Part shown: positions 1 through 64,000 of the stretch, one piece after another
How the letters are laid out: each line of letters begins with the position of its first letter
Position numbering within the stretch: position 1 is the first letter of the stretch
Assembly (NCBI RefSeq): GCF_014202295.1
Contig: NZ_JACHGM010000001.1
Coordinates: 1 to 64,000, forward strand
Source of the DNA: Borreliella afzelii
GTDB taxonomy: Bacteria > Spirochaetota > Spirochaetia > Borreliales > Borreliaceae
Reading direction: 5' to 3'
Length of the DNA: 64,000 nucleotides
The notes under the pieces: generated by a model
What the model was told of the DNA's origin: nothing
Seen by the model: only the letters and a program-made list of their open reading frames with translations
Databases searched by the model: none
Position numbers and translations under genes: made by a program

Positions 1-44
1 GTATACTATTAGATTATATTATATAATATAATCTAATAGTATAC
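1..44. other. Hairpin telomere sequence (perfect 44-bp palindrome)
   Basis: Bases 1-22 are the exact reverse complement of bases 23-44, with the axis between 22 and 23. Reading inward from the axis, TAGTATA lies at 37-43, starting 15 nt from the axis; this matches the conserved box 3 of Borrelia hairpin telomeres, and TATAAT-type AT-rich sequence lies nearer the tip. In the family, covalently closed hairpin ends are made by the resolvase ResT from a replicated palindromic junction. I infer that the record reads around the hairpin tip or contains the replicated junction, so the true chromosome end is about base 22/23. The window begins exactly at the palindrome edge, so whether symmetry continues further out cannot be seen. 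Confidence 0.9.
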
Positions 45-355
45 AAAAGATTCACAACAATTGGTTGAAAAAATTTGAAAATGAAAACAAAATAAATTAA
101 CTACTTCTCAATGGGAATTTCCTAAATAAGTGTATAATGTTTTTGTGCAACTTTTTTTTAAAAAAAAGGCAAATCTGCTAAACAAAAAAATTTTCATAGA
201 ATAAATCCGAATGAATTTATTCTAATTGGTGTACATCTTATCAATTCTTTTAGCATCAATCATCAATTTGCTGGAATTATTATGGATTCTGGAATTCAAA
301 CCACTAGCAACTAGCAATACTAGTTAAAGCAACAAAGAATCCCTATAGCTAGTAG
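45..355. other. Subtelomeric noncoding region
   Basis: This is a 311-base stretch with no credible gene between the telomere and the last conserved gene. It holds an 18-bp palindrome of eight T followed by eight A at 151-168, a TGTATAAT sequence at 131-138 resembling a -10 element but with no good -35 partner, a possible terminator hairpin at 197-224, and a small inverted repeat AACTAG/CTAGTT at 309-325. I see no plasmid-type gene, partition gene or lipoprotein fragment here. Confidence 0.6.
197..224 (-). terminator. Possible rho-independent terminator of the arc operon
   Basis: A 10-bp perfect stem (197-206 pairing with 215-224) has an 8-nt loop. On the minus strand it is followed within a few bases by a run of seven T (positions 184-194 region). 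It lies about 130 nt downstream of the transporter stop codon, the last gene before the telomere. The stem is almost entirely A-T apart from one G-C pair, so its strength is doubtful. Confidence 0.4.
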
Positions 356-1777
356 CTAAAAATTCAAATAAACGTTGGCTATAATAACTAAAATAGAAAT
401 AAAGAACTCAATAATAAATAACGGCAAAACAAACTTAAACCAAGTACCATAACTCAATTTAGATATCCCTAATACAGCCATTATAACTCCGCTTGTAGGT
501 GTTATTAAATTAATAAGTCCAGATGAAGTTTGCATGGCAATAACAACTGAAGACCTCGGCATTGACAAAAAATCAGCAAGTGGAGCCATTATTGGCATAG
601 TTAAACTAGCATGCCCTGATGAAGATGGAACAATAAATCCTATAAATATTTGAATAATTTCATTCAAAATGATGAAAAAAGGTCTTGGAAGATTATATAA
701 AAAATTAGTAGCGGCATTTAACATAGTAGCTGTAATCAAACCATCATCACATACTATCATAACACCTCTAGCAAGCCCAATAATAAGAGCTGCTGTTATC
801 AAACTTTCAGAACCTTTCACAAAAGCATCCCACATTTCAGATTCATCCAATCTACAAATAAAAGCCGATATAATAGCAACTCCAAGATATAACATTGTCA
901 TTTCTTGCATCCACCAACCAAGCTGAACAATACTAAATACCAAAAACAATATCATAAACCCAAACAAAAGTAAAACTAATTTACGAGCAAAAGTAAACTC
1001 AAGAGTATTTTGAACATTATCTTCTTTAGAAATCTCATTTTTTACAAAATATTGATAATGTTCATTTTTTTTGGAATACACAAGTGATTTTGAGGGATCC
1101 TTTTTAATTCTAGATGCATAAACACAAACATAAATTATAGCAACTAATATTGATATAAAATAAAGAACAATTCTAAAAGAAAATCCATCCTGCAAACTAA
1201 TAGAGGCTATTGCAGATGCAATTCCCGTAGCAAATGGATTTACAGTAGAAGCCATAGTCCCCACTCCAGCTCCCAAAGCAATAATAGCTACTCCAACAAC
1301 ATTATCATAACCCAAGGCCACTATTAAGGGAATCATAACAAAATAAAAAGGAAGAGTCTCTTCACTCATTCCAGTTACAGTTCCACCAATTGAAAAAATA
1401 AACATTAACAAAGGAATAAGCAATTTATCTTTATGTCCTAACTTCTTAATTAAAGAATAAATTCCCGCATCTATTGCTCCTGTTTTCATAATAATCCCAT
1501 AAGCACCTCCAACAATTAAAACAAAAATAATAACTTCAGCTGCATGTTCCATACCTTTTGACATTGCAGTTAGAATAGTCATAATAGGATGTAAAAACCC
1601 TCTAGGACCTCTATCGATAGTTTGATAAGTTCCGGCAACGATTATCTCCCTTTTAGGCCCATCGCCTATTTGCCTAAATTCTTTATCAAACTTCCCAGCA
1701 GGAATCACATATGTTAAGATAGTAACAAACACAATTAAAGAGAATATTATTGTAAAACTACTTGGCATTTTGCTCAT
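356..1777 (-). CDS. YfcC-family membrane transporter (probable arginine/ornithine exchanger of the arc operon)
   Basis: This is a polytopic inner-membrane protein of about 473 residues with roughly a dozen hydrophobic segments. Family signatures are a Gly-rich Thr/Met/Ser-containing loop (GGTVTGMSEETLP) and a second loop near residues 380-430 with PSSSGHASL and a downstream TPTSGV. The family (YfcC/ArcD-like, ion-transporter superfamily) moves amino acids or dicarboxylates. Placement 49 nt after argF, on the same strand as arcA and argF, suggests it exchanges arginine for ornithine to feed the deiminase pathway; this role is inferred from context. I chose the ATG at 1777 because a strong AGGAGG lies 6 nt upstream; an in-frame TTG at 1801 is a less likely start that would include the Shine-Dalgarno in the coding sequence. 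Confidence 0.8.
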   Translation of the reverse strand: MSKMPSSFTIIFSLIVFVTILTYVIPAGKFDKEFRQIGDGPKREIIVAGTYQTIDRGPRGFLHPIMTILTAMSKGMEHAAEVIIFVLIVGGAYGIIMKTGAIDAGIYSLIKKLGHKDKLLIPLLMFIFSIGGTVTGMSEETLPFYFVMIPLIVALGYDNVVGVAIIALGAGVGTMASTVNPFATGIASAIASISLQDGFSFRIVLYFISILVAIIYVCVYASRIKKDPSKSLVYSKKNEHYQYFVKNEISKEDNVQNTLEFTFARKLVLLLFGFMILFLVFSIVQLGWWMQEMTMLYLGVAIISAFICRLDESEMWDAFVKGSESLITAALIIGLARGVMIVCDDGLITATMLNAATNFLYNLPRPFFIILNEIIQIFIGFIVPSSSGHASLTMPIMAPLADFLSMPRSSVVIAMQTSSGLINLITPTSGVIMAVLGISKLSYGTWFKFVLPLFIIEFFISILVIIANVYLNF

Positions 1778-1826
1778 AACATTCCTCCTAAATAATTTCA
1801 AATTTCATATAAATAAATACCATTTA

Positions 1827-2813
1827 TTATCCCAAAGTCGATACCATAACGGCTTTAATGGCATGCACCCTATTTTCAGCAACATCAAAAACAACTGAAT
1901 TTTTACTTTCAAAAATTTCTTCTGTAACTTCAATTCCATCAAGTCCATATTTATCAAAAATATCCCTACCAACCACAGTACTCAAATCATGAAAAGCAGG
2001 TAAACAATGCATAAATATTGCATCATCTTTTGCCATGCACATCAATTCTTTATTGACCTGATAAAGCTTTAGAAGATTTATTCTATCTTCCCAATTACTC
2101 TCCTCGCCCATAGATACCCACACATCAGTATACACAACATCAGCGCATTTAACAGCCTCCTCTTTAGAATCCGTAATTGTAATTTTGCCCCCACTCTTTA
2201 AAGCTAAAGACTTAGCCTTAAGAGTCAAATTGGAATCTGGAAAAAGCTCTTTGGGGGCAAAAATTCTGAAATCTAGTCCCATAATAGCACAACCTTTTAA
2301 CAAAGAATTAGCAATATTCCCCCTGCCATCGCCACAAAATACTATTTTAATTCCTTTTAAACTTCCCTTATGCTCTTTTATTGTCATCAAATCAGCTAGT
2401 ATTTGGGTTGGGTGAGAAATATCTGTCAATCCATTGTAAACAGGAACATTAGAATAATTTGCCAAACATTCAACAGTCTCTTGAGAAAACCCCCTAAACC
2501 CAATGGCATCATACATGCGCCCTAAAACTCTAGCGGTATCTTTCATAGACTCTTTTACGCCTATTTGATTCCCCTTAGGTCCTAAATACGTAATATTTGC
2601 CCCTTGATCATATGCTGCAATTTCAAAAGCACACCGCGTTCTTGTTGAATCTTTCTCGAAAATTATAACTATATTTTTACCTTTAAGTTTCTGCACCTCA
2701 ATTCCTGCATATTTTGATTTTTTTAAATCAATCGATAAATCAAGTAAATATTTAATATCTTTGCTTGTAAAATCTAAAAGATTTAAAAAGCTCCTATTTC
2801 GTAAATTATACAT
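1827..2813 (-). CDS. arcB: Ornithine carbamoyltransferase (catabolic)
   Basis: This cytosolic enzyme interconverts citrulline plus phosphate with ornithine plus carbamoyl phosphate; in an arc operon it works in the catabolic direction. Visible motifs are the carbamoyl-phosphate loop STRTR at residues 56-60, a [11 protein letters not shown] segment near 97-107, HPTQ near 134, a VSMGEE loop that binds ornithine, and HCLP near 270. The 328-residue length is normal. It lies 64 nt downstream of arcA and 49 nt upstream of the transporter, all on the minus strand. No carbamate kinase gene is visible in the window, so how carbamoyl phosphate is used is not shown here. The symbol arcB is chosen over argF because of the operon. 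Confidence 0.95.
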
Positions 2814-2877
2814 AATAACCCCCCAACCTTACAATTAGTTTTTAAAAACCATCAGTTTAGTTCATTTAAGTCGAATA

Positions 2878-4107
2878 CTAAATATCCTCTCTTATTAACG
2901 GCATAGACATGCATCTTGGACCTCCACGACCTCTTGAGAGCTCACTAGACGGAATTCTATGAACCTTAATGCCATTTTCTTCAAATAACTTATTAGTCAC
3001 ATGATTTCTAGAATAAGCAATTATTTCTCCTGGAGCTATAGCTAAAACATTAGCACCATCATTCCATTGTTCTCTTGCCCCATGTATTAAGTCTCCACCC
3101 GCACATTTTATTATGTCAATCTTCCTGCCAAGATAAAAACTTAAAACATCTTTAATCCTGGCTTTTTCTTTTTTAATATGAATTTTACTGGAACTTGGAT
3201 TATATGTTAAAACATAAATTGAAAAATACATATCATCACTTGTAAAACTTGTAAAAACACTATAATCAATTTGGGTAAAAACCGTATCCAAATGCATATA
3301 AGACCTATTTTTTGGAATTTGAAAAGCCAAAATTGTATCAAATGAAGTCTTATTTTTAAAAAGGCTAATAGCCAATTTTTCTACAGACTTTGCTTCTGTT
3401 CTTTCGGAAATTCCAATAACCAAAAGACCTTTGTTTAAAACAAGTTCATCTCCACCTTCTAAAGAAGCCTCTTCCCATCTATTTAACCAAATTGGAACAT
3501 TTTCCTTGTAAACGGGATGATATTTAAAAATATACTCTGCAAATATTGTCTCTCTTTGTCTAACTTTAGTAAACATTTTATTTATTGTAACTCCATTGCC
3601 AATACTAGCAAAAGGATCCCTAGTAAATAAAACGTTGGGCATAGGATCAATAATAAAAAGATTTGCACCATTAACCAAATCATCAAGAGAAGACGTATAA
3701 TTTTTAAGCTCCTCTGTTACAACACCCGAAATCATTTTAGAGATCATATTATCAATAGTTAAGCTAGAAAAATAATCTTTTAAAAGATTAATTGTAAAAT
3801 CTGTTTTTATTTCTGCCTCCAAAATAAATTGAGATATAAATTTATTTTGGAGCGCTACAGAAGAAACAAGAACCTCACTAACAAGGTCCTCAATATACTC
3901 AATTTCAACTAAATTATTTTTTAAAATACTTGCAAAAACTTCATGCTCTTGTCTTGCAACTTCAAGATAAGGAATATCATCAAATAAAAAATTTTTCATA
4001 ATAAAAGGTGTTAAATTTTCTAATTCTTCTCCTGGCCTATGAAGCAAAACTTTTTTCAAACGACCTATTTCCGAAAATATATTTATAGGATTTAAATATT
4101 CTTCCAT
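2878..4107 (-). CDS. arcA: Arginine deiminase
   Basis: This enzyme hydrolyses arginine to citrulline and ammonia, the first step of the arginine deiminase pathway. The 409-residue protein shows the guanidino-modifying enzyme motifs [19 protein letters not shown], a HLDTVFT stretch containing the catalytic His, and the C-terminal [13 protein letters not shown] with catalytic Cys at residue 399. It is the first gene of the minus-strand arc operon and is divergent from the plus-strand lipoprotein gene starting at 4293. The upstream sequence TATAAAGGGGAAAGCCG before the ATG provides a GGGGA Shine-Dalgarno. A promoter candidate lies at 4146-4172. Confidence 0.96.
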
Positions 4108-4145
4108 CGGCTTTCCCCTTTATAAAAATTGCCATATATTAAAAT

Positions 4146-4172
4146 ATTATAGTTTATCTTAAAAAAGATCAA
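4146..4172 (-). promoter_or_regulatory. Candidate sigma-70 promoter for arcA
   Basis: On the minus strand a perfect TATAAT (complement at 4146-4151) is preceded 15 bp upstream by TTGATC (complement at 4167-4172). It sits about 40 nt before the arcA ATG. The spacing is shorter than the usual 17, so the -35 assignment is weak; the -10 is the main support. Confidence 0.4.
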
Positions 4173-4235
4173 TCATTTATTAATATTTTTAAAAAATATT
4201 ACAGGTGTAGAAAATTTACCAAAAACAAAAAAGCA

Positions 4236-4257
4236 GATTTAAGTAATACCTTAAATC
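4236..4257. repeat. Inverted repeat in the arcA/lipoprotein divergent region
   Basis: Perfect 8-bp arms GATTTAAG and CTTAAATC are separated by the 6-nt loop TAATAC. The repeat lies just upstream of the plus-strand -10 element at 4278-4286 and upstream of the arcA promoter on the other strand. Read on the minus strand, it is followed by a T-rich tract, so it could stop antisense transcription entering the arc operon. Alternatively it could be an operator. The sequence does not decide between these. Confidence 0.5.
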
Positions 4258-4277
4258 AAAAACATTGACAATAATTA

Positions 4278-4286
4278 TGCTAAAAT
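4278..4286 (+). promoter_or_regulatory. Extended -10 promoter element of the lipoprotein gene at 4293
   Basis: TGC-TAAAAT is an extended -10 box ending 6 nt before the ATG at 4293, so transcription would begin at or next to the start codon. A TTGACA at 4265-4270 is only 10 bp from this box, too close to serve as its -35. Confidence 0.4.
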
Positions 4287-4292
4287 ACTACC

Positions 4293-5903
4293 ATGAAGAA
4301 AATTAATAGATTAATATTGACTGCGCACGCTTTACTATTCTCTTGTTCCTTAATTGCAGATAACAAGTCAAAAAATCTAAACACATCAGAAATCATATTA
4401 ACACAAAGAACACCGCTAGAAAGCTCTTTAATAAAGAATCCTTCTAGTACAGAATATCGAATACCAATATCCAGCATCCAAGAGATTTTAAACAATAGCG
4501 ATAATTCTTTTCTAATAAAACAAACAGCAGCAAAAATTAAAATAAGTCCACAAAAACTAGAAGAAATAAAAAACTATTTAAATGCTTATAAAAATTATTT
4601 AAATAATGAAACAGAATGGATAAAGTTTATAGATCAAAGCAGCGTCAATGGTAATATAACAATTAAAATTGATACTGCTTTTGAGAAAAAAACAAATTTT
4701 AATCATACAAATTCAGATAATGAAAAATTGACAGCATTAATAGAATTACAAATGCAACTAGAAAAAGAAATTTTAAACTTAATTGAGCAAACATTCCATG
4801 ATAAAAATTTAGGATACATACAATTTAGCCATATCAATTCATTCTTCCCTCAAGAAAATATAAACACAATAACAAAAGAAATAATAGATGGGGAAGAATA
4901 TGTTGCACCTCACACAATAGCAAATCAATTATTAAAAATAAAAGATAAAAAATATTTTGAACAATTTATGCACTTTTTAAAAGTTGAAAACAGCACAATA
5001 AAAACGATAATTGATAAACAAAAAATTGCAGATCTTCACAATGAATTGTATTATTCAAAACAATCATCACCTTCTAGAAGAAGAAAAAGATCAACTACTG
5101 ACTCCAATAATAGCAATCAATATGATCTAATACCCCAAATAATAGACCCAAATACAGGCATTGAAATAACTCCTGAAAAATTCAGATCTCTTTTATCAAA
5201 TGGCGACATAATACTAATAAAACCAAAAATAGATTGGACAGAGTTTTTTTATTTTTGGCAACATGTAGGAATATTTGATGAAGAAAAATACGAAGCCACT
5301 AAAAAAATTGCGTTCAATGGGAATGATAGTTTTGATATAAAATCAATAATTACAAGCAATCAAATCAAATTCGATACAGCATCTACTCAAGGCTCAGGAT
5401 ATGAAAAACTTTCAACATATGTACAATCAAGAATATTAAAAATATTCTCACCAATAACAGACACAAGAACAATCCAAAAAGCTATTAATTTTGGAAGAAG
5501 CAGATATATTGACAATAACTTTGGATATATGATTCCATTAATATCCTCTAATTTATGGACAGATTCATTTAATCTTGAAGAAATTCATAACAAAACCTAT
5601 TGTTCTTTAGTAGTTGATAGAATATATAAAATAGCGGGTCTTAATGTATCAAGAAATTACGAAATTTCAGGAATAATTACTCCTGGAGAAATAAATGCGG
5701 CCGCTTACAATTTTTACATGTCTTATACGATTGCAGGAATACTCCCCAGCGTGCTTCCAAAAAGACTCATTAAACCAAGCTTAAAAGAAAAATTCATTGG
5801 TTACAACAAAGAAATAGTAGATACAATGGAATTGAAAAAATCAGAAGAAAAAATTTTTGGAAGAGCTTGCAATATAACAAACCTCTGGTGCTCAGGAAGC
5901 TAA
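4293..5903 (+). CDS. Lipoprotein with permuted papain-like (YiiX/NlpC-P60 type) domain
   Basis: This 536-residue protein has a signal peptide ending in the lipobox LFSC with Cys18, so it is probably lipidated and exported. Residues about 50-250 are Asn/Lys-rich and helical, followed by a basic patch RRRKR at 262-266. The C-terminal part resembles the circularly permuted NlpC/P60 (YiiX, DUF830-like) fold: NGDIILIK at 303-310, a His in QHVGIF at 314, and a Cys in YCSLVVDRIYK at 447. In this fold the His precedes the nucleophilic Cys. Members are thought to act as amidases or hydrolases; the substrate here is unknown. The gene is head-on to replication, starts a plus-strand group with the RNase H, and has no Shine-Dalgarno. 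The fold assignment is by motif and remains to be tested. Confidence 0.65.
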   Translation: MKKINRLILTAHALLFSCSLIADNKSKNLNTSEIILTQRTPLESSLIKNPSSTEYRIPISSIQEILNNSDNSFLIKQTAAKIKISPQKLEEIKNYLNAYKNYLNNETEWIKFIDQSSVNGNITIKIDTAFEKKTNFNHTNSDNEKLTALIELQMQLEKEILNLIEQTFHDKNLGYIQFSHINSFFPQENINTITKEIIDGEEYVAPHTIANQLLKIKDKKYFEQFMHFLKVENSTIKTIIDKQKIADLHNELYYSKQSSPSRRRKRSTTDSNNSNQYDLIPQIIDPNTGIEITPEKFRSLLSNGDIILIKPKIDWTEFFYFWQHVGIFDEEKYEATKKIAFNGNDSFDIKSIITSNQIKFDTASTQGSGYEKLSTYVQSRILKIFSPITDTRTIQKAINFGRSRYIDNNFGYMIPLISSNLWTDSFNLEEIHNKTYCSLVVDRIYKIAGLNVSRNYEISGIITPGEINAAAYNFYMSYTIAGILPSVLPKRLIKPSLKEKFIGYNKEIVDTMELKKSEEKIFGRACNITNLWCSGS

Positions 5904-5912
5904 TACTGCTAT

Positions 5913-6512
5913 ATGGACAAATATTATGCATGTATTTTGATCAATAGTAATGAAAAAATTATTTTCAAATCCTGGGAAGAATGCAAAACTGCTATTAAAG
6001 GAAAAAATAATAAAATAAAAAGTTTTAAAACAATAGAACAAGCTCAAAATTGGCTATTTAATAATGGGGATACAATCTATCATCACCCTATTGGAATATA
6101 TTTTGATTCTGGAACAGGAAGAGGAAAGGGTGTAGAAATTAGAGTTGTAAACGAAAAAAGAATTTCAATATTAGACAAAATCCTAGACAAATCCTTGATT
6201 AATGAATATGGCAATCATTATGTAAAAAATTTTCAAGGGATTAGCAACAATTTTGGAGAACTACTTGCCCTATACACAGCACTCAAAATAGCATTAAAAG
6301 AAAACATAACAAACATATTTGGCGACAGCAAATTAATAATTGACTATTGGTCAAAAGGAATATATAATAGCAAAAAGCTAAAGCAAATTACTATTAATTT
6401 AATCAAAAAAACAGTTGAACTAAGGAAAAAATTTGAAGAACAAGGTGGAAAAATTTCTTTTATTCCAGGAAATGAAAATATTGCAGATCTTGGCTTTCAC
6501 AAAACTAAGTAA
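5913..6512 (+). CDS. rnhA: Ribonuclease HI with viroplasmin-like N-terminal domain
   Basis: The protein probably cleaves the RNA strand of RNA-DNA hybrids. Residues 1-50 match the RNase H1 N-terminal hybrid-binding (caulimovirus viroplasmin) domain: YYACILI, then SWEECKTAIKG and KSFKTIEQAQNWL. Residues 60-199 form the catalytic domain with the four acidic positions visible as D65 (YFDSGTG), E116 (GELLAL), D138 (GDSKL) and D192 (ADLG). The 199-residue length fits this two-domain architecture. It starts 9 nt after the lipoprotein stop with a weak AGGAAG about 13 nt upstream, suggesting co-transcription. Its 3' end overlaps the next gene by 80 nt. The symbol is by function and is not certain for this organism. 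Confidence 0.85.
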   Translation: MDKYYACILINSNEKIIFKSWEECKTAIKGKNNKIKSFKTIEQAQNWLFNNGDTIYHHPIGIYFDSGTGRGKGVEIRVVNEKRISILDKILDKSLINEYGNHYVKNFQGISNNFGELLALYTALKIALKENITNIFGDSKLIIDYWSKGIYNSKKLKQITINLIKKTVELRKKFEEQGGKISFIPGNENIADLGFHKTK

Positions 6513-7029
6513 AAATATTACTAAAAAATATATAAAAACAATATTCCCGCTTTCAATGGTTTATTTTTATTGTTGCACAACAATAAAAATAAACCCTAAT
6601 TATGAAACTGATTTTAAAGTTTTAGAATCTCCTTCTAAATACATTAGCATAGATCTAATTAAAGCGACAAATGAATATATTTATATTCAAATTACAAACA
6701 ATAGTTTAGACGTAGTAAAAATAAATTGGCAAAACACCAGTCTTAACAACAATAAAATTGTCTTAAAAAAAGAAGATCTTGCAATAAACAATGAAACAAA
6801 GTATAAAAATAAATATAGGGAGTTTTTTATTGGCCCTAAAACTTCATTTAAATTTAAAGCATATCCAAAAATTTTTTCCAAACTCCAAAATAGCACTGCT
6901 TTAAACTCAGCAGCTATTAAATATCCGTCTATTTTCAAACTCAACATAACAAAAGTAGGAATTGAAGTAAAAAAAACAATAAATATTTTAATAACAAGAA
7001 CTGTGAAAATCAATGCTAGCAATACATAA
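6433..7029 (+). CDS. Conserved-looking small membrane-anchored or exported protein, function unknown
   Basis: I do not recognise the family. An open frame of 198 codons begins with TTG at 6433, 6 nt after AAGGA, inside the 3' end of the RNase H gene in another frame; an ATG at 6472 is an alternative start with poor spacing. A hydrophobic stretch (TIFPLSMVYFYCC) around residues 36-48 with adjacent Cys residues could be a poor lipobox or a membrane anchor. The remainder reads like a beta-rich domain (ISIDLIKATNEYIYIQIT, INWQNTSL, FKLNITKVGIEV). It ends 9 nt before the convergent LptD-like gene stop. The reverse frame over the same DNA has no comparable pattern. I rate it a probable real gene with an uncertain start. 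Confidence 0.5.
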   Translation: MKNKVEKFLLFQEMKILQILAFTKLSKNITKKYIKTIFPLSMVYFYCCTTIKINPNYETDFKVLESPSKYISIDLIKATNEYIYIQITNNSLDVVKINWQNTSLNNNKIVLKKEDLAINNETKYKNKYREFFIGPKTSFKFKAYPKIFSKLQNSTALNSAAIKYPSIFKLNITKVGIEVKKTINILITRTVKINASNT

Positions 7030-7038
7030 AAATCGTTA

Positions 7039-10000
7039 TTATTTTTTTGTTTTTCTATTAATGATAAGATCATAGTTTGTATCTTTATTGTTTTCAAATG
7101 ATGCTTTTACAGGAGCAAAAAAATTCCAAGAAATATAAATTGTAAAATTATTTCTCCAAATAGGAGAATAAATACCGTCAGATCCTTTTAGCAAATCTGG
7201 CTCTAAATTATATTCGCCAACAAATTTCCAATCATAAAAATTAAATTTAAAGCCTGATGAAAATTTTTTAATTTTAAAAAGTGAATTTTTTCTGTCTTGA
7301 GAATTAAAGAAATTAAAAGATTTCAACAAATCAGTAAAAATATTGACGGTCTCAAGACCAATTTGATCCATATATCCTTTAAAATATCTAAAAGTCTTAG
7401 TATTTACAGAAAAAGTAGAAAAATAAATTTCTAAAAATTCTGTATATTTAAATTTAAAAGTCAATGCAGTCCAAAGTTCATTATCAGTAAATTTTTGTAA
7501 ATTTATTTTCCAACCAGCATCTATTCCTAAAGTAAAAGAAAGCTTCTTATCAAACAAATTTAAAACGTTAAATTCTTTCTTATAACTAGAATCTAAAGAA
7601 TATGGAACAAGTTTAGTTGCAATGCCAACCTTGGAAAAATCCCCCTTTAAAGGATCATAATTATATTCAAAATCATCTTTCATCGCAAACAAAACCTGAA
7701 AATCAAAAACATTAAGCTTAAAAGAAAGTTCAGAAACTCTATTTATTAAAGGATCATAAGCAGCTAAAAAACTAAATTTAAAATAATTCAAATATCTTGG
7801 CTCAATTTTATAATACAAAGCAGGAGACATTTCTAAATTTTTATAAGGTGACGATGGTTTTTGAGGCTCTAAGGGATTCAATAAAGATTGAACACCAGAA
7901 ATTCCAGAGTTTTTTACAGCATCTTCTTTAAACTTTTTATAATATTTAATTCCAATTCCAGCTTCTTGCAATAAATAAGGAAAATCTAAAGAAAGTTTAA
8001 GTTCAGAAGAAGCTTTAATATCTTCAAAACTGTTTTTTAATTCGCCTGAAAGCTCAGCATTAAAATAATTATAATCATAAATCAAAGAAGCTGTTAAGCT
8101 TTGATAAAAAGTTTCCGGATCAGAGAAAAAAATACTACTATTCTTATTAACTAAAGATTTTACATCAGTATCATATTTCTTATTAAATGAATACAAAGTA
8201 ACCTTATTCTCAAGCTTCAAAACACTTCTAGATAATAAAGGATACCTAATAAAAGGAAGCAGGTTTAAATTTATTTGATTAATAACAGAATGTTCACTTT
8301 TTTTATCTTTATCTTCAACTTTAAAATCTTTAGTTAAGGGATTATACTCAATAGTATTAAGATATAATAAATTTTCAAAAGTAATTAAACGATTATAAAA
8401 ATCCGCATGAATTTTTATATCCGTTTTATTTTTTATATCAAATAAATAATTTTTTATTTCATAATTAAAGTCCTTTGGACTTGTGATGCCATAATTATTG
8501 AAAAATACATTATTCCTTAAATAAGGATTAATACCAAACCTAATAAAAAAAGAATCAAATTGATCAATACTTTTTAAAGTAATTGGTTCTGGAGAAATAT
8601 ATAAATTTTTATTTAAATCTTTTATTTCTTCAGTCTCTCCCCCCTTAGGACTCTTTTTATAATTATCTTTATCTTCTAGATCTTTAATTTCTGGACGCAT
8701 TATAATTTCTTTAGCATCAGATGGAAATGTCCATTGATTATTGTAAAGATCTTTTTGGAAATTTAAATCAATATATGGAGCATAAATTCTCTCCAAATAA
8801 AACCATTTTCTTGTAGGATCATTAATCTCTTTTGGTTTCTCCAAAGGAGATTTAACATAAAGGTTCTCATAACCCGACAATTTGAAACCTAAGCCTAAAT
8901 TATTTAATTTGTAATCTAAAATTGAACCATCATTAAATGTTCGGCTATAAAAAGAAGACAAATTCCAATCAAAAGAGTTAATACTGGTTTGCTCTTTAAC
9001 CGAATCTTCACCTAAGTTTAAAAGAGAAAAAAATGAAGCACTCTCTATTCTGTCTCTAAAATCAATATTAACATATGGATCGGAATAGTGTTCTAAAACA
9101 ACCGAAAAAAGTGCATCACTTAAAAGAAATTCTGTTTTAAATTTAAGTAAATATCTAAAAGGAACTTCAAACCCAAATATATCTCCTTTGTTAAGATTAG
9201 AAAAACTAAAAAGAGATTGTTTTAAAGTTCTATTATCAAAAGGATAATATCCTCCATCATAACTATAAACATTTCTGGTAAAACCTAATCCAAAATTTCC
9301 CTCTAAAGTTTTAAAATGCCCCAAAGTATTGCTCAAATCAAAATCAATTCCGGAATAAAATCCCAGATTGGCATAAATATCAAAAATCAACTTAACATAA
9401 TCTTTATTAGGATTTTGTGCTAAATTTTCTGCAAAAAAATAAGTTAAATATCCATTTCTTATATAAGGTTTTTTACCTGAATTATAAACAGAATTAAAAT
9501 CAAAATCCAAAAAAGAAGAATCTTCGCTTGAAGATTTATTACCAAAAAGATAAATAGTGTTAAAAACAGAAAAACCTTTGCGTGGATTTACGCCTAAAGA
9601 TGGATTAAAAAATAAACTATCTCCCGGTCTGAAAAAAAAAGGAATATAGAATACGGGAACTCTTCCCATATAAAATATAGCATTTAAAAACCCAAAATCT
9701 CCTGAAGGCAATACCCATATTTTAGCAGCCTTGATCGAATAATAGGGCTCTGGAATTTTACTAGTTGTTGCAAAAGCTTGTTCTAAAATAGTAACATCAT
9801 TGTCTATCTTTTTTAAAACTTTTCCTCCAAAAGACAGAATATGATCTATTTGATTTTTTTGCATTTTTTTTTGGAGAATGCCATCTTTTAATAGAAAATT
9901 CTGAGAATCAAAATCAACAAAAAATTCATTACCATAAAAATAAAGCTTTTCATTAGTATCCATATCAAGAACATATTCGACATTTCCAATAGAATAAAGT

Positions 10001-10488
10001 TTTTTAGAGTTCTTATTAAGGACTATCCTGTCACCTTTAATATTATGCTTCTTATTTTCTTTAATATCTTCAACTAAGATATTAACTCTTCCTTCAAAAA
10101 CAATACTTTCATCCTTAGTAAGTCCATAAGTAAAATTTTCAAGATTGTCTGTAGCTTCAATTATTATTTTATATCTACCAGATCCAGCAAGTCCTTTTCC
10201 TTTAACAAAAAGCTCGGGATCTATTCCAAACTTTTTTAAAAGCAATTCTCGTATTTTTACAACATCTGTTTCTTTTAGGCCTTCTTGTAAAGCCCATTTT
10301 TTCAAATCCTCATCAGTTGAAAGCTCAAGTTCTCTTAAATAAGATTTTTGACTTAGAGTTAACTTATCTCTTTTTTTAGAATTTTCATCATTTACAGTTT
10401 GAGCAAAAATCACATTAGAAAATGTTAAAAAAAATAACAATATTATAAAAGATTTTTTAAAAACATTCCTGTATAGGAATTCTCGCAT
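7039..10488 (-). CDS. lptD: LptD-like (OstA) outer-membrane beta-barrel protein
   Basis: This very large protein (1149 residues; typical LptD about 780) has an N-terminal signal peptide (SFIILLFFLTFSNVIFAQ). Residues about 115-210 contain an OstA/LptA-like segment (VNILVEDIKENKKHNIKGD, IVLNKNSKKLYSIGNVEY). Then comes the conserved LptD barrel entry near residue 270 with GRVPVFYIPFFFRPGDS and a long region of alternating aromatic strands to the C-terminus. In Gram-negative bacteria LptD inserts lipopolysaccharide into the outer membrane. Lyme Borrelia are known to lack LPS, so the cargo must differ (perhaps glycolipid or another lipid). The ATG has GAGG 7 nt upstream and lies 46 nt inside the uvrA 3' end. 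Confidence 0.8.
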   Translation of the reverse strand: MREFLYRNVFKKSFIILLFFLTFSNVIFAQTVNDENSKKRDKLTLSQKSYLRELELSTDEDLKKWALQEGLKETDVVKIRELLLKKFGIDPELFVKGKGLAGSGRYKIIIEATDNLENFTYGLTKDESIVFEGRVNILVEDIKENKKHNIKGDRIVLNKNSKKLYSIGNVEYVLDMDTNEKLYFYGNEFFVDFDSQNFLLKDGILQKKMQKNQIDHILSFGGKVLKKIDNDVTILEQAFATTSKIPEPYYSIKAAKIWVLPSGDFGFLNAIFYMGRVPVFYIPFFFRPGDSLFFNPSLGVNPRKGFSVFNTIYLFGNKSSSEDSSFLDFDFNSVYNSGKKPYIRNGYLTYFFAENLAQNPNKDYVKLIFDIYANLGFYSGIDFDLSNTLGHFKTLEGNFGLGFTRNVYSYDGGYYPFDNRTLKQSLFSFSNLNKGDIFGFEVPFRYLLKFKTEFLLSDALFSVVLEHYSDPYVNIDFRDRIESASFFSLLNLGEDSVKEQTSINSFDWNLSSFYSRTFNDGSILDYKLNNLGLGFKLSGYENLYVKSPLEKPKEINDPTRKWFYLERIYAPYIDLNFQKDLYNNQWTFPSDAKEIIMRPEIKDLEDKDNYKKSPKGGETEEIKDLNKNLYISPEPITLKSIDQFDSFFIRFGINPYLRNNVFFNNYGITSPKDFNYEIKNYLFDIKNKTDIKIHADFYNRLITFENLLYLNTIEYNPLTKDFKVEDKDKKSEHSVINQINLNLLPFIRYPLLSRSVLKLENKVTLYSFNKKYDTDVKSLVNKNSSIFFSDPETFYQSLTASLIYDYNYFNAELSGELKNSFEDIKASSELKLSLDFPYLLQEAGIGIKYYKKFKEDAVKNSGISGVQSLLNPLEPQKPSSPYKNLEMSPALYYKIEPRYLNYFKFSFLAAYDPLINRVSELSFKLNVFDFQVLFAMKDDFEYNYDPLKGDFSKVGIATKLVPYSLDSSYKKEFNVLNLFDKKLSFTLGIDAGWKINLQKFTDNELWTALTFKFKYTEFLEIYFSTFSVNTKTFRYFKGYMDQIGLETVNIFTDLLKSFNFFNSQDRKNSLFKIKKFSSGFKFNFYDWKFVGEYNLEPDLLKGSDGIYSPIWRNNFTIYISWNFFAPVKASFENNKDTNYDLIINRKTKK

Positions 10489-13295
10489 TTTGCAACCTCT
10501 TCGGGAATACCAGAAACAACAACATTTCCTCCTGCTAATCCACCATCAGGACCTAAATCTATTATATAATCTGCCTGTTTAATTACATCCAAATTATGCT
10601 CTATGAGTACAACTGTATTACCATTAGAAACTAACCTCTGCAAAACCTCTAACAACTTTTTTATGTCATCAAAATGCAATCCGGTTGTTGGTTCATCAAT
10701 AATGTAAAAGGTTTTACCTGTGCTCTTTTTACTCAATTCAAAAGCCAACTTAATACGCTGAGCTTCGCCCCCTGATAAAGTTGTTGCGGATTGCCCCAAT
10801 TTAATGTATTCAAGTCCAACTTCAATTAAAAATTTTAAATAATGATTAATTTTTGGAACATTCTCAAAAAAGTTTTTAGCTTCCAACACACTCATCTCTA
10901 AAACATCGTGTATATTTTTCCCTTTGTACCTAACTTCTAAAGTTTCTTCATTGAATTTTTTACCCTTGCACAAATCACAAGGAACAAAAACATCTGGCAA
11001 AAAATGCATTTGAATATTAAGATACCCATCTCCTTGACATTTCTCACACCTTCCACCTTTAACATTAAAAGAAAATCTACCGGCCTTAAAACCTCTTGAC
11101 TTTGCATCCGGAAGCTTAGCAAAAAGTTCCCTAATTTCTGTAAAAAATCCAACATACGTTGCTGGGTTTGACCTTGAAGTTCTTCCTATTGGTTTTTGAT
11201 TTATTTGAATAATTTTATCGATTCTTTCATACCCAATAATGTCTTTAAAGCCATCACAATACTTTCTATCAAGCTTTAATCTGCTGTCAAGAGCTGGATA
11301 TAACACTTCGTTAAGCAAAGTACTTTTTCCACTACCAGAAACACCTGTTATTACAGTGAAAACTCCCAAAGGAATACTTACGTCTATATTTTTAAGATTG
11401 TTTTTATTAGAACCTAAAAGCAAAATCTCTCCCTTATCTGTCTTTCTTCTAGAACTTGGAACATCTATTTTAAACTCACCACTCAAATATTGACCAGTTA
11501 AACTATTTTTACTATTTAAAATATCTATTAAGGTTCCCTTTGCAACTATTTCCCCTCCAAGAATTCCAGCACCAGGGCCCATATCAATAATATAATCTGC
11601 GGTACGCAAAGTTTGCTCATCATGCTCAACAACAATTACCGTATTGCCAAGATTTTTAAGATTAACAAGAGTAGAGATTAATTTTTCATTATCTCTTTGA
11701 TGAAGGCCAATGCTTGGCTCATCAAGAACATAAATAACACCCGAAAGTGCTGACCCTATTTGAGTAGCAAGCCTAATACGCTGAGCCTCACCCCCGGATA
11801 AACTACCTGATATTCTATTTAAATACAGATAAGAAAGACCAACATCAATTAAAAATTTAAGCCTACTTTTAATTTCCTTTAAAATTTCTTTAGATATTTT
11901 TTCATCCACCGCATCAAGCTGTAAGTTTTCAAAAAACATATAAGAATCAAATACAGACAAATTAGTAAGATCTTGAATATCTCTCCCATTAATTTTCACT
12001 GTTAAAGCTCCAACACTTAAACGCTTTCCTTTACATGAATTACAGATTTTTTTAGACATCAAATTTTCATAAAAAATTTTAGTGCTTTCTGATTCTGTTG
12101 TAAGATATCGTCTTTTTAAAAGAGGTAAAAGTCCTTCAAACTTTTTAGAATAATGAAACCCTCCATCTACCTCTTTTGCTTCCATTTCTTTGGACTGGTA
12201 AATGAAATTTATTTTTTCATTTGATCCGTACAAAATCTGTTTAAGAACTTTATCTGGAATGTCTTTTATAGGAGTATTTAATTTAAAATTAAAATGCTTG
12301 GCAAGCCCCTTGAAAATAGCTACAGACCAAGATGAACTTGTCTTAAACGTAATAAAAGCATCATCATTAAAAGAAAGATTGGTATCAGGACAAATACTCT
12401 CAAAATCAAACTCAAGTGTAACGCCAAGACCAGAACACTCACTACAAGCACCAAATGGACTATTAAATGAAAAAAGTCTGGGCTCTATAAAAGGAAGTGA
12501 AAATCCGCACAAAGGACAACTATTATGCTCTGTAAAAAGCTTGTCTATTTTTTCTAAATCATTCTCAATTTCCACTCGTAAATATCCATTAGAAACAGAA
12601 AGGGAAGTCTCAATAGATTCTGCAAGCCTAACTCGAACATTATTGCTAAGCTTGATCCTATCAACTATAATTTCAATAGTATGTTTTTTATTTTTATGTA
12701 AATTTAAATTAAGTGCATCTTCTATTAAATAATCTTTGGAATTTATTCTAACTCTATTGAAACCTTGATTTAATATTTTTTCTAAAACTTTTTTATGCGA
12801 ACCTTTAGAGCCCCTTACAATTGGTGCAAAAAGTATAACCTTAGATCCTTCAGAATAACTTAAAATAGTATTAACTATTTTATCTAAAGATTGCTCTTCT
12901 ATTAATCTTCCATCATTTGGACAGTATGCTTTACCTATTTTAGCAAATATTAGCCTATAATAATCATAAATCTCAGTAATTGTTCCAACAGTAGAACGAG
13001 GATTATTACTTATTGTTCTCTGCTCAATAGCTATAGAAGGAGAAAGTCCATCTATATAATCAACATTAGGTTTTTTCATTACGCCCAAAAACTGCCTTGC
13101 ATAAGCTGAAACGGATTCCATATACCTTCTTTGCCCTTCTGCAAAAATAGTATCAAAAGCCAAGGAAGATTTACCAGAGCCACTCTTGCCAGATATTACA
13201 ACTAAACCATCTTTTGGAATATCCACATCAATATTTTTTAAATTGTGTTCTTTTGCTCCCCTGACAATAATTTTTTTTTTCAAATTTTTTAACAA
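10443..13295 (-). CDS. uvrA: Excinuclease ABC subunit A
   Basis: This is the DNA damage-recognition ATPase of nucleotide excision repair, working with UvrB. The 950-residue length is typical. Features in order: Walker A GKSGSGKS at 36-43, a zinc finger CPLCGFSLP...CSECSG near 258-285, ABC signature LSGGEAQRI near 500, a second Walker A GVSGSGKST near 650, a second zinc module CEKCQGDGYL...CDLCKG near 735-765, and a second LSGGEAQRI near 845. The start is a TTG at 13295 with GAGG about 8 nt upstream, 16 nt after the uvrB stop, so uvrB and uvrA form an operon. The 3' end overlaps the LptD-like gene. Confidence 0.98.
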   Translation of the reverse strand: MLKNLKKKIIVRGAKEHNLKNIDVDIPKDGLVVISGKSGSGKSSLAFDTIFAEGQRRYMESVSAYARQFLGVMKKPNVDYIDGLSPSIAIEQRTISNNPRSTVGTITEIYDYYRLIFAKIGKAYCPNDGRLIEEQSLDKIVNTILSYSEGSKVILFAPIVRGSKGSHKKVLEKILNQGFNRVRINSKDYLIEDALNLNLHKNKKHTIEIIVDRIKLSNNVRVRLAESIETSLSVSNGYLRVEIENDLEKIDKLFTEHNSCPLCGFSLPFIEPRLFSFNSPFGACSECSGLGVTLEFDFESICPDTNLSFNDDAFITFKTSSSWSVAIFKGLAKHFNFKLNTPIKDIPDKVLKQILYGSNEKINFIYQSKEMEAKEVDGGFHYSKKFEGLLPLLKRRYLTTESESTKIFYENLMSKKICNSCKGKRLSVGALTVKINGRDIQDLTNLSVFDSYMFFENLQLDAVDEKISKEILKEIKSRLKFLIDVGLSYLYLNRISGSLSGGEAQRIRLATQIGSALSGVIYVLDEPSIGLHQRDNEKLISTLVNLKNLGNTVIVVEHDEQTLRTADYIIDMGPGAGILGGEIVAKGTLIDILNSKNSLTGQYLSGEFKIDVPSSRRKTDKGEILLLGSNKNNLKNIDVSIPLGVFTVITGVSGSGKSTLLNEVLYPALDSRLKLDRKYCDGFKDIIGYERIDKIIQINQKPIGRTSRSNPATYVGFFTEIRELFAKLPDAKSRGFKAGRFSFNVKGGRCEKCQGDGYLNIQMHFLPDVFVPCDLCKGKKFNEETLEVRYKGKNIHDVLEMSVLEAKNFFENVPKINHYLKFLIEVGLEYIKLGQSATTLSGGEAQRIKLAFELSKKSTGKTFYIIDEPTTGLHFDDIKKLLEVLQRLVSNGNTVVLIEHNLDVIKQADYIIDLGPDGGLAGGNVVVSGIPEEVAKCENSYTGMFLKNLL

Positions 13296-13311
13296 AGATT
13301 ACACCTCTCTT

Positions 13312-15306
13312 TCATTTATTGCGAGCCACACTAATTTTGCTACCAAGCTCTTTTATTTTATCTCTTAAAACAATTGCATCTTCAAATCTTTCATCATTAA
13401 CAGCTTCTTCTAGTTCAAATTTAAGCTTATCAATAAGCTTTTTTTTAGACAATTTCTCACCTGAAACCATTTTTTCAAAGTCATAGCTAATATTTTTATT
13501 TTTGTTATTTAGTTCTTTTTCTAAAATATTTTGAATCTTCTTAACAATTGTCTTAGGAGTAATATTATTTTTTTTATTATAATCAATCTGAATTTGACGT
13601 CTTCTATTAGTCTCCTCAATTGCCTCCCGCATAGCTACACTTATTTTGTCGTAATACATTATTACAAGTCCATTAGAATTTCTAGCAGCCCTGCCAATTG
13701 TTTGTATTAATGAAGTAGCAGATCTTAAAAACCCTACTTTATCGGCATCTAATATTGCAACAAGAGATACTTCTGGAATATCTAAGCCTTCCCTAAGCAA
13801 GTTAATACCAACAATAACATCAATTTCAGATTTTCTAAGCAATGAAATAACTTCTACTCTTTCAAGAGTGTCAAGCTCTGAATGTAAATATTTTGCCTTT
13901 ACACCAAGAGTTACTAAATATTCAGTCAAATCCTCAGACATTTTTTTTGTCAAAGTAGTAATTAAAACCCGCTCTTTAAGAGCTACTCTTTTTTGAATCT
14001 CGATATAAAGATCTTCCATTTGCCCATCAGAATGCCTAGTAATAATTTCAGGATCAACAAGGCCTGTGGGACGAATTATTTGATCAACAATCACACTACT
14101 CTTTTCATTCTCTTCAAAACCTGGAGTTGCAGATACAAACACAACCTGATTAATTAATGCGTCAAATTCATCATACTTAAGGGGTCTATTTTCAAGCGCT
14201 GCAGGAAGTCTAAATCCGAAGTTAACAAGATTCAATTTTCTAGAATAATCTCCATTATACATCCCCCTAAATTGTGGCAATGTAACATGAGATTCATCTA
14301 CAAACAATAAGTAATCTTTTGGGAAAAAATCAAAAAGACAATAAGGTCTTCCCATTGTGCTTCCACTCAAATATTTAGAATAATTTTCAATGCCAGAGCA
14401 AAATCCTGTTTCTCTAAGCATTTCCAAATCATACTCCACCCTCTGCTTAAGTCTCTCGGCTTCTACAAGCTTGCCATTATCTTTAAAATATTGACATTGG
14501 AGATCTAAATCATAAGATATTTTAGGTATCGCTTCTAATACGTTTTGATAAGGAATTACAAAATAAGATTTAGCAAAAAGAGTAAAACTATTCGTAGCTC
14601 CTAAATTTTTTTTAGAAAATGAACTAATCCTATATATTTTAACAATCTCATCAAAATCAAAACAAATTCGATACGCAAACTCTCCATGCTCACTGCTTGG
14701 CCAAATTTCAATAATATCTCCCTTAATTGAAAATTTATCTCTTTCTAGATTTATCAAAGTTCTCTCATAATAAAGCTCTACAAAAATATCTGATATTTCT
14801 TTAATAGAAATTCTTTGACCTACAAAAAATTCTCGCGCTGATTTTTTGAAAAAATCCGGAGATCCAAGAGCATAAATTGAAGATACAGTTGCAACAACAA
14901 TAACATCTCGTCTTTTAGCAAGAGACGTTACCGTTCTTATTCGCTTAATTTCTATCTCAGAATTAATAGTAGCTTCTTTTTCAATAAATAAATCCTTTGA
15001 AGGCACATAGGATTCTGGCTGATAATAATCATAATAAGAAACAAAATATTCAACAGCATTGTTTGGAAAAAAGTCTTTAAACTCTCTATAAAGTTGCGCT
15101 GCTAATGTTTTGTTATGACTTACAACTAAGGCAGGTCTGTTTAAGTTTTTAATTATATTTGCAATTGTAAAAGTCTTTCCACTCCCCGTAACACCTTTTA
15201 ATGTTTGATACTTATTCCCTAGCAAAATAGAATTTTCAATCTCTTTTATTGCCTTAGGCTGATCACCAGCGGGAAGATATTCTGATTTCAAAAAAAAATC
15301 TATCAT
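13312..15306 (-). CDS. uvrB: Excinuclease ABC subunit B
   Basis: This is the helicase-like damage-verification subunit of nucleotide excision repair. It shows the N-terminal GDQPKAI, Walker A GVTGSGKT, the beta-hairpin region [10 protein letters not shown], the SF2 helicase motifs (DESH-type [29 protein letters not shown]) and a C-terminal UVR domain ([24 protein letters not shown] region) that contacts UvrC. I chose the ATG at 15306 because its product begins just before the conserved [11 protein letters not shown]; an in-frame GTG at 15333 adds nine residues without a ribosome binding site. The Shine-Dalgarno at the ATG is weak. The first gene of the uvrB-uvrA-LptD run, it is divergent from the phosphomutase. 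Confidence 0.97.
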
Positions 15307-15448
15307 TAATTTAACGACCAAAATTGAATACACATTCTTATAAATTATCTAATAACAAATTCTATATCAAGTACATAATTCATTATAAATCAATATAATT
15401 TAATTAATCTTTGTTTAATAAAATAAAATAAAATAAAAGGAATAGCTG
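15307..15448. promoter_or_regulatory. Divergent promoter region uvrB / phosphomutase with AAAAT repeats
   Basis: For the plus-strand gene a TATAAT lies at 15394-15399, with no clear -35. Downstream, tandem AAAAT units at about 15420-15438 run directly into the AAAGGA Shine-Dalgarno. For uvrB, TTGATA followed by GATAAT with 15-bp spacing can be read on the minus strand. No hairpin is evident. Confidence 0.35.
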
Positions 15449-17158
15449 ATGCAAAAACTCGAAGCCAAAAGAAAATTAAAAAATTACATTCTTCTTGAAG
15501 AAGATATATATTTTCAAGAAGAAGCAATAAAAATTCAAAAAACAAATAATGAGACAGAAATTCTAAACAGATTTTACAAAGATCTAGAATTTGGCACTGC
15601 TGGAATGAGGGGAGTCATTGGAGCTGGAACATGCTATATAAACACATATAATGTAAAAAAAATAAGCCAAGGAATATGTAACTATGTACTTAAAATAAAT
15701 AAAACCCCCAAAGTTGCAATAAGTTATGATTCAAGATATTTTTCAAAAGAATTTGCTTACCATGCTGCTCAAATTTTTGCCTCAAATAATTTTGAAACAT
15801 ATATATACAAAAACTTAAGACCCACCCCCCAACTATCTTATACAATAAGAAAATTTGATTGTGATGTTGGCGTTATGATAACAGCAAGTCATAATTCAAA
15901 AGAATATAACGGCTATAAAGCATATTGGAAAGGTGGAATTCAAATGATGCCACCTCATGACGCACTAATAACTAATGAAATTAAAAAGGTAAAAAATATA
16001 ATAAATACAATTACCATAAAAGAAGGAATTGAAAAAAAGATTATCAAAGAGCTCGATAATGAGATCGACAAAGAGTACGTAAAAACAATAAACAAAGAAT
16101 TCCCTGATTTTGAAAATAACAGTAAAAAAACAAACTTAAAAGTAGCCTATACAGCGCTACATGGCACCGGTGGAACCATAATAAAAAAACTCTTTACAAA
16201 TAGTAAAGTACAGCTTTTTTTGGAAAAAAGCCAAATAATGCCAAACCCTGAATTTCCAACAATAAACTATCCTAATCCAGAAAAAAAAACATCAATGATT
16301 AAAGTAATAGAGCTTGCAAAAAAAGAAGATTGTGACATTGCCCTTGCAACAGATCCAGACGCTGACAGAATAGGGGTTGCATTCAAAGATCAAAACGAAT
16401 GGATATTCTTAAACGGCAATCAAATATCATGCATTTTAATGAACTATATACTCTCAAAAGAAACGAATCCTAAAAATACATTTGTAATATCATCGTTTGT
16501 AACAACACAAATGCTAGAAAAAATTGCCCAAAAATATGGTTCTCGAATTTTTAGAACTTATACAGGATTTAAATGGATAGGAAGCTTAATTGATGAAATG
16601 GAAAAAAACGAACCAAATAAAAAATTTGCTTTTGCATGCGAAGAAAGTCATGGATATCTAATAGGAAGAAAAGTTAGAGATAAGGATGCATTTTCAGCTA
16701 TAAAAGGGATTTGTTCTTTAATGCTTGATTTAAAAGCTAAAAACCAAACAATTAAGGATTACCTTGAAAAGATATATAAAGAATTCGGATATTATGAAGA
16801 ATTTAATATAGAAAAAAACTTTGAAGGAGCTAATGGAGAAATTCAAAGAGAAGCACTAATGTCAAAGCTAAGAAAAGAACAAAAAATGCAATTCGCAGGA
16901 ATTAAAATAATTGAAAAGTTAGACTATCAAGCTCTTAAAAAGATTAACTTCAAAAAAGAAATTTCAGAAATCAAAGAATACAAATACCCTACAAACGCAA
17001 TAAAATTTATACTTGAAAACGAAATTGTAATAACCGTAAGACCTTCTGGAACAGAACCAAAAATTAAATTTTACATATCTGTAAAACTCGAGTATAAGGA
17101 AAAACATAAAATATTTGATATAATAAATGCAATAAAGATGGAGATAAAAAAATATTAA
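15449..17158 (+). CDS. Phosphoglucomutase/phosphomannomutase family protein
   Basis: This alpha-D-phosphohexomutase interconverts sugar 1- and 6-phosphates in the cytosol. The active-site phosphoserine loop is TASHNSKEYNGYK (about residues 148-160), the metal-binding loop is DPDADRIG (near 310), the sugar-binding loop is CEESHGYLIG (near 400), and the phosphate-binding loop is RPSGTEPKIKFY near the C-terminus. The 569-residue length and order fit the longer PGM2-like branch rather than short ManB or GlmM. Preferred sugar cannot be told from sequence. The ATG has AAAGGA 8 nt upstream. The stop codon overlaps the apparent ATT start of the Clp gene by one base, suggesting coupling. Confidence 0.9.
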   Translation: MQKLEAKRKLKNYILLEEDIYFQEEAIKIQKTNNETEILNRFYKDLEFGTAGMRGVIGAGTCYINTYNVKKISQGICNYVLKINKTPKVAISYDSRYFSKEFAYHAAQIFASNNFETYIYKNLRPTPQLSYTIRKFDCDVGVMITASHNSKEYNGYKAYWKGGIQMMPPHDALITNEIKKVKNIINTITIKEGIEKKIIKELDNEIDKEYVKTINKEFPDFENNSKKTNLKVAYTALHGTGGTIIKKLFTNSKVQLFLEKSQIMPNPEFPTINYPNPEKKTSMIKVIELAKKEDCDIALATDPDADRIGVAFKDQNEWIFLNGNQISCILMNYILSKETNPKNTFVISSFVTTQMLEKIAQKYGSRIFRTYTGFKWIGSLIDEMEKNEPNKKFAFACEESHGYLIGRKVRDKDAFSAIKGICSLMLDLKAKNQTIKDYLEKIYKEFGYYEEFNIEKNFEGANGEIQREALMSKLRKEQKMQFAGIKIIEKLDYQALKKINFKKEISEIKEYKYPTNAIKFILENEIVITVRPSGTEPKIKFYISVKLEYKEKHKIFDIINAIKMEIKKY

Positions 17159-19400
17159 CATAACAGAAAATTTAATAAATTTAGTAGAAATAGATTCAAA
17201 AGAAATTGCAAGAAAAAATAAAAATAAAGAAGTTTCAATTTGGCATCTACTAATGTCTATAATTACCACTCCCAAAAAATCTGAAATAAAATTTATAGAT
17301 ACCAAAACTCTAAAAAACATTAAACAGGAAGTTCTATTTGAAATAGATAAATTAGAGAAAATTTTAATAGAAAAAAATGAAATAATTATTCCAAAAATCA
17401 ATAAAGAAATTTTTGCTCTCATAAAAGAAGCTAAAAAGGAGTTTAAATCCAAACCCTTAATAGGAGCAAAAGAAATTTTTTATCAAATATTAAAAAATAA
17501 AAAACTTCTAAAAAAGTATAAACTAAGCAAATCTACCTTCGACTTCAAAGATCAAAATGTATTAGAATACATGGAAAAAAATAAAATAAGATTAATTGAA
17601 ACCTACAAAGAATTTGATGAAGAAATACGACTTGAAAATGAACACTTTGAAATTGAAAAGTATGTCAAAAATTTAACAGCGCTTGCAAAAAATAAAAAAT
17701 TAGATCCTTTGATTGGAAGAGAAGCAGAGATTAAAACTCTTGCAAATATACTCTTGAGAAGAAACAAAAATAGCGCAATGCTAATAGGTGAGCCTGGCGT
17801 AGGAAAAACAGCAATAGTTGAAGGACTTGCATCAAGCATAGTACAAAAAAAAATAAGCAGCAAACTACAAGACAAAACAATTTTAATGCTTAAAGTTTCA
17901 AACTTGGTATCAGGAACAAAATATAGAGGTGAATTTGAAGACCGTTTAAATAATATAATTAAGTATATTGAAAAAAATAAAAACACAATAATATTTATTG
18001 ACGAAATACATACTTTAATAGGAGCTGGAAATTCCGAAGGAGCTCTTGATGCATCAAATATATTAAAACCATCACTTTCTAGAGCTGAAATACAAATTAT
18101 TGGAGCAACCACTTATAATGAATACCGAAAATATATTTCAAAAGACAAAGCATTTGCCAGAAGATTCCAAACAATTACTGTAAGAGAGCCTAATGAAAAA
18201 GATACACTAAAAATAATCAAAAATATTGCAAAAAATTTCGAAGACTATCATGGAGTAATTTATGAAAAAAGTGCGCTTACAAATATAGTAAAGCTTTCAT
18301 CTAAATATCTAATAAATAAAAGATTTCCAGATAAAGCAATAGATATAATAGACATTGCTGGTGCAATTAAAAAAGAAGAACTTACAAAAGACAATGTTGT
18401 AACATCAGATGATATACAAAAAGCAATAAATGAAATACTATCTATTAAAACAACAAATAACATAAAAGAAGAAATTTCAGAATTAAAAGAAATAGAGAGT
18501 AAAATCAATCAAAAAGTGATCGGACAAAAACATGCAGTAGGCGAGCTTATTAAAGAAATTATTAAAGTCAAACTTGGACTCAATGACGATTCTAAACCTT
18601 TAACTTCAATATTATTAATAGGATCAAATGGATGTGGAAAAACCACTTTAATTGATGAACTATCTAAAAAAATCATTAAGGATCAAAATTCAGTATTAAA
18701 ACTAGATATGTCAGATTACAAAGAGGAAAACTCTATTTCAAAATTAATTGGCACAAATCCAGGATACGTGGGTTACTCTGATGGAGGCATTCTGACAAAC
18801 AAATTAAAACATTCATTTGAAACTTTAATATTGTTTGAAAACATTGAAAATGCCCACAACTCTATATTAAACTTAATAAGTCGAATGCTTGAAAACGGAG
18901 AAATTATTGATAGCAAAGAGGACAAAATACTATTTAAAAACACAATTATAATAATGACTACAAATGTTGGATCTAGAATGCTTCTTGGAGAGAAGAATAT
19001 TGGATTCAACAAAAATCAACAAACAAACGCAGAGACAAAAACCTTTAAAGAAGAAATAAACCAAGATCTTGAAAAAAGATTCAAGTTGTCCCTTTTAGAC
19101 AGAATTCAAAAAAAAATTATCCTAAATGTCCTTACAAAAGACAACGTAGAAGAAATTTGTAGCAACTACTTAAATACCCTTAAAACAAAATTTTACTCTA
19201 AAGGAATTGAAATAGAAATAAAAAAAGATATTAACAAATTCATAACCACAAAATACTATAAAAAAAATTCAGGAGCAAGAAGCGTAATTGCTGCAATAAA
19301 GGAAAAAATAGAAGAAAATATTATCACTAAAATAGCTGAGAATCAAAATATAAATAAAATAACAATTTATTTAGAAAAAGAAGAAATAATAATAGAATAA
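17154..19400 (+). CDS. clpC: Clp-type AAA+ unfoldase (ClpA/ClpC class), apparent ATT start
   Basis: This is a Hsp100 ATPase that would unfold substrates for ClpP. The open frame runs upstream of its first ATG (17253), and those upstream codons encode a good Clp N-domain ([20 protein letters not shown], then [12 protein letters not shown]). No ATG, GTG or TTG precedes it, but ATT at 17154 follows GGAG by 10 nt and overlaps the previous TAA by one base. I therefore start it there (748 residues; numbering from this ATT). D1 has Walker A GEPGVGKT at 212-219 and Walker [11 protein letters not shown]. No ClpC/ClpB middle domain is present, so the layout is ClpA-like; the symbol follows historical Borrelia usage. 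D2 Walker A is GSNGCGKT at 490-497, but the Walker B acidic pair is replaced by E562-N563 ([10 protein letters not shown]). A ClpP loop IGF is present. Confidence 0.85.
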
Positions 19401-19420
19401 AGGAGAATTATAATATTAAT

Positions 19421-22400
19421 ATGTTTAAAAAAGTAGAAAACAAGGCAAATTTTCCTAAAATAGAAGAAAAAATATTAAAATTTTGGAATGACAACAAGAT
19501 TTTTGAAAAATCAATGAAACAACGAGAAGGATGTGAAGAATTTACATTTTATGACGGGCCCCCTTTTGCAACAGGACTTCCCCATTTTGGACATTTTGTT
19601 CCAAACACAATAAAAGACATAATTCCAAGATACCAAACAATGCAAGGCAAATACGTTAAAAGAAATTTTGGATGGGATACTCACGGACTACCTGTTGAAT
19701 ACGAAGTAGAAAAAAAATTGGGAATTTCTGGCAAATACGAAATAGAAAATTATGGGATTGAAAATTTTAACAAAGAATGCAAAAAAATAGTACTTAGATA
19801 TACAGAAGAATGGAAAAATATAATCTTGAGACTTGGAAGATGGGTGGATTTTGAAAAAGGCTACAAAACTATGGATATAAACTTCATGGAATCTGTATGG
19901 TGGGTATTTAAAAGTCTTTATAACAAAGGTTTAATCTACGAAAGTTATTATGTACTCCCCTATTCTCCAAAGCTTGCAACTCCACTTTCAAACTTTGAAG
20001 TGAATCTTGGAGAATATAAAGAAGTCAATGACCCATCATTAACAATAAAATTCAAAATAAAAGATAAAAACGAATACCTACTAGCATGGACAACCACCCC
20101 TTGGACATTGCCCTCAAATCTTGGAATTGCAGTGGGGCAAGAAATAGAATATTCTAAAATTTTTGACAAAAAAAAAGAAGAGATTTTAATACTTGGATCA
20201 AAAAAGCTTAATAGCTATTATGATGATGAAAATTCCTATACTATTATAGAAAAATTTAAAGGAAGCAAGCTTGAAGGCATAGAATATGAACCTATTTTCA
20301 ACTACTTTTTAGAACAAAAAGATAAAGGGGCTTTCAAAGTCCACATGGCCGATTATGTTACAACTGATGATGGAACAGGAATTGTTCATATTGCTCCTTT
20401 TGGAGAAGAAGACTACAGAATACTTAAAAAACACACAAATGTCGATATAATAGATCCCTTAGATGCTGAATGTAAATTCACAAATCGGGTAAAAGATTTT
20501 CAAGGACTTTTTGTAAAAGATGCTGATAAAAAAATAATAGAAAACCTAAAATTACGCAATTTTTTATTCAAAAGAGAAAATTATCTACACAGATATCCAT
20601 TTTGTTATAGAACAAACTATCCAATTATTTACAGACCAATAAGCTCGTGGTTTGTAAATGTAGAAAAAATAAAAACTAAACTCTTAGAAGTAAATGAAAA
20701 AATTAATTGGATGCCAGCTCATTTGAAAAAAGGAAGATTTGGGAAATGGCTAGAAAATGCAAAGGATTGGGCAATAAGCAGAAACAGATTTTGGGGAAAT
20801 CCAATTCCAATTTGGATATGCTCAAAAACAGGGAAAAAAATTTGCGTTGGATCAAAAAAAGAGCTTGAAAGTCTATCTGGTCAAAAAATCGAAGACTTAC
20901 ACAAAGACAAAGTGGATAAAATAACTTGGCCAAGCAAAGATGGCGGCACATTCATAAGAACAAGCGAGGTTCTAGATTGTTGGTTTGAATCTGGAGCAAT
21001 GCCTTACGCAAGCAATCATTATCCATTCACAAATGAAAGTAATTTTAAAAATATATTTCCTGCTGACTTTATTGCAGAAGGCCTAGATCAAACAAGAGGA
21101 TGGTTTTATACTCTTACAATCCTAGGGGTCTCTCTTTTTGAAAGCACAGCATTCAAAAACGTCATTGTAAATGGACTTGTGCTTTCAAGCGATGGAAGAA
21201 AAATGTCAAAATCCTTTAAAAATTATACAGACCCAATGGAAGTAATAAACACCTTCGGAGCCGATGCTTTAAGGCTTTATTTAATAATGAGCCCTGTAGT
21301 CAAAGCTGATGATTTAAAATATAGCGACAATGGGGTAAGAGACGTTCTTAAAAATATAATAATACCCATTTGGAACGCTTATTCCTTTTTCACAACTTAT
21401 GCAATAATTGACAAATTCCAACCTCCAAAAAATTTCAACTTAGTTAAAAACAATAACCTTGACAAATGGATCATAAGCGAACTTGAAAGCCTAAAAAAAA
21501 TACTAAATAACGAAATAGACAAATATAATTTAACAAAATCAATAGAATCTTTACTTGAATTTATAGATAAATTGAATAATTGGTATATAAGAAGATCGAG
21601 AAGAAGATTTTGGAAATCAGAAAACGATAAAGACAAAAATGATGCCTATGAAACATTATATTATGCAATCAAAACTTTAATGATTTTACTGGCACCCTTT
21701 ATTCCATTTATAACAGAAGAGATTTATCAAAATTTAAAAACCGATGAAGACAAGCAATCAATACACCTTAACGATTATCCTAAAGCAAATGAAAATTTAA
21801 TCAACAAAACAATTGAAGAGAAAATAAATCTTGCAAGAAAAATAACTTCAATGGCAAGATCACTCAGATCATTACATAATATAAAAATACGCATGCCTAT
21901 TAGTACGATATATATTGTCACAAAAAATCAAAATGAACAAAATATGCTAATAGAAATGCAAGAAATAATATTAGATGAAATAAATGCAAAAGAAATGAAA
22001 ATAAAATCTAATGAAGAGGACCTCATAACTTACAAAGCAAAAGCAAACTTTAAAGAACTTGGAAAAAAGCTTGGGAAAGATATGAAAACAGTATCTATTG
22101 AGATTAGCAAGCTAAAAAATGAAGATATAATAAAAATAATAAATGGAATATCTTATGAAATAAAAGTGGGTAATACAAAGTATTACTTATCATTAAATGA
22201 TATAATATTAGAAAGAGAAGAAAAAGATAACTTAAAAGTAATCAATGAAGAATCTATTACAATAGGAATAGACTCGCTAATCACAAAAGAGCTATACTTA
22301 GAAGGACTTACAAGAGAATTTGTAAGACAAATTCAAAATTTAAGAAAAGAAAAAAATTTTGATGTGAGCGATAGAATAAACTTATACATAGAAAATAATG

Positions 22401-22549
22401 AAACATTACAAGAAATACTAAATAAATTTGAAAAATATATTAAAACTGAAACATTGGCCTTAAATATCATATTTAACAAAAGCAAGCTAGAAAAAAAAAT
22501 AAACCTCGACGACAACATATTTACAATAATAGGAATTGAAAAATGTTAA
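19421..22549 (+). CDS. ileS: Isoleucyl-tRNA synthetase, eukaryote-like type
   Basis: This class I synthetase charges tRNA-Ile. The 1042-residue protein has the HIGH-box equivalent HFGH at 55-58, KMSKS at 594-598, an editing domain between, and an anticodon-binding C-terminal region. Stretches such as [29 protein letters not shown] and [13 protein letters not shown] follow the eukaryotic/archaeal-type IleRS (the branch also found in mupirocin-resistant bacteria) rather than the usual bacterial type, and no C-terminal zinc ribbon is visible. The ATG lies 20 nt after the Clp gene stop; AAAGGAG is about 15 nt upstream, which is unusually far. The 3' end overlaps the lipoprotein gene by 7 nt. Confidence 0.96.
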
Positions 22550-23382
22550 AAATAATCTTAAAAACATTAACAAAAATAATTGCTATTTCGTGCCTCATAG
22601 TAGGATGCACCAGCTTACCTTATAGCCCTCCAAAACAAAATCTAAATTACTTAATGGAGCTTTTGCCTGACGCAAATTTATATGCCCATGTAAATTTAAT
22701 TAAAAATAGATCTATTTACAACTCTTTAAGCCCTAAATATAAATCCGCTCTAGGGCTTATAAATGATTTATATTTTAGCTATAAAAAAGAAAATAACGAT
22801 TTTGCTCTACTAATAATGGGCAATTTTCCAAAAGATATTTTCTGGGGAATTCATAGAAATAGAAATACAGAATCAATAGGTAATATATTTGCAAGTCCAA
22901 AATGGAAACTTAAAAATTCAAACATATACATTACCCCGAACAGAGCTAGAACCAGTATTACAATAAACCAAAAAGATAAAACTTTAAAAGAACATAATAT
23001 ACTAACAACAAAATATATTAAGGAAATAGAAGAAAATGAAATGTTTTTTTGGATTCAAGATTCAAAATTACTGCTATCAGACCAAATAGCAAGTAGTAAA
23101 AATTTAATCCCTTTTAGCAGTGGAACCCTGTCTATAAACAGACTAAATCAAAATGAATATATTTTTAAATCCCTACTCCAAACAAATAACCCATCAATAT
23201 TAAAAATATTGTCAAAAAAACTAATTCCAACTATCTTGACAAGCATGAGCAATCTCACAATATCAAGCCCTGTAAAAGCCACAATAAAAGATCAAAATAC
23301 AGTAGAAATAGAATTTAATATTCAAAAATCTAGTGTTGAAAACTTTATAGCAAAACTAGCTTCAAACATTCAAAAAACCTAA
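22543..23382 (+). CDS. Putative lipoprotein of unknown function
   Basis: The 279-residue product has an N-terminal hydrophobic signal with lipobox LIVGC (Cys22), followed by [11 protein letters not shown], so it is probably lipid-anchored. I do not recognise a domain. The mature region begins with [19 protein letters not shown] and has repeated aromatic/hydrophobic strands ([31 protein letters not shown]), which reads as an alpha/beta or beta-rich periplasmic domain. The ATG has AGGA about 8 nt upstream and overlaps the ileS end by 7 nt, so it is co-transcribed with ileS. Its stop is 13 nt from the convergent ROK gene stop. Confidence 0.7.
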
Positions 23383-23395
23383 ATTCATAAGTTTA

Positions 23396-24334
23396 TTAAT
23401 CAAAAGAGGGATTATTTTGCTTTTTACAAGTAAAATAATGATACAAAGCTCCAATTTTACCAGATTCATTATTAAATTTAGTCGGTTCAAGTGTTACAAG
23501 ATTTTTTATGTTATTATTATTTACAAAAGCCATTTCTAACGACCATAAATTTTCTAATTTTTCATATATTCTATCTATTAAATCAGACCTTGCGCTTATT
23601 CCTCCCCCAATTAAAATCTTTTCGGGATTTAAAATAAAAGTTAAATTAAAAATACCAAATGATAAATTCTCAAAAAATCTGTCAACTTCATTCTTGGCAT
23701 GAATATTTCCATTCTCAGCAAGATCAAAAACACATTCTCCTGAAACTTCTTTTAAGGGCTTCTCTAAGCGCATAGCAACTCTTTTCCTTAAAGCTGAAAC
23801 AGAAGAAATAGCCTCCCATCTACAATTAAAAGGAATATTATTGCTAATACCTCTAGTAATCATAAATCCAACCTCTCCGGACATAAAAGAACTTCCTCTT
23901 AAAAGTTTGCCATTTGTAAAAATTCCAGCACCAATTCCTGTGCCAAGGGTTATAGCAATAAAATCATTAGAATCAATAGCATTACCCTTGAATTTTTCTG
24001 CTAAGGCCACACAATTAGCATCATTTTCAATCTCTGTACTTACTCCGGTTAAAGATTCCAATCTCTCTTTTAAAGGATAATTAACAAAGCCAGAAATAGC
24101 ATTTACTCTAATAACATTTCCCTTAAGATCAACAAACCCAGGAATACAAATTGCAACCCCTGCTATATTACTCGATTCTTTGTAAGCATTAATAAGATTA
24201 ACTAAAGTATTTACTAGTTCATCAGAAGTAGTCCCCGTACTTATTTCATTTTTATCAAAAAAAACACCGCTTGAATCTGCAAGCGAATATTTAGTATTAG
24301 TCCCGCCAATATCAATTGCCAAATAATGTTTCAT
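23396..24334 (-). CDS. ROK-family sugar kinase (glucokinase-like)
   Basis: The protein begins HYLAIDIGGTNTKYSLAD, the phosphate-1 motif of sugar kinases, and has ENDANCVALAEKF, a LGTGIGAGIFTNGKLLRG ROK signature with EVG following, and a C-terminal GGGISAR. It has no N-terminal helix-turn-helix, so it is a kinase rather than a XylR/NagC-type repressor, despite older xylR naming in this lineage. The usual ROK zinc cluster (several Cys after the signature) is reduced to one Cys in NIPFNCRWEAISS. ATG at 24334 is preferred (GAGGA 7 nt upstream); a TTG 12 nt earlier would include the ribosome binding site. Substrate is likely a hexose but not proven. Confidence 0.85.
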   Translation of the reverse strand: MKHYLAIDIGGTNTKYSLADSSGVFFDKNEISTGTTSDELVNTLVNLINAYKESSNIAGVAICIPGFVDLKGNVIRVNAISGFVNYPLKERLESLTGVSTEIENDANCVALAEKFKGNAIDSNDFIAITLGTGIGAGIFTNGKLLRGSSFMSGEVGFMITRGISNNIPFNCRWEAISSVSALRKRVAMRLEKPLKEVSGECVFDLAENGNIHAKNEVDRFFENLSFGIFNLTFILNPEKILIGGGISARSDLIDRIYEKLENLWSLEMAFVNNNNIKNLVTLEPTKFNNESGKIGALYHYFTCKKQNNPSFD

Positions 24335-24367
24335 ATTTATCCTCAAAGCCTAATTGTACATAAATGA

Positions 24368-27208
24368 TCATAAATTTTCCATAGCAATATAAGAAATTTT
24401 AGAAATTTTGTTTATAACTATTTGTGCTTTAATCATCTCCTTCAAATAAGAAACATGGGAAATTATGCCAATTTGTCGTCCGGTCATTATTTGAAACTTA
24501 GAAAGTTTGGGCATAACTTGAGCCAAAGTATCTTCATCAAGATTGCCAAACCCTTCATCTAAAAAAAAAGCTTCTATTTTTAATTCACTATCTCTTATTT
24601 TATCAGATAAAGCTAAAGACAAAGCCAAAGATACAAGAAATTTCTCTCCCCCAGACAAAGTTTTTACCGTTCTTATTTTATTAACATCTTTTTTGTCTTC
24701 AATTAAAAAATCAAACTCCTTGCTCTCTTTGTTGGTTTTAAGCTCAAAATCAGGGAAAATCCACCTTAAATACTTCTCATTTGCCAGCCTTAAAATATCA
24801 TTAATTAAAAAAGTTTGAACATAATATTTCAATCCAGAAGATCTAATAACCACCTTCCTTAAAATATCTAGCTTATCTTTCCTTTCTTTAGCAAGATTTA
24901 ATTCTCCTCTTAGCACATCTAAATTAATTTTTTGTTTATTAATCTTTTTTTGAAGAGCTTTAAAGTTTAAAAGCTTTATTTTATACTTTTCGATATCTCT
25001 GGATAAAAATTCAAGCTTAGAGCCAATTGACAAACTCAATTTTTGCAAGAAATGAAGACTATTCTTATTGATTTGTTCCAAAACAGTTTCTAATTCAAAA
25101 GGAAATGAATCTGAAAAAACACTTTTTAAATTTGAAGCTATATTCATAAAACTATTTTGTTCTTCGTTTAATTTCACCTTTAAAGTCAAAATAGATTCTT
25201 TTATAAATTTAATTTGGGTTTCGGTTTTAATTTTCAAATCTTCTAAATTTTTAAGATTTAAAACAAGGGTATTCCATTCATTTTCTATACTTTTCTGCCT
25301 AGCTAAAATAACATTAAATTCTCTTTTCAAGGAATAATAATCGCTAAAATTTAAATGCAAATTAAGTTTTAATAATAAACTTTTAATCTTTAAAAGATTT
25401 TGATCAAAATTTTGATTTTTTAAAGAAATCTCAATTTTTAAATCCTTTTCCCTACCCTTAAATTGTTCAAGCTTTTCCAATTTATTTTCAAATGCTAAAA
25501 TTTTTTCTCTCTTAGAATAATTTATGTATTTATCAAATAAATTTTTTCCAATCAATCTTAAAATTTCAGCATTATTCTTTTCAAACTCCAAAGCATTAAT
25601 CTCTTGCTTAGAGATTTCTTCTTGTTTGCAAGATAGCTGATATTTAAGCTCATTAATTTGATTTTGTATCAAATTAAGCTTTGAATTTAAAATGTAAAGC
25701 TCTTTCAAACTACAAACCGACAATTTATCTTTATGCTGATAATTTTTATATTCAACCTCAATATATTTTAATTTCTCTTTATCACTCTCAATAGAAAAAT
25801 TTTTATCATCAAGATATTTTAACAACTCTTTATACAAATCAATCTTAATAAGATTTTTTTCCTTGTTTTTATTAAAATCTTCTTTGTCAGCAGATTTTAA
25901 TAAAAATTCCAACCTATCTCTATATTTTGAAATCAATTCATCATTAAAAGTTTGAAATAATTTCAATGCCTCATAATAAACATACTTATCAAAATCGAAA
26001 TTAGATTTCTCAGAAGAAATACTTTTAATCTCATCATTTTTTTTACTTTGAGCCTTTAATAATTCTTTTTTTTCATTCTCAAGGCTATTTTTCCTTAAAA
26101 GCAAGTTTTGATAATCATTCTCAACAGATGTAAAATTAAAAATATTACAATTTTTATTAAAAAGTTCCTTAACATAATTAAAATTATTACTGTCCAAATC
26201 TTTAATTTCTTTTAAATTATCTATCACTTTTGAAAGTTCTAAATCAAGCAATCTAATATCATTAAATAATTCGCCCTGCATAGCAACAAGATTTTTCAAA
26301 TTCCAAAAATCTGAACACAAATAAATTTTCCGATCCAAATCCAAATTTTCTTTTATTTTTTTTTGAAAAGAATAATCCGACTCTAAAGAATCTTGATATT
26401 CAATCTGAGAAGATAATTGATCCTCTAGAGAAGATATTTCAATTTCCAAGCCTAAATATCTCTCGTTAGACGATATTGCCTGATTACACAAAGAAATAGC
26501 CCTTTTAATATTTTTAAGATCAATTTCTAATCGACCAATATCAACTAAATCTAAATAATCCTTAAGGGATTTATACTCCTTCTCATCATAATCAAGAATC
26601 GATTTTTCATAAGATTCCGAATTTAATAATTTATCTATACTAAACTTTGTACGCTCAAAGTCACTTTTTAAATAAAATTCCAAATTATCATATTTTTTCA
26701 AATTAAAAATATTATCAATTATTGCGGTTTTCTCTTTAGGCGTTGATGTTAAAAATTCTTGAAAATTACCTTGTGGCAAAATTACAGTTTGACAAAATTG
26801 ATTAAAGTCTAATCGACAAAGACTTTTAATATGCTCTAAAACGTCGGTTCTACCCTCAATAATCCTATCATCAAAAAAACAACTAAGCAACATACTCTTA
26901 GGTGTCTCTATATTTTTTACATTAAGCTCAATAAAAGATTCATAAATCTTACCAGCAATAGTAAATGTTAATTTAACATAAGCACTGGTCTCACCTTTTG
27001 ATATAATATCTACAATTTTTTTTCCAAGTCTATAAACACGAGCATATAGCGCCAAAGTTATGCAATCTAAAATAGTACTTTTACCTGATCCAGTATTACC
27101 AGAAATTAAAAAAATGCCTGATTGTCTTAAAAGAAGCGTATCGAAATTTAACTCATGCTCGCCTTTATAAGAAGCAATATTTTTAAATATGAGCTTATTT
27201 ATCCTCAT
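24368..27208 (-). CDS. sbcC: SbcC, Rad50-type nuclease ATPase subunit
   Basis: This is the SMC-like partner of SbcD in the nuclease that trims hairpins and blocked DNA ends. The 946-residue protein has an N-terminal ATPase half with Walker A GNTGSGKS at 37-44, a long coiled-coil middle rich in K, E, L, N, and a C-terminal half with [18 protein letters not shown] and Walker [17 protein letters not shown]. The middle lacks the CxxC zinc hook that joins Rad50/SbcC coils; only isolated Cys ([15 protein letters not shown]) are seen. The ATG overlaps the sbcD end by 14 nt, typical of sbcDC operons. Hairpin-opening activity would be relevant in a chromosome with hairpin telomeres. Confidence 0.92.
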
Positions 27209-28436
27209 ATTCGCCCAAATATCCTTTAGCTAAAACCTCGTTAAAAAGAGAAATAAGCTCTTCTTCCTTAAATTTGATATCCTTAATAACACCATTCTCA
27301 AAATCTCGTCTCAACTTTTTTTCAAAAAAATATTTTTCATCCATCTCAAGAACTTCAAGTTCTCCAATATCGCTAGAATCGTCTTGCAAATTCTGACTTA
27401 AAAGTAAAGAATAAGAAATAGAAACTAAATTTATAAAATTAAGCTTTGCTAAATCATAAATGGTCTCCTCAGCACTAGTATCAATCGCTTCATTAAGTTC
27501 AATTTTTAAATAAATAGTAAAAGTCTCATCTTTTCTAACATTATTTAAAAAGTCAAGAACTTCATTCAAAGAACCTTTAACAAAGATTAATTTATTGAAA
27601 ATCGGCACCGGAAATGCTTTTTGCAAAATTAATTTATTGTCATTAAAATGCAAAACATTTATATATTTATCATGGGTCTCATTAAATGAATATTGCATGG
27701 GAGAGCCTGAATAAACAATATTATCCCTTAGTTTCATGAATTTATGAATATGTCCAAGAGCAACATAAGAAAAACCATTTCCAAAAACATTAAAAGGAAT
27801 AATATAACTACCTCCCAAGGTATCAATCTTTTTACTGCTGCTAAAAAAAGAATGTGCCATTAATATTTTAGGAATTCCTTTATACTTGTTTTCTAAAAAA
27901 TTAGATAAACTTGATATCTTTTCTCTGTAAGCATTTTCTAAATTTTCAAGAAATAGCTTACTTGAAGACTGATCTTCTAATCCAAAAATATTGTCAAAAT
28001 TTTGCCCTAAAATAAACCTTTCATTTATATGAGGAAAACAAACAACAATAAACTTCAAAATCCCATTATCTTTTAAGAAAACTATTTGCTCATCAGAATC
28101 ATATTCTGTTATTAAAAAAAAATTAAACCGTGAAAGAAGTTTTTTATTGATACTCAAATAATCTTTTTTGTCATGATTCCCAGAAATAACTACACACCAT
28201 TTACAAGAAGTAAAAGAAAGTTCGTAAAAAAAATTATTCACCAATCTTTGCTCTTCAAATCCGGGTCTTTTAGAATCATAAACATCTCCAGCAACAAGCA
28301 AAAGATCTATTTTTTCTTTTTTAAGAAATTCTAAAAGAAAAGATAAAAAATTCTTCTGCTCCTTAAGTATTGAAAAATTTTCAATTTTTTTTCCAATATG
28401 CCAATCTGAAGTATGCAAAACTTTATAATTGTTCAC
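27195..28436 (-). CDS. sbcD: SbcD, Mre11-type nuclease subunit
   Basis: This is the metallophosphoesterase subunit of SbcCD, cutting DNA at ends and hairpins with Mn2+. It shows the calcineurin-like motifs [10 protein letters not shown] (D11, H13), [20 protein letters not shown], a distal MAHSFFSS and ALGHIHKF. At 413 residues it has the expected length, with a C-terminal capping region. The start is GTG at 28436 with only a weak GAG-type ribosome binding site. It is the first gene of the sbcD-sbcC pair and is divergent from topA across a 75-bp gap. Confidence 0.92.
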
Positions 28437-28466
28437 AAAACACTCTCACTTTTTTTTAATTCTTAA

Positions 28467-31061
<2,595 letters not shown>

Positions 31062-31063
31062 AT

Positions 31064-33535
31064 ATGAATGATTTCAAACTCCCAATTTATAAATACAAAG
31101 ACGAATTAATTAAAGTATTAAAAAAAAATAATGTTTTAATTGTTGAAAGTCCAACAGGCAGTGGAAAAACTACCCAACTACCAAGAATAATATATGAAGC
31201 GGGTTTTGCAAAATTAGGAAAAATTGGAGTAACTCAACCGAGAAGAATAGCTACAATATCAATAGCAGAATATATTGCCAAGCATATTGGTGTAAACGTT
31301 GGAGAAGAAGTTGGTTACAAAATAAGATTTGAAGAAATTACAAGTCCAAAAACCAAAATCAAATTAATGACTGACGGGGTTCTTCTGCAAGAGCTTAAAA
31401 AAGATACATTGCTTTATGAATATGACGTAATCATAATAGATGAAGCACACGAACGAAGTTTAAATATCGATTTTATATTAGGCCTTATTAAAGACATTTC
31501 AAGAAAAAGGGACGATTTTAAAATAATAATTTCATCTGCTACAATAAACACAAAAATATTTTCAAAATATTTCAATAATGCACCGATTGTCAGTATTGAA
31601 ACTATCACGTATCCAGTACAAATAATATACAATCCCCCTCTTTTAAACACATCAAAAGGAATGATATTAAAAATAAAAGAAATTGTCTTAAACGTAATAA
31701 AAGAAAAAAAAGCGGGGGATATTCTTATATTCTTATCTGGAGAGAAAGAAATAAAAGAAACTATAAAAGAATTACAAGAATTAAACTCAAAAAAAAATTT
31801 AATAATCTTTCCTTTATACGGCAGAATGCCTAAAGAAGCACAAGAGCAAATATTTGTACCTACCCCTAAAAATAAAAGAAAAATAATAGTGTCAACAAAC
31901 ATTGCAGAAACTTCCATCACAATTGAAAATATTAAAATAGTAATCGATAGCGGAAAAGTTAAAACAAATAAATTCCAAACAAAAACTCATACCTATTCGC
32001 TCCAAGAAGTTCCAATTTCAAAATCATCAGCAACTCAAAGAGCCGGTCGAGCAGGAAGACTTTCAAAAGGAACTTGCTACAGACTTTATAAAAGAGAAGA
32101 TTATCAACTAAGAGAAGATTATCAAAAAGAAGAAATATATAGAACAGACCTATCTGAGGTAATACTAAGAATGGCAGATATTGGAATCAGAGATTTTACC
32201 CACTTTGATTTTATATCAAAACCATCAAAGCATTCGATTCAAACTGCAAGCAAAATATTAAAATCTCTGGATGCCATAAACAATAAAAACGAACTTACAG
32301 AAATTGGGAAATATATGATACTATTCCCATTAGTGCCAGCACATTCAAGAGCATTAGTTGAAGCAATGATAAATTATCCACAAGCGATCTATCAAACCAC
32401 AATAGGTCTATCATTTTTATCCACAAGCGGAATTTTTCTACTACCCCAAAATGAAGAAATGGAAGCTAGACAAGCTCATTTAAAATATAAAAATCCAATG
32501 GGAGATTTAATTGGGTTTATTAATATCTTTGAAGATTTTAAAAAAGCTGCAAATAAAGAAGCTTTCACGAAGGAAAATTATTTAGACCTACAAGGACTTG
32601 AAGAGATAGTAAATGTACAAATGCAACTTGAAAACATTGTTAGCAAATTGAATATACCAATAATAGAAAAAGGTGTTTTTGACAACGAAGGATATTTAAA
32701 ATCAATAATGAGAGGGATGAGAGATTATATTTGTTTTAAAACTTCAAAAAAGAAATATAAAACCATCAAAGCTCAAAACGTAATAATTCATCCTGGATCA
32801 CTTATTAGTACCGATTCTGTGAAATATTTCGTTGCAGGAGAAATTATAGAAACTACAAAAATGTATGCAAGATCCATTGGTGTGTTAAAAAAAGAATGGA
32901 TTGATGATATTAACCTTAATGAAGAGTTTGAGCATAAAAACATACCTGACAAAGAGAAACAAATAGCAAATGCCAAGCAGACAAAAATTATCAATGAGAT
33001 CAAAATAGGAAGAAAAATTTTCAAAGCAGAGTACAAAAACAACATTTATGTAATACAAATTAATCTAGAAACACTAAAAGAAATGATTTCAAAAAACGAA
33101 TTAAATAATCAAAATAATGAGGATTTGAAAAAAATTAAAATACAATTGATGCATAAAAATGCAACAGTTTTCAGCAATAAAAAATTTTTAGATACTATAG
33201 AAATAGTCAAAGGCATGGGAAAAAATTGGCATTGTATAAAAAAATATGAAACAAACAATGTAAACATTGATGAACCTGAAAAAATGAAAAATCTTCTAGA
33301 GTGTACAATGCAGTTTATAATCTCTCCCTCCAAAAAAACTGCTCTTTTTTTATCATTAGAAACAGATCGCTTTGGAAATTTTCGACTAAAACCCAAACAA
33401 AATTTCATAATGGCAATAGAAGAATCTATGGAAAGCATAAAAAGCCTAATAGAAAACGAAGAATACATACAAAAACTACATTTTATAAAAAAATTAATAA
33501 ATAAAGTTTACAAAAAATTAAATTACTTTTTTTAA
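31064..33535 (+). CDS. hrpA: ATP-dependent RNA helicase HrpA (DEAH box)
   Basis: This SF2 DEAH-box helicase has Walker A SPTGSGKTTQ (near residue 30), GVTQPRR, DEAHERS, SATIN, STNIAETSITI and QRAGRAGRLSKG, then the HA2/ratchet region and an OB-type segment (KYFVAGEIIETTKMYARSIGVL). At 823 residues it is shorter than E. coli HrpA (about 1300), lacking the long C-terminal extension. I recall that this gene is needed for mouse infectivity in B. burgdorferi and affects global gene expression. The ATG is 2 nt after the topA stop with no Shine-Dalgarno, so expression probably depends on translational coupling. Confidence 0.93.
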   Translation: MNDFKLPIYKYKDELIKVLKKNNVLIVESPTGSGKTTQLPRIIYEAGFAKLGKIGVTQPRRIATISIAEYIAKHIGVNVGEEVGYKIRFEEITSPKTKIKLMTDGVLLQELKKDTLLYEYDVIIIDEAHERSLNIDFILGLIKDISRKRDDFKIIISSATINTKIFSKYFNNAPIVSIETITYPVQIIYNPPLLNTSKGMILKIKEIVLNVIKEKKAGDILIFLSGEKEIKETIKELQELNSKKNLIIFPLYGRMPKEAQEQIFVPTPKNKRKIIVSTNIAETSITIENIKIVIDSGKVKTNKFQTKTHTYSLQEVPISKSSATQRAGRAGRLSKGTCYRLYKREDYQLREDYQKEEIYRTDLSEVILRMADIGIRDFTHFDFISKPSKHSIQTASKILKSLDAINNKNELTEIGKYMILFPLVPAHSRALVEAMINYPQAIYQTTIGLSFLSTSGIFLLPQNEEMEARQAHLKYKNPMGDLIGFINIFEDFKKAANKEAFTKENYLDLQGLEEIVNVQMQLENIVSKLNIPIIEKGVFDNEGYLKSIMRGMRDYICFKTSKKKYKTIKAQNVIIHPGSLISTDSVKYFVAGEIIETTKMYARSIGVLKKEWIDDINLNEEFEHKNIPDKEKQIANAKQTKIINEIKIGRKIFKAEYKNNIYVIQINLETLKEMISKNELNNQNNEDLKKIKIQLMHKNATVFSNKKFLDTIEIVKGMGKNWHCIKKYETNNVNIDEPEKMKNLLECTMQFIISPSKKTALFLSLETDRFGNFRLKPKQNFIMAIEESMESIKSLIENEEYIQKLHFIKKLINKVYKKLNYFF

Positions 33536-33650
33536 AAACCGAACATTGAAAGTCTTATTCTAATAGAAAAGATAATAATTAAATATTATCCAACGTTAGC
33601 AGCAGATAACAATAATTTTAAATTATTTTCATTATTATCAAAACAAAGTT

Positions 33651-33656
33651 TATAAT
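33651..33656 (+). promoter_or_regulatory. Candidate -10 element for the gene at 33662
   Basis: A perfect TATAAT ends 5 nt before the ATG at 33662. The hexamer 17 bp upstream (TTCATT) is a weak -35. Transcription would start at about the ATG, and no Shine-Dalgarno is present at a useful distance. Confidence 0.4.
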
Positions 33657-33661
33657 AAATT

Positions 33662-34177
33662 ATGGACTGGCTATCCTTTTGTTATGCTTTATTATTTTTA
33701 GTAATTACTCCTTTTGCATTACAAAGTAATAATAAGGAAAATACAGAAAATTTAATAAAACTATATATGCTTTATGATTTAACTAACAACTTGCCAAAAG
33801 AATTAGAAATAATAAATAAAATTAAAAATTTTGATTTAGAACAATATTACCTGCTAATTACAAAATACTATCTAAAAATAAAAAAATATAAAGAAGCCAA
33901 TGATTTTTTAAACAAAATAAACAAAAAAAAAATTAAAAATCAAAAAATAAAAAACGAAATCATTTCACTAAAATTAAGAATAAATGAAGATACTATTAAT
34001 GAAGAAGAAATTAAAAAAATTTTAAATAATGAAAAAAATATAGATGTTAAAATAATTTATCAAATATTTAGTCTTATAAAATTTAAAAATAAAAAATTAG
34101 CAACAAAGATTAAAAATCTCATACTAACAAACTATCCTAAAAGCATTTATTCTTATAAAATAAAAAGAAATGAATAA
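33662..34177 (+). CDS. Small exported helical protein, TPR-like, function unknown
   Basis: The 171-residue product starts with a hydrophobic signal or anchor (LSFCYALLFLVITPFAL) and continues as Lys/Asn/Ile-rich helices with a TPR-like rhythm (EQYYLLITKYYLKIKKYKEANDFL). I do not recognise the family. A 126-bp gap separates it from hrpA; it has its own -10 element at 33651-33656. Its end overlaps the phosphodiester glycosidase gene by 8 nt, suggesting the two products are made together and act in the periplasm. Confidence 0.6.
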   Translation: MDWLSFCYALLFLVITPFALQSNNKENTENLIKLYMLYDLTNNLPKELEIINKIKNFDLEQYYLLITKYYLKIKKYKEANDFLNKINKKKIKNQKIKNEIISLKLRINEDTINEEEIKKILNNEKNIDVKIIYQIFSLIKFKNKKLATKIKNLILTNYPKSIYSYKIKRNE

Positions 34178-34952
34178 AAAAACATTAACACTGCTAATAT
34201 TGGTTTTAAGTATTTCATCAGGACTAATGTTGTCCAAATCAATCGCTAAAAAAGCCAAATACAAAATTATTAGAGGTTATTTCATAAATAGCAATTATGT
34301 TCTAGTAAAAATTGAAAATAAAGATTTAAAATTCACCATATCAAAGCCTATTTACGACAAAAAATTAAATAATTACTACTTTAAAGGCCAAACAACAAGT
34401 CATTTCTTAATTTCCAACAACGTTGATATTGCTATTAATACAAGTCCGTACGAAGTTAAACAAAACATGTTTTTTCCAAAAGGACTATACATATATAATA
34501 AAAAAATGATTTCAAAACAAATAGATAACTATGGGGGAATTGTAATAAAACACAATAAAATTATATTAAATCCCAAAGAAGACGAAATAAAAGAATCCGA
34601 TTACGGATTTAGCGGATTTTTTGTTTTAATCAAAAACGGAACTTATAAAAAAAACTTTAAAGAAACAAGACACCCAAGAACAATAATAGGAACTGACAAA
34701 AATAATAAGTATTTATTTCTTGCTACAATAGAAGGAAGAGGCGTCAACAATAGCAAAGGGGCCTCTCTTAATGAAGCTATTGATTTTGCATTAAGTTATG
34801 GCATGACTAACGCCATTAATCTAGATGGAGGGGGCTCAAGCACTCTTGTGGTAAAATCAAATAATGCTCCTCACAAATTAAACTTTACTGCAAACATCTT
34901 TGGACAGGAAAGATCTGTTCCATTTCATTTAGGAATAAAACTTCCTAATTAG
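34170..34952 (+). CDS. Phosphodiester glycosidase family (NAGPA domain) exported protein
   Basis: The 260-residue protein has an N-terminal hydrophobic segment (TLTLLILVLSISSGLML) with no Cys lipobox, so it is secreted or membrane-anchored. The C-terminal half matches the NAGPA/phosphodiester glycosidase domain (Pfam PF09992) with RHPRTIIGTDKNNKYLFLATIEGR, then GASLNEAIDFALSYGM and the signature INLDGGGSSTLVV. In other bacteria such proteins act on sugar-phosphodiester bonds or bind cell-wall glycans. The substrate in a spirochaete is unknown. It overlaps the preceding gene by 8 nt and, tail to tail, the minus-strand barrel gene by 8 nt. Confidence 0.8.
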   Translation: MNKKTLTLLILVLSISSGLMLSKSIAKKAKYKIIRGYFINSNYVLVKIENKDLKFTISKPIYDKKLNNYYFKGQTTSHFLISNNVDIAINTSPYEVKQNMFFPKGLYIYNKKMISKQIDNYGGIVIKHNKIILNPKEDEIKESDYGFSGFFVLIKNGTYKKNFKETRHPRTIIGTDKNNKYLFLATIEGRGVNNSKGASLNEAIDFALSYGMTNAINLDGGGSSTLVVKSNNAPHKLNFTANIFGQERSVPFHLGIKLPN

Positions 34953-35490
34953 AAAATCTCCACCCAATATTAAATCCAAGCATAATCTCAGTTGTTAACC
35001 CGGAAAAATTTTTATAATTAGAAAATGGGGAGATAGAAAGCATAAACAAAGGCCTAATGTATAAACCTTCAAAATCGGGAATAAAAAGATCAGCAGCAAG
35101 CCCCATGCTTAAAAAAAAGAGATTGTGCCTATTAGAACTCAAATCAAAGGCATATTTAAAACCAATCAATGGAAAAAGCATTCTAATCTGCTCTTTAAAA
35201 ATCATTGGATATGTTCCATAAAGCCCGAGCGAGAAATATCTTCCATTGTGAGTAGTAACAAAAGCCTCTTTGTAAGATACTTCAAAAAGTACATAATTTG
35301 CATCAAAAAATAAATTAAAATTAATCCCATGATCTGCCCTAGTAAAATTTGGAGCAAATTTAGTGGAGCTTGTTTTGTCAGTATAATTAGTAAATTGATA
35401 CGAAAAACCTCCACCAAAAGAAAGTGGATAAGAAACAATTAAATTATTAGAAGAGATGAGAAATAAAATAAAAAAAAGATATTTCTTCAT
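34945..35490 (-). CDS. Putative small outer-membrane beta-barrel protein
   Basis: The protein has a cleavable-looking signal (YLFFILFLISSNNLIVSYP). The mature part, about 160 residues, alternates aromatic and small or polar residues in repeated strands (LSFGGGFSYQFTNY, GINFNLFFDANYVLFEVSY, YFSLGLYGTYPMIF, LFFLSMGLAADLF, IMLGFNIGWRFSN), typical of a compact barrel of about eight strands. The fold is inferred from the pattern. ATG at 35490 has AAGGA 6 nt upstream; the TTG six bases earlier is rejected. It is convergent with the glycosidase gene and divergent from the SH3-like lipoprotein. Confidence 0.65.
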   Translation of the reverse strand: MKKYLFFILFLISSNNLIVSYPLSFGGGFSYQFTNYTDKTSSTKFAPNFTRADHGINFNLFFDANYVLFEVSYKEAFVTTHNGRYFSLGLYGTYPMIFKEQIRMLFPLIGFKYAFDLSSNRHNLFFLSMGLAADLFIPDFEGLYIRPLFMLSISPFSNYKNFSGLTTEIMLGFNIGWRFSN

Positions 35491-35570
35491 TAACAATCCT
35501 TAAAAATTCTAAAAAATACTATATTATTATAGTAACACTATAAAGTAGTATATAAAAAATCAAGGAAATT

Positions 35571-35942
35571 ATGAATACAAAAACATTATATTTAATATTC
35601 TTAATTCTTTTAGCTTGCAATAGAAATAATAAAATTCCTCTCATTCAAAAATTGAACTTGCCCAAAAGTAGTATTCTTGGCTTTAGCAATAAAGTGGGTA
35701 TAATAATAAAAGACTATGCTTTTCTTAGTAAAAGCACTAAAAAAAACAGCGAATTGGATTATGATTATGCAATTCTACTTAGAAAAGATGAAGTCGTAAA
35801 AATTGAAAAAACACTAGAAAAAACAGAACGCTATGGAATTGAAGGGAATTGGATCCTAGTCAATTACAAGGGAACTGAAAGCTATATTTTTAGTAAGGAC
35901 ATAAACATAGTTAACAATATAATAATTGAACATTCTAAATAG
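35571..35942 (+). CDS. Small lipoprotein with SH3-like domain
   Basis: The 123-residue product has a short signal and lipobox LLAC with Cys16, so it is predicted to be lipidated. The rest resembles a bacterial SH3 (SH3b) domain: VGIIIKDYAFLSKSTK, a VVKIEKTLEKTER segment, then the characteristic GNWILVNYKGTESYIFSKDINIV ending. SH3b domains usually bind cell-wall or peptide ligands; the ligand here is unknown. AAGGAA lies 3 nt before the ATG, and AT-rich -10-like sequence (TATAAA) lies upstream. The gene stands alone on the plus strand among minus-strand genes. Confidence 0.75.
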   Translation: MNTKTLYLIFLILLACNRNNKIPLIQKLNLPKSSILGFSNKVGIIIKDYAFLSKSTKKNSELDYDYAILLRKDEVVKIEKTLEKTERYGIEGNWILVNYKGTESYIFSKDINIVNNIIIEHSK

Positions 35943-35984
35943 CCCCACATCATAACCGGAAAAAAGTTCGATCAATACAACAAA

Positions 35985-36080
35985 TTACTTATTTTTTTTC
36001 TTATGTCTATTTTTCCTTCTTTTTTTCTTCCTTTTATGAGTAGAAATTTTTTTTAATTTTCTTTTTCTTCCGCAAGGCAC
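35985..36080 (-). CDS. Small-subunit ribosomal protein bS22 (AURKAIP1/COX24-like), 31 codons
   Basis: A 31-residue, extremely basic open frame starts at GTG (36080) with AAGGAG 9 nt upstream and ends with TAA at 35985-35987. The sequence reads MPCGRKRKLKKISTHK followed by RKKKRRKNRHKKK. This is the AURKAIP1/COX24 C-terminal motif found in mitochondrial mS38 and in the small ribosomal protein bS22; a cryo-EM study of the B. burgdorferi ribosome reported bS22 as a protein lacking a gene annotation. About 20 of 31 residues are Lys or Arg. It lies 21 nt upstream of the miaA stop on the same strand (downstream of miaA in transcription) and could be co-expressed with rpoZ-miaA. It is too short for ordinary ORF filters. 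Confidence 0.85.
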   Translation of the reverse strand: MPCGRKRKLKKISTHKRKKKRRKNRHKKKNK

Positions 36081-36101
36081 TCCTTAAATCTCCTTATCAA
36101 C

Positions 36102-37004
36102 TTAAAAAATTAAATTCAAAATGTCATCTAAATCATCCTCTGGATGAAACCATAAAACATCAGGCATCTTAGCAAAAAAGGTCATCTGCCTTTTTGCATA
36201 TAAAACCGAATTTTTGTTTATCAAACTTATTATATCATTTAAACTATACCAAGGTCTACTTTTCCATAACAAAAACTCATTATAGCCTATCCCTTTAAAA
36301 GCCGGGGTATTTTCGTTGTAACCCTTGCTAAACAAACCTTTAATTTCGGAAAGTAATCCACTATTGAGCATTTCATTAATTCTTATTGATATTCTGGTTT
36401 TCAAATCTTCAAAAGATCTTTTAAGCCCTACAATCAAAATATTTTTAAATTCGCTATTTTGTTTTTTTTGAAATTGGCTAATAGGAATTCCTGTTTGGTA
36501 GTAAACTTCAAGCGATCTTTTAATACGATAAATATCATTCTTATTTAACATATTAAATCTGATGGGGTCTACATTTTTCAATTCTTTTAAAAGATGGGAT
36601 TTACCTTTAAGATCTAAAAGATTGTTTACATAAATTCTTATTTTAGAAGTAACCAAAGGTGTTGAAGGAAATCCATCCTTTAAATGCTTGAAATAAAAAG
36701 CGGTACCCCCTACAAATATAGGAATTTTTTTTTTCTGTCTTATTTCTTTTACTATTTTTAAAGCTTGTTCGTAAAAAATTCCAAGAGTATATTCTTTTTC
36801 AGGCTCTAAAAAATCTACTAAATGGTGCTTTATATGTTTCATTAAACTTTTACCAGGCTTTGAAGAAGCTATATTGAACTCTTTATATACTTGAATAGAG
36901 TCAACATTAATAATTTCCGCTTTATTTCTTGGAAAATGAAACAAAATATTGCTTTTACCCACAGCTGTAGGCCCAAAAATAAAAACTATTCTATCTTCCT
37001 TCAA
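36102..37004 (-). CDS. miaA: tRNA dimethylallyltransferase
   Basis: This enzyme adds the isopentenyl group to A37 of tRNAs reading codons that begin with U. The 300-residue protein has the P-loop [11 protein letters not shown] near the N-terminus, [19 protein letters not shown] (the DSxQVY motif), and [12 protein letters not shown] for dimethylallyl diphosphate binding. The length is normal. It overlaps the 3' end of rpoZ by 14 nt, and the bS22 gene follows 21 nt after its stop, so rpoZ-miaA-bS22 looks like a translation-related transcription unit. Confidence 0.95.
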
Positions 37005-37191
37005 TTGAATAGCTAAATTTACCAGTTAAAACGTCATTAAAAGCTTGTCCTAATATTTTATCATCAGAAATAGCATGCTCTGCTAAAGAAATGTTGTCTA
37101 TGATTTGCTCTGTGCGTATTATAGTCGCAACAACAAGTTCATAAAAATTTCCATCAAAATCTTGAATTTTTTTTAAAGGCACTTTAGTCAT
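36991..37191 (-). CDS. rpoZ: RNA polymerase omega subunit (probable)
   Basis: The 66-residue product has the omega pattern: an N-terminal helix and strand ([28 protein letters not shown]) followed by a second helix and C-terminal tail with [10 protein letters not shown]. In other bacteria omega begins similarly with a segment ending in YELVxxAxxRxxQ and helps assemble the beta-prime subunit. ATG has AAGGAG 5 nt upstream. It overlaps miaA by 14 nt and follows cmk by 39 nt. Because the family is short, the call rests mainly on the YELVV-RTEQI block. Confidence 0.75.
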
Positions 37192-37230
37192 TTAATCTCC
37201 TTACAAACTAAACATATTAAATAAGTTTAG

Positions 37231-37767
37231 CTAATTTTTCAAATTTCTTTTATCAATTTCATCTCGAATTAATTCAAAAACTTCATTTGAATTAATATTT
37301 GTAACATCAATCACTAAATCGGTCTCCGAAGAATAATCATCAATATCTATATTATAGATAGCCAAATATCTTTTTTTATCATTTTCATCTCTATTAAAAG
37401 TACTGCTTAAAACATCAGAATACATACCCCCCTCTCTAGTCATTATTCTCTCAGCTCTGACTTCCATTTTAGCATAAAGATATATTTTTAAATCAGCGCT
37501 CTTAGAAATCCAAATAGCAAGACGAGAAGCAAGCACTGTATTATTTTTTTTAGAAAGTGCGGACAATCTCTTATCAAGATACCTATCCCAATAATAATCA
37601 TCTCTTCCTATTATCTCTTTCTCATAAAACTCCGAAAAAGGAATATTACGCTCTCTTGCAATATCATGAAAAGTATAATTAATAAACTCAAGACCGTAAT
37701 GTTTTGCAATCATGCTACTTACAGTGGTATTGCCACAACCACTCTTACCAGAAAGTGCTATTTTCAT
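37231..37767 (-). CDS. cmk: Cytidylate kinase-like NMP kinase (short, archaeal-type)
   Basis: The 178-residue P-loop protein begins KIALSGKSGCGNTTVSSMIAKHYGL and continues with RDDYYWDRYLDKRL, a SRLAIW segment and a lid-like RAERIMTREG. It would phosphorylate (d)CMP or a related nucleotide. It is shorter than the usual 220-residue bacterial Cmk and resembles the archaeal-type short kinases. The P-loop lysine is replaced by Asn13 (G-N-T-T), something also seen as G-T-T in archaeal relatives. It overlaps yicC by 4 nt in an ATGA arrangement. Specificity is not proven by sequence. Confidence 0.75.
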   Translation of the reverse strand: MKIALSGKSGCGNTTVSSMIAKHYGLEFINYTFHDIARERNIPFSEFYEKEIIGRDDYYWDRYLDKRLSALSKKNNTVLASRLAIWISKSADLKIYLYAKMEVRAERIMTREGGMYSDVLSSTFNRDENDKKRYLAIYNIDIDDYSSETDLVIDVTNINSNEVFELIRDEIDKRNLKN

Positions 37768-38630
37768 TCAACATTCCTTATTTGCTCTTTTATTTTTTCT
37801 AAATTTAACTTCATATTCAAAATCAAATTCTTAATATCAAGATCAACCGCCTTATTGCTCATAGTTGTTATTTCTCTATGCATTTCTTGAGAAATAAATT
37901 CAAGAACTTTGCCACATATCTCATATTCAAGATTTTTATAAAAAGTTTCTATATGAGAATCTAAGCGCATGATCTCTTCATTAATGTCTAGGCGAATTGC
38001 CATTTTAGCTGCCTCTTCTGCAATACTTAAGTCTCTAAATTCATCCATTAATTTAGAGATATTTTCTTTAATGCTTGCAAATAATCTGACATTTATATCA
38101 TTACAAGCATCCTTAATAATTTTAAGATCACGCTCTATTAGCACAAGAGTTGATACTATATCTGATTTAGTATTTTCTCCTTCAAAACTTCTCCCATTAT
38201 TGTAATGAAATAAAGTTTCCTCTAAAACACCTTTAAACAACCCATAAATTTCTTCTTGATGCTCGCCATCTTCATCAATTATTAAAGCTCCCTTTAATGA
38301 TAAAAAATCGCCTAAACTTAGTTCGTTCTTAATGTTAAGATTGGTATGTGCCAAAGAATCTCTAAGTCTAGAAATAGCCTCAATATAATTAGGATTAACT
38401 GTAAAATTCATACGAGGAACCAATTCTTTATATCCTACATTTAAAAAAACATTACCTCTGCTAATATACTTTGAAATCAAATTTCTTATATCAAGATCAT
38501 AACCAGAAAAAATTTCTGGTAACCTAAGTTTAAATTCTAAAAATTTTCCATTATAAGACTTTAAATTAACACTAAACATATAGTTACCAATTATCTTTTC
38601 CAAATAAAAAAATCCCGTCATACTTTTCAC
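37764..38630 (-). CDS. yicC: YicC/YloC-family endoribonuclease
   Basis: The 288-residue protein starts MKSMTGFFYLEKIIGNYMFSVNLKSYNGKFLEFKLRLP in segments matching the YicC N-domain (MTGF at the start, then SVNxKxLxxxF). It ends with the DUF1732 C-domain (AKMAIRLDINEEIMRLDSHI and LEFISQEMHREITTMSNK). Family members are RNases involved in small-RNA and mRNA decay in other bacteria. The stop overlaps the cmk start by 4 nt, and murC ends 10 nt upstream, placing it in a murC-yicC-cmk-rpoZ-miaA run. Confidence 0.9.
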   Translation of the reverse strand: MKSMTGFFYLEKIIGNYMFSVNLKSYNGKFLEFKLRLPEIFSGYDLDIRNLISKYISRGNVFLNVGYKELVPRMNFTVNPNYIEAISRLRDSLAHTNLNIKNELSLGDFLSLKGALIIDEDGEHQEEIYGLFKGVLEETLFHYNNGRSFEGENTKSDIVSTLVLIERDLKIIKDACNDINVRLFASIKENISKLMDEFRDLSIAEEAAKMAIRLDINEEIMRLDSHIETFYKNLEYEICGKVLEFISQEMHREITTMSNKAVDLDIKNLILNMKLNLEKIKEQIRNVE

Positions 38631-38640
38631 TTTAATACCC

Positions 38641-40047
38641 TTATAAAAAATCGTGTAAAATAAAATTATTTCCAGCGCCCATTGTTATAAACAAATCTCC
38701 TGATATTAATAAACTTTTTATAAATTCAACAGAATCCTTGACATCTTTAAAAAAATAAGTGTTTTTATTTATTTTTTTAATATTTAAAAACAATTTAACA
38801 GAAAGTTCATCTGGATTAAAATTTTCCCTATTAGAAAGATATATATTGTGCAAAATTAATATATCAGCAACACTTAGAACTTCAACAAAATCATTAAAAA
38901 ATTCTTTTGTTCTTGTAAAAGTATGGGGCATAAAATCCAAAATTATACGTTTATTTTTATAAAAATCTTTAATACCTAAAAGCGTATCTCTAATTTCCCT
39001 AGGATGGTGAGCATAATCGTCCATGTAAATCACCCCCTTTTTCTCTTTAACAACTTCAACCCTTCTTTTTATACCACTATAATTTTTTGCAATTTTCTTT
39101 ACTGCTTCTTCAAAATCAAAAATTGATTTCCCATTACTTTCTAAAAAAAGATTTAAAGCCAAAAGCGCTGCCGAAAAATTTAATACATTGTGAAATAAAA
39201 CGGTCCTAAGTTCAACATTGCATAAGCCTAAAAAAGAAAAACAAAAATATTCATTCTTAACTACAATGTTACTTATTTGAAAGCTCGACAAATCTTTAGA
39301 TCCAAAGCTAAAAATATTTATATCTTTTCTGTTGATTTGCCTTTTAATTTTAAGTAAATTATTATCATCAGAATTAATTATTAATATTCCATTTTTCTTT
39401 AAATTATTAATATATTGTAAAAAAGCGTCCTCAAGAGCCTCATAATTTTCAAAAAAATCAACATGTTCATAATCAATATTAGTTAAAATAAGCATATTAG
39501 GACTAAAATGTAAAAAATGCTTTTTATACTCACAAGTCTCAGCAATAAAAATGTTGCTAATACCTGCTATTGCAGAATTATCTCCAAAATCTTTAACACT
39601 TGATCCTACAATAACATTAGGATTTAATCCTAATTTGTTAAAAAGAAGACCTAAAAACGCCGTAGTGGTAGTTTTACCGTGAGAACCCGCAATTCCTACA
39701 CTATAGTACTTTCTAGAAAGCTCACCAAGAACTTCAGAATAAGATAAAATAGGTATATTCAATTCTTTTGCTTCAAGCAAAGCTGGCAAACCATACTTAT
39801 CATAAGCGGAAGAATATACTATTAAATCAAAAGACCTGCCAAGTTCTTTTAATGAAAATTCATAAATATTTTCATAATAAGATATTTTATTGTTACTTAA
39901 AATCTTATCAGTATGAAATTTATCAGAAACATCTACCCCTTCTACAAAGTACCCTTTTGAATTTAAAAAACAAGCAAGAGAACAAACTCCGCTCCCCTTT
40001 ATTCCTACAAAAAAAATATTATTCAAACTGTCAAAATCAACCTTCAT
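38641..40047 (-). CDS. murC: UDP-N-acetylmuramate-L-alanine ligase
   Basis: MurC adds the first amino acid of the peptidoglycan stem peptide in the cytosol. The 468-residue protein has the Rossmann motif FVGIKGSGVCSLACFL at the N-terminus, ATP-binding GIAGSHGKTTTTAFLG, LTNIDYEHVDFF, YMDDYAHHPREI, and a C-terminal MGAGNN motif, all standard for MurC. Length is normal. Its start overlaps the upstream P-loop gene by 11 nt. The other Mur ligases are not in the window. The amino acid used cannot be told from the sequence. Confidence 0.95.
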   Translation of the reverse strand: MKVDFDSLNNIFFVGIKGSGVCSLACFLNSKGYFVEGVDVSDKFHTDKILSNNKISYYENIYEFSLKELGRSFDLIVYSSAYDKYGLPALLEAKELNIPILSYSEVLGELSRKYYSVGIAGSHGKTTTTAFLGLLFNKLGLNPNVIVGSSVKDFGDNSAIAGISNIFIAETCEYKKHFLHFSPNMLILTNIDYEHVDFFENYEALEDAFLQYINNLKKNGILIINSDDNNLLKIKRQINRKDINIFSFGSKDLSSFQISNIVVKNEYFCFSFLGLCNVELRTVLFHNVLNFSAALLALNLFLESNGKSIFDFEEAVKKIAKNYSGIKRRVEVVKEKKGVIYMDDYAHHPREIRDTLLGIKDFYKNKRIILDFMPHTFTRTKEFFNDFVEVLSVADILILHNIYLSNRENFNPDELSVKLFLNIKKINKNTYFFKDVKDSVEFIKSLLISGDLFITMGAGNNFILHDFL

Positions 40048-40984
40048 AGCTCTCTTCTAAATAATCTTTTTTGTCATAAAATTTATGTATAACTATATCA
40101 ATAGACAATATATTGATTATTGTATACTTAAGTACGTTAGTAATAATATAGGTTCTAAGCATTTCTGTATTATTAAGCAAGTTATTTCCAAGGGGAATAT
40201 TTAAAAATAATTTAAAAAGGTAATTACTTCCATCTTTTTTAATTTTAAGATCATAAACAATATAACTTCTATCGTATTCAGAAACACAATGTTCAATAAT
40301 TTGCCTTACAGCTCTCTTAGAAATAGATAAAACACCTTCTTCATAAAAGTGAGGCCTTACAACAGATCGAATATAATTTTTCTTCTTAGTAAAAAACCAT
40401 CCACTTTTAAAAAAAACTTTAATTGGGTTTAATAGTAAATTAGGCCTAACAGACTTTATTTCAAAAGCAGCTGCTGGTACAACATGTTCTCCCATTTGCC
40501 TTGAAATCCTTGCTTTTTCTATTTCCTGCCTAGTTGAGACATCTGTTATGTAAATAATCTTAAAAACATTTGGCAACAAAAGTCTTGAAATTATTTTATC
40601 TATCATTTTAAGACTTGTCCCTAATATTAATATTTTATTAAATTCTTCTCTTCCTAGAACTTCAAGCATTTCACTGCAATGAGCATCATCTTCAAATACA
40701 GATCGCTTTACTGCTCTAAAAACATTATCTTCAAACTTAGCAGAACTACCAGCAATAATTTTCATGTTTTTAATTAACACACCATCATCAATGATTAAAG
40801 GTATTGAATATTTATCTGCTACCAAATGCGATCTAAAGCTCTTGCCAGTTCCAGCAGATCCTACCAATGCATACACTTTCACTCTAACAAATTTATGCTT
40901 AATGCTGGTTGCAAAGTTTTTAACCTTGCTTAATATTTTTTTCAAAAAAAAATTACTTGAAAAATTCTGAAAATTCATAAACAT
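40037..40984 (-). CDS. P-loop protein with Asp23/Gls24-like C-terminal domain, function unknown
   Basis: I do not recognise a characterised homologue. Residues 37-200 look like an NTPase with Walker A VGSAGTGKS (42-49), an IIDDGVLI strand, ILILGTSLKMIDKI, and SRQMGEHVVPAAAFEIK. The C-terminal ~100 residues (VLSISKRAVRQIIEHC to the end) resemble the Asp23/Gls24 (YloU) small envelope-stress domain; this is a pattern judgement. The frame opens with TTG at 40987; I chose ATG 40984 (AAAGA 8 nt upstream), with ATG 40978 equally possible. It overlaps the upstream pseudouridine synthase gene by 32 nt and murC by 11 nt, so it is tightly coupled to both. Confidence 0.6.
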   Translation of the reverse strand: MFMNFQNFSSNFFLKKILSKVKNFATSIKHKFVRVKVYALVGSAGTGKSFRSHLVADKYSIPLIIDDGVLIKNMKIIAGSSAKFEDNVFRAVKRSVFEDDAHCSEMLEVLGREEFNKILILGTSLKMIDKIISRLLLPNVFKIIYITDVSTRQEIEKARISRQMGEHVVPAAAFEIKSVRPNLLLNPIKVFFKSGWFFTKKKNYIRSVVRPHFYEEGVLSISKRAVRQIIEHCVSEYDRSYIVYDLKIKKDGSNYLFKLFLNIPLGNNLLNNTEMLRTYIITNVLKYTIINILSIDIVIHKFYDKKDYLEESYEG

Positions 40985-41900
40985 CAAAAATATCTTTTAC
41001 TTGCTTTAAAAATTCTAAACTAGGCTTAGCGTAAAATTCATTCTTTTTAAAGAATGCTTCATTAAATTTTACCAAAAAAGCGTGTAAAAAGTAATTGCTT
41101 TTCTCAAATTTATCATGATATTTCTTGTCATTAATTAAAGGGTGATTATTAAACGAACATTGAGCCCTTATTTGATGAGTAAAGCCCGTTTCAATAACAA
41201 TCTCAGCAAGAGTAGCTCTCTTGGAAGACAATATTGGATTAACCTTTGTAATTGCATTAATAAAATCTTTGCCATCTAAAACAAAAGTTTTTTTTAATCT
41301 TTTATTCCTAAACAAATGATTTTTATAAACAACAGTTGACTTAACCTCGCCCAAAAGTATTGCAAAATATTTTTTAGTTATAGACCCACTACTAAATGCT
41401 GTGCTTAACTTTCTTGCAGTATTTATATTTTTTGCAAAAACAATAATACCGGAGGTATTCCTATCAAGTCTATGAACTGCCGAGGGCTTAAAGCTTAAAG
41501 ATCTTAGCTCTTCCTTTAAAAGATAAGCATTCACTAAAAAATCAAGAGAGTTTCTGCCTCCATGAACTAAAATGCCTCTCTGTTTATCCAAAACAAGTAA
41601 ATCACTGTCCTCATAAATTATTCTTTCTCGAATACATTGAAAATCAATATTGCTTTTATAACATTCATTCATAGTTAAGTTCAAACCTTGGGCTAAAGAT
41701 TTATATAAATAAATTTTATCACCCTTACAAACTCTATATGAAAAATGTGATTTTATACCATTCAGCCTAATATCACCCTTTCTAATATGTTTTATTATCC
41801 TGGCTTTAGACAAATTTAAAATTTTAATTAAAATTGAATCTAGTCGCTTGCCATTATCGTTAGCAAGAATTTCTAAAAAAACATACTTATCCAAACGCAA
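40953..41900 (-). CDS. RluA-family RNA pseudouridine synthase with S4 domain
   Basis: The protein converts uridine to pseudouridine in rRNA or tRNA. An N-terminal S4 RNA-binding domain (GKRLDSILIKILNLSKARIIKHIRKGDIRLNG) is followed by the RluA catalytic domain with VLDKQRGILVHGG, the catalytic Asp in AVHRLDRNTSGIIVFAKN, and a GFTHQIRAQCSFNNHPLINDKKY motif. This fits RluC or RluD; the target cannot be assigned. The start appears to be TTG at 41900 with AGGA about 10 nt upstream, since no ATG occurs before the S4 domain. It begins 12 nt after the panF stop. Confidence 0.9.
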   Translation of the reverse strand: MRLDKYVFLEILANDNGKRLDSILIKILNLSKARIIKHIRKGDIRLNGIKSHFSYRVCKGDKIYLYKSLAQGLNLTMNECYKSNIDFQCIRERIIYEDSDLLVLDKQRGILVHGGRNSLDFLVNAYLLKEELRSLSFKPSAVHRLDRNTSGIIVFAKNINTARKLSTAFSSGSITKKYFAILLGEVKSTVVYKNHLFRNKRLKKTFVLDGKDFINAITKVNPILSSKRATLAEIVIETGFTHQIRAQCSFNNHPLINDKKYHDKFEKSNYFLHAFLVKFNEAFFKKNEFYAKPSLEFLKQVKDIFDVYEFSEFFK

Positions 41901-41912
41901 GAAATAACCATC

Positions 41913-43247
41913 CTAATAAACTTTGCTATATTTTTTACAAAAAAAATTAACTATTAAAAATGCACATATAGAAACAAAAAATGATGGAAAAACGGGATGA
42001 AAAAACCAAATATTCAAACCAAAGCATAAAATATACAAATAAAATATCAAGCCTAAAAACATAGAAGCAAATGCTGCTATTTTGCTTACAAAATTCAAAT
42101 AAAGTCCAAAAACAATAATAGAAAAAAATGAAACTTCTAAAGCTCCAAAAGCAAAAATATTAACAAAGAATAAAAAATTGGGAGGAAATAAAGAAAATAC
42201 AAGTATTATTAAAATAAAAAAAATATTAGAAATCTTTATTACTCTGCTAACCTTTACATCTTCTTTTAAATCTTTTTTATAAATAAATATTGACTTTATT
42301 AAAACAGACGTTATTAAGAGCAAATTTGAATCTACTGTAGACATTATTGCAGATAAAAGACCCATAAAAAAAATAAAACAAGAAAAAGGGGTTAAAACTT
42401 TTAAAGCTACATTTAAAACAACTTTATCATTTGGATTTAAATCTGGAAAAAGAATAATGGCAAAAAATCCTATTAAATGCATCAAAATAATTAAAAAACT
42501 GATAATAAAAGTAGAAATGGGAAGAGAAAATTTTATAGCGGTCCCATCTTTAAATGCTATAAAATTATTAATAACCTGAGGTTGCCCTAATATCCCTATT
42601 CCTATTAATATCCAAAAAGAAATTATATATTGTGGCTTTAAGTCAAAATTTGAAGGAAGTAAAAGGTTTTTATCTAAACTAGACATTGCTGTCTTGAATA
42701 AATTATTAATGCCTCCTCCCAAATCTAACATCTTAGAAAACAAAATAACAGATGAAACTATCATTAAAAATGTTTGAATCAAATCCGCATAAGCTACTGC
42801 CTTAAATCCTCCAAAAAATACATAAATAAAAACTAATAGGGCAAAAAGCAAAAGACCCACCACATAATCAATGCCCCAAAAAACTTCTATAAGCTTAGCG
42901 CCACCTATTAATTGAGCAGCAATTAAAAACATTGAAAAAAAAATTAATACACATCCACTCATTACCGCCAAAAAATTACTTTCATATCTATATCTAATAT
43001 AATCAATAATATTGATCGCATTAATTCTTTTTGATTCGCGATTCAATCTCTCACCAACAATAACAAAAACAATTAACGTTGTAGGAATTTGTATAGTAGC
43101 TAATAATATAAAAGATAACCCATACTTATATACAGCAGAAGGACCAGAAATAAAACTACTAGCGCTAATATAGCTAGAAGAAAATAATAAAGCCATAACA
43201 ATAAAATTAATATTTCGATTTGCAAGAAAGTATTTATTTAATAACAA
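41913..43247 (-). CDS. panF: Sodium/pantothenate symporter (SSS family)
   Basis: The 444-residue inner-membrane protein has about 12-13 hydrophobic segments and the sodium-solute symporter fold, with an N-terminal SYISASSFISGPSAVYKYGL (the SSS SSxxSxxxFxGxPGxxYxxG-type motif) and GGFKAVAYADLIQTF. The pantothenate assignment rests on overall similarity and, strongly, on the preceding YhdT-like gene, which pairs with panF in enterobacteria, and on coaBC nearby. The start is a TTG at 43247 with GAGG 7-8 nt upstream. Spirochaetes of this group must import pantothenate, which would make this an important transporter. Confidence 0.85.
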   Translation of the reverse strand: MLLNKYFLANRNINFIVMALLFSSSYISASSFISGPSAVYKYGLSFILLATIQIPTTLIVFVIVGERLNRESKRINAINIIDYIRYRYESNFLAVMSGCVLIFFSMFLIAAQLIGGAKLIEVFWGIDYVVGLLLFALLVFIYVFFGGFKAVAYADLIQTFLMIVSSVILFSKMLDLGGGINNLFKTAMSSLDKNLLLPSNFDLKPQYIISFWILIGIGILGQPQVINNFIAFKDGTAIKFSLPISTFIISFLIILMHLIGFFAIILFPDLNPNDKVVLNVALKVLTPFSCFIFFMGLLSAIMSTVDSNLLLITSVLIKSIFIYKKDLKEDVKVSRVIKISNIFFILIILVFSLFPPNFLFFVNIFAFGALEVSFFSIIVFGLYLNFVSKIAAFASMFLGLIFYLYILCFGLNIWFFHPVFPSFFVSICAFLIVNFFCKKYSKVY

Positions 43248-43306
43248 AAAACTACCTCTATTTTTTTTAAAAAAAATCTAAAAATAAAAAAATTATCAAC
43301 AATGTA

Positions 43307-43501
43307 TCAGGTTTTACTAATTAATAAAATGAAAAAACAAACCAAAAAAAAAATTATGCTGGGAAACAAAATTCCTGACCAAAAAAACCATAAAGGAATA
43401 TTAAATATAATAGCTGATGTGTCAATAAAATAGGCAAAACAAAACCACAAAAAAAACATACAAACATACAATAATATAGCGTACAAAACCCTATTTCTCA
43501 T
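43307..43501 (-). CDS. YhdT-like small membrane protein (DUF997)
   Basis: A 64-residue, two-helix membrane protein with the DUF997/YhdT pattern: a first helix ending LWFCFAYFIDTSAII, a NIPLWFFWSGILFPSII block, then a hydrophobic end. In E. coli yhdT directly precedes panF, and here it precedes panF by 59 nt on the same strand. It may be an accessory subunit of the symporter; that role is inferred from neighbourhood. ATG at 43501 has AAGG about 9 nt upstream; an in-frame TTG at 43510 is rejected because it would cover the ribosome binding site. Confidence 0.7.
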   Translation of the reverse strand: MRNRVLYAILLYVCMFFLWFCFAYFIDTSAIIFNIPLWFFWSGILFPSIIFFLVCFFILLISKT

Positions 43502-43560
43502 TAAAAACAACCTTGACTAAAGGACATCAAAATTTATAAATTCATATACAATGAATATTA

Positions 43561-43566
43561 TATAAT
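43561..43566 (+). promoter_or_regulatory. Candidate -10 element for coaBC
   Basis: TATAAT ends 9 nt before the coaBC ATG at 43576, so the 5' untranslated region would be only 2-3 nt. No Shine-Dalgarno precedes the ATG. The 17-bp upstream hexamer (AAATTC) is a poor -35. Confidence 0.4.
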
Positions 43567-43575
43567 ATACATTAT

Positions 43576-44748
43576 ATGAATAAAAACAAACATATATTAA
43601 TTGGTATATGTGGGGGCATAGCCTCTTACAAGTCAGTTTACATAGTTTCCAGTTTAGTTAAATTAGGATACAATGTCAAAGTTGTAATGACAAAAAATGC
43701 AACTAAATTTATTACTCCACTAACTTTAGAAACCATTTCTAAAAACAAAATAATTACTAATTTGTGGGATTTAGACCATAACGAAGTTGAACATATAAAA
43801 ATTGCAAAATGGGCTCACCTAATTCTTATTATTCCTGCTACTTACAATACAATATCTAAAATTGCATCAGGAATTGCTAATGATGCATTAACTACAATAA
43901 TATCTGCAAGCACAGCCCCCACTTATTTTGCAATAGCAATGAATAGCGCAATGTATTCAAACCCTATTTTAAAAGAAAATATAAAAAAGCTTAAAACTTA
44001 TCATTATAAATTCATTGAGCCTGATGAAGGATTTTTGGCTTGCTCATCAAATGCTTTAGGACGCCTTAAAAATGAAGACAAAATTATAAAAATAATACTA
44101 AATGAATTTAATCAAAAAGATTGCCTAAAAAATAAAAAAATACTTATAACAGCCTCCAGAACTGAAGAATCAGTAGACCCAATTCGCTATTTTTCAAATA
44201 CATCAACGGGAAAAATGGGGTTTTGTTTGGCACAAGAAGCTGTAAAACTGGGAGCTCAAGTTACAATTATTACAGGACCAACCAATGAAAACGAACCTGA
44301 AGGGGTCAATATTATAAAAATAAAAACTGCAATGGAAATGTACGAGGAAGTTCTCAAAATATATAATAAATTTGAAATAATAATTGGAGCCGCAGCTGTT
44401 GCTGATTTTAGACCTAAACACATTTTCAATAATAAAATTAAAAAAAATAAAACCAATAGATTATATATAAAATTAGTAAAAAATCCTGACATAATTCAAC
44501 ACATAGGACACAATAAACTTAAAAACCAAATTGTTGTTGGATTTTGCGCTGAAAATTCTAAGAATTTAATTCAAAAAGCTAAAGAAAAATTAAAAAAGAA
44601 AAATTTGGACTTTATTATTGCAAATGAACTTAAATATTTTGGCTCAAACTTAAACAAAATTTATATAATAAACAAACAAAGCATAAAAGAACTACCAGAA
44701 ATGGAAAAATCAAAAGTAGCTAAAGAAATTTTAAAAATTTTGTACTAA
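43576..44748 (+). CDS. coaBC: Bifunctional phosphopantothenoylcysteine decarboxylase/synthase
   Basis: This protein makes 4'-phosphopantetheine for coenzyme A. The N-terminal CoaC flavoprotein domain has GICGGIASYKSVYI, the catalytic His in EHIKIAKWAH, PATYNTISKIASGIANDALTT, and the Cys loop EGFLACSSNALGR with Cys156. The C-terminal CoaB domain begins ILITASRTEESVDPIRYFSN with the STGKMG motif and has a KKNKTNRLYIKLVKNPDII segment. The 390-residue length is normal. It is divergent from yhdT-panF across 74 bp, so uptake and use of pantothenate sit side by side. It is convergent with the HEAT-repeat gene. Confidence 0.95.
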   Translation: MNKNKHILIGICGGIASYKSVYIVSSLVKLGYNVKVVMTKNATKFITPLTLETISKNKIITNLWDLDHNEVEHIKIAKWAHLILIIPATYNTISKIASGIANDALTTIISASTAPTYFAIAMNSAMYSNPILKENIKKLKTYHYKFIEPDEGFLACSSNALGRLKNEDKIIKIILNEFNQKDCLKNKKILITASRTEESVDPIRYFSNTSTGKMGFCLAQEAVKLGAQVTIITGPTNENEPEGVNIIKIKTAMEMYEEVLKIYNKFEIIIGAAAVADFRPKHIFNNKIKKNKTNRLYIKLVKNPDIIQHIGHNKLKNQIVVGFCAENSKNLIQKAKEKLKKKNLDFIIANELKYFGSNLNKIYIINKQSIKELPEMEKSKVAKEILKILY

Positions 44749-44772
44749 TACTGCTTTAAGAGTTATTAATAA

Positions 44773-46179
44773 TCAATAATCTTTTAAAAGCATTTTAATA
44801 TACTCAGAGTTAGTTTCACTTTTAATTCTTTTAAGCTTGTCAGAAAGTGCTGAGGATTTATTATAAATAGCTCCTTTTAATGCAAAATGCATTAAATCAA
44901 CATTTTTACTATCAATGATTTTAGAATAAAAATTATCAAAATTACCCTTTTTACCGGCCAACATTGAAGCAATGCCTTTTAAAACATTTGAGGGTCTATT
45001 AACATTTTCTTTATTAACGATTTCTAAAGCAATTGACAATGCTTTTAGAGAATCCTTATCCAAAAGGTAGCTAAACATTGAAATTTTAAAACTATTGTCA
45101 ATCTTAAAATCAAACATAATGTTTTTCATCTCAATATCCCCAAGATCCATATCAATTAAAGCCTTAGCAGAAGCCTCCCTAACTTTAAGAGATGGATCGC
45201 TTTTAACCTTATAAATCAGAATATCCTTTGCTGAAGAGTCCTTATGGCCTTTAATAGCATTAATGGCTTTAAATCTAATATTATCATCAGAATCTCTTAA
45301 AAATCCTTGTAAAATCTCTTTGGACTTTAAAGAAGGATCTTTAGATAAAGAAGCAATAATAGCCAATTTAACATTTAAGTTATTATTATTGTTCTGAAGA
45401 TACAAATCAGCATTTGTAGTTACTTTATCTGGAGCAAGATATGACAACGCTTCGATTGCAGCAGCCTTAATTGATGGGCTTTCGTAACTATCCAACGAAA
45501 TTTCATAAATTCTATCCTGATAATCAACAGCAGCCATTTTTCCAAGAGCAATAAGTATTTCTCTTCTAGCGCCATCATTTCCAGAATATTTTTCAAAAAC
45601 TTCCATCATATTTTTAGAATATTCAAGAGAATTAAGCTCTCCTAGATAATAGGCTGCAATAGATACCACATTACCCTCTTTATTTTCAAGAATCTCAATA
45701 AGAGTTTTTTTTAATTTTTCTTTATCATCAAACTCTTTAAGATATGAAATTGCCAAGCCAAGTAGAGCATTTGAATATCTTTTACTCTCATAATTTTCAA
45801 GAATATAATTTGCTGTATCAATACCCCCTGAATACTTAAGAGAAATAAACAATTCAAGTATCTCTTTTTTAATCTCAACATTAAAGGTTTTCTCAAGTCT
45901 TTTTTTAAGAGAAAAATTATATTGACTATCACTTGATTTTTTAAGAGCTTTTATAATGCTTGTAACTTGACTATCAAGTCCATAAAGAATTGTATCGTTA
46001 ACATACTTGCTCTCTAAACCAGCATTAGAAAAATTCTCACTCCTAGAAGAATCTTTTTTCTCAAGCTTATTTTCTGTAGTTTCGGGCAACAAAGGAGGAT
46101 TAGGAAGAACTGGAAAGTTAATATTTTGAGAATATACATTTAAAATAGGCAAAAAAAATAAAAAATTAAAATATTTCAT
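44773..46179 (-). CDS. Exported HEAT-repeat protein
   Basis: The 468-residue protein has a signal peptide (YFNFLFFLPILNVYSQ) and no lipobox Cys, so it is likely periplasmic. A Pro-rich linker follows, then from residue about 130 a series of HEAT repeats with alternating helices, recognisable in VVSIAAYYLGELNSLEYSKN, REILIALGKMAAVDYQDRI, IKAAAIEALSYLAPDKV, IRFKAINAIKGHKD and VREASAKALIDMDLGD. Such solenoids are protein-binding scaffolds. The start overlaps the murJ stop by 4 nt (ATGA), so it ends the long minus-strand operon and may assist envelope assembly; partner unknown. Confidence 0.8.
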   Translation of the reverse strand: MKYFNFLFFLPILNVYSQNINFPVLPNPPLLPETTENKLEKKDSSRSENFSNAGLESKYVNDTILYGLDSQVTSIIKALKKSSDSQYNFSLKKRLEKTFNVEIKKEILELFISLKYSGGIDTANYILENYESKRYSNALLGLAISYLKEFDDKEKLKKTLIEILENKEGNVVSIAAYYLGELNSLEYSKNMMEVFEKYSGNDGARREILIALGKMAAVDYQDRIYEISLDSYESPSIKAAAIEALSYLAPDKVTTNADLYLQNNNNNLNVKLAIIASLSKDPSLKSKEILQGFLRDSDDNIRFKAINAIKGHKDSSAKDILIYKVKSDPSLKVREASAKALIDMDLGDIEMKNIMFDFKIDNSFKISMFSYLLDKDSLKALSIALEIVNKENVNRPSNVLKGIASMLAGKKGNFDNFYSKIIDSKNVDLMHFALKGAIYNKSSALSDKLKRIKSETNSEYIKMLLKDY

Positions 46180-47696
46180 AAAGTATCCCTCCTAATAAAC
46201 CTAAAAATTTTATTTATTCCTAAAACAGAATAACAAATAAACAAAATAAAAATACTAACAATTCCTGCCGCAATTAAAAAATAAAGATTTTTAAAACTAA
46301 AACCCACATCCCACTGAAGCTTCTCAAAAAAGAAATAAATTATATATAAAGGGAAAAGTGTAATAATTGACTTTATAAGAACAAATAAAATCTCAATTAA
46401 ATTGATTTTAACTCCACTTTTTAATATTATAAAATAAAAAACAATCACACAAATCATAAAAGAAATAGATTGGGCTAATGCTAAAGCATTCAAACCATAA
46501 TAATTAATACCAAAAACAGAAAGTAAAATATCAAGAATAGAAAATAAAACGCTCAAATAAAATGGTGTTTTTGCATCACGAATAGAAAAATAATATTTTT
46601 GGAAAAAACTAAACATCGAATAAAAAAGTAAGCCTACAAGAAAACATTTCAAAACTCCCGCTGTTTTTTGAGTATCATAAATAGAAAACTTGCCCCCCAT
46701 AAGAAACAAATTTAAAATATAATCAGACCAAATAAACATCAAAAAAGACACTGGAATAAAAATTAACAATAAAATTTTAATTCCATCCACTAAAAGGGTG
46801 TTTAATTTTACATTTTTTCCCAAAACAGCATATTCTGCCATTTTGGGAAAAATTACTGTTGCAATAGAAATATAAAAAATTCCCACAGGAAGCTGATAAT
46901 AAACCACAGCATTACTAAAAATAGAAACACTTCCTATCTCAAGGGTAGATGCTAATGCAAATGAAATCTGTTGAGTAATAATTGAAATAGAAAATCCAAA
47001 AATCATACGAACCCATCTGCTTAAAAAATTCAAAAATACCTTTTCTCTAAAATAAAATGCTGGCTTCCAGGCAAAACCAATAATAAGGCAATTTACAAAC
47101 GGAATCAGAAATTGTAACCCACCGCCAAAAATTACGCCAATAACAGCACTATATATTCCAAAACGACCATACAATAAAAATATGCTCAATATTATTCCAA
47201 AAGAAAACATAATAGGCGAAAATGAAGGAATAAAAAAAATTTTATATGAATTTAGAACAGATATGAAGATTGACGATAAACTTATTAATAAAATATATAA
47301 TACCAAATAACTAAATACAGAACTTGCAAAAATTAAGTTTTCTCCCCTATAATAAGACAGAAAATACATTATAGGCTTAGCAAAAATAATCATAACTAAA
47401 ACAATTAAACCAATAGAAATAACATTAAAGGTTATAACAGTTCTGAAAAAAGAAACGGCTTTTTCGTGTGATTTGTTTTTTTCATATGTAAATTCAGGTA
47501 AAAAAGCCGAAGTCATTGCGCCCTCTGAAAGAATTTTGCGCAAATTATTAGGAATGTTGAAAACGTAGTTAAAAATATCAGCATCAAGATTTGCGCCAAA
47601 ATAATAAGAGAAAATCTTTATCTTTGCAAACCCCATTATTCGTGAAAAAAAAGTAGAAATCATGACCAAAACCGTAGAAACAACGTATTTATTCAT
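46176..47696 (-). CDS. murJ: Lipid II flippase MurJ (MviN family)
   Basis: MurJ translocates lipid II across the inner membrane for peptidoglycan synthesis. The protein has about 14 hydrophobic segments and the MviN N-terminal signature: [20 protein letters not shown], then [20 protein letters not shown] and [11 protein letters not shown] at 47696 is chosen: GAGGGA lies 8 nt upstream, and the product starts just before the conserved first helix; the frame itself opens at 47714. The start overlaps the tgt 3' end by 8 nt, and the stop overlaps the HEAT gene start by 4 nt. Confidence 0.93.
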
Positions 47697-48816
47697 CAAA
47701 ATTTCCCTCTTCATACTTTTTTAAATATGAAGTTCTAAAGTTCAAAAAATCATCATTTAAAATTGCCGTTCTAATCTTTGAAATCAATCTAAACATATAA
47801 TAAATATTATGCTCACTTGCCAAAATTATTCCAAAAAGCTCTCTCGATTTTATCAAATGTCTTAAATATCCTCTTGAATACCTTGTACATAAGGTACAGC
47901 CACAATCTTTCTCTACCGGGGAAGTATCATCTTTGTACTCCTTCCTACCAATTCGCATAATTCCATTATCTGTCAAAAGAGACCCATGCCTAGCAATCCT
48001 TGCAGGATTAACACAGTCAAAAATATCAATACCATGGTATATAGCATCAAGTATGTAGTGGGGAGTACCAATGCCCATTACATATCTTGGTTTTTCTCTT
48101 GGTATCAATAAAGAACTATATTCAAGAATTTCCAAATATTTTTCTCTTGGTTCTCCAACAGAAATGCCTCCAATGGCAATACCCGGGCTATCTAATTCTA
48201 ATATATCATTAATGCTTCTTTTCCTTAAATCTTTAAAAAAATTTCCTTGGGTTATTAAAAATAAAAGCCCGTTGTATTCCTCTTTTTTATTTTTATAAGC
48301 CTTAAATGTACTACGAGCCCAATTGGTTGTAATATTTGTATATAAATTGGCTTCATTATAATCAATCCCATAAGAACTGCAAATATCAAGTGGCATAATA
48401 ATATCGCTGCCAAAAGTTTCTTGCATGGCAAATACTCCCTCAGGAGTAAAATAATGATGAGATCCATCTAAATGAGATTTAAAATGTACACCTTTTAAAT
48501 CAATTTTTCTCAGACCAGAAAGAGAAAACACCTGAAATCCACCCGAATCGGTTAAAAAATTTTTATTCCAAGTTGTAAAATTATGCAGACCACCATATTT
48601 TTCAATAGTTTTAATGCCCGGTCTTAAATATAAATGATAAGTATTTGCAAGCATTAAATTACATTCTAACTTCTCAAGAACAGTATGTTTTAATCCTTTC
48701 ATTGCCCCTAAAGTACCAACTGGCATAAAACAAGGAGTATCTACTCTGCCATGAGGAAGATTTAAAAATCCAACTCTTGCATTAGAATGTTTGTCATTCT
48801 TAATTACGCTAAACAT
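47689..48816 (-). CDS. tgt: Queuine tRNA-ribosyltransferase
   Basis: This enzyme exchanges guanine at tRNA position 34 for a queuine-type base. The 375-residue protein has the catalytic Asp90 in [13 protein letters not shown], the PLDICSSYG substrate segment with the second Asp, [26 protein letters not shown], and the zinc site [17 protein letters not shown] with a distal His. Length is normal. The next gene (murJ) starts within its last codons. Queuosine biosynthesis genes such as queA are not in the window, so the substrate base may be salvaged. Confidence 0.96.
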
Positions 48817-48847
48817 ATAAACATCCTAAATAATTATTATATATATA

Positions 48848-49915
48848 TTATTTTCTAACAATCCTATAAACAAGAAAATTAATAATTAAAAAAAATATAG
48901 TTGTAAAAGAGCTTGCCACATATATGTTTAAATAGCCAAGATCCGCCAAAAAACTAAAAATTACAATAGAAATAACATAAACAACAGCAAAAGCAATACT
49001 ATTTAATAAACTGAGTATAAAAATATTTTTCTTAAGAGCAAGAGCAATAAACCCAACAGTAAAGCTGAGAAGCATTAATCTAAATGAAAAAAATATCCTA
49101 TTTAACAAATCAAACAATGCATCAGAATAATTTAAATGTTCACTTTTGAGAAAACTTATCCAATTAATAAGCTTGGTAAAATTTAATGCCTTTGACGATA
49201 ACATCACAGTTCTTATGTAATCAGGCTCTAGCTTAATAATTCCTGTTCCATCAAGAACATCATAGGCATTCTCCTTAATTTTTCTACCAACCTTAACAAA
49301 CTCTCTAATACCATAAAGCTTCCATTTATTATCTTTCCATTCAGCTTTATTTATATCATACCTTGTTTGAAACTCATCTTTACTGTCTTTGATTATAATC
49401 ATTAAGTTAGAAAAAGCATTCTCATCAATATCATAAGATTTAATATTATAAATTTCTCTAGCAAGATCTCTAATTATTATAGTTTTATCAATAGACCCAT
49501 TATTGCCAATGCTATTCTTAATCAAAAGATCTCTTTTTGCTACAGTATCTATTACTAGATAATTATCAAAAAAGAAAAGAACAACTGAAATAAATACACT
49601 AATCAAAATGATTGGTCTTAATATCCTGGTAAGTGGAACTCCACAACTAAAAAGACCTATTATTTCATTTCTCATAGAGAGATTGCCAATAAGATTAGAA
49701 ATAGCAAAAAGAAAAGATAAAGCAACTCCATCTGAGAAAGCTTTTGGCAAATACAAATAATAAATATAAAAAATATCCTTAAGGCTAATATTTTTTTCAA
49801 GAAAATTGAGAAGATTAACAAATAAATCACCAAGAATAATTAAAATCATGAAAATTAGGTTCATGGATAAAAAAGTAAGAATGATACTTTTTACAAAAAG
49901 CTTATCTATTTTCAT
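48848..49915 (-). CDS. LptF/LptG-family permease (second of pair)
   Basis: This inner-membrane protein of the YjgP/YjgQ family has two N-terminal helices, then a helix pair (SFLFAISNLIGNLSMRNEIIGLFSCGVPLTRILRP region) with the family's E-I-x-G-L-x-S-C-G coupling segment, a soluble domain of about 150 residues, and C-terminal helices. In LPS-bearing bacteria LptF and LptG form the permease of the LptB2FG exporter. I cannot tell F from G. The frame opens at 50056, but the true start is ATG 49915, which overlaps the preceding permease stop as ATGA. It lies upstream of tgt. Lack of LPS in this group makes the cargo an open question. Confidence 0.8.
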   Translation of the reverse strand: MKIDKLFVKSIILTFLSMNLIFMILIILGDLFVNLLNFLEKNISLKDIFYIYYLYLPKAFSDGVALSFLFAISNLIGNLSMRNEIIGLFSCGVPLTRILRPIILISVFISVVLFFFDNYLVIDTVAKRDLLIKNSIGNNGSIDKTIIIRDLAREIYNIKSYDIDENAFSNLMIIIKDSKDEFQTRYDINKAEWKDNKWKLYGIREFVKVGRKIKENAYDVLDGTGIIKLEPDYIRTVMLSSKALNFTKLINWISFLKSEHLNYSDALFDLLNRIFFSFRLMLLSFTVGFIALALKKNIFILSLLNSIAFAVVYVISIVIFSFLADLGYLNIYVASSFTTIFFLIINFLVYRIVRK

Positions 49916-51201
49916 TTTTTTAATAATCTCAAAAAGAGAATTGCTCCTGCAATAATTAAAATCAAATTGGGTAAAATAGTAACAATAATAGGATTTGGTG
50001 CATACTGCACAGTATAAACTTTCCCACCAATAAACATTACCCAATAAAAAACACAAATAATAATTGAAATTACAAGCTCAAGAATAATAGAATATTTCTT
50101 GTTAGAATACAGGCCCATTGAAAAAGCTAAAAAAATGAAAAATAAAACTGAAAGTGGCAAACTAATTTTTTGATAAAATTCAAGATTAAACAGAGCTAAA
50201 TTTTGGTTCATGCTTCTATTTTGATAAGGTTTAAAATTTAAACTTAAATTATATATATAGTTTAAATTTTCAAAAACATAAGATTCATCCACATAATAGT
50301 TCTGATTGTATAAATAATTTAAATAAAGATTTGAAAAATTTAAACTTAAAAAGTCTCCTTCTAGATTATTTCTTATATTTGAATCCGCAATTAAATCGTT
50401 TTGCTTTTTAATTAATTTTATAACATCTCTCATACTCATTTGCGAAGGAGTTACATAATTTAACAAAAAACTATCACTAAATGTGACCTGATCGATTGAA
50501 TATTTCATCTTATCTGCATAAAAATAATCATAAAATCCACTCTCACTGTCTGTTAAAGCAATAGATAGAACATCATTTAAAATAAAATAAACTTGAAAAT
50601 TTTCTTTTCTAATATCAAGATTTTTTGCCATAAATATTCTATCAAATCCCTTAAGTCTAGTATTATCAAAAAAAGTTACATTTTTATAACCATTTTCTGA
50701 TTTCTCACCAGAAACAAAAATTAAATCTCCATATTGTTTGCTTGAATAAGGCTTTAATACCAAATGAGGAACTTCTTCTTTTATTTCATTAAAAATTTTT
50801 AACCTACCAATAGATCCAAGTGGAAGTAAAATATCATTAGATATAAAAGATATAAAAACAATAATTATTCCCAATTTAAAAAATGGAATAAGCAAATCAA
50901 AAATTGATATACCAATTGAACGAAAAGCTAAAATTTCATTGTGAATCTTGAATTTATGAATAGTAAGAATTACTGAAATCAAAGAAGCAAAAGGAGGAGA
51001 AAGCGCAATCACCATAGGAAGAGAATATATAATAAAAATAAAAGCTTTAAAAAAAGGAACATAATTTTGAAGAAGTATTCTCATAAAGAATAAAATTTGA
51101 TTTATAAAAAATACGAAAAAGAAAAATAAGAATGTAATTAAAAAATATTTAAAAAATTCAGTAATTATGTAAGACTCATAACTGTTTTTTAATATTTTCA
51201 T
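49912..51201 (-). CDS. LptF/LptG-family permease (first of pair)
   Basis: The 429-residue protein opens with an N-terminal helix and a long hydrophobic region, followed by PMVIALSPPFASLISVILTIHKFKIHNEILAFRSIGIS, in which EILAFRSIGIS is the family's cytoplasmic coupling segment. A periplasmic domain (residues about 150-320) and three C-terminal helices complete the LptF/G layout. It pairs with the next gene (4-nt ATGA overlap), as expected for a heterodimer. Its ATG lies 26 nt inside the upstream propeller lipoprotein gene and has no strong Shine-Dalgarno, so it depends on coupling. Confidence 0.8.
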   Translation of the reverse strand: MKILKNSYESYIITEFFKYFLITFLFFFFVFFINQILFFMRILLQNYVPFFKAFIFIIYSLPMVIALSPPFASLISVILTIHKFKIHNEILAFRSIGISIFDLLIPFFKLGIIIVFISFISNDILLPLGSIGRLKIFNEIKEEVPHLVLKPYSSKQYGDLIFVSGEKSENGYKNVTFFDNTRLKGFDRIFMAKNLDIRKENFQVYFILNDVLSIALTDSESGFYDYFYADKMKYSIDQVTFSDSFLLNYVTPSQMSMRDVIKLIKKQNDLIADSNIRNNLEGDFLSLNFSNLYLNYLYNQNYYVDESYVFENLNYIYNLSLNFKPYQNRSMNQNLALFNLEFYQKISLPLSVLFFIFLAFSMGLYSNKKYSIILELVISIIICVFYWVMFIGGKVYTVQYAPNPIIVTILPNLILIIAGAILFLRLLKK

Positions 51202-52717
51202 CTACAAAAACCAAGCCGTTATTAAGAGTACCTAGTATAACATAATTTTCAAATCTAGAAACTTTTATTAAATTTAAATTAAGAAGTCCATTATTAGGTC
51301 CAAAATAATCCCAATTGTCATTTTCAGAATCATAAATTAACAACCCATGATCAAAGGTTGCAAACAACAACTTTTTATCTTTAATCTCCATATCCATAAA
51401 ATAATTAACATCAATATTATTAGCAATAACGTGCTTTTTATAGCTATTTTTATTTAAATTTAGCTCAAAAAGACCTCCACCATACGTTCCAATAAAATAA
51501 CTATCTTTATAGCCTTTTATAAAATTAATATTTTTTTCATTATCATTTTTGCTAAAAAAATCCAAATGTTCAATCTTCTCTAAATTATCAACATTAATAC
51601 TATAAATAGCCTTGTCAACCGTTCCAACTAATAATAAATTTTTCAAACTATCAAAACACATTGAAGAAATTTTATTAGATCCAAGCGGTATATTTTTCCA
51701 ATTTTTTAAATCATAAAACCATAGCCCAGAATTTAAAGTACCAACAAATATTCCATTTTTAACACCAAGCAAAACTTGTATATTGCTAAAATCAGCATTA
51801 TTAGGAACACTTATTTGCTTTAAATCTCCATCGGCATTATCTATATAATAAACGACATTTTTCCCTCCAATATAAATTGTTCCATTATAATCTGCAAAAC
51901 CCCTAATGCCATTTAAAAAAATGCTTTTTTTATCTTTAAGATAGACTCTACAATCATTTTTTTTAATATTATACCTTAAAAGTCCTCCCAATATATTAGT
52001 TACAAATATATTCTCATTAAAAACAAATGCATCAAAAACGCTATTATCAAGAAATCCCAAAGATTCTAAGTTTAAATGACTTACCCCAAGTTTATTACTT
52101 AAAAAATTATAAATCTCTTTGTCATAACCTGAGATAGAAAATTCATTAATCTCTTTAAATGCAGAAATTGCATCTGATTTTTCTTTAATAAGATACTTCA
52201 ATTCAGCTAATCTTAAACTAGCATGAGAATACTTATAATCTTTTAGAAAAAGGTCAAAATTATATTCAGAAAGATCGTAAAAACCATTCTCATAATTTAC
52301 ATATCCAAAAAACAAATTTGCCTTAGCTAATAATTCCCTGTTATGCTGATTCTCATTAGCTACGATTTTATTCAAATAATAGTTCGTCAAACCAATATCT
52401 TTCTTAGCATAACTTTCTCTGGCTTTTTTAAAATAAAAATTATTTTCTTTTAAAAAAGCATTACTAAGAAAAAAGGATTCATTATCTTTTAATCCTATTA
52501 AATAGTCTCTTTTGAATTTACTCTCATTAATAATATTATTATCACTAATAATAACTGCTTCTTTTTTCTTCTCTACAAGATCACTAATATTAGAATCCTG
52601 AATGGATTGATTTTGAATAGACTCATCTTGAATAGAACTATTTGTAGTAAGACAAGAACAAAATAAGACAAAACATATAAGACGAACTTTAAATAAATTA
52701 TTCAAAACAAATTTCAT
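51176..52717 (-). CDS. Lipoprotein with TPR-like region and beta-propeller repeats
   Basis: The 513-residue product has a signal peptide ending in FCSC (probable lipidated Cys22). A short degenerate repeat (SIQDESIQNQSIQDSNIS) follows, then a helical TPR-like region (residues about 80-180) with LGKI-type repeats such as LFFGYVNYENGFYDLSEYNF. Residues 215-505 form about six propeller blades with recurring patterns (LRYNIKKNDCRVYL, IFVGTLNSGLWFYDLKN, LLVGTVDKAIYSIN, YFIGTYGGGLFELNL, LLFATFDHGLLIYDS, VILGTLNNGLVFVD). Function unknown; a scaffold in the periplasm or on the outer membrane is likely. Its end overlaps the first LptF/G-like gene by 26 nt, and it starts 6 nt after pnp. Confidence 0.8.
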   Translation of the reverse strand: MKFVLNNLFKVRLICFVLFCSCLTTNSSIQDESIQNQSIQDSNISDLVEKKKEAVIISDNNIINESKFKRDYLIGLKDNESFFLSNAFLKENNFYFKKARESYAKKDIGLTNYYLNKIVANENQHNRELLAKANLFFGYVNYENGFYDLSEYNFDLFLKDYKYSHASLRLAELKYLIKEKSDAISAFKEINEFSISGYDKEIYNFLSNKLGVSHLNLESLGFLDNSVFDAFVFNENIFVTNILGGLLRYNIKKNDCRVYLKDKKSIFLNGIRGFADYNGTIYIGGKNVVYYIDNADGDLKQISVPNNADFSNIQVLLGVKNGIFVGTLNSGLWFYDLKNWKNIPLGSNKISSMCFDSLKNLLLVGTVDKAIYSINVDNLEKIEHLDFFSKNDNEKNINFIKGYKDSYFIGTYGGGLFELNLNKNSYKKHVIANNIDVNYFMDMEIKDKKLLFATFDHGLLIYDSENDNWDYFGPNNGLLNLNLIKVSRFENYVILGTLNNGLVFVDENIKKQL

Positions 52718-52723
52718 ATTATT

Positions 52724-54892
52724 TTAATAATCTTTATCTCTAACAATTTCAAGATCAATTTTCCCAAATTTATCTATATCAACTATTCTAACTTTAATTC
52801 GCTGCCCTTCTTCTAATTTTGGAGGTCGAACTAATCCTGCATTGCCCCTTATATTGTCTCCACCACTACCAAATCTAGAATATCTATTACCATGCCCAAA
52901 TCTTCCAGAACCATACTTGCTGTCTCTAGATTTCAAGCGAGTACTTAAAAATCCTTCCTTTGTAGGAGTAAGTTCAATAAAAGCTCCAAAGCTATTAATC
53001 TTTTTAACTATTCCTTCGTAAATTTCACCTACTTTTGGTTCTCTTACAATACTCTCTATTTTTTCTTTAGCCTTTTGCATTTTAAAATCATCATCACCAA
53101 AAAGAATAATCTTTCCATTTTGCTCAATTTGAACCTTAACTTCAAATTCATCTGTTATAGCCTTAACAGTTTTTCCAGTAGATCCTATCACAAGGGATAT
53201 CTTATCAATATCAATTTGCAGTTGAATAATTTTGGGAGCATATTTAGATATACCAACTCTTGAATTCGAAATTACAGAATTCATAATAGACAGTATGTGT
53301 ATCCTACCTACTCTTGCCTGCTCAAGAGCATCTCTCATTAACTGCTTAGTAACATTTTCAATCTTAATATCCATTTGAAAGCCAGTAATCCCATTTTCTG
53401 TACCAGCCACTTTAAAGTCCATATCACCCAAATGATCCTCTTCCCCAAGAATATCACTTAGAACTACATATTTATCCCCTTCGCTAATAAGCCCCATGGC
53501 TATTCCTGCAACTTGCCTTTTAACAGGAACCCCCGCAGACATTAAAGACATGCTTCCAGCACAAACAGTAGCCATTGAAGAAGATCCGTTAGATTCTAAA
53601 ATCTCAGAAACTACTCTAATAGTATACGGAAAATCGTTTTTTCCCGGAATCATTGATTCTAAAGCTCTTTGAGCTAAATGGCCGTGGCCAATCTCACGCC
53701 TACCAGTCATAAGCCTACCAGTCTCACCAACTGAAAATGGAGGAAAATTGTAATGAAGCATAAAATTAAGACGCTTATCACCATCGATATCATCCATTAT
53801 TTGCTCATCAATGCTTGTACCAAGAGTAGTTACAGCTAAAGCTTGCGTCTCTCCTCTTGTAAAAAGTGAAGATCCATGTGTTCTACTTAAAATATCAACT
53901 TCTGCAAGAATATCTCTTATTTCATTGGGCGTTCTACCGTCTGTCCTAATCTTATCATTAAGAATAGAATTTCTAACAATCTCCTTCTCAAAATCATCAA
54001 AAGCTTTATAAAAAAGAGACTCATTACTATCATCCAATTTCTCAAGAGAAGAAAAATGCTCATAAGATTTATTTCGCAGCAAAGTTATGGCTTTATCTCT
54101 ATTAAGCTTTCCTTTAACAAAACAAGCTTCTTTAAGATCGGCATAAATAAAATCCCTAAGCTCCTCTTTAAATTCAAATATTTTTTCTTCAAAAGCTAAA
54201 GGAAGTTTTTCCTTCTCCCCTACAATATCTAAAAATTCTTTTTGAGCATTGCAAATTTGTTTAATATATTCATGTGCACTGTCTATTGCTGACAACAAAA
54301 TATCTTCACTAACCTCATTAGCACCGCCTTCTACCATTGTAATTCCATTTAAACTTCCTGCAACAACAATATCAAGATCAGAATTATGAATCTCTTCAAA
54401 CGAAGGATTTACTATAAACTTACCATTCAAATAAACCATTCTAACAGCTGCAATTGGACCATTAAACGGAATATCTGACAAAAAAACTGCTGTAAAAGCG
54501 GCGTTCATTCCAACAATATCAGGGGGATTGAGTTGATCTGTAGCCAAAGTCGTAGGAATTACTTGAATTTCTCGACCAAATCTTTTATCAAAAAGAGGTC
54601 TCATTGGTCTATCTATTAACCTAGAAACAAGTATTTCTTTATCCTTTGGCTTTCCTTCTCTTTTAATAAATCCTCCTGGAATCTTACCAGCTGCATAATA
54701 TTTCTCATTATATTCAACAGAAAGCGGGACAAAATCTAAATCTTCTCTCACATTATTTGAACAACAAACAGTCGCAAGAACCGAAGATCCTCCATAAGTT
54801 GCAAGAACCGATCCATTAGCCTGCTTGGCCATAAATCCCGTCTCAAACACCAACTCGTCTCTACCTATTTTCAACTTTAATATTTTCCTCAA
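52724..54892 (-). CDS. pnp: Polynucleotide phosphorylase
   Basis: This 3'-5' phosphorolytic exoribonuclease has two RNase PH domains (first with [12 protein letters not shown]; second with [23 protein letters not shown] and [20 protein letters not shown] motifs), then KH ([18 protein letters not shown]) and S1 ([20 protein letters not shown]) domains. In S1 the usual LVHIS strand is replaced by FLSTRL, followed by an Arg/Gly/Tyr-rich insertion (about residues 654-690, with [19 protein letters not shown]). The start is TTG at 54892 with AGAGG 7 nt upstream, 14 nt after the rpsO stop. The rpsO-pnp order is the classical one. Confidence 0.97.
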
Positions 54893-54906
54893 AATTCAAC
54901 CTCTTT

Positions 54907-55173
54907 TTATTTCCTAAGACCAAGTTTAGATATCAACGCCCTATAAGCTTCTAAATCTTTTTTCTGGTAATACTGCAATAAACTGCGTCTTTGCCCTACC
55001 AACTTTAACAAGCCCCTTTTTGAACTATGGTCTTTTTTATTTATCTTTAAATGTTCAGTTAAATACTTTATTCTACCTGTAATAAGTGCGATTTGAACCC
55101 CAACAGATCCAGTATCACCTTCATTTTTTCCAAATTCAGAAACTATTTTTTGCTTTTGCTTTTTATCTATCAT
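54907..55173 (-). CDS. rpsO: 30S ribosomal protein S15
   Basis: The 88-residue protein matches S15: [46 protein letters not shown] and a C-terminal [12 protein letters not shown]. It binds the central domain of 16S rRNA early in 30S assembly. It is transcribed with pnp, which starts 14 nt later, from a promoter at 55248-55276. A 7-bp hairpin in the leader (55194-55223) may serve in autoregulation, as S15 does in other bacteria. ATG has AGGAG 7 nt upstream. Confidence 0.98.
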
Positions 55174-55193
55174 AAAGCAACTCCTATACCATC

Positions 55194-55223
55194 ATAGCAA
55201 AGCTCTAACGAACCTCTTGCTAT
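55194..55223 (-). promoter_or_regulatory. Leader hairpin before rpsO
   Basis: On the minus strand ATAGCAA pairs with TTGCTAT (7 bp plus a possible G-U), enclosing a 16-nt loop region that contains GAGG and AGAGC. It lies between the predicted transcript start (about 55241) and the rpsO Shine-Dalgarno. S15 represses its own mRNA in several bacteria through unrelated leader structures, so this is a candidate site only. Confidence 0.4.
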
Positions 55224-55247
55224 AATTTAAACTAACTACTATGATAG

Positions 55248-55276
55248 ATTATAATATTTTTTTTTAAAAATCACAA
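55248..55276 (-). promoter_or_regulatory. Sigma-70 promoter for rpsO-pnp
   Basis: On the minus strand TTGTGA (complement 55271-55276) and a perfect TATAAT (complement 55248-55253) are separated by exactly 17 bp. The spacer contains a T5-A9 tract. Predicted start at about 55241, giving a leader of roughly 68 nt. Confidence 0.6.
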
Positions 55277-55346
55277 AAACAATTTACTCTTTTCAAGTTA
55301 TTTTTAATAATAAATTATTAAATTGCTTAAAAAAACAAATATAAAA

Positions 55347-56195
55347 TTAAAATATAATAACATATTTATATTTATTCAAATCTATTCCTTTAATGACCGC
55401 TAATATTTCCCCTTCTCTGGATTTCAAAATCTTAAATTCATTAATATTGATTTGAATTTCAACGTAAGCACCATTTTTAACAAGACTTATCTTACTAGAA
55501 TCAATGCAAACCTTTTCAAAACTTTTTAAAGATTCCAGGCTAATTAAGGAGGCTTTGCTTAAATTTTTACACAATGTAGAATCTTCTAATCTAAATATAC
55601 CCACCTTAGTTCTTTTTAAACTACTAACATACGCACAAGAATTTAAAGAATAAGCCAAATCTCTTGCAATACTCCTAATATAAGTACCTTTTGAACAACT
55701 TATTTTCAAACTAAGCAAAGAAGAGCTAAAATCATAGCTTAATCTTTGAATATCATAAACATTTACTCTTCGTTTTTTAATTTCAAAAAACTTTCCATTC
55801 AAAGCAAGTTTATAAGCTCTGCTACCATTAATATGAACAGAAGAAAATCTAGGGGGGCTTTGATAAATCTCTCCCACAAAATCTTTAAGCTTTAAATCTA
55901 TATCCTCTAAATTAGGAATATAATCTGTTTTATTAACTATTCTTCCATTTGGATCAAGAGTATCTGTTTCTAATCCAAATCTAAATTCTGCTACATACTC
56001 TTTATCTAAAGACATGAAATAGTTTGCAAGCTTTGTATATTTTCCTACAAGAGCAATCAAAATTCCACTTGCAAATTTATCAAGTATACCAGCATGCCCA
56101 ACATGATTTGTATTAAAATATTTTTTTATAGGAAAAAGAGTTTCAAAAGAAGTTTTGCCTTGTTCTTTATTAATTAAAAGGAATCCATTTTCCAA
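55347..56195 (-). CDS. truB: tRNA pseudouridine(55) synthase
   Basis: TruB makes pseudouridine 55 in the T-loop of tRNAs. The 282-residue protein starts NGFLLINKEQGKTSFETL and has NHVGHAGILDKFASGIL with catalytic Asp39, then a KEYVAEFRFGLETDTLDPNG segment and SKGTYIRSIARDLA. The usual GTLDPLATG is altered to GILDKFASG, but the Asp is kept. The start lies 2 nt after the rbfA stop. A 173-bp gap with a new promoter separates it from rpsO. Confidence 0.95.
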   Translation of the reverse strand: MENGFLLINKEQGKTSFETLFPIKKYFNTNHVGHAGILDKFASGILIALVGKYTKLANYFMSLDKEYVAEFRFGLETDTLDPNGRIVNKTDYIPNLEDIDLKLKDFVGEIYQSPPRFSSVHINGSRAYKLALNGKFFEIKKRRVNVYDIQRLSYDFSSSLLSLKISCSKGTYIRSIARDLAYSLNSCAYVSSLKRTKVGIFRLEDSTLCKNLSKASLISLESLKSFEKVCIDSSKISLVKNGAYVEIQININEFKILKSREGEILAVIKGIDLNKYKYVIIF

Positions 56196-56197
56196 AT

Positions 56198-56560
56198 TTA
56201 ATTCTCTCTTATAGTATTCAACCCTTCAATTATCTTATTAACATAAAATGATTTAGAAAGAGAATCGTCCTTAACAAACAATAATTTAGGAGTACTTCTA
56301 ACTTTAATTCGCTTAATAATTTGACTTTGAATAAATCCCTTAGCATTATTTAAAGCTTTAACTGCATTGTCCAAAGAAGCGCCTTCCTTGATCGAGCCTA
56401 TAAATACCTTAGCATTTATTAAATCTTTTGAAAATTCTACTTTAACCACGGTTAAAAATGAATGAATTCTGGGATCTTTAATCCCCCTACTCACTATTAA
56501 ATTGCCAATTTCTTGAGCAATAAAACTTTCGAGTTTAAACTTTTTTATATTCTTATACAT
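56198..56560 (-). CDS. rbfA: Ribosome-binding factor A
   Basis: RbfA is a KH-like 30S maturation factor. The protein of about 120 residues has the expected pattern: [41 protein letters not shown], then [30 protein letters not shown]. It sits between infB and truB, the usual order. The start is uncertain: ATG 56560 is used here; an in-frame GTG lies at 56566, and neither has a good Shine-Dalgarno, so translation may be coupled to infB, whose stop is about 20 nt upstream. Confidence 0.93.
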
Positions 56561-56582
56561 AAACACATATAAATCAGCAATA

Positions 56583-59165
56583 CTAAGTTTTAAAAGTTTT
56601 TTTTACCTTTTTTACCTCAAATGCTTCAATTATATCTCCTTCTTTAATGTTAGCATAATTATCAATCATAATACCACACTCATATTGCTCAGCAACCTCT
56701 TTAACATCATCTTTAAATCTCTTTAAAGATGAAATTTTACCAGAATGAATCTGTAAACCATCTCTCATCACATTAGTAATCGCATCTCGTTTTATTAGCC
56801 CCCGAGAAACATAGCAACCAGCTATTACCCCAACTTTAGGGACATTAATTACAGCTCGCACTTCAGCAAAGCCAATAAACTGCTGTTCAACATCTGGTTC
56901 AAGCATCCCCTCAAGAACTGATTTGACATCACTTATAGCATCATAAATAACATTATACTTTCTAATCTCAACTTTTTCCTGATCTGCAAGTATTTGCGCT
57001 TTTACAGTAGGTCTTACATGAAACCCAATAACAATAGCATCGCTTGCTGAAGCAAAGCTAATATCTGTTTCAGTTATTACACCCGCTGATGAATGCACAA
57101 CTCTTACTCGAACCTCATCGTTTGTTAATTTTTCAAGAGAATTCTTTAAAGCCTCGACTGAGCCTTGAACATCTGCTTTTAAAATTATTTTAAGCTCCTT
57201 AAGTGTTCCTTCTTTGATTGAATCATAAAGATTTAACATGGTAACTTTCTTTACATTTTTAGAAGATTCATACTTTTTAAGATCCTGTCTTTTGGAGCTG
57301 ATTAATTTTGCTTCTTTCTCAGTTTTAGTTACTTGAAAAGGATCCCCAGCCTGAGGCATTGAAGAAAATCCTAAAACACTAATAGCCTTAGCAGGTCCAA
57401 CGCTCTTAACAGAAACACCCTTATCATTAATTAATGCCTTAACTTTACCATAGCACGCTCCACCTACAAAAGAATCTCCCACATAAAGTGTTCCATCCTC
57501 AATAATAACAGAACAAACTATTCCGCGCCCCAAATCAATCTTGGCATCAAGTACTTTTCCAATAGCTCTTTTAGATGGGTTTGCCTTTAATAACATCATA
57601 TCTGCCTGCAAAAGAATCATATCAAGAAGTTCAGAAATTCCTATATTTTTAAGAGCAGAAATCAACACAAAAATAGTGTCTCCTCCCCAATCCTCAGGTA
57701 CTAAGTCATATTCTGAAAGCTGATGTTTAATCTTATCAGGATTTGAATCTGGCAAATCAATCTTATTTATAGCAACAATAATCGGAACATTTGCTTCTTT
57801 TGCATGATTAATAGCCTCAATAGTTTGAGGCATAACACCATCAATTGCTGAGACAACAAGAACAACAATATCTGTAACTTGGGCCCCACGACTTCTCATC
57901 ATAGTGAAAGCTTCATGGCCAGGGGTATCTAAAAATGTTATTTCTCGACTATTATATACAATAGTATAAGCTCCAATATGCTGAGTAATACCGCCAGACT
58001 CTGTTTGATTTATATCTATATTTTGAAGCACGGAAAGTAGTCTGGTTTTACCATGATCAACATGTCCCATTATTGTAATAACAGGTGGCTTTTCAATTCT
58101 TTTACTCTGATCCTCCACCTCTTCTTCTATAACCGTTTCATCATAAATAGAAACAACATTAACTTTTGAACCATATTCTTCAACTAAAATAGTTGCTGTA
58201 TCAGAATCTATCTTTTCGTTAATAGTCACCATTACGCCCAAAGCCATTAATTTAGCAATCAAATCAGAGGATTTTAAATTCATTTTTCTTGCAAGATCAG
58301 AAACAGTAATGCTACCCATAATATCAATTGATTTTGGAATAGGGTTAGCTAAATTTTCTCTTTTCTTTTTTTGAAGTTGCTCAAAAACCTTTTGCTCAAT
58401 TGTTTTGCTCTCAGTTTCTGCTTTTTTCCTCTTATAGCTTTTTTGACTTTCTTGTTGTTGTTTTTTCTTTTCACCAAGCTTACGATTTAACTCTTTACTA
58501 TTCTCAGAATCTGTTGAAGATGCACTGCTAACAATAGAAGGAACTTTGGTTTTTATAACTCTTCTAAAAGACACAGAAGTAGTATACTTATTTTGGGTGT
58601 TATTTTTGGCAACATATGTTTTTTTTGTCGAACCTTGATATTGAGAAGTTAAACTATCCCTATTTTGTGAATACCCACCACCGGTTCTACCGTCCCTATT
58701 TTGTGAATATCCACCAGTTCTACCGTCCCTATTTTGTGAATATCCACCGGTTCTACCGTCCCTATTTTGTGAATACCCACCAGTTCTACCGTCCCTGTTT
58801 TGTGAATATCCACCAGTTCTACCGTCCCTATTTTGTGAATACCCACCAGTTCTACCATCCCTATTTTGTGAATACCCGCCAGTTCTACCATCCCTGTTTT
58901 GTGAATATCCACCAGTTCTACCGTCCCTATTTTGTGAATACCCGCCAGTTCTACCGTCCCTATTTTGTGAATACCCACCAGTTCTACCGTCCCTGCTGTG
59001 CGAATATTCAATTTTATTGTTGTGCTTATGCAAATCAGTAGAACCACTTGGATTATTTTTACCACTCAAATCGTTATGTGTTACAATTTTTACCACCTTC
59101 TTCCTTAACTTAATAATCTTAATTTTTTTACCATCTTCATTTTTATCATCAATATTTTTCGACAA
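56583..59165 (-). CDS. infB: Translation initiation factor IF-2
   Basis: IF2 is the GTPase that brings initiator tRNA to the ribosome. The 860-residue protein has an N-terminal variable region with ten 11-residue repeats (58-168), a basic region, an IF2N domain ([24 protein letters not shown]), the G domain with GHVDHGKT at 367-374, DTPGHEAFT and NKIDLP, then domains II-IV with [15 protein letters not shown]. The start is TTG at 59165 with GAGGAG 5 nt upstream, 2 nt after the nusA stop. It belongs to the rimP-nusA-infB-rbfA-truB operon. Confidence 0.97.
58663..58994 (-). repeat. 33-bp tandem repeats inside infB
   Basis: Ten copies of a 33-bp unit encode [11 protein letters not shown]; one copy has an extra Gly codon, and a degenerate eleventh copy (NRDSL) follows. 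The conserved GTTCTACCGTCCC core on the plus strand recurs every 33 bp from 58684 to 58981. Copies differ by scattered synonymous changes (for example TAC/TAT, CCA/CCG, CTA/CTG), while the peptide is nearly constant. Confidence 0.95.
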
Positions 59166-59167
59166 CC

Positions 59168-60616
59168 TTACTCCTCCTCAAACTCAAAACTAAGCCCTAT
59201 TTTACAACCCGGACAGGAGGTCATATTTTCATTAATAACAACACCACATTCAGGACAAAGAAGCTCTTCATCTTCTTCCACCTTTTCCATAGACTCACCA
59301 TTGTCATTAGCAATTATTATCATTCCCTCTTTTAATATTTTGTTAATTTCTTCTTGTTTTTCATAACTTACGCCAAGATTAAAAAGCAATCCCTCATCTG
59401 CTTGTAAAAAATTGTTAATATCATTAAGCCCCTCTTTTGATAAATTAGAAATCACAGAAGAATCGAGCAATTTAAGATCACTTATTTTACTAATCTCCTC
59501 AAATTGTTCCTCTTCAACAACATCTTGCATAACTTTATCAAACATTTCGAGTGTTTCTTGCTTAAACTCTGAATTGGCTTTCATTTCTGCAAATTGACTG
59601 CTGGTTTTAACATCAATAGCCCAGTCAAGAAGTCTATTAGCAAGTCTAACATTTTGGCCCATTTTACCTATAGCAAGGGAAAGTTGATCATCGCTAACAA
59701 CTACTAAAGCCTTATGTAAATCCTCGTCAAGAATATAAACATGCTCTATCTTAGAAGGAGTCAAAGAATCCTTTATGAATTCTTTAATGTCTTTACTATA
59801 AGGGATAATATCGATTTTTTCTCCTTCAAGTTCCTTAATTATAGATTGAATTCTGACTCCTTTTTGTCCTATACAAGGACCAACAGGATCAATCTCTTCT
59901 TTTTCAGAATAAACAGCGACTTTGATTCTGTAACCTGGATCACGAACTATTTTATGAATCTTAATAATACCTTCTTCAATTTCAGGAATTTCAAGTGCCA
60001 AAAGCTCTTCAATAAACTTTGGATGGGTTCTAGAAAGAATAACCTCAATGCCATTTTTACCTTTTTTGACATTATAAACTAAAACTCTAATTTTATCATT
60101 AAGACTATAAACTTCTCTTGGCGACTGATACTTCTTAGGAATTATACCATCTGTATTACCAAGATTAACATAAAGATCACCATTTCTATTTTGCTGAACA
60201 TATCCAATAACAACTTTATTCAACTTGCTTTTAAATTCTGATAAAATCTCATTATCCTCAATTCCTTGCAAATCATTTTTGGTTCTTTGTTTTGCAACCT
60301 GAATAGAAAGCCTATCAAAAACTTTAGGATTAATTTCAATGTAAGCATAATCGCCTTCTACAATATTTTCCCTTGAGATATCTTTCTCTAATATTTCAAG
60401 CAAAGAATCTTTTACCTCTTCTACAATTTTCTTTTTTGCATAAACTATTAAATCTCCCGTATCATCATCAAACTTAATAAAAGCATTCTCATTACTTCCA
60501 AAATACTTTTTATACGCTATCAATACCGATTCTTTAATTGTTTTTCTAATAGACTCTATACTCATACTGCGATCATTTGCAATACTTACAATCATATGTC
60601 CCGTGCCCTTTATCAT
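59168..60616 (-). CDS. nusA: Transcription termination/antitermination protein NusA with C-terminal zinc ribbon
   Basis: NusA binds RNA polymerase and nascent RNA. The 482-residue protein has an N-terminal polymerase-binding domain, S1 (KVVIGYVQQNRNGDLYVNLG), and two KH domains (DPVGPCIGQKGVRIQSIIKEL; LSLAIGKMGQNVRLANRL). After a short helical region that may correspond to an HhH-like module, the protein ends with CPECG...CPGC (Cys454, 457, 468, 471), a Cys4 zinc ribbon not present in standard NusA. The ATG at 60616 has AGGAGG 8 nt upstream; an internal ATG seven codons on is possible. It is 13 nt after rimP. Confidence 0.95.
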   Translation of the reverse strand: MIKGTGHMIVSIANDRSMSIESIRKTIKESVLIAYKKYFGSNENAFIKFDDDTGDLIVYAKKKIVEEVKDSLLEILEKDISRENIVEGDYAYIEINPKVFDRLSIQVAKQRTKNDLQGIEDNEILSEFKSKLNKVVIGYVQQNRNGDLYVNLGNTDGIIPKKYQSPREVYSLNDKIRVLVYNVKKGKNGIEVILSRTHPKFIEELLALEIPEIEEGIIKIHKIVRDPGYRIKVAVYSEKEEIDPVGPCIGQKGVRIQSIIKELEGEKIDIIPYSKDIKEFIKDSLTPSKIEHVYILDEDLHKALVVVSDDQLSLAIGKMGQNVRLANRLLDWAIDVKTSSQFAEMKANSEFKQETLEMFDKVMQDVVEEEQFEEISKISDLKLLDSSVISNLSKEGLNDINNFLQADEGLLFNLGVSYEKQEEINKILKEGMIIIANDNGESMEKVEEDEELLCPECGVVINENMTSCPGCKIGLSFEFEEE

Positions 60617-60629
60617 CCAAACTTCCTCC

Positions 60630-61067
60630 TTAAACTAATCTGGCCTTCTTAACATCGCTATAAAAAACATTTAATTCTTTACTATCTGTTTTAAAAATAA
60701 AACTTTTGGATTTTGCTTCTAATATAAAACCCTCTTCAAATTCATTATCTAACATTAACTTAATCTTTTTACCTTCAAAAATTTGAAACTCTTTGTCACT
60801 TTTTATTCTTCTGTCTATTCCTGGTGTAGAAAGTTCTAAAATAAAACTATATTTAAGATTTGCTTCCAAAATTAATAAAATCATCTTATGCAAATCAGTC
60901 ATCAAATCAATACCTAAAGAAAAATTTTTGCTATAAAGAACTATTTGGATCTTTCCACCATTTTTATTTCTAAAGATATTAATTTCTAATATTTCAACAT
61001 TTAAACGTTCTGTTAAATTTTTTATCAAATTATAAACTTCATTATTTTTGTCAAAACATTTAATCAA
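60630..61067 (-). CDS. rimP: Ribosome maturation factor RimP
   Basis: The 145-residue protein matches RimP by length, position before nusA, and the signature [31 protein letters not shown], which corresponds to the EVSSPGxDRxL block. It aids 30S assembly. The start is TTG at 61067 with AGGA about 6 nt upstream. It is the first gene of the nusA-infB operon, preceded by a pair of hairpins (61082-61141) that separate it from comF. Confidence 0.88.
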
Positions 61068-61081
61068 CTACATTCCTAAAA

Positions 61082-61113
61082 TTAATAAGGTTCTTTTAAA
61101 AGAACCTTATTAA
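61082..61113 (-). terminator. Long perfect hairpin between comF and rimP (terminator or attenuator)
   Basis: Positions 61082-61097 are the exact reverse complement of 61098-61113, a 32-bp perfect inverted repeat with GGTTC/GAACC in the stem. On the minus strand it is followed by a short TTTT and then the rimP ribosome binding site. It ends only 15 nt before rimP, so it either terminates mutS-comF transcription or controls read-through into rimP. Confidence 0.7.
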
Positions 61114-61124
61114 ATATATAACTA

Positions 61125-61141
61125 AACCTTAAATCAAGGTT
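61125..61141 (-). repeat. Second inverted repeat upstream of rimP
   Basis: AACCTT (61125-61130) and AAGGTT (61136-61141) flank a 5-nt loop. The same hexamers occur in the large hairpin (AAGGTT at 61087-61092, AACCTT at 61103-61108), so arms of the two structures can pair with each other in alternative ways. Confidence 0.5.
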
Positions 61142-61167
61142 AACACTTAGAAAAAATAATGTCAACA

Positions 61168-61785
61168 TTAAACCAAATTATAAGATTTGGCCAACGAAAG
61201 CTTTATAATCTTATCGGCTCCAAATTGTATAATAAGATCTTCACAAATACACATAGATGTTCCTGTAGTAACAATATCATCAAGCAAAACAATCTTTTTA
61301 AATTGAAAATTTTTATACTTTGATCTTAATTTAACTTTATTTTCAAGATTTGTAAATCTAAGATTCCCTTTCATTAACTTTTGACTTTTTCCATACTTTC
61401 TTGAAAAAACATTTATATAATTAAAACCAAAACGGCTTAATAAAATACCAATATATTCCATGTGATCAAACCCATAAAATAATTTTCTTTTAAAACTACA
61501 AGGAACGGTTACTATTTGATCAAAATCAATATTACTTAAATATTTAGCGATTCCACTTGCTAAAAATCTACCAATAGACTTTTGACCATCTCTTTTATAA
61601 GACAAAATTAAAGATTTATAATGCTCTTTATATTCAAAAAAATAAAGCAAATTCTCATCAAATTTAATTTTAAAATTAAAAAGTGACTTACATTGATCAC
61701 AAAGAGCATCAGAAGATACATATCTTTTTCTACAAAAAACACAAAAAGGCAAAAATATACTTTTTAAAACATTTAAATAGCTCAT
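61168..61785 (-). CDS. comF: ComF-family phosphoribosyltransferase-like protein
   Basis: The 205-residue protein has an N-terminal Cys4 zinc ribbon (Cys15, 18, 29, 32: FCVFC...LCDQC) and a phosphoribosyltransferase domain with VTVPCSFKRKLFYGFDHMEYIG and the PRPP-binding IVLLDDIVTTGTSM. ComF proteins take part in DNA uptake in naturally competent bacteria, but Lyme spirochaetes are not known to be naturally competent, so the role here may be another. It starts 1-2 nt after the mutS stop on the same strand. Confidence 0.9.
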   Translation of the reverse strand: MSYLNVLKSIFLPFCVFCRKRYVSSDALCDQCKSLFNFKIKFDENLLYFFEYKEHYKSLILSYKRDGQKSIGRFLASGIAKYLSNIDFDQIVTVPCSFKRKLFYGFDHMEYIGILLSRFGFNYINVFSRKYGKSQKLMKGNLRFTNLENKVKLRSKYKNFQFKKIVLLDDIVTTGTSMCICEDLIIQFGADKIIKLSLAKSYNLV

Positions 61786-61786
61786 A

Positions 61787-64000
61787 CTAACTAGATTGAG
61801 AAATAACTTTTAAAACAAGTTGATTTAGCAGCTCAATTGATTGAAAAGGGGTAATATTATTAATATCTATATTAGAAATAAATTTTTTTAACTCTAAATA
61901 CTCATTTAATTTAACATGAACATCAGTATCATTTTTCAAAACCTCTCTATCACAAGTATCAGAAGAAATACAAGGAAGAAATTCTAAACAAGAGCTATCC
62001 TTTCGACTTCCTAAACTTTTCAGGATAACATTAGCTCTATCTACTACCCTTAAAGGAAGTCCTGCTATGCGAGCAACATAAATCCCATAAGAATTAAGAG
62101 ATGGTTTTTCTTCAACTTCTCTTAAAAAAACAAGTTCATTGCCTTGCTTTTCAATTTTCATTGAAAGATTAATAAAAGCTTTATGATTAATAGCCGATAG
62201 TTCATGAAAATGTGTGGCAAACAAGCTTCTAGCTTTAATATACTCTAAAATATATTCTATAATAGAATAAGCAATAGCAAGTCCATCATTTGTACTAGTA
62301 CCTCTTCCAACTTCATCCATAATTATCAAACTCTTTTCTGTTGCATTTCTTAAAATATTAGCTGTTTCGTTCATTTCAACTAAAAAAGTTGATTCTCCTT
62401 TAGCAAGATTATCACTTGCTCCAATTCTGCAAAAAATTTTATCTGTAATACCTATTACAGCCCTAGAAGCTGGCACAAAAGAACCTATATGCGCCATCAA
62501 AGTAATCAAAGCCACTTGACGCAAATAAGTTGATTTACCGGCCATATTAGGACCAGTAATTAAACAAAAATACTTTTCTTTATTAATCTTTACGAAATTT
62601 TCAGTAAAGATCTCAGTGTTTTTAACATAGTGCTCAACAACAGGATGCCGAGACTTTTCAAGAAAAATTTCTTTACTACATGTTAAAATGGGTCTTTTAT
62701 ATTCATTTTTTTTTGCCAAATAACCAAAGTTAACAACTAAATCGATATATGCAAAAAATTCTGCAACCTTCTTAAGAACTTTATTATGCTTAACAACATT
62801 TGACGCTATTTCATCAAAAATTTCTTGCTCAAAAGCAACCACACTGTCTTCGGCATTATTAATATTCGCTTCAAGAGAAATAAGTTTTTCTGTTTTATAT
62901 CTTTTTGAAGAATTTAAAGTTTGACTTTCCATAAAATGGGGTGGCACTTGCGCATAATTACTCTTTGTAACCTCAAAAAATAATCCCCTATTATTGGTTT
63001 TTCTAATCTTTAGATTATTGATCTTGCTAAGCAGCCTCTCTGATTCAAGATATTCATCAATATATTTATTTGCATTAATCTTTAAATCTTTTAAACTATC
63101 AAGCTTTAAATCATAGCCTCTTTTAATAAGCTCATCAGATGAGCTTGAAATTGCACTATTTATCAAAAAATAAACTTTAGAAATACTATCCTCTTCAAAC
63201 TTATCAAAATTCCAATAATCAAAATTATGCTTGTCAAATAGCTTTTTTACCAAAAAAAATACAGAAAGGGATTTTTCAATAAATAAAAAATCTTTTTTAA
63301 TATATCTTTTCATCTGAATCCTAGATATTATTCTCTCAACATCCCATATATTAACAAAAGCTTCTCTTAAAGTCACAGTTAAACTAATATTTTTGCAAAA
63401 AAATTCAACATGATCTAGCCTAGTATTAATCTCAGGAATATTTAAAATCGGATTTAAAATAAATTCTCGTAAAAGTCTCTTTCCCATTGCGGTTTTGCAA
63501 TCATTTAACACAGAATATAATGAATATTGAGAAGAAAAATCATTATTATTTTTTACAAGTTCAAGATTTACTTGAGTTACATCATCAAGAAACATGTACA
63601 AAGAATCATTATTAATATCTATTTTATCAATATTGCTTAATAAATTTTTTAAATTATTTTTTATATGATTTATAATGAGAAAAATTGAAATATAATAAGG
63701 CTTTTCCTCATCAAATCCAAGAGAACTCAATCCAAGTATGTTAAAATGCTCCTTTATTGTTTTTATTGCAACATCCTTATCAAGATGCCAAGCAGGCACT
63801 CTGTTAATTAAAAACCGATTAAGATTAAGCTTCTCTGAGTATTCATAATAAAAGTTTTCAGAAACTATTATCTCTTTAGGAGAATATTTCTCAAGATCCC
63901 TTTTAAGTTTTTCAAAAAAACTATTCTCATAAAACATTATCCCAAGACTAGAAGTAGATAAATCTATATAAGAAAACGAATAATAATTTTTATAATCACT
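61787..64000 (-). CDS. mutS: DNA mismatch repair protein MutS (5' end outside window)
   Basis: MutS recognises mismatches and small loops. The frame remains open to the window edge: the 21 codons before the first internal ATG (63937) read YKNYYSFSYIDLSTSSLG, which is MutS mismatch-binding domain I, so the N-terminal ~100 or more residues lie outside. Visible parts are the connector and lever domains, Walker A ITGPNMAGKSTYLRQVALIT, DEVGRGTSTNDGLAIAYSI and FATHFHEL. comF follows immediately. This is the head of the long co-directional gene run in the right half of the window. Confidence 0.96.
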   Translation of the reverse strand, partial: SDYKNYYSFSYIDLSTSSLGIMFYENSFFEKLKRDLEKYSPKEIIVSENFYYEYSEKLNLNRFLINRVPAWHLDKDVAIKTIKEHFNILGLSSLGFDEEKPYYISIFLIINHIKNNLKNLLSNIDKIDINNDSLYMFLDDVTQVNLELVKNNNDFSSQYSLYSVLNDCKTAMGKRLLREFILNPILNIPEINTRLDHVEFFCKNISLTVTLREAFVNIWDVERIISRIQMKRYIKKDFLFIEKSLSVFFLVKKLFDKHNFDYWNFDKFEEDSISKVYFLINSAISSSSDELIKRGYDLKLDSLKDLKINANKYIDEYLESERLLSKINNLKIRKTNNRGLFFEVTKSNYAQVPPHFMESQTLNSSKRYKTEKLISLEANINNAEDSVVAFEQEIFDEIASNVVKHNKVLKKVAEFFAYIDLVVNFGYLAKKNEYKRPILTCSKEIFLEKSRHPVVEHYVKNTEIFTENFVKINKEKYFCLITGPNMAGKSTYLRQVALITLMAHIGSFVPASRAVIGITDKIFCRIGASDNLAKGESTFLVEMNETANILRNATEKSLIIMDEVGRGTSTNDGLAIAYSIIEYILEYIKARSLFATHFHELSAINHKAFINLSMKIEKQGNELVFLREVEEKPSLNSYGIYVARIAGLPLRVVDRANVILKSLGSRKDSSCLEFLPCISSDTCDREVLKNDTDVHVKLNEYLELKKFISNIDINNITPFQSIELLNQLVLKVISQSS

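Follow-up and report, generated by a model that had tools for sequence, protein, structure and literature searches.

AUU initiation codons are rare and are mostly known gene by gene. The closest described counterpart of the gene analysed here is pncA (bbe22) of Borrelia burgdorferi, which belongs to the same bacterial group, starts at AUU with a Shine-Dalgarno site upstream, and is still given in databases as a protein that is too short (PMC13398362). It differs from clp in being a plasmid gene, the start of which was set by earlier experiments cited in that paper. The infC genes of Escherichia coli and Listeria share a conserved AUU start with clp (PMC5472188, PMC13068326), and for Listeria the starts of infC (ATT) and rnhC (ATC) are reported to be confirmed (PMC13068326). 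However, infC encodes a translation factor and is subject to IF3 feedback in E. coli (PMC5472188), whereas clp does not encode a translation factor.

Two further systems resemble parts of the clp arrangement. In Streptomyces, where IF3 holds down a GTC start, the sigR gene has a genus-wide non-standard start (GTC in 32 and GTT in 2 of 34) and a conserved Shine-Dalgarno site; it is distinguished by the GTC codon, a strong Shine-Dalgarno site (AGGAGGTG), and a demonstrated effect of IF3 (PMC5472188), whereas clp is known from its sequence. In M13 gene V–gene VII reporters, the stop and start nearly coincide and a Shine-Dalgarno site precedes the second start, as in clp, in which the coupling is read from the anatomy of the junction. 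A short distance between stop and start and a Shine-Dalgarno site are reported to favour re-initiation in E. coli, and extra IF3 to lower it (PMC2268962).

Structure of the junction between the upstream gene and clp

The window analysed here is a 64,000-nucleotide stretch of the chromosome contig of a Borreliella-type genome from the Lyme group of spirochetes, and the features of the junction are all on its plus strand. The upstream gene (15449..17158) is of the phosphoglucomutase/phosphomannomutase type, contains PGM_PMM domains I–IV (PF02878, PF02879, PF02880, and PF00408), and ends with TAA at positions 17156–17158. The clp gene (17154..19400), which we take to be BB0834, encodes a two-AAA-module ClpA/ClpC-type ATPase of 748 residues when read from ATT 17154–17156, its predicted start codon. 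According to the original prediction, the clp frame has no ATG, GTG, or TTG from an in-frame stop up to position 17253, and the open reading frame list and the sequence agree on this. The frame reads TAA (17145–17147), AAA, AAT, ATT (17154–17156), AAC, ATA, ACA, and GAA, and its first standard start codon is ATG codon 34 (17253..17255), which is probably an internal methionine. The distance of 35 codons from the stop to this ATG is the largest among the 41 open reading frames of at least 150 codons in the window.

The GGAG motif that had been placed 10 nt upstream of ATT is located at positions 17140–17143, within the upstream gene, and is the predicted Shine-Dalgarno site of clp. The predicted overlap of ATT with the preceding stop as ATTAA was also borne out; one base, T 17156, is common to ATT and to the TAA of the upstream gene. 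The 16S tail of the genome contains CCTCC and pairs at −6.4 kcal/mol with the 25 bases immediately 5′ of ATT. The predicted Shine-Dalgarno site is rated as modest, because 8% of 2000 random 25-mers from the window pair equally well. The spacer of 10 nt is long, which counts against initiation at ATT. The RNA structure predicted at the clp start is not unusual (z −0.59). The sixth-last codon of the upstream gene, ATG 17138–17140, overlaps the GGAG and is kept in all 36 genomes compared. The sequence ATAACAGAAAAT occurs shortly 3′ of ATT in clp (17160–17171) and also near the pncA start in L177, which is probably due to chance in A+T-rich DNA.

Conservation of the junction in Borreliaceae

A clp orthologue was obtained from each of 36 Borreliaceae genomes, 18 from the genus of the window and 18 from a second genus. 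A genome search at the level of the order gave the same 36 genomes, and the DNA comparison covers Borreliaceae. The original prediction had proposed to check the conservation of ATT across Borrelia species; ATT, GGAG, and the overlap ATTAA are identical in all 36 genomes. The in-frame stop at 17145–17147 is TAA or TAG in 35 genomes. In the remaining one, L045, it is replaced by a TTG that is separated from GGAG by 1 nt and lies three codons upstream of ATT; L045 retains ATT despite this TTG. The residues encoded 5′ of ATT vary (K/R/T, N/S), whereas those encoded by codons 1–3 are invariant, with asparagine at codon 2 in every genome.

None of the standard start codons between ATT and codon 34 is conserved over the 36 genomes, and none is present in the window. 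Two genomes have ATG at codon 8, and one has ATG at codon 29. TTG occurs at codon 10 in 17 genomes (the window has TTA there), at codon 32 in three, and at codon 33 in one. Codon 34 is ATG in 34 genomes, GTA in L009, and CTG in L014. Starts of clp at codons 8, 10, 29, and 34 were rejected because these codons are not conserved.

Constraint on ATT and GGAG

Because the final codon of the upstream gene and its stop coincide in part with ATT, the wobble position of this final codon is essentially the one base that can vary. The yardstick for this base was provided by T/C two-fold columns, which comprised 58 clp columns, each invariant for a residue of the class, and 16 columns of the upstream gene containing only T/C two-fold residues, taken from its last 150 codons and gapless from the 3′ end. 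A single codon is kept in none of the 58 clp columns. The wobble base is invariant in one of the 16 columns of the upstream gene, that of the last codon, which lies inside ATT, and in none of the other 15. Among the 38 invariant isoleucine columns of clp, the only one made up entirely of ATT is that of codon 1, and six columns, including that of codon 3, are ATA throughout.

The glutamate codon that forms GGAG is GAG in all 36 genomes. None of the 29 invariant glutamate columns of clp consists entirely of GAG, and eight consist entirely of GAA; of the three invariant glutamate columns of the upstream gene, only that of GGAG has a fixed codon. The 36 genomes share ancestry and are not independent, and the control columns have the same history; judged against these columns, GGAG and ATT are both under selection past the needs of the overlapping upstream protein.

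The coding stretch before the first standard start codon

Codons 2–33 of clp (17157..17252), positioned 5′ of the first standard start, are strongly conserved at the protein level. When the window was compared with the 17 other genomes of its genus, pN and pS were 0.003 and 0.213 for codons 2–33, 0.031 and 0.230 for codons 34–148, and 0.031 and 0.224 for codons 149–700. Between the genera, compared using six of the 18 loci on each side, the corresponding values were 0.109 and 0.540, 0.166 and 0.592, and 0.201 and 0.610. The 32 codons before ATG 17253 are more constrained than both later stretches, and this pattern of substitution indicates that they are coding and that coding conservation begins at ATT.

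Profiles PF00004 (AAA), PF17871 (AAA_lid_9), PF07724 (AAA_2), and PF10431 (ClpB_D2-small) match the protein above their cut-offs, and correspond to two AAA modules and a C-terminal D2 small domain. The ClpA equivalog profile TIGR02639 scores 558.2 bits and does not reach its curated cut-off of 993.15, and therefore we call the protein only ClpA/C-like. Position 11 of the ClpA profile aligns at residue 14, which places ATT within a few residues of the profile start. A Clp_N match at residues 16–38 scores 12.6 bits, under the cut-off of 20.7, and is no longer listed for a protein truncated to begin at Met 34. The AlphaFold model of the 748-residue protein, computed from an alignment of 28 rows, has mean pLDDT values of 29–60 in blocks of the first 80 residues, and was set aside because of this low confidence of the N-terminus.

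Probable initiation at ATT and alternative starts

Initiation at ATT is favoured by its conservation in 36 of 36 genomes, the selection on GGAG and ATT, the coding conservation that begins at ATT, and the precedent of the AUU start of pncA. AUU is thus likely to be the initiation codon of clp, and we assign a probability of about 0.8 to the reading that clp starts at ATT 17154–17156, where ribosomes leaving the upstream gene likely re-initiate with the aid of GGAG.

Annotated starts were compared by residue position among the best 30 of 7817 database protein matches, and none of these 30 proteins begins at the clp ATT. Sixteen begin at Met 34, six at codon 8, four at codon 10, and one each at codon 29 and codon 3 (P0004); one is a fragment, and P0003 begins three codons before ATT, at a TTG of the L045 type. 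Among the open-licence PMC papers found on Borrelia start codons and Clp proteins, pncA (AUU) and bS22 (GUG) are described, and the clp gene analysed here was not encountered. We regard the observed arrangement as real and family-wide, and the likely ATT start of clp as unannotated in the database entries compared; AUU initiation itself is already known in B. burgdorferi.

The alternative that survives best is initiation at ATA codon 3 (17160..17162) in place of ATT, which we nevertheless consider unlikely. This codon is as conserved as ATT, being ATA in all 36 genomes, and P0004 begins at its position. In Listeria reporters the strength of start codons decreases in the order ATG, ATA, ATT (PMC13068326), and the GGAG that lies 14 nt before the infC ATG in some loci (e.g. 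L067) suggests that long spacers may work. However, ATA codon 3 lies 16 nt after GGAG, and isoleucine columns that are ATA throughout are common in clp, whereas the one that is ATT throughout is unique to codon 1. Furthermore, if codons 1 and 2 were untranslated, the fixed wobble T and the asparagine of codon 2 would be left unexplained.

Slightly less probable still is a start at ATG 17253 or another standard codon in the frame, which would yield a Clp protein lacking the first part of its N-domain. In favour of this start, ATG ranks first among start codons, only two genomes lack it at codon 34, and most of the database proteins compared begin either there or, in four cases, at codon 10. The replacements in L009 and L014 speak against ATG 17253, and the patchy TTG against codon 10. 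A Shine-Dalgarno-like site was not found 4–16 nt before any ATG, GTG, or TTG in the first 120 codons of clp, and the 25 bases before ATG 17253 pair with the 16S tail at −3.2 kcal/mol, which is equalled by 46% of random 25-mers. The original prediction had named a protein beginning at this methionine as its possible refutation; with the codon missing from two genomes and the preceding 32 codons constrained, such a start was judged unlikely.

In a third alternative, the ribosome or RNA polymerase would slip near the run of seven A at the junction (17146–17152), and clp would be made as a frameshifted continuation of the upstream gene, or would be read from the conserved ATG 17138. The run is interrupted in several relatives (L012, L015, and L045–L051), and the last codon of the upstream gene, TAT or CAT, would not allow re-pairing in the +1 frame. 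On these grounds, both frameshifting and slippage at the run were rejected, and they are highly improbable. A sequencing or assembly error, which the original prediction had also raised, was ruled out and has a negligible probability, since all 36 genomes, from both genera, share the arrangement and have a clp frame free of internal stops, and no support for an error was found.

Start codons of other genes in the lineage

The infC gene begins with ATG in all 30 Borreliaceae loci examined; no locus was obtained from six of the 36 genomes. In G000:C2:246580-246786 (L067) and its relatives, GGAG is positioned up to 14 nt before this ATG, whereas infC of E. coli starts with AUU. The frame of the clp paralogue opens with an ATG in all 12 loci, and in L023 there is also a TTG one codon earlier.

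Other genes lacking a standard start at the beginning of their protein were sought by two surveys, in which open reading frames spanning the borders of 20-kb stretches were lost. In about 464 kb of the genome, the first standard start is at least 35 codons into the frame in three of 355 open reading frames, namely clp, a nanE-type gene, and a 130-codon frame that we take to be an antisense shadow. Comparison of the genome with 400 kb of G024 gave 428 pairs of open reading frames. Because short frames are mostly antisense shadows, only the 241 pairs with a query of at least 180 residues were counted. More than 20 residues aligned before the first standard start only in clp (27 of 35 identical) and nanE (25 of 32 identical); the next longest stretches were 19 residues (4 identical) and 16 residues (9 identical, in a GTG-started frame in L107).

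The nanE-type gene, encoding N-acetylmannosamine-6-phosphate 2-epimerase, is located at G000:C1:220219-220935 on the minus strand (L098:16216-16935, minus strand), is identified by PRK01130 above its cut-off, and has no standard start at the beginning of the protein. AGGAGG at this locus is followed by three consecutive ATT codons at 4, 7, and 10 nt. All 36 genomes contain an in-frame ATT 4–10 nt after an AGGAGG-like site; the spacings in L137, L143, and L145 (ATT 6, 7, and 6 nt after GGAGG) were read by eye, and 60 nt were covered. A TTG is present 0–1 nt after the site in 12 genomes, probably too close to serve as a start, and an ATG follows the site in two (L133, corresponding to G024, and L140). 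The sequence of nanE makes it one further candidate for an AUU start from the survey of about 464 kb.

A pncA-type match was present in 25 of the 36 genomes, and 25 loci were read; L184 (no match) and L181 (wrong frame) were excluded, and L192–L195 were outside the sample. In 13 Borreliella-type loci, including G000:C8:11403-11897 (L177), GGAGG is followed after 5 nt by ATT, which fits the AUU start reported for bbe22. In ten loci of the second genus, ATG is positioned before the motif. In contrast to pncA, clp has its ATT in members of the two genera alike, and this ATT overlaps the TAA of the preceding gene.

Proposed initiation mechanism and its implications

Ribosomes terminating at UAA 17156–17158 would stay bound to the mRNA, helped by GGAG 17140–17143, and would re-initiate at the AUU, so that most initiation may be coupled to the overlapping UAA. 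The initiator tRNA would read AUU despite the mismatch at the third position, and the protein would begin with Met-Asn-Ile. The weak AUU start may hold Clp synthesis low and link it to that of the upstream gene. We infer this translational coupling of clp to the upstream gene from the anatomy of the junction. A response of clp to IF3, with which the original prediction associated ATT starts, is possible. However, infC starts with ATG in all 30 loci, and therefore the classical infC feedback lends no support to control by IF3 here.

The predicted AUU start of clp, which overlaps the preceding gene, is shared by all the genomes of the family that were compared. A doubtful extension of this reading is that Borreliaceae possess a small regulon of AUU starts, comprising clp and nanE across the two genera and pncA in Borreliella, which would link the fidelity of initiation with protein unfolding, the use of amino sugars, and NAD salvage; the AUG-started infC would then leave the level of IF3 as an input that is not clamped by AUU feedback. 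Together with pncA and the nanE candidate, clp forms a small set of genes from one lineage, in which infC starts with ATG, for testing rare starts, coupling, and the effects of IF3. If clp starts at ATT, the N-terminal sequences of Clp now listed for Borreliaceae are too short.
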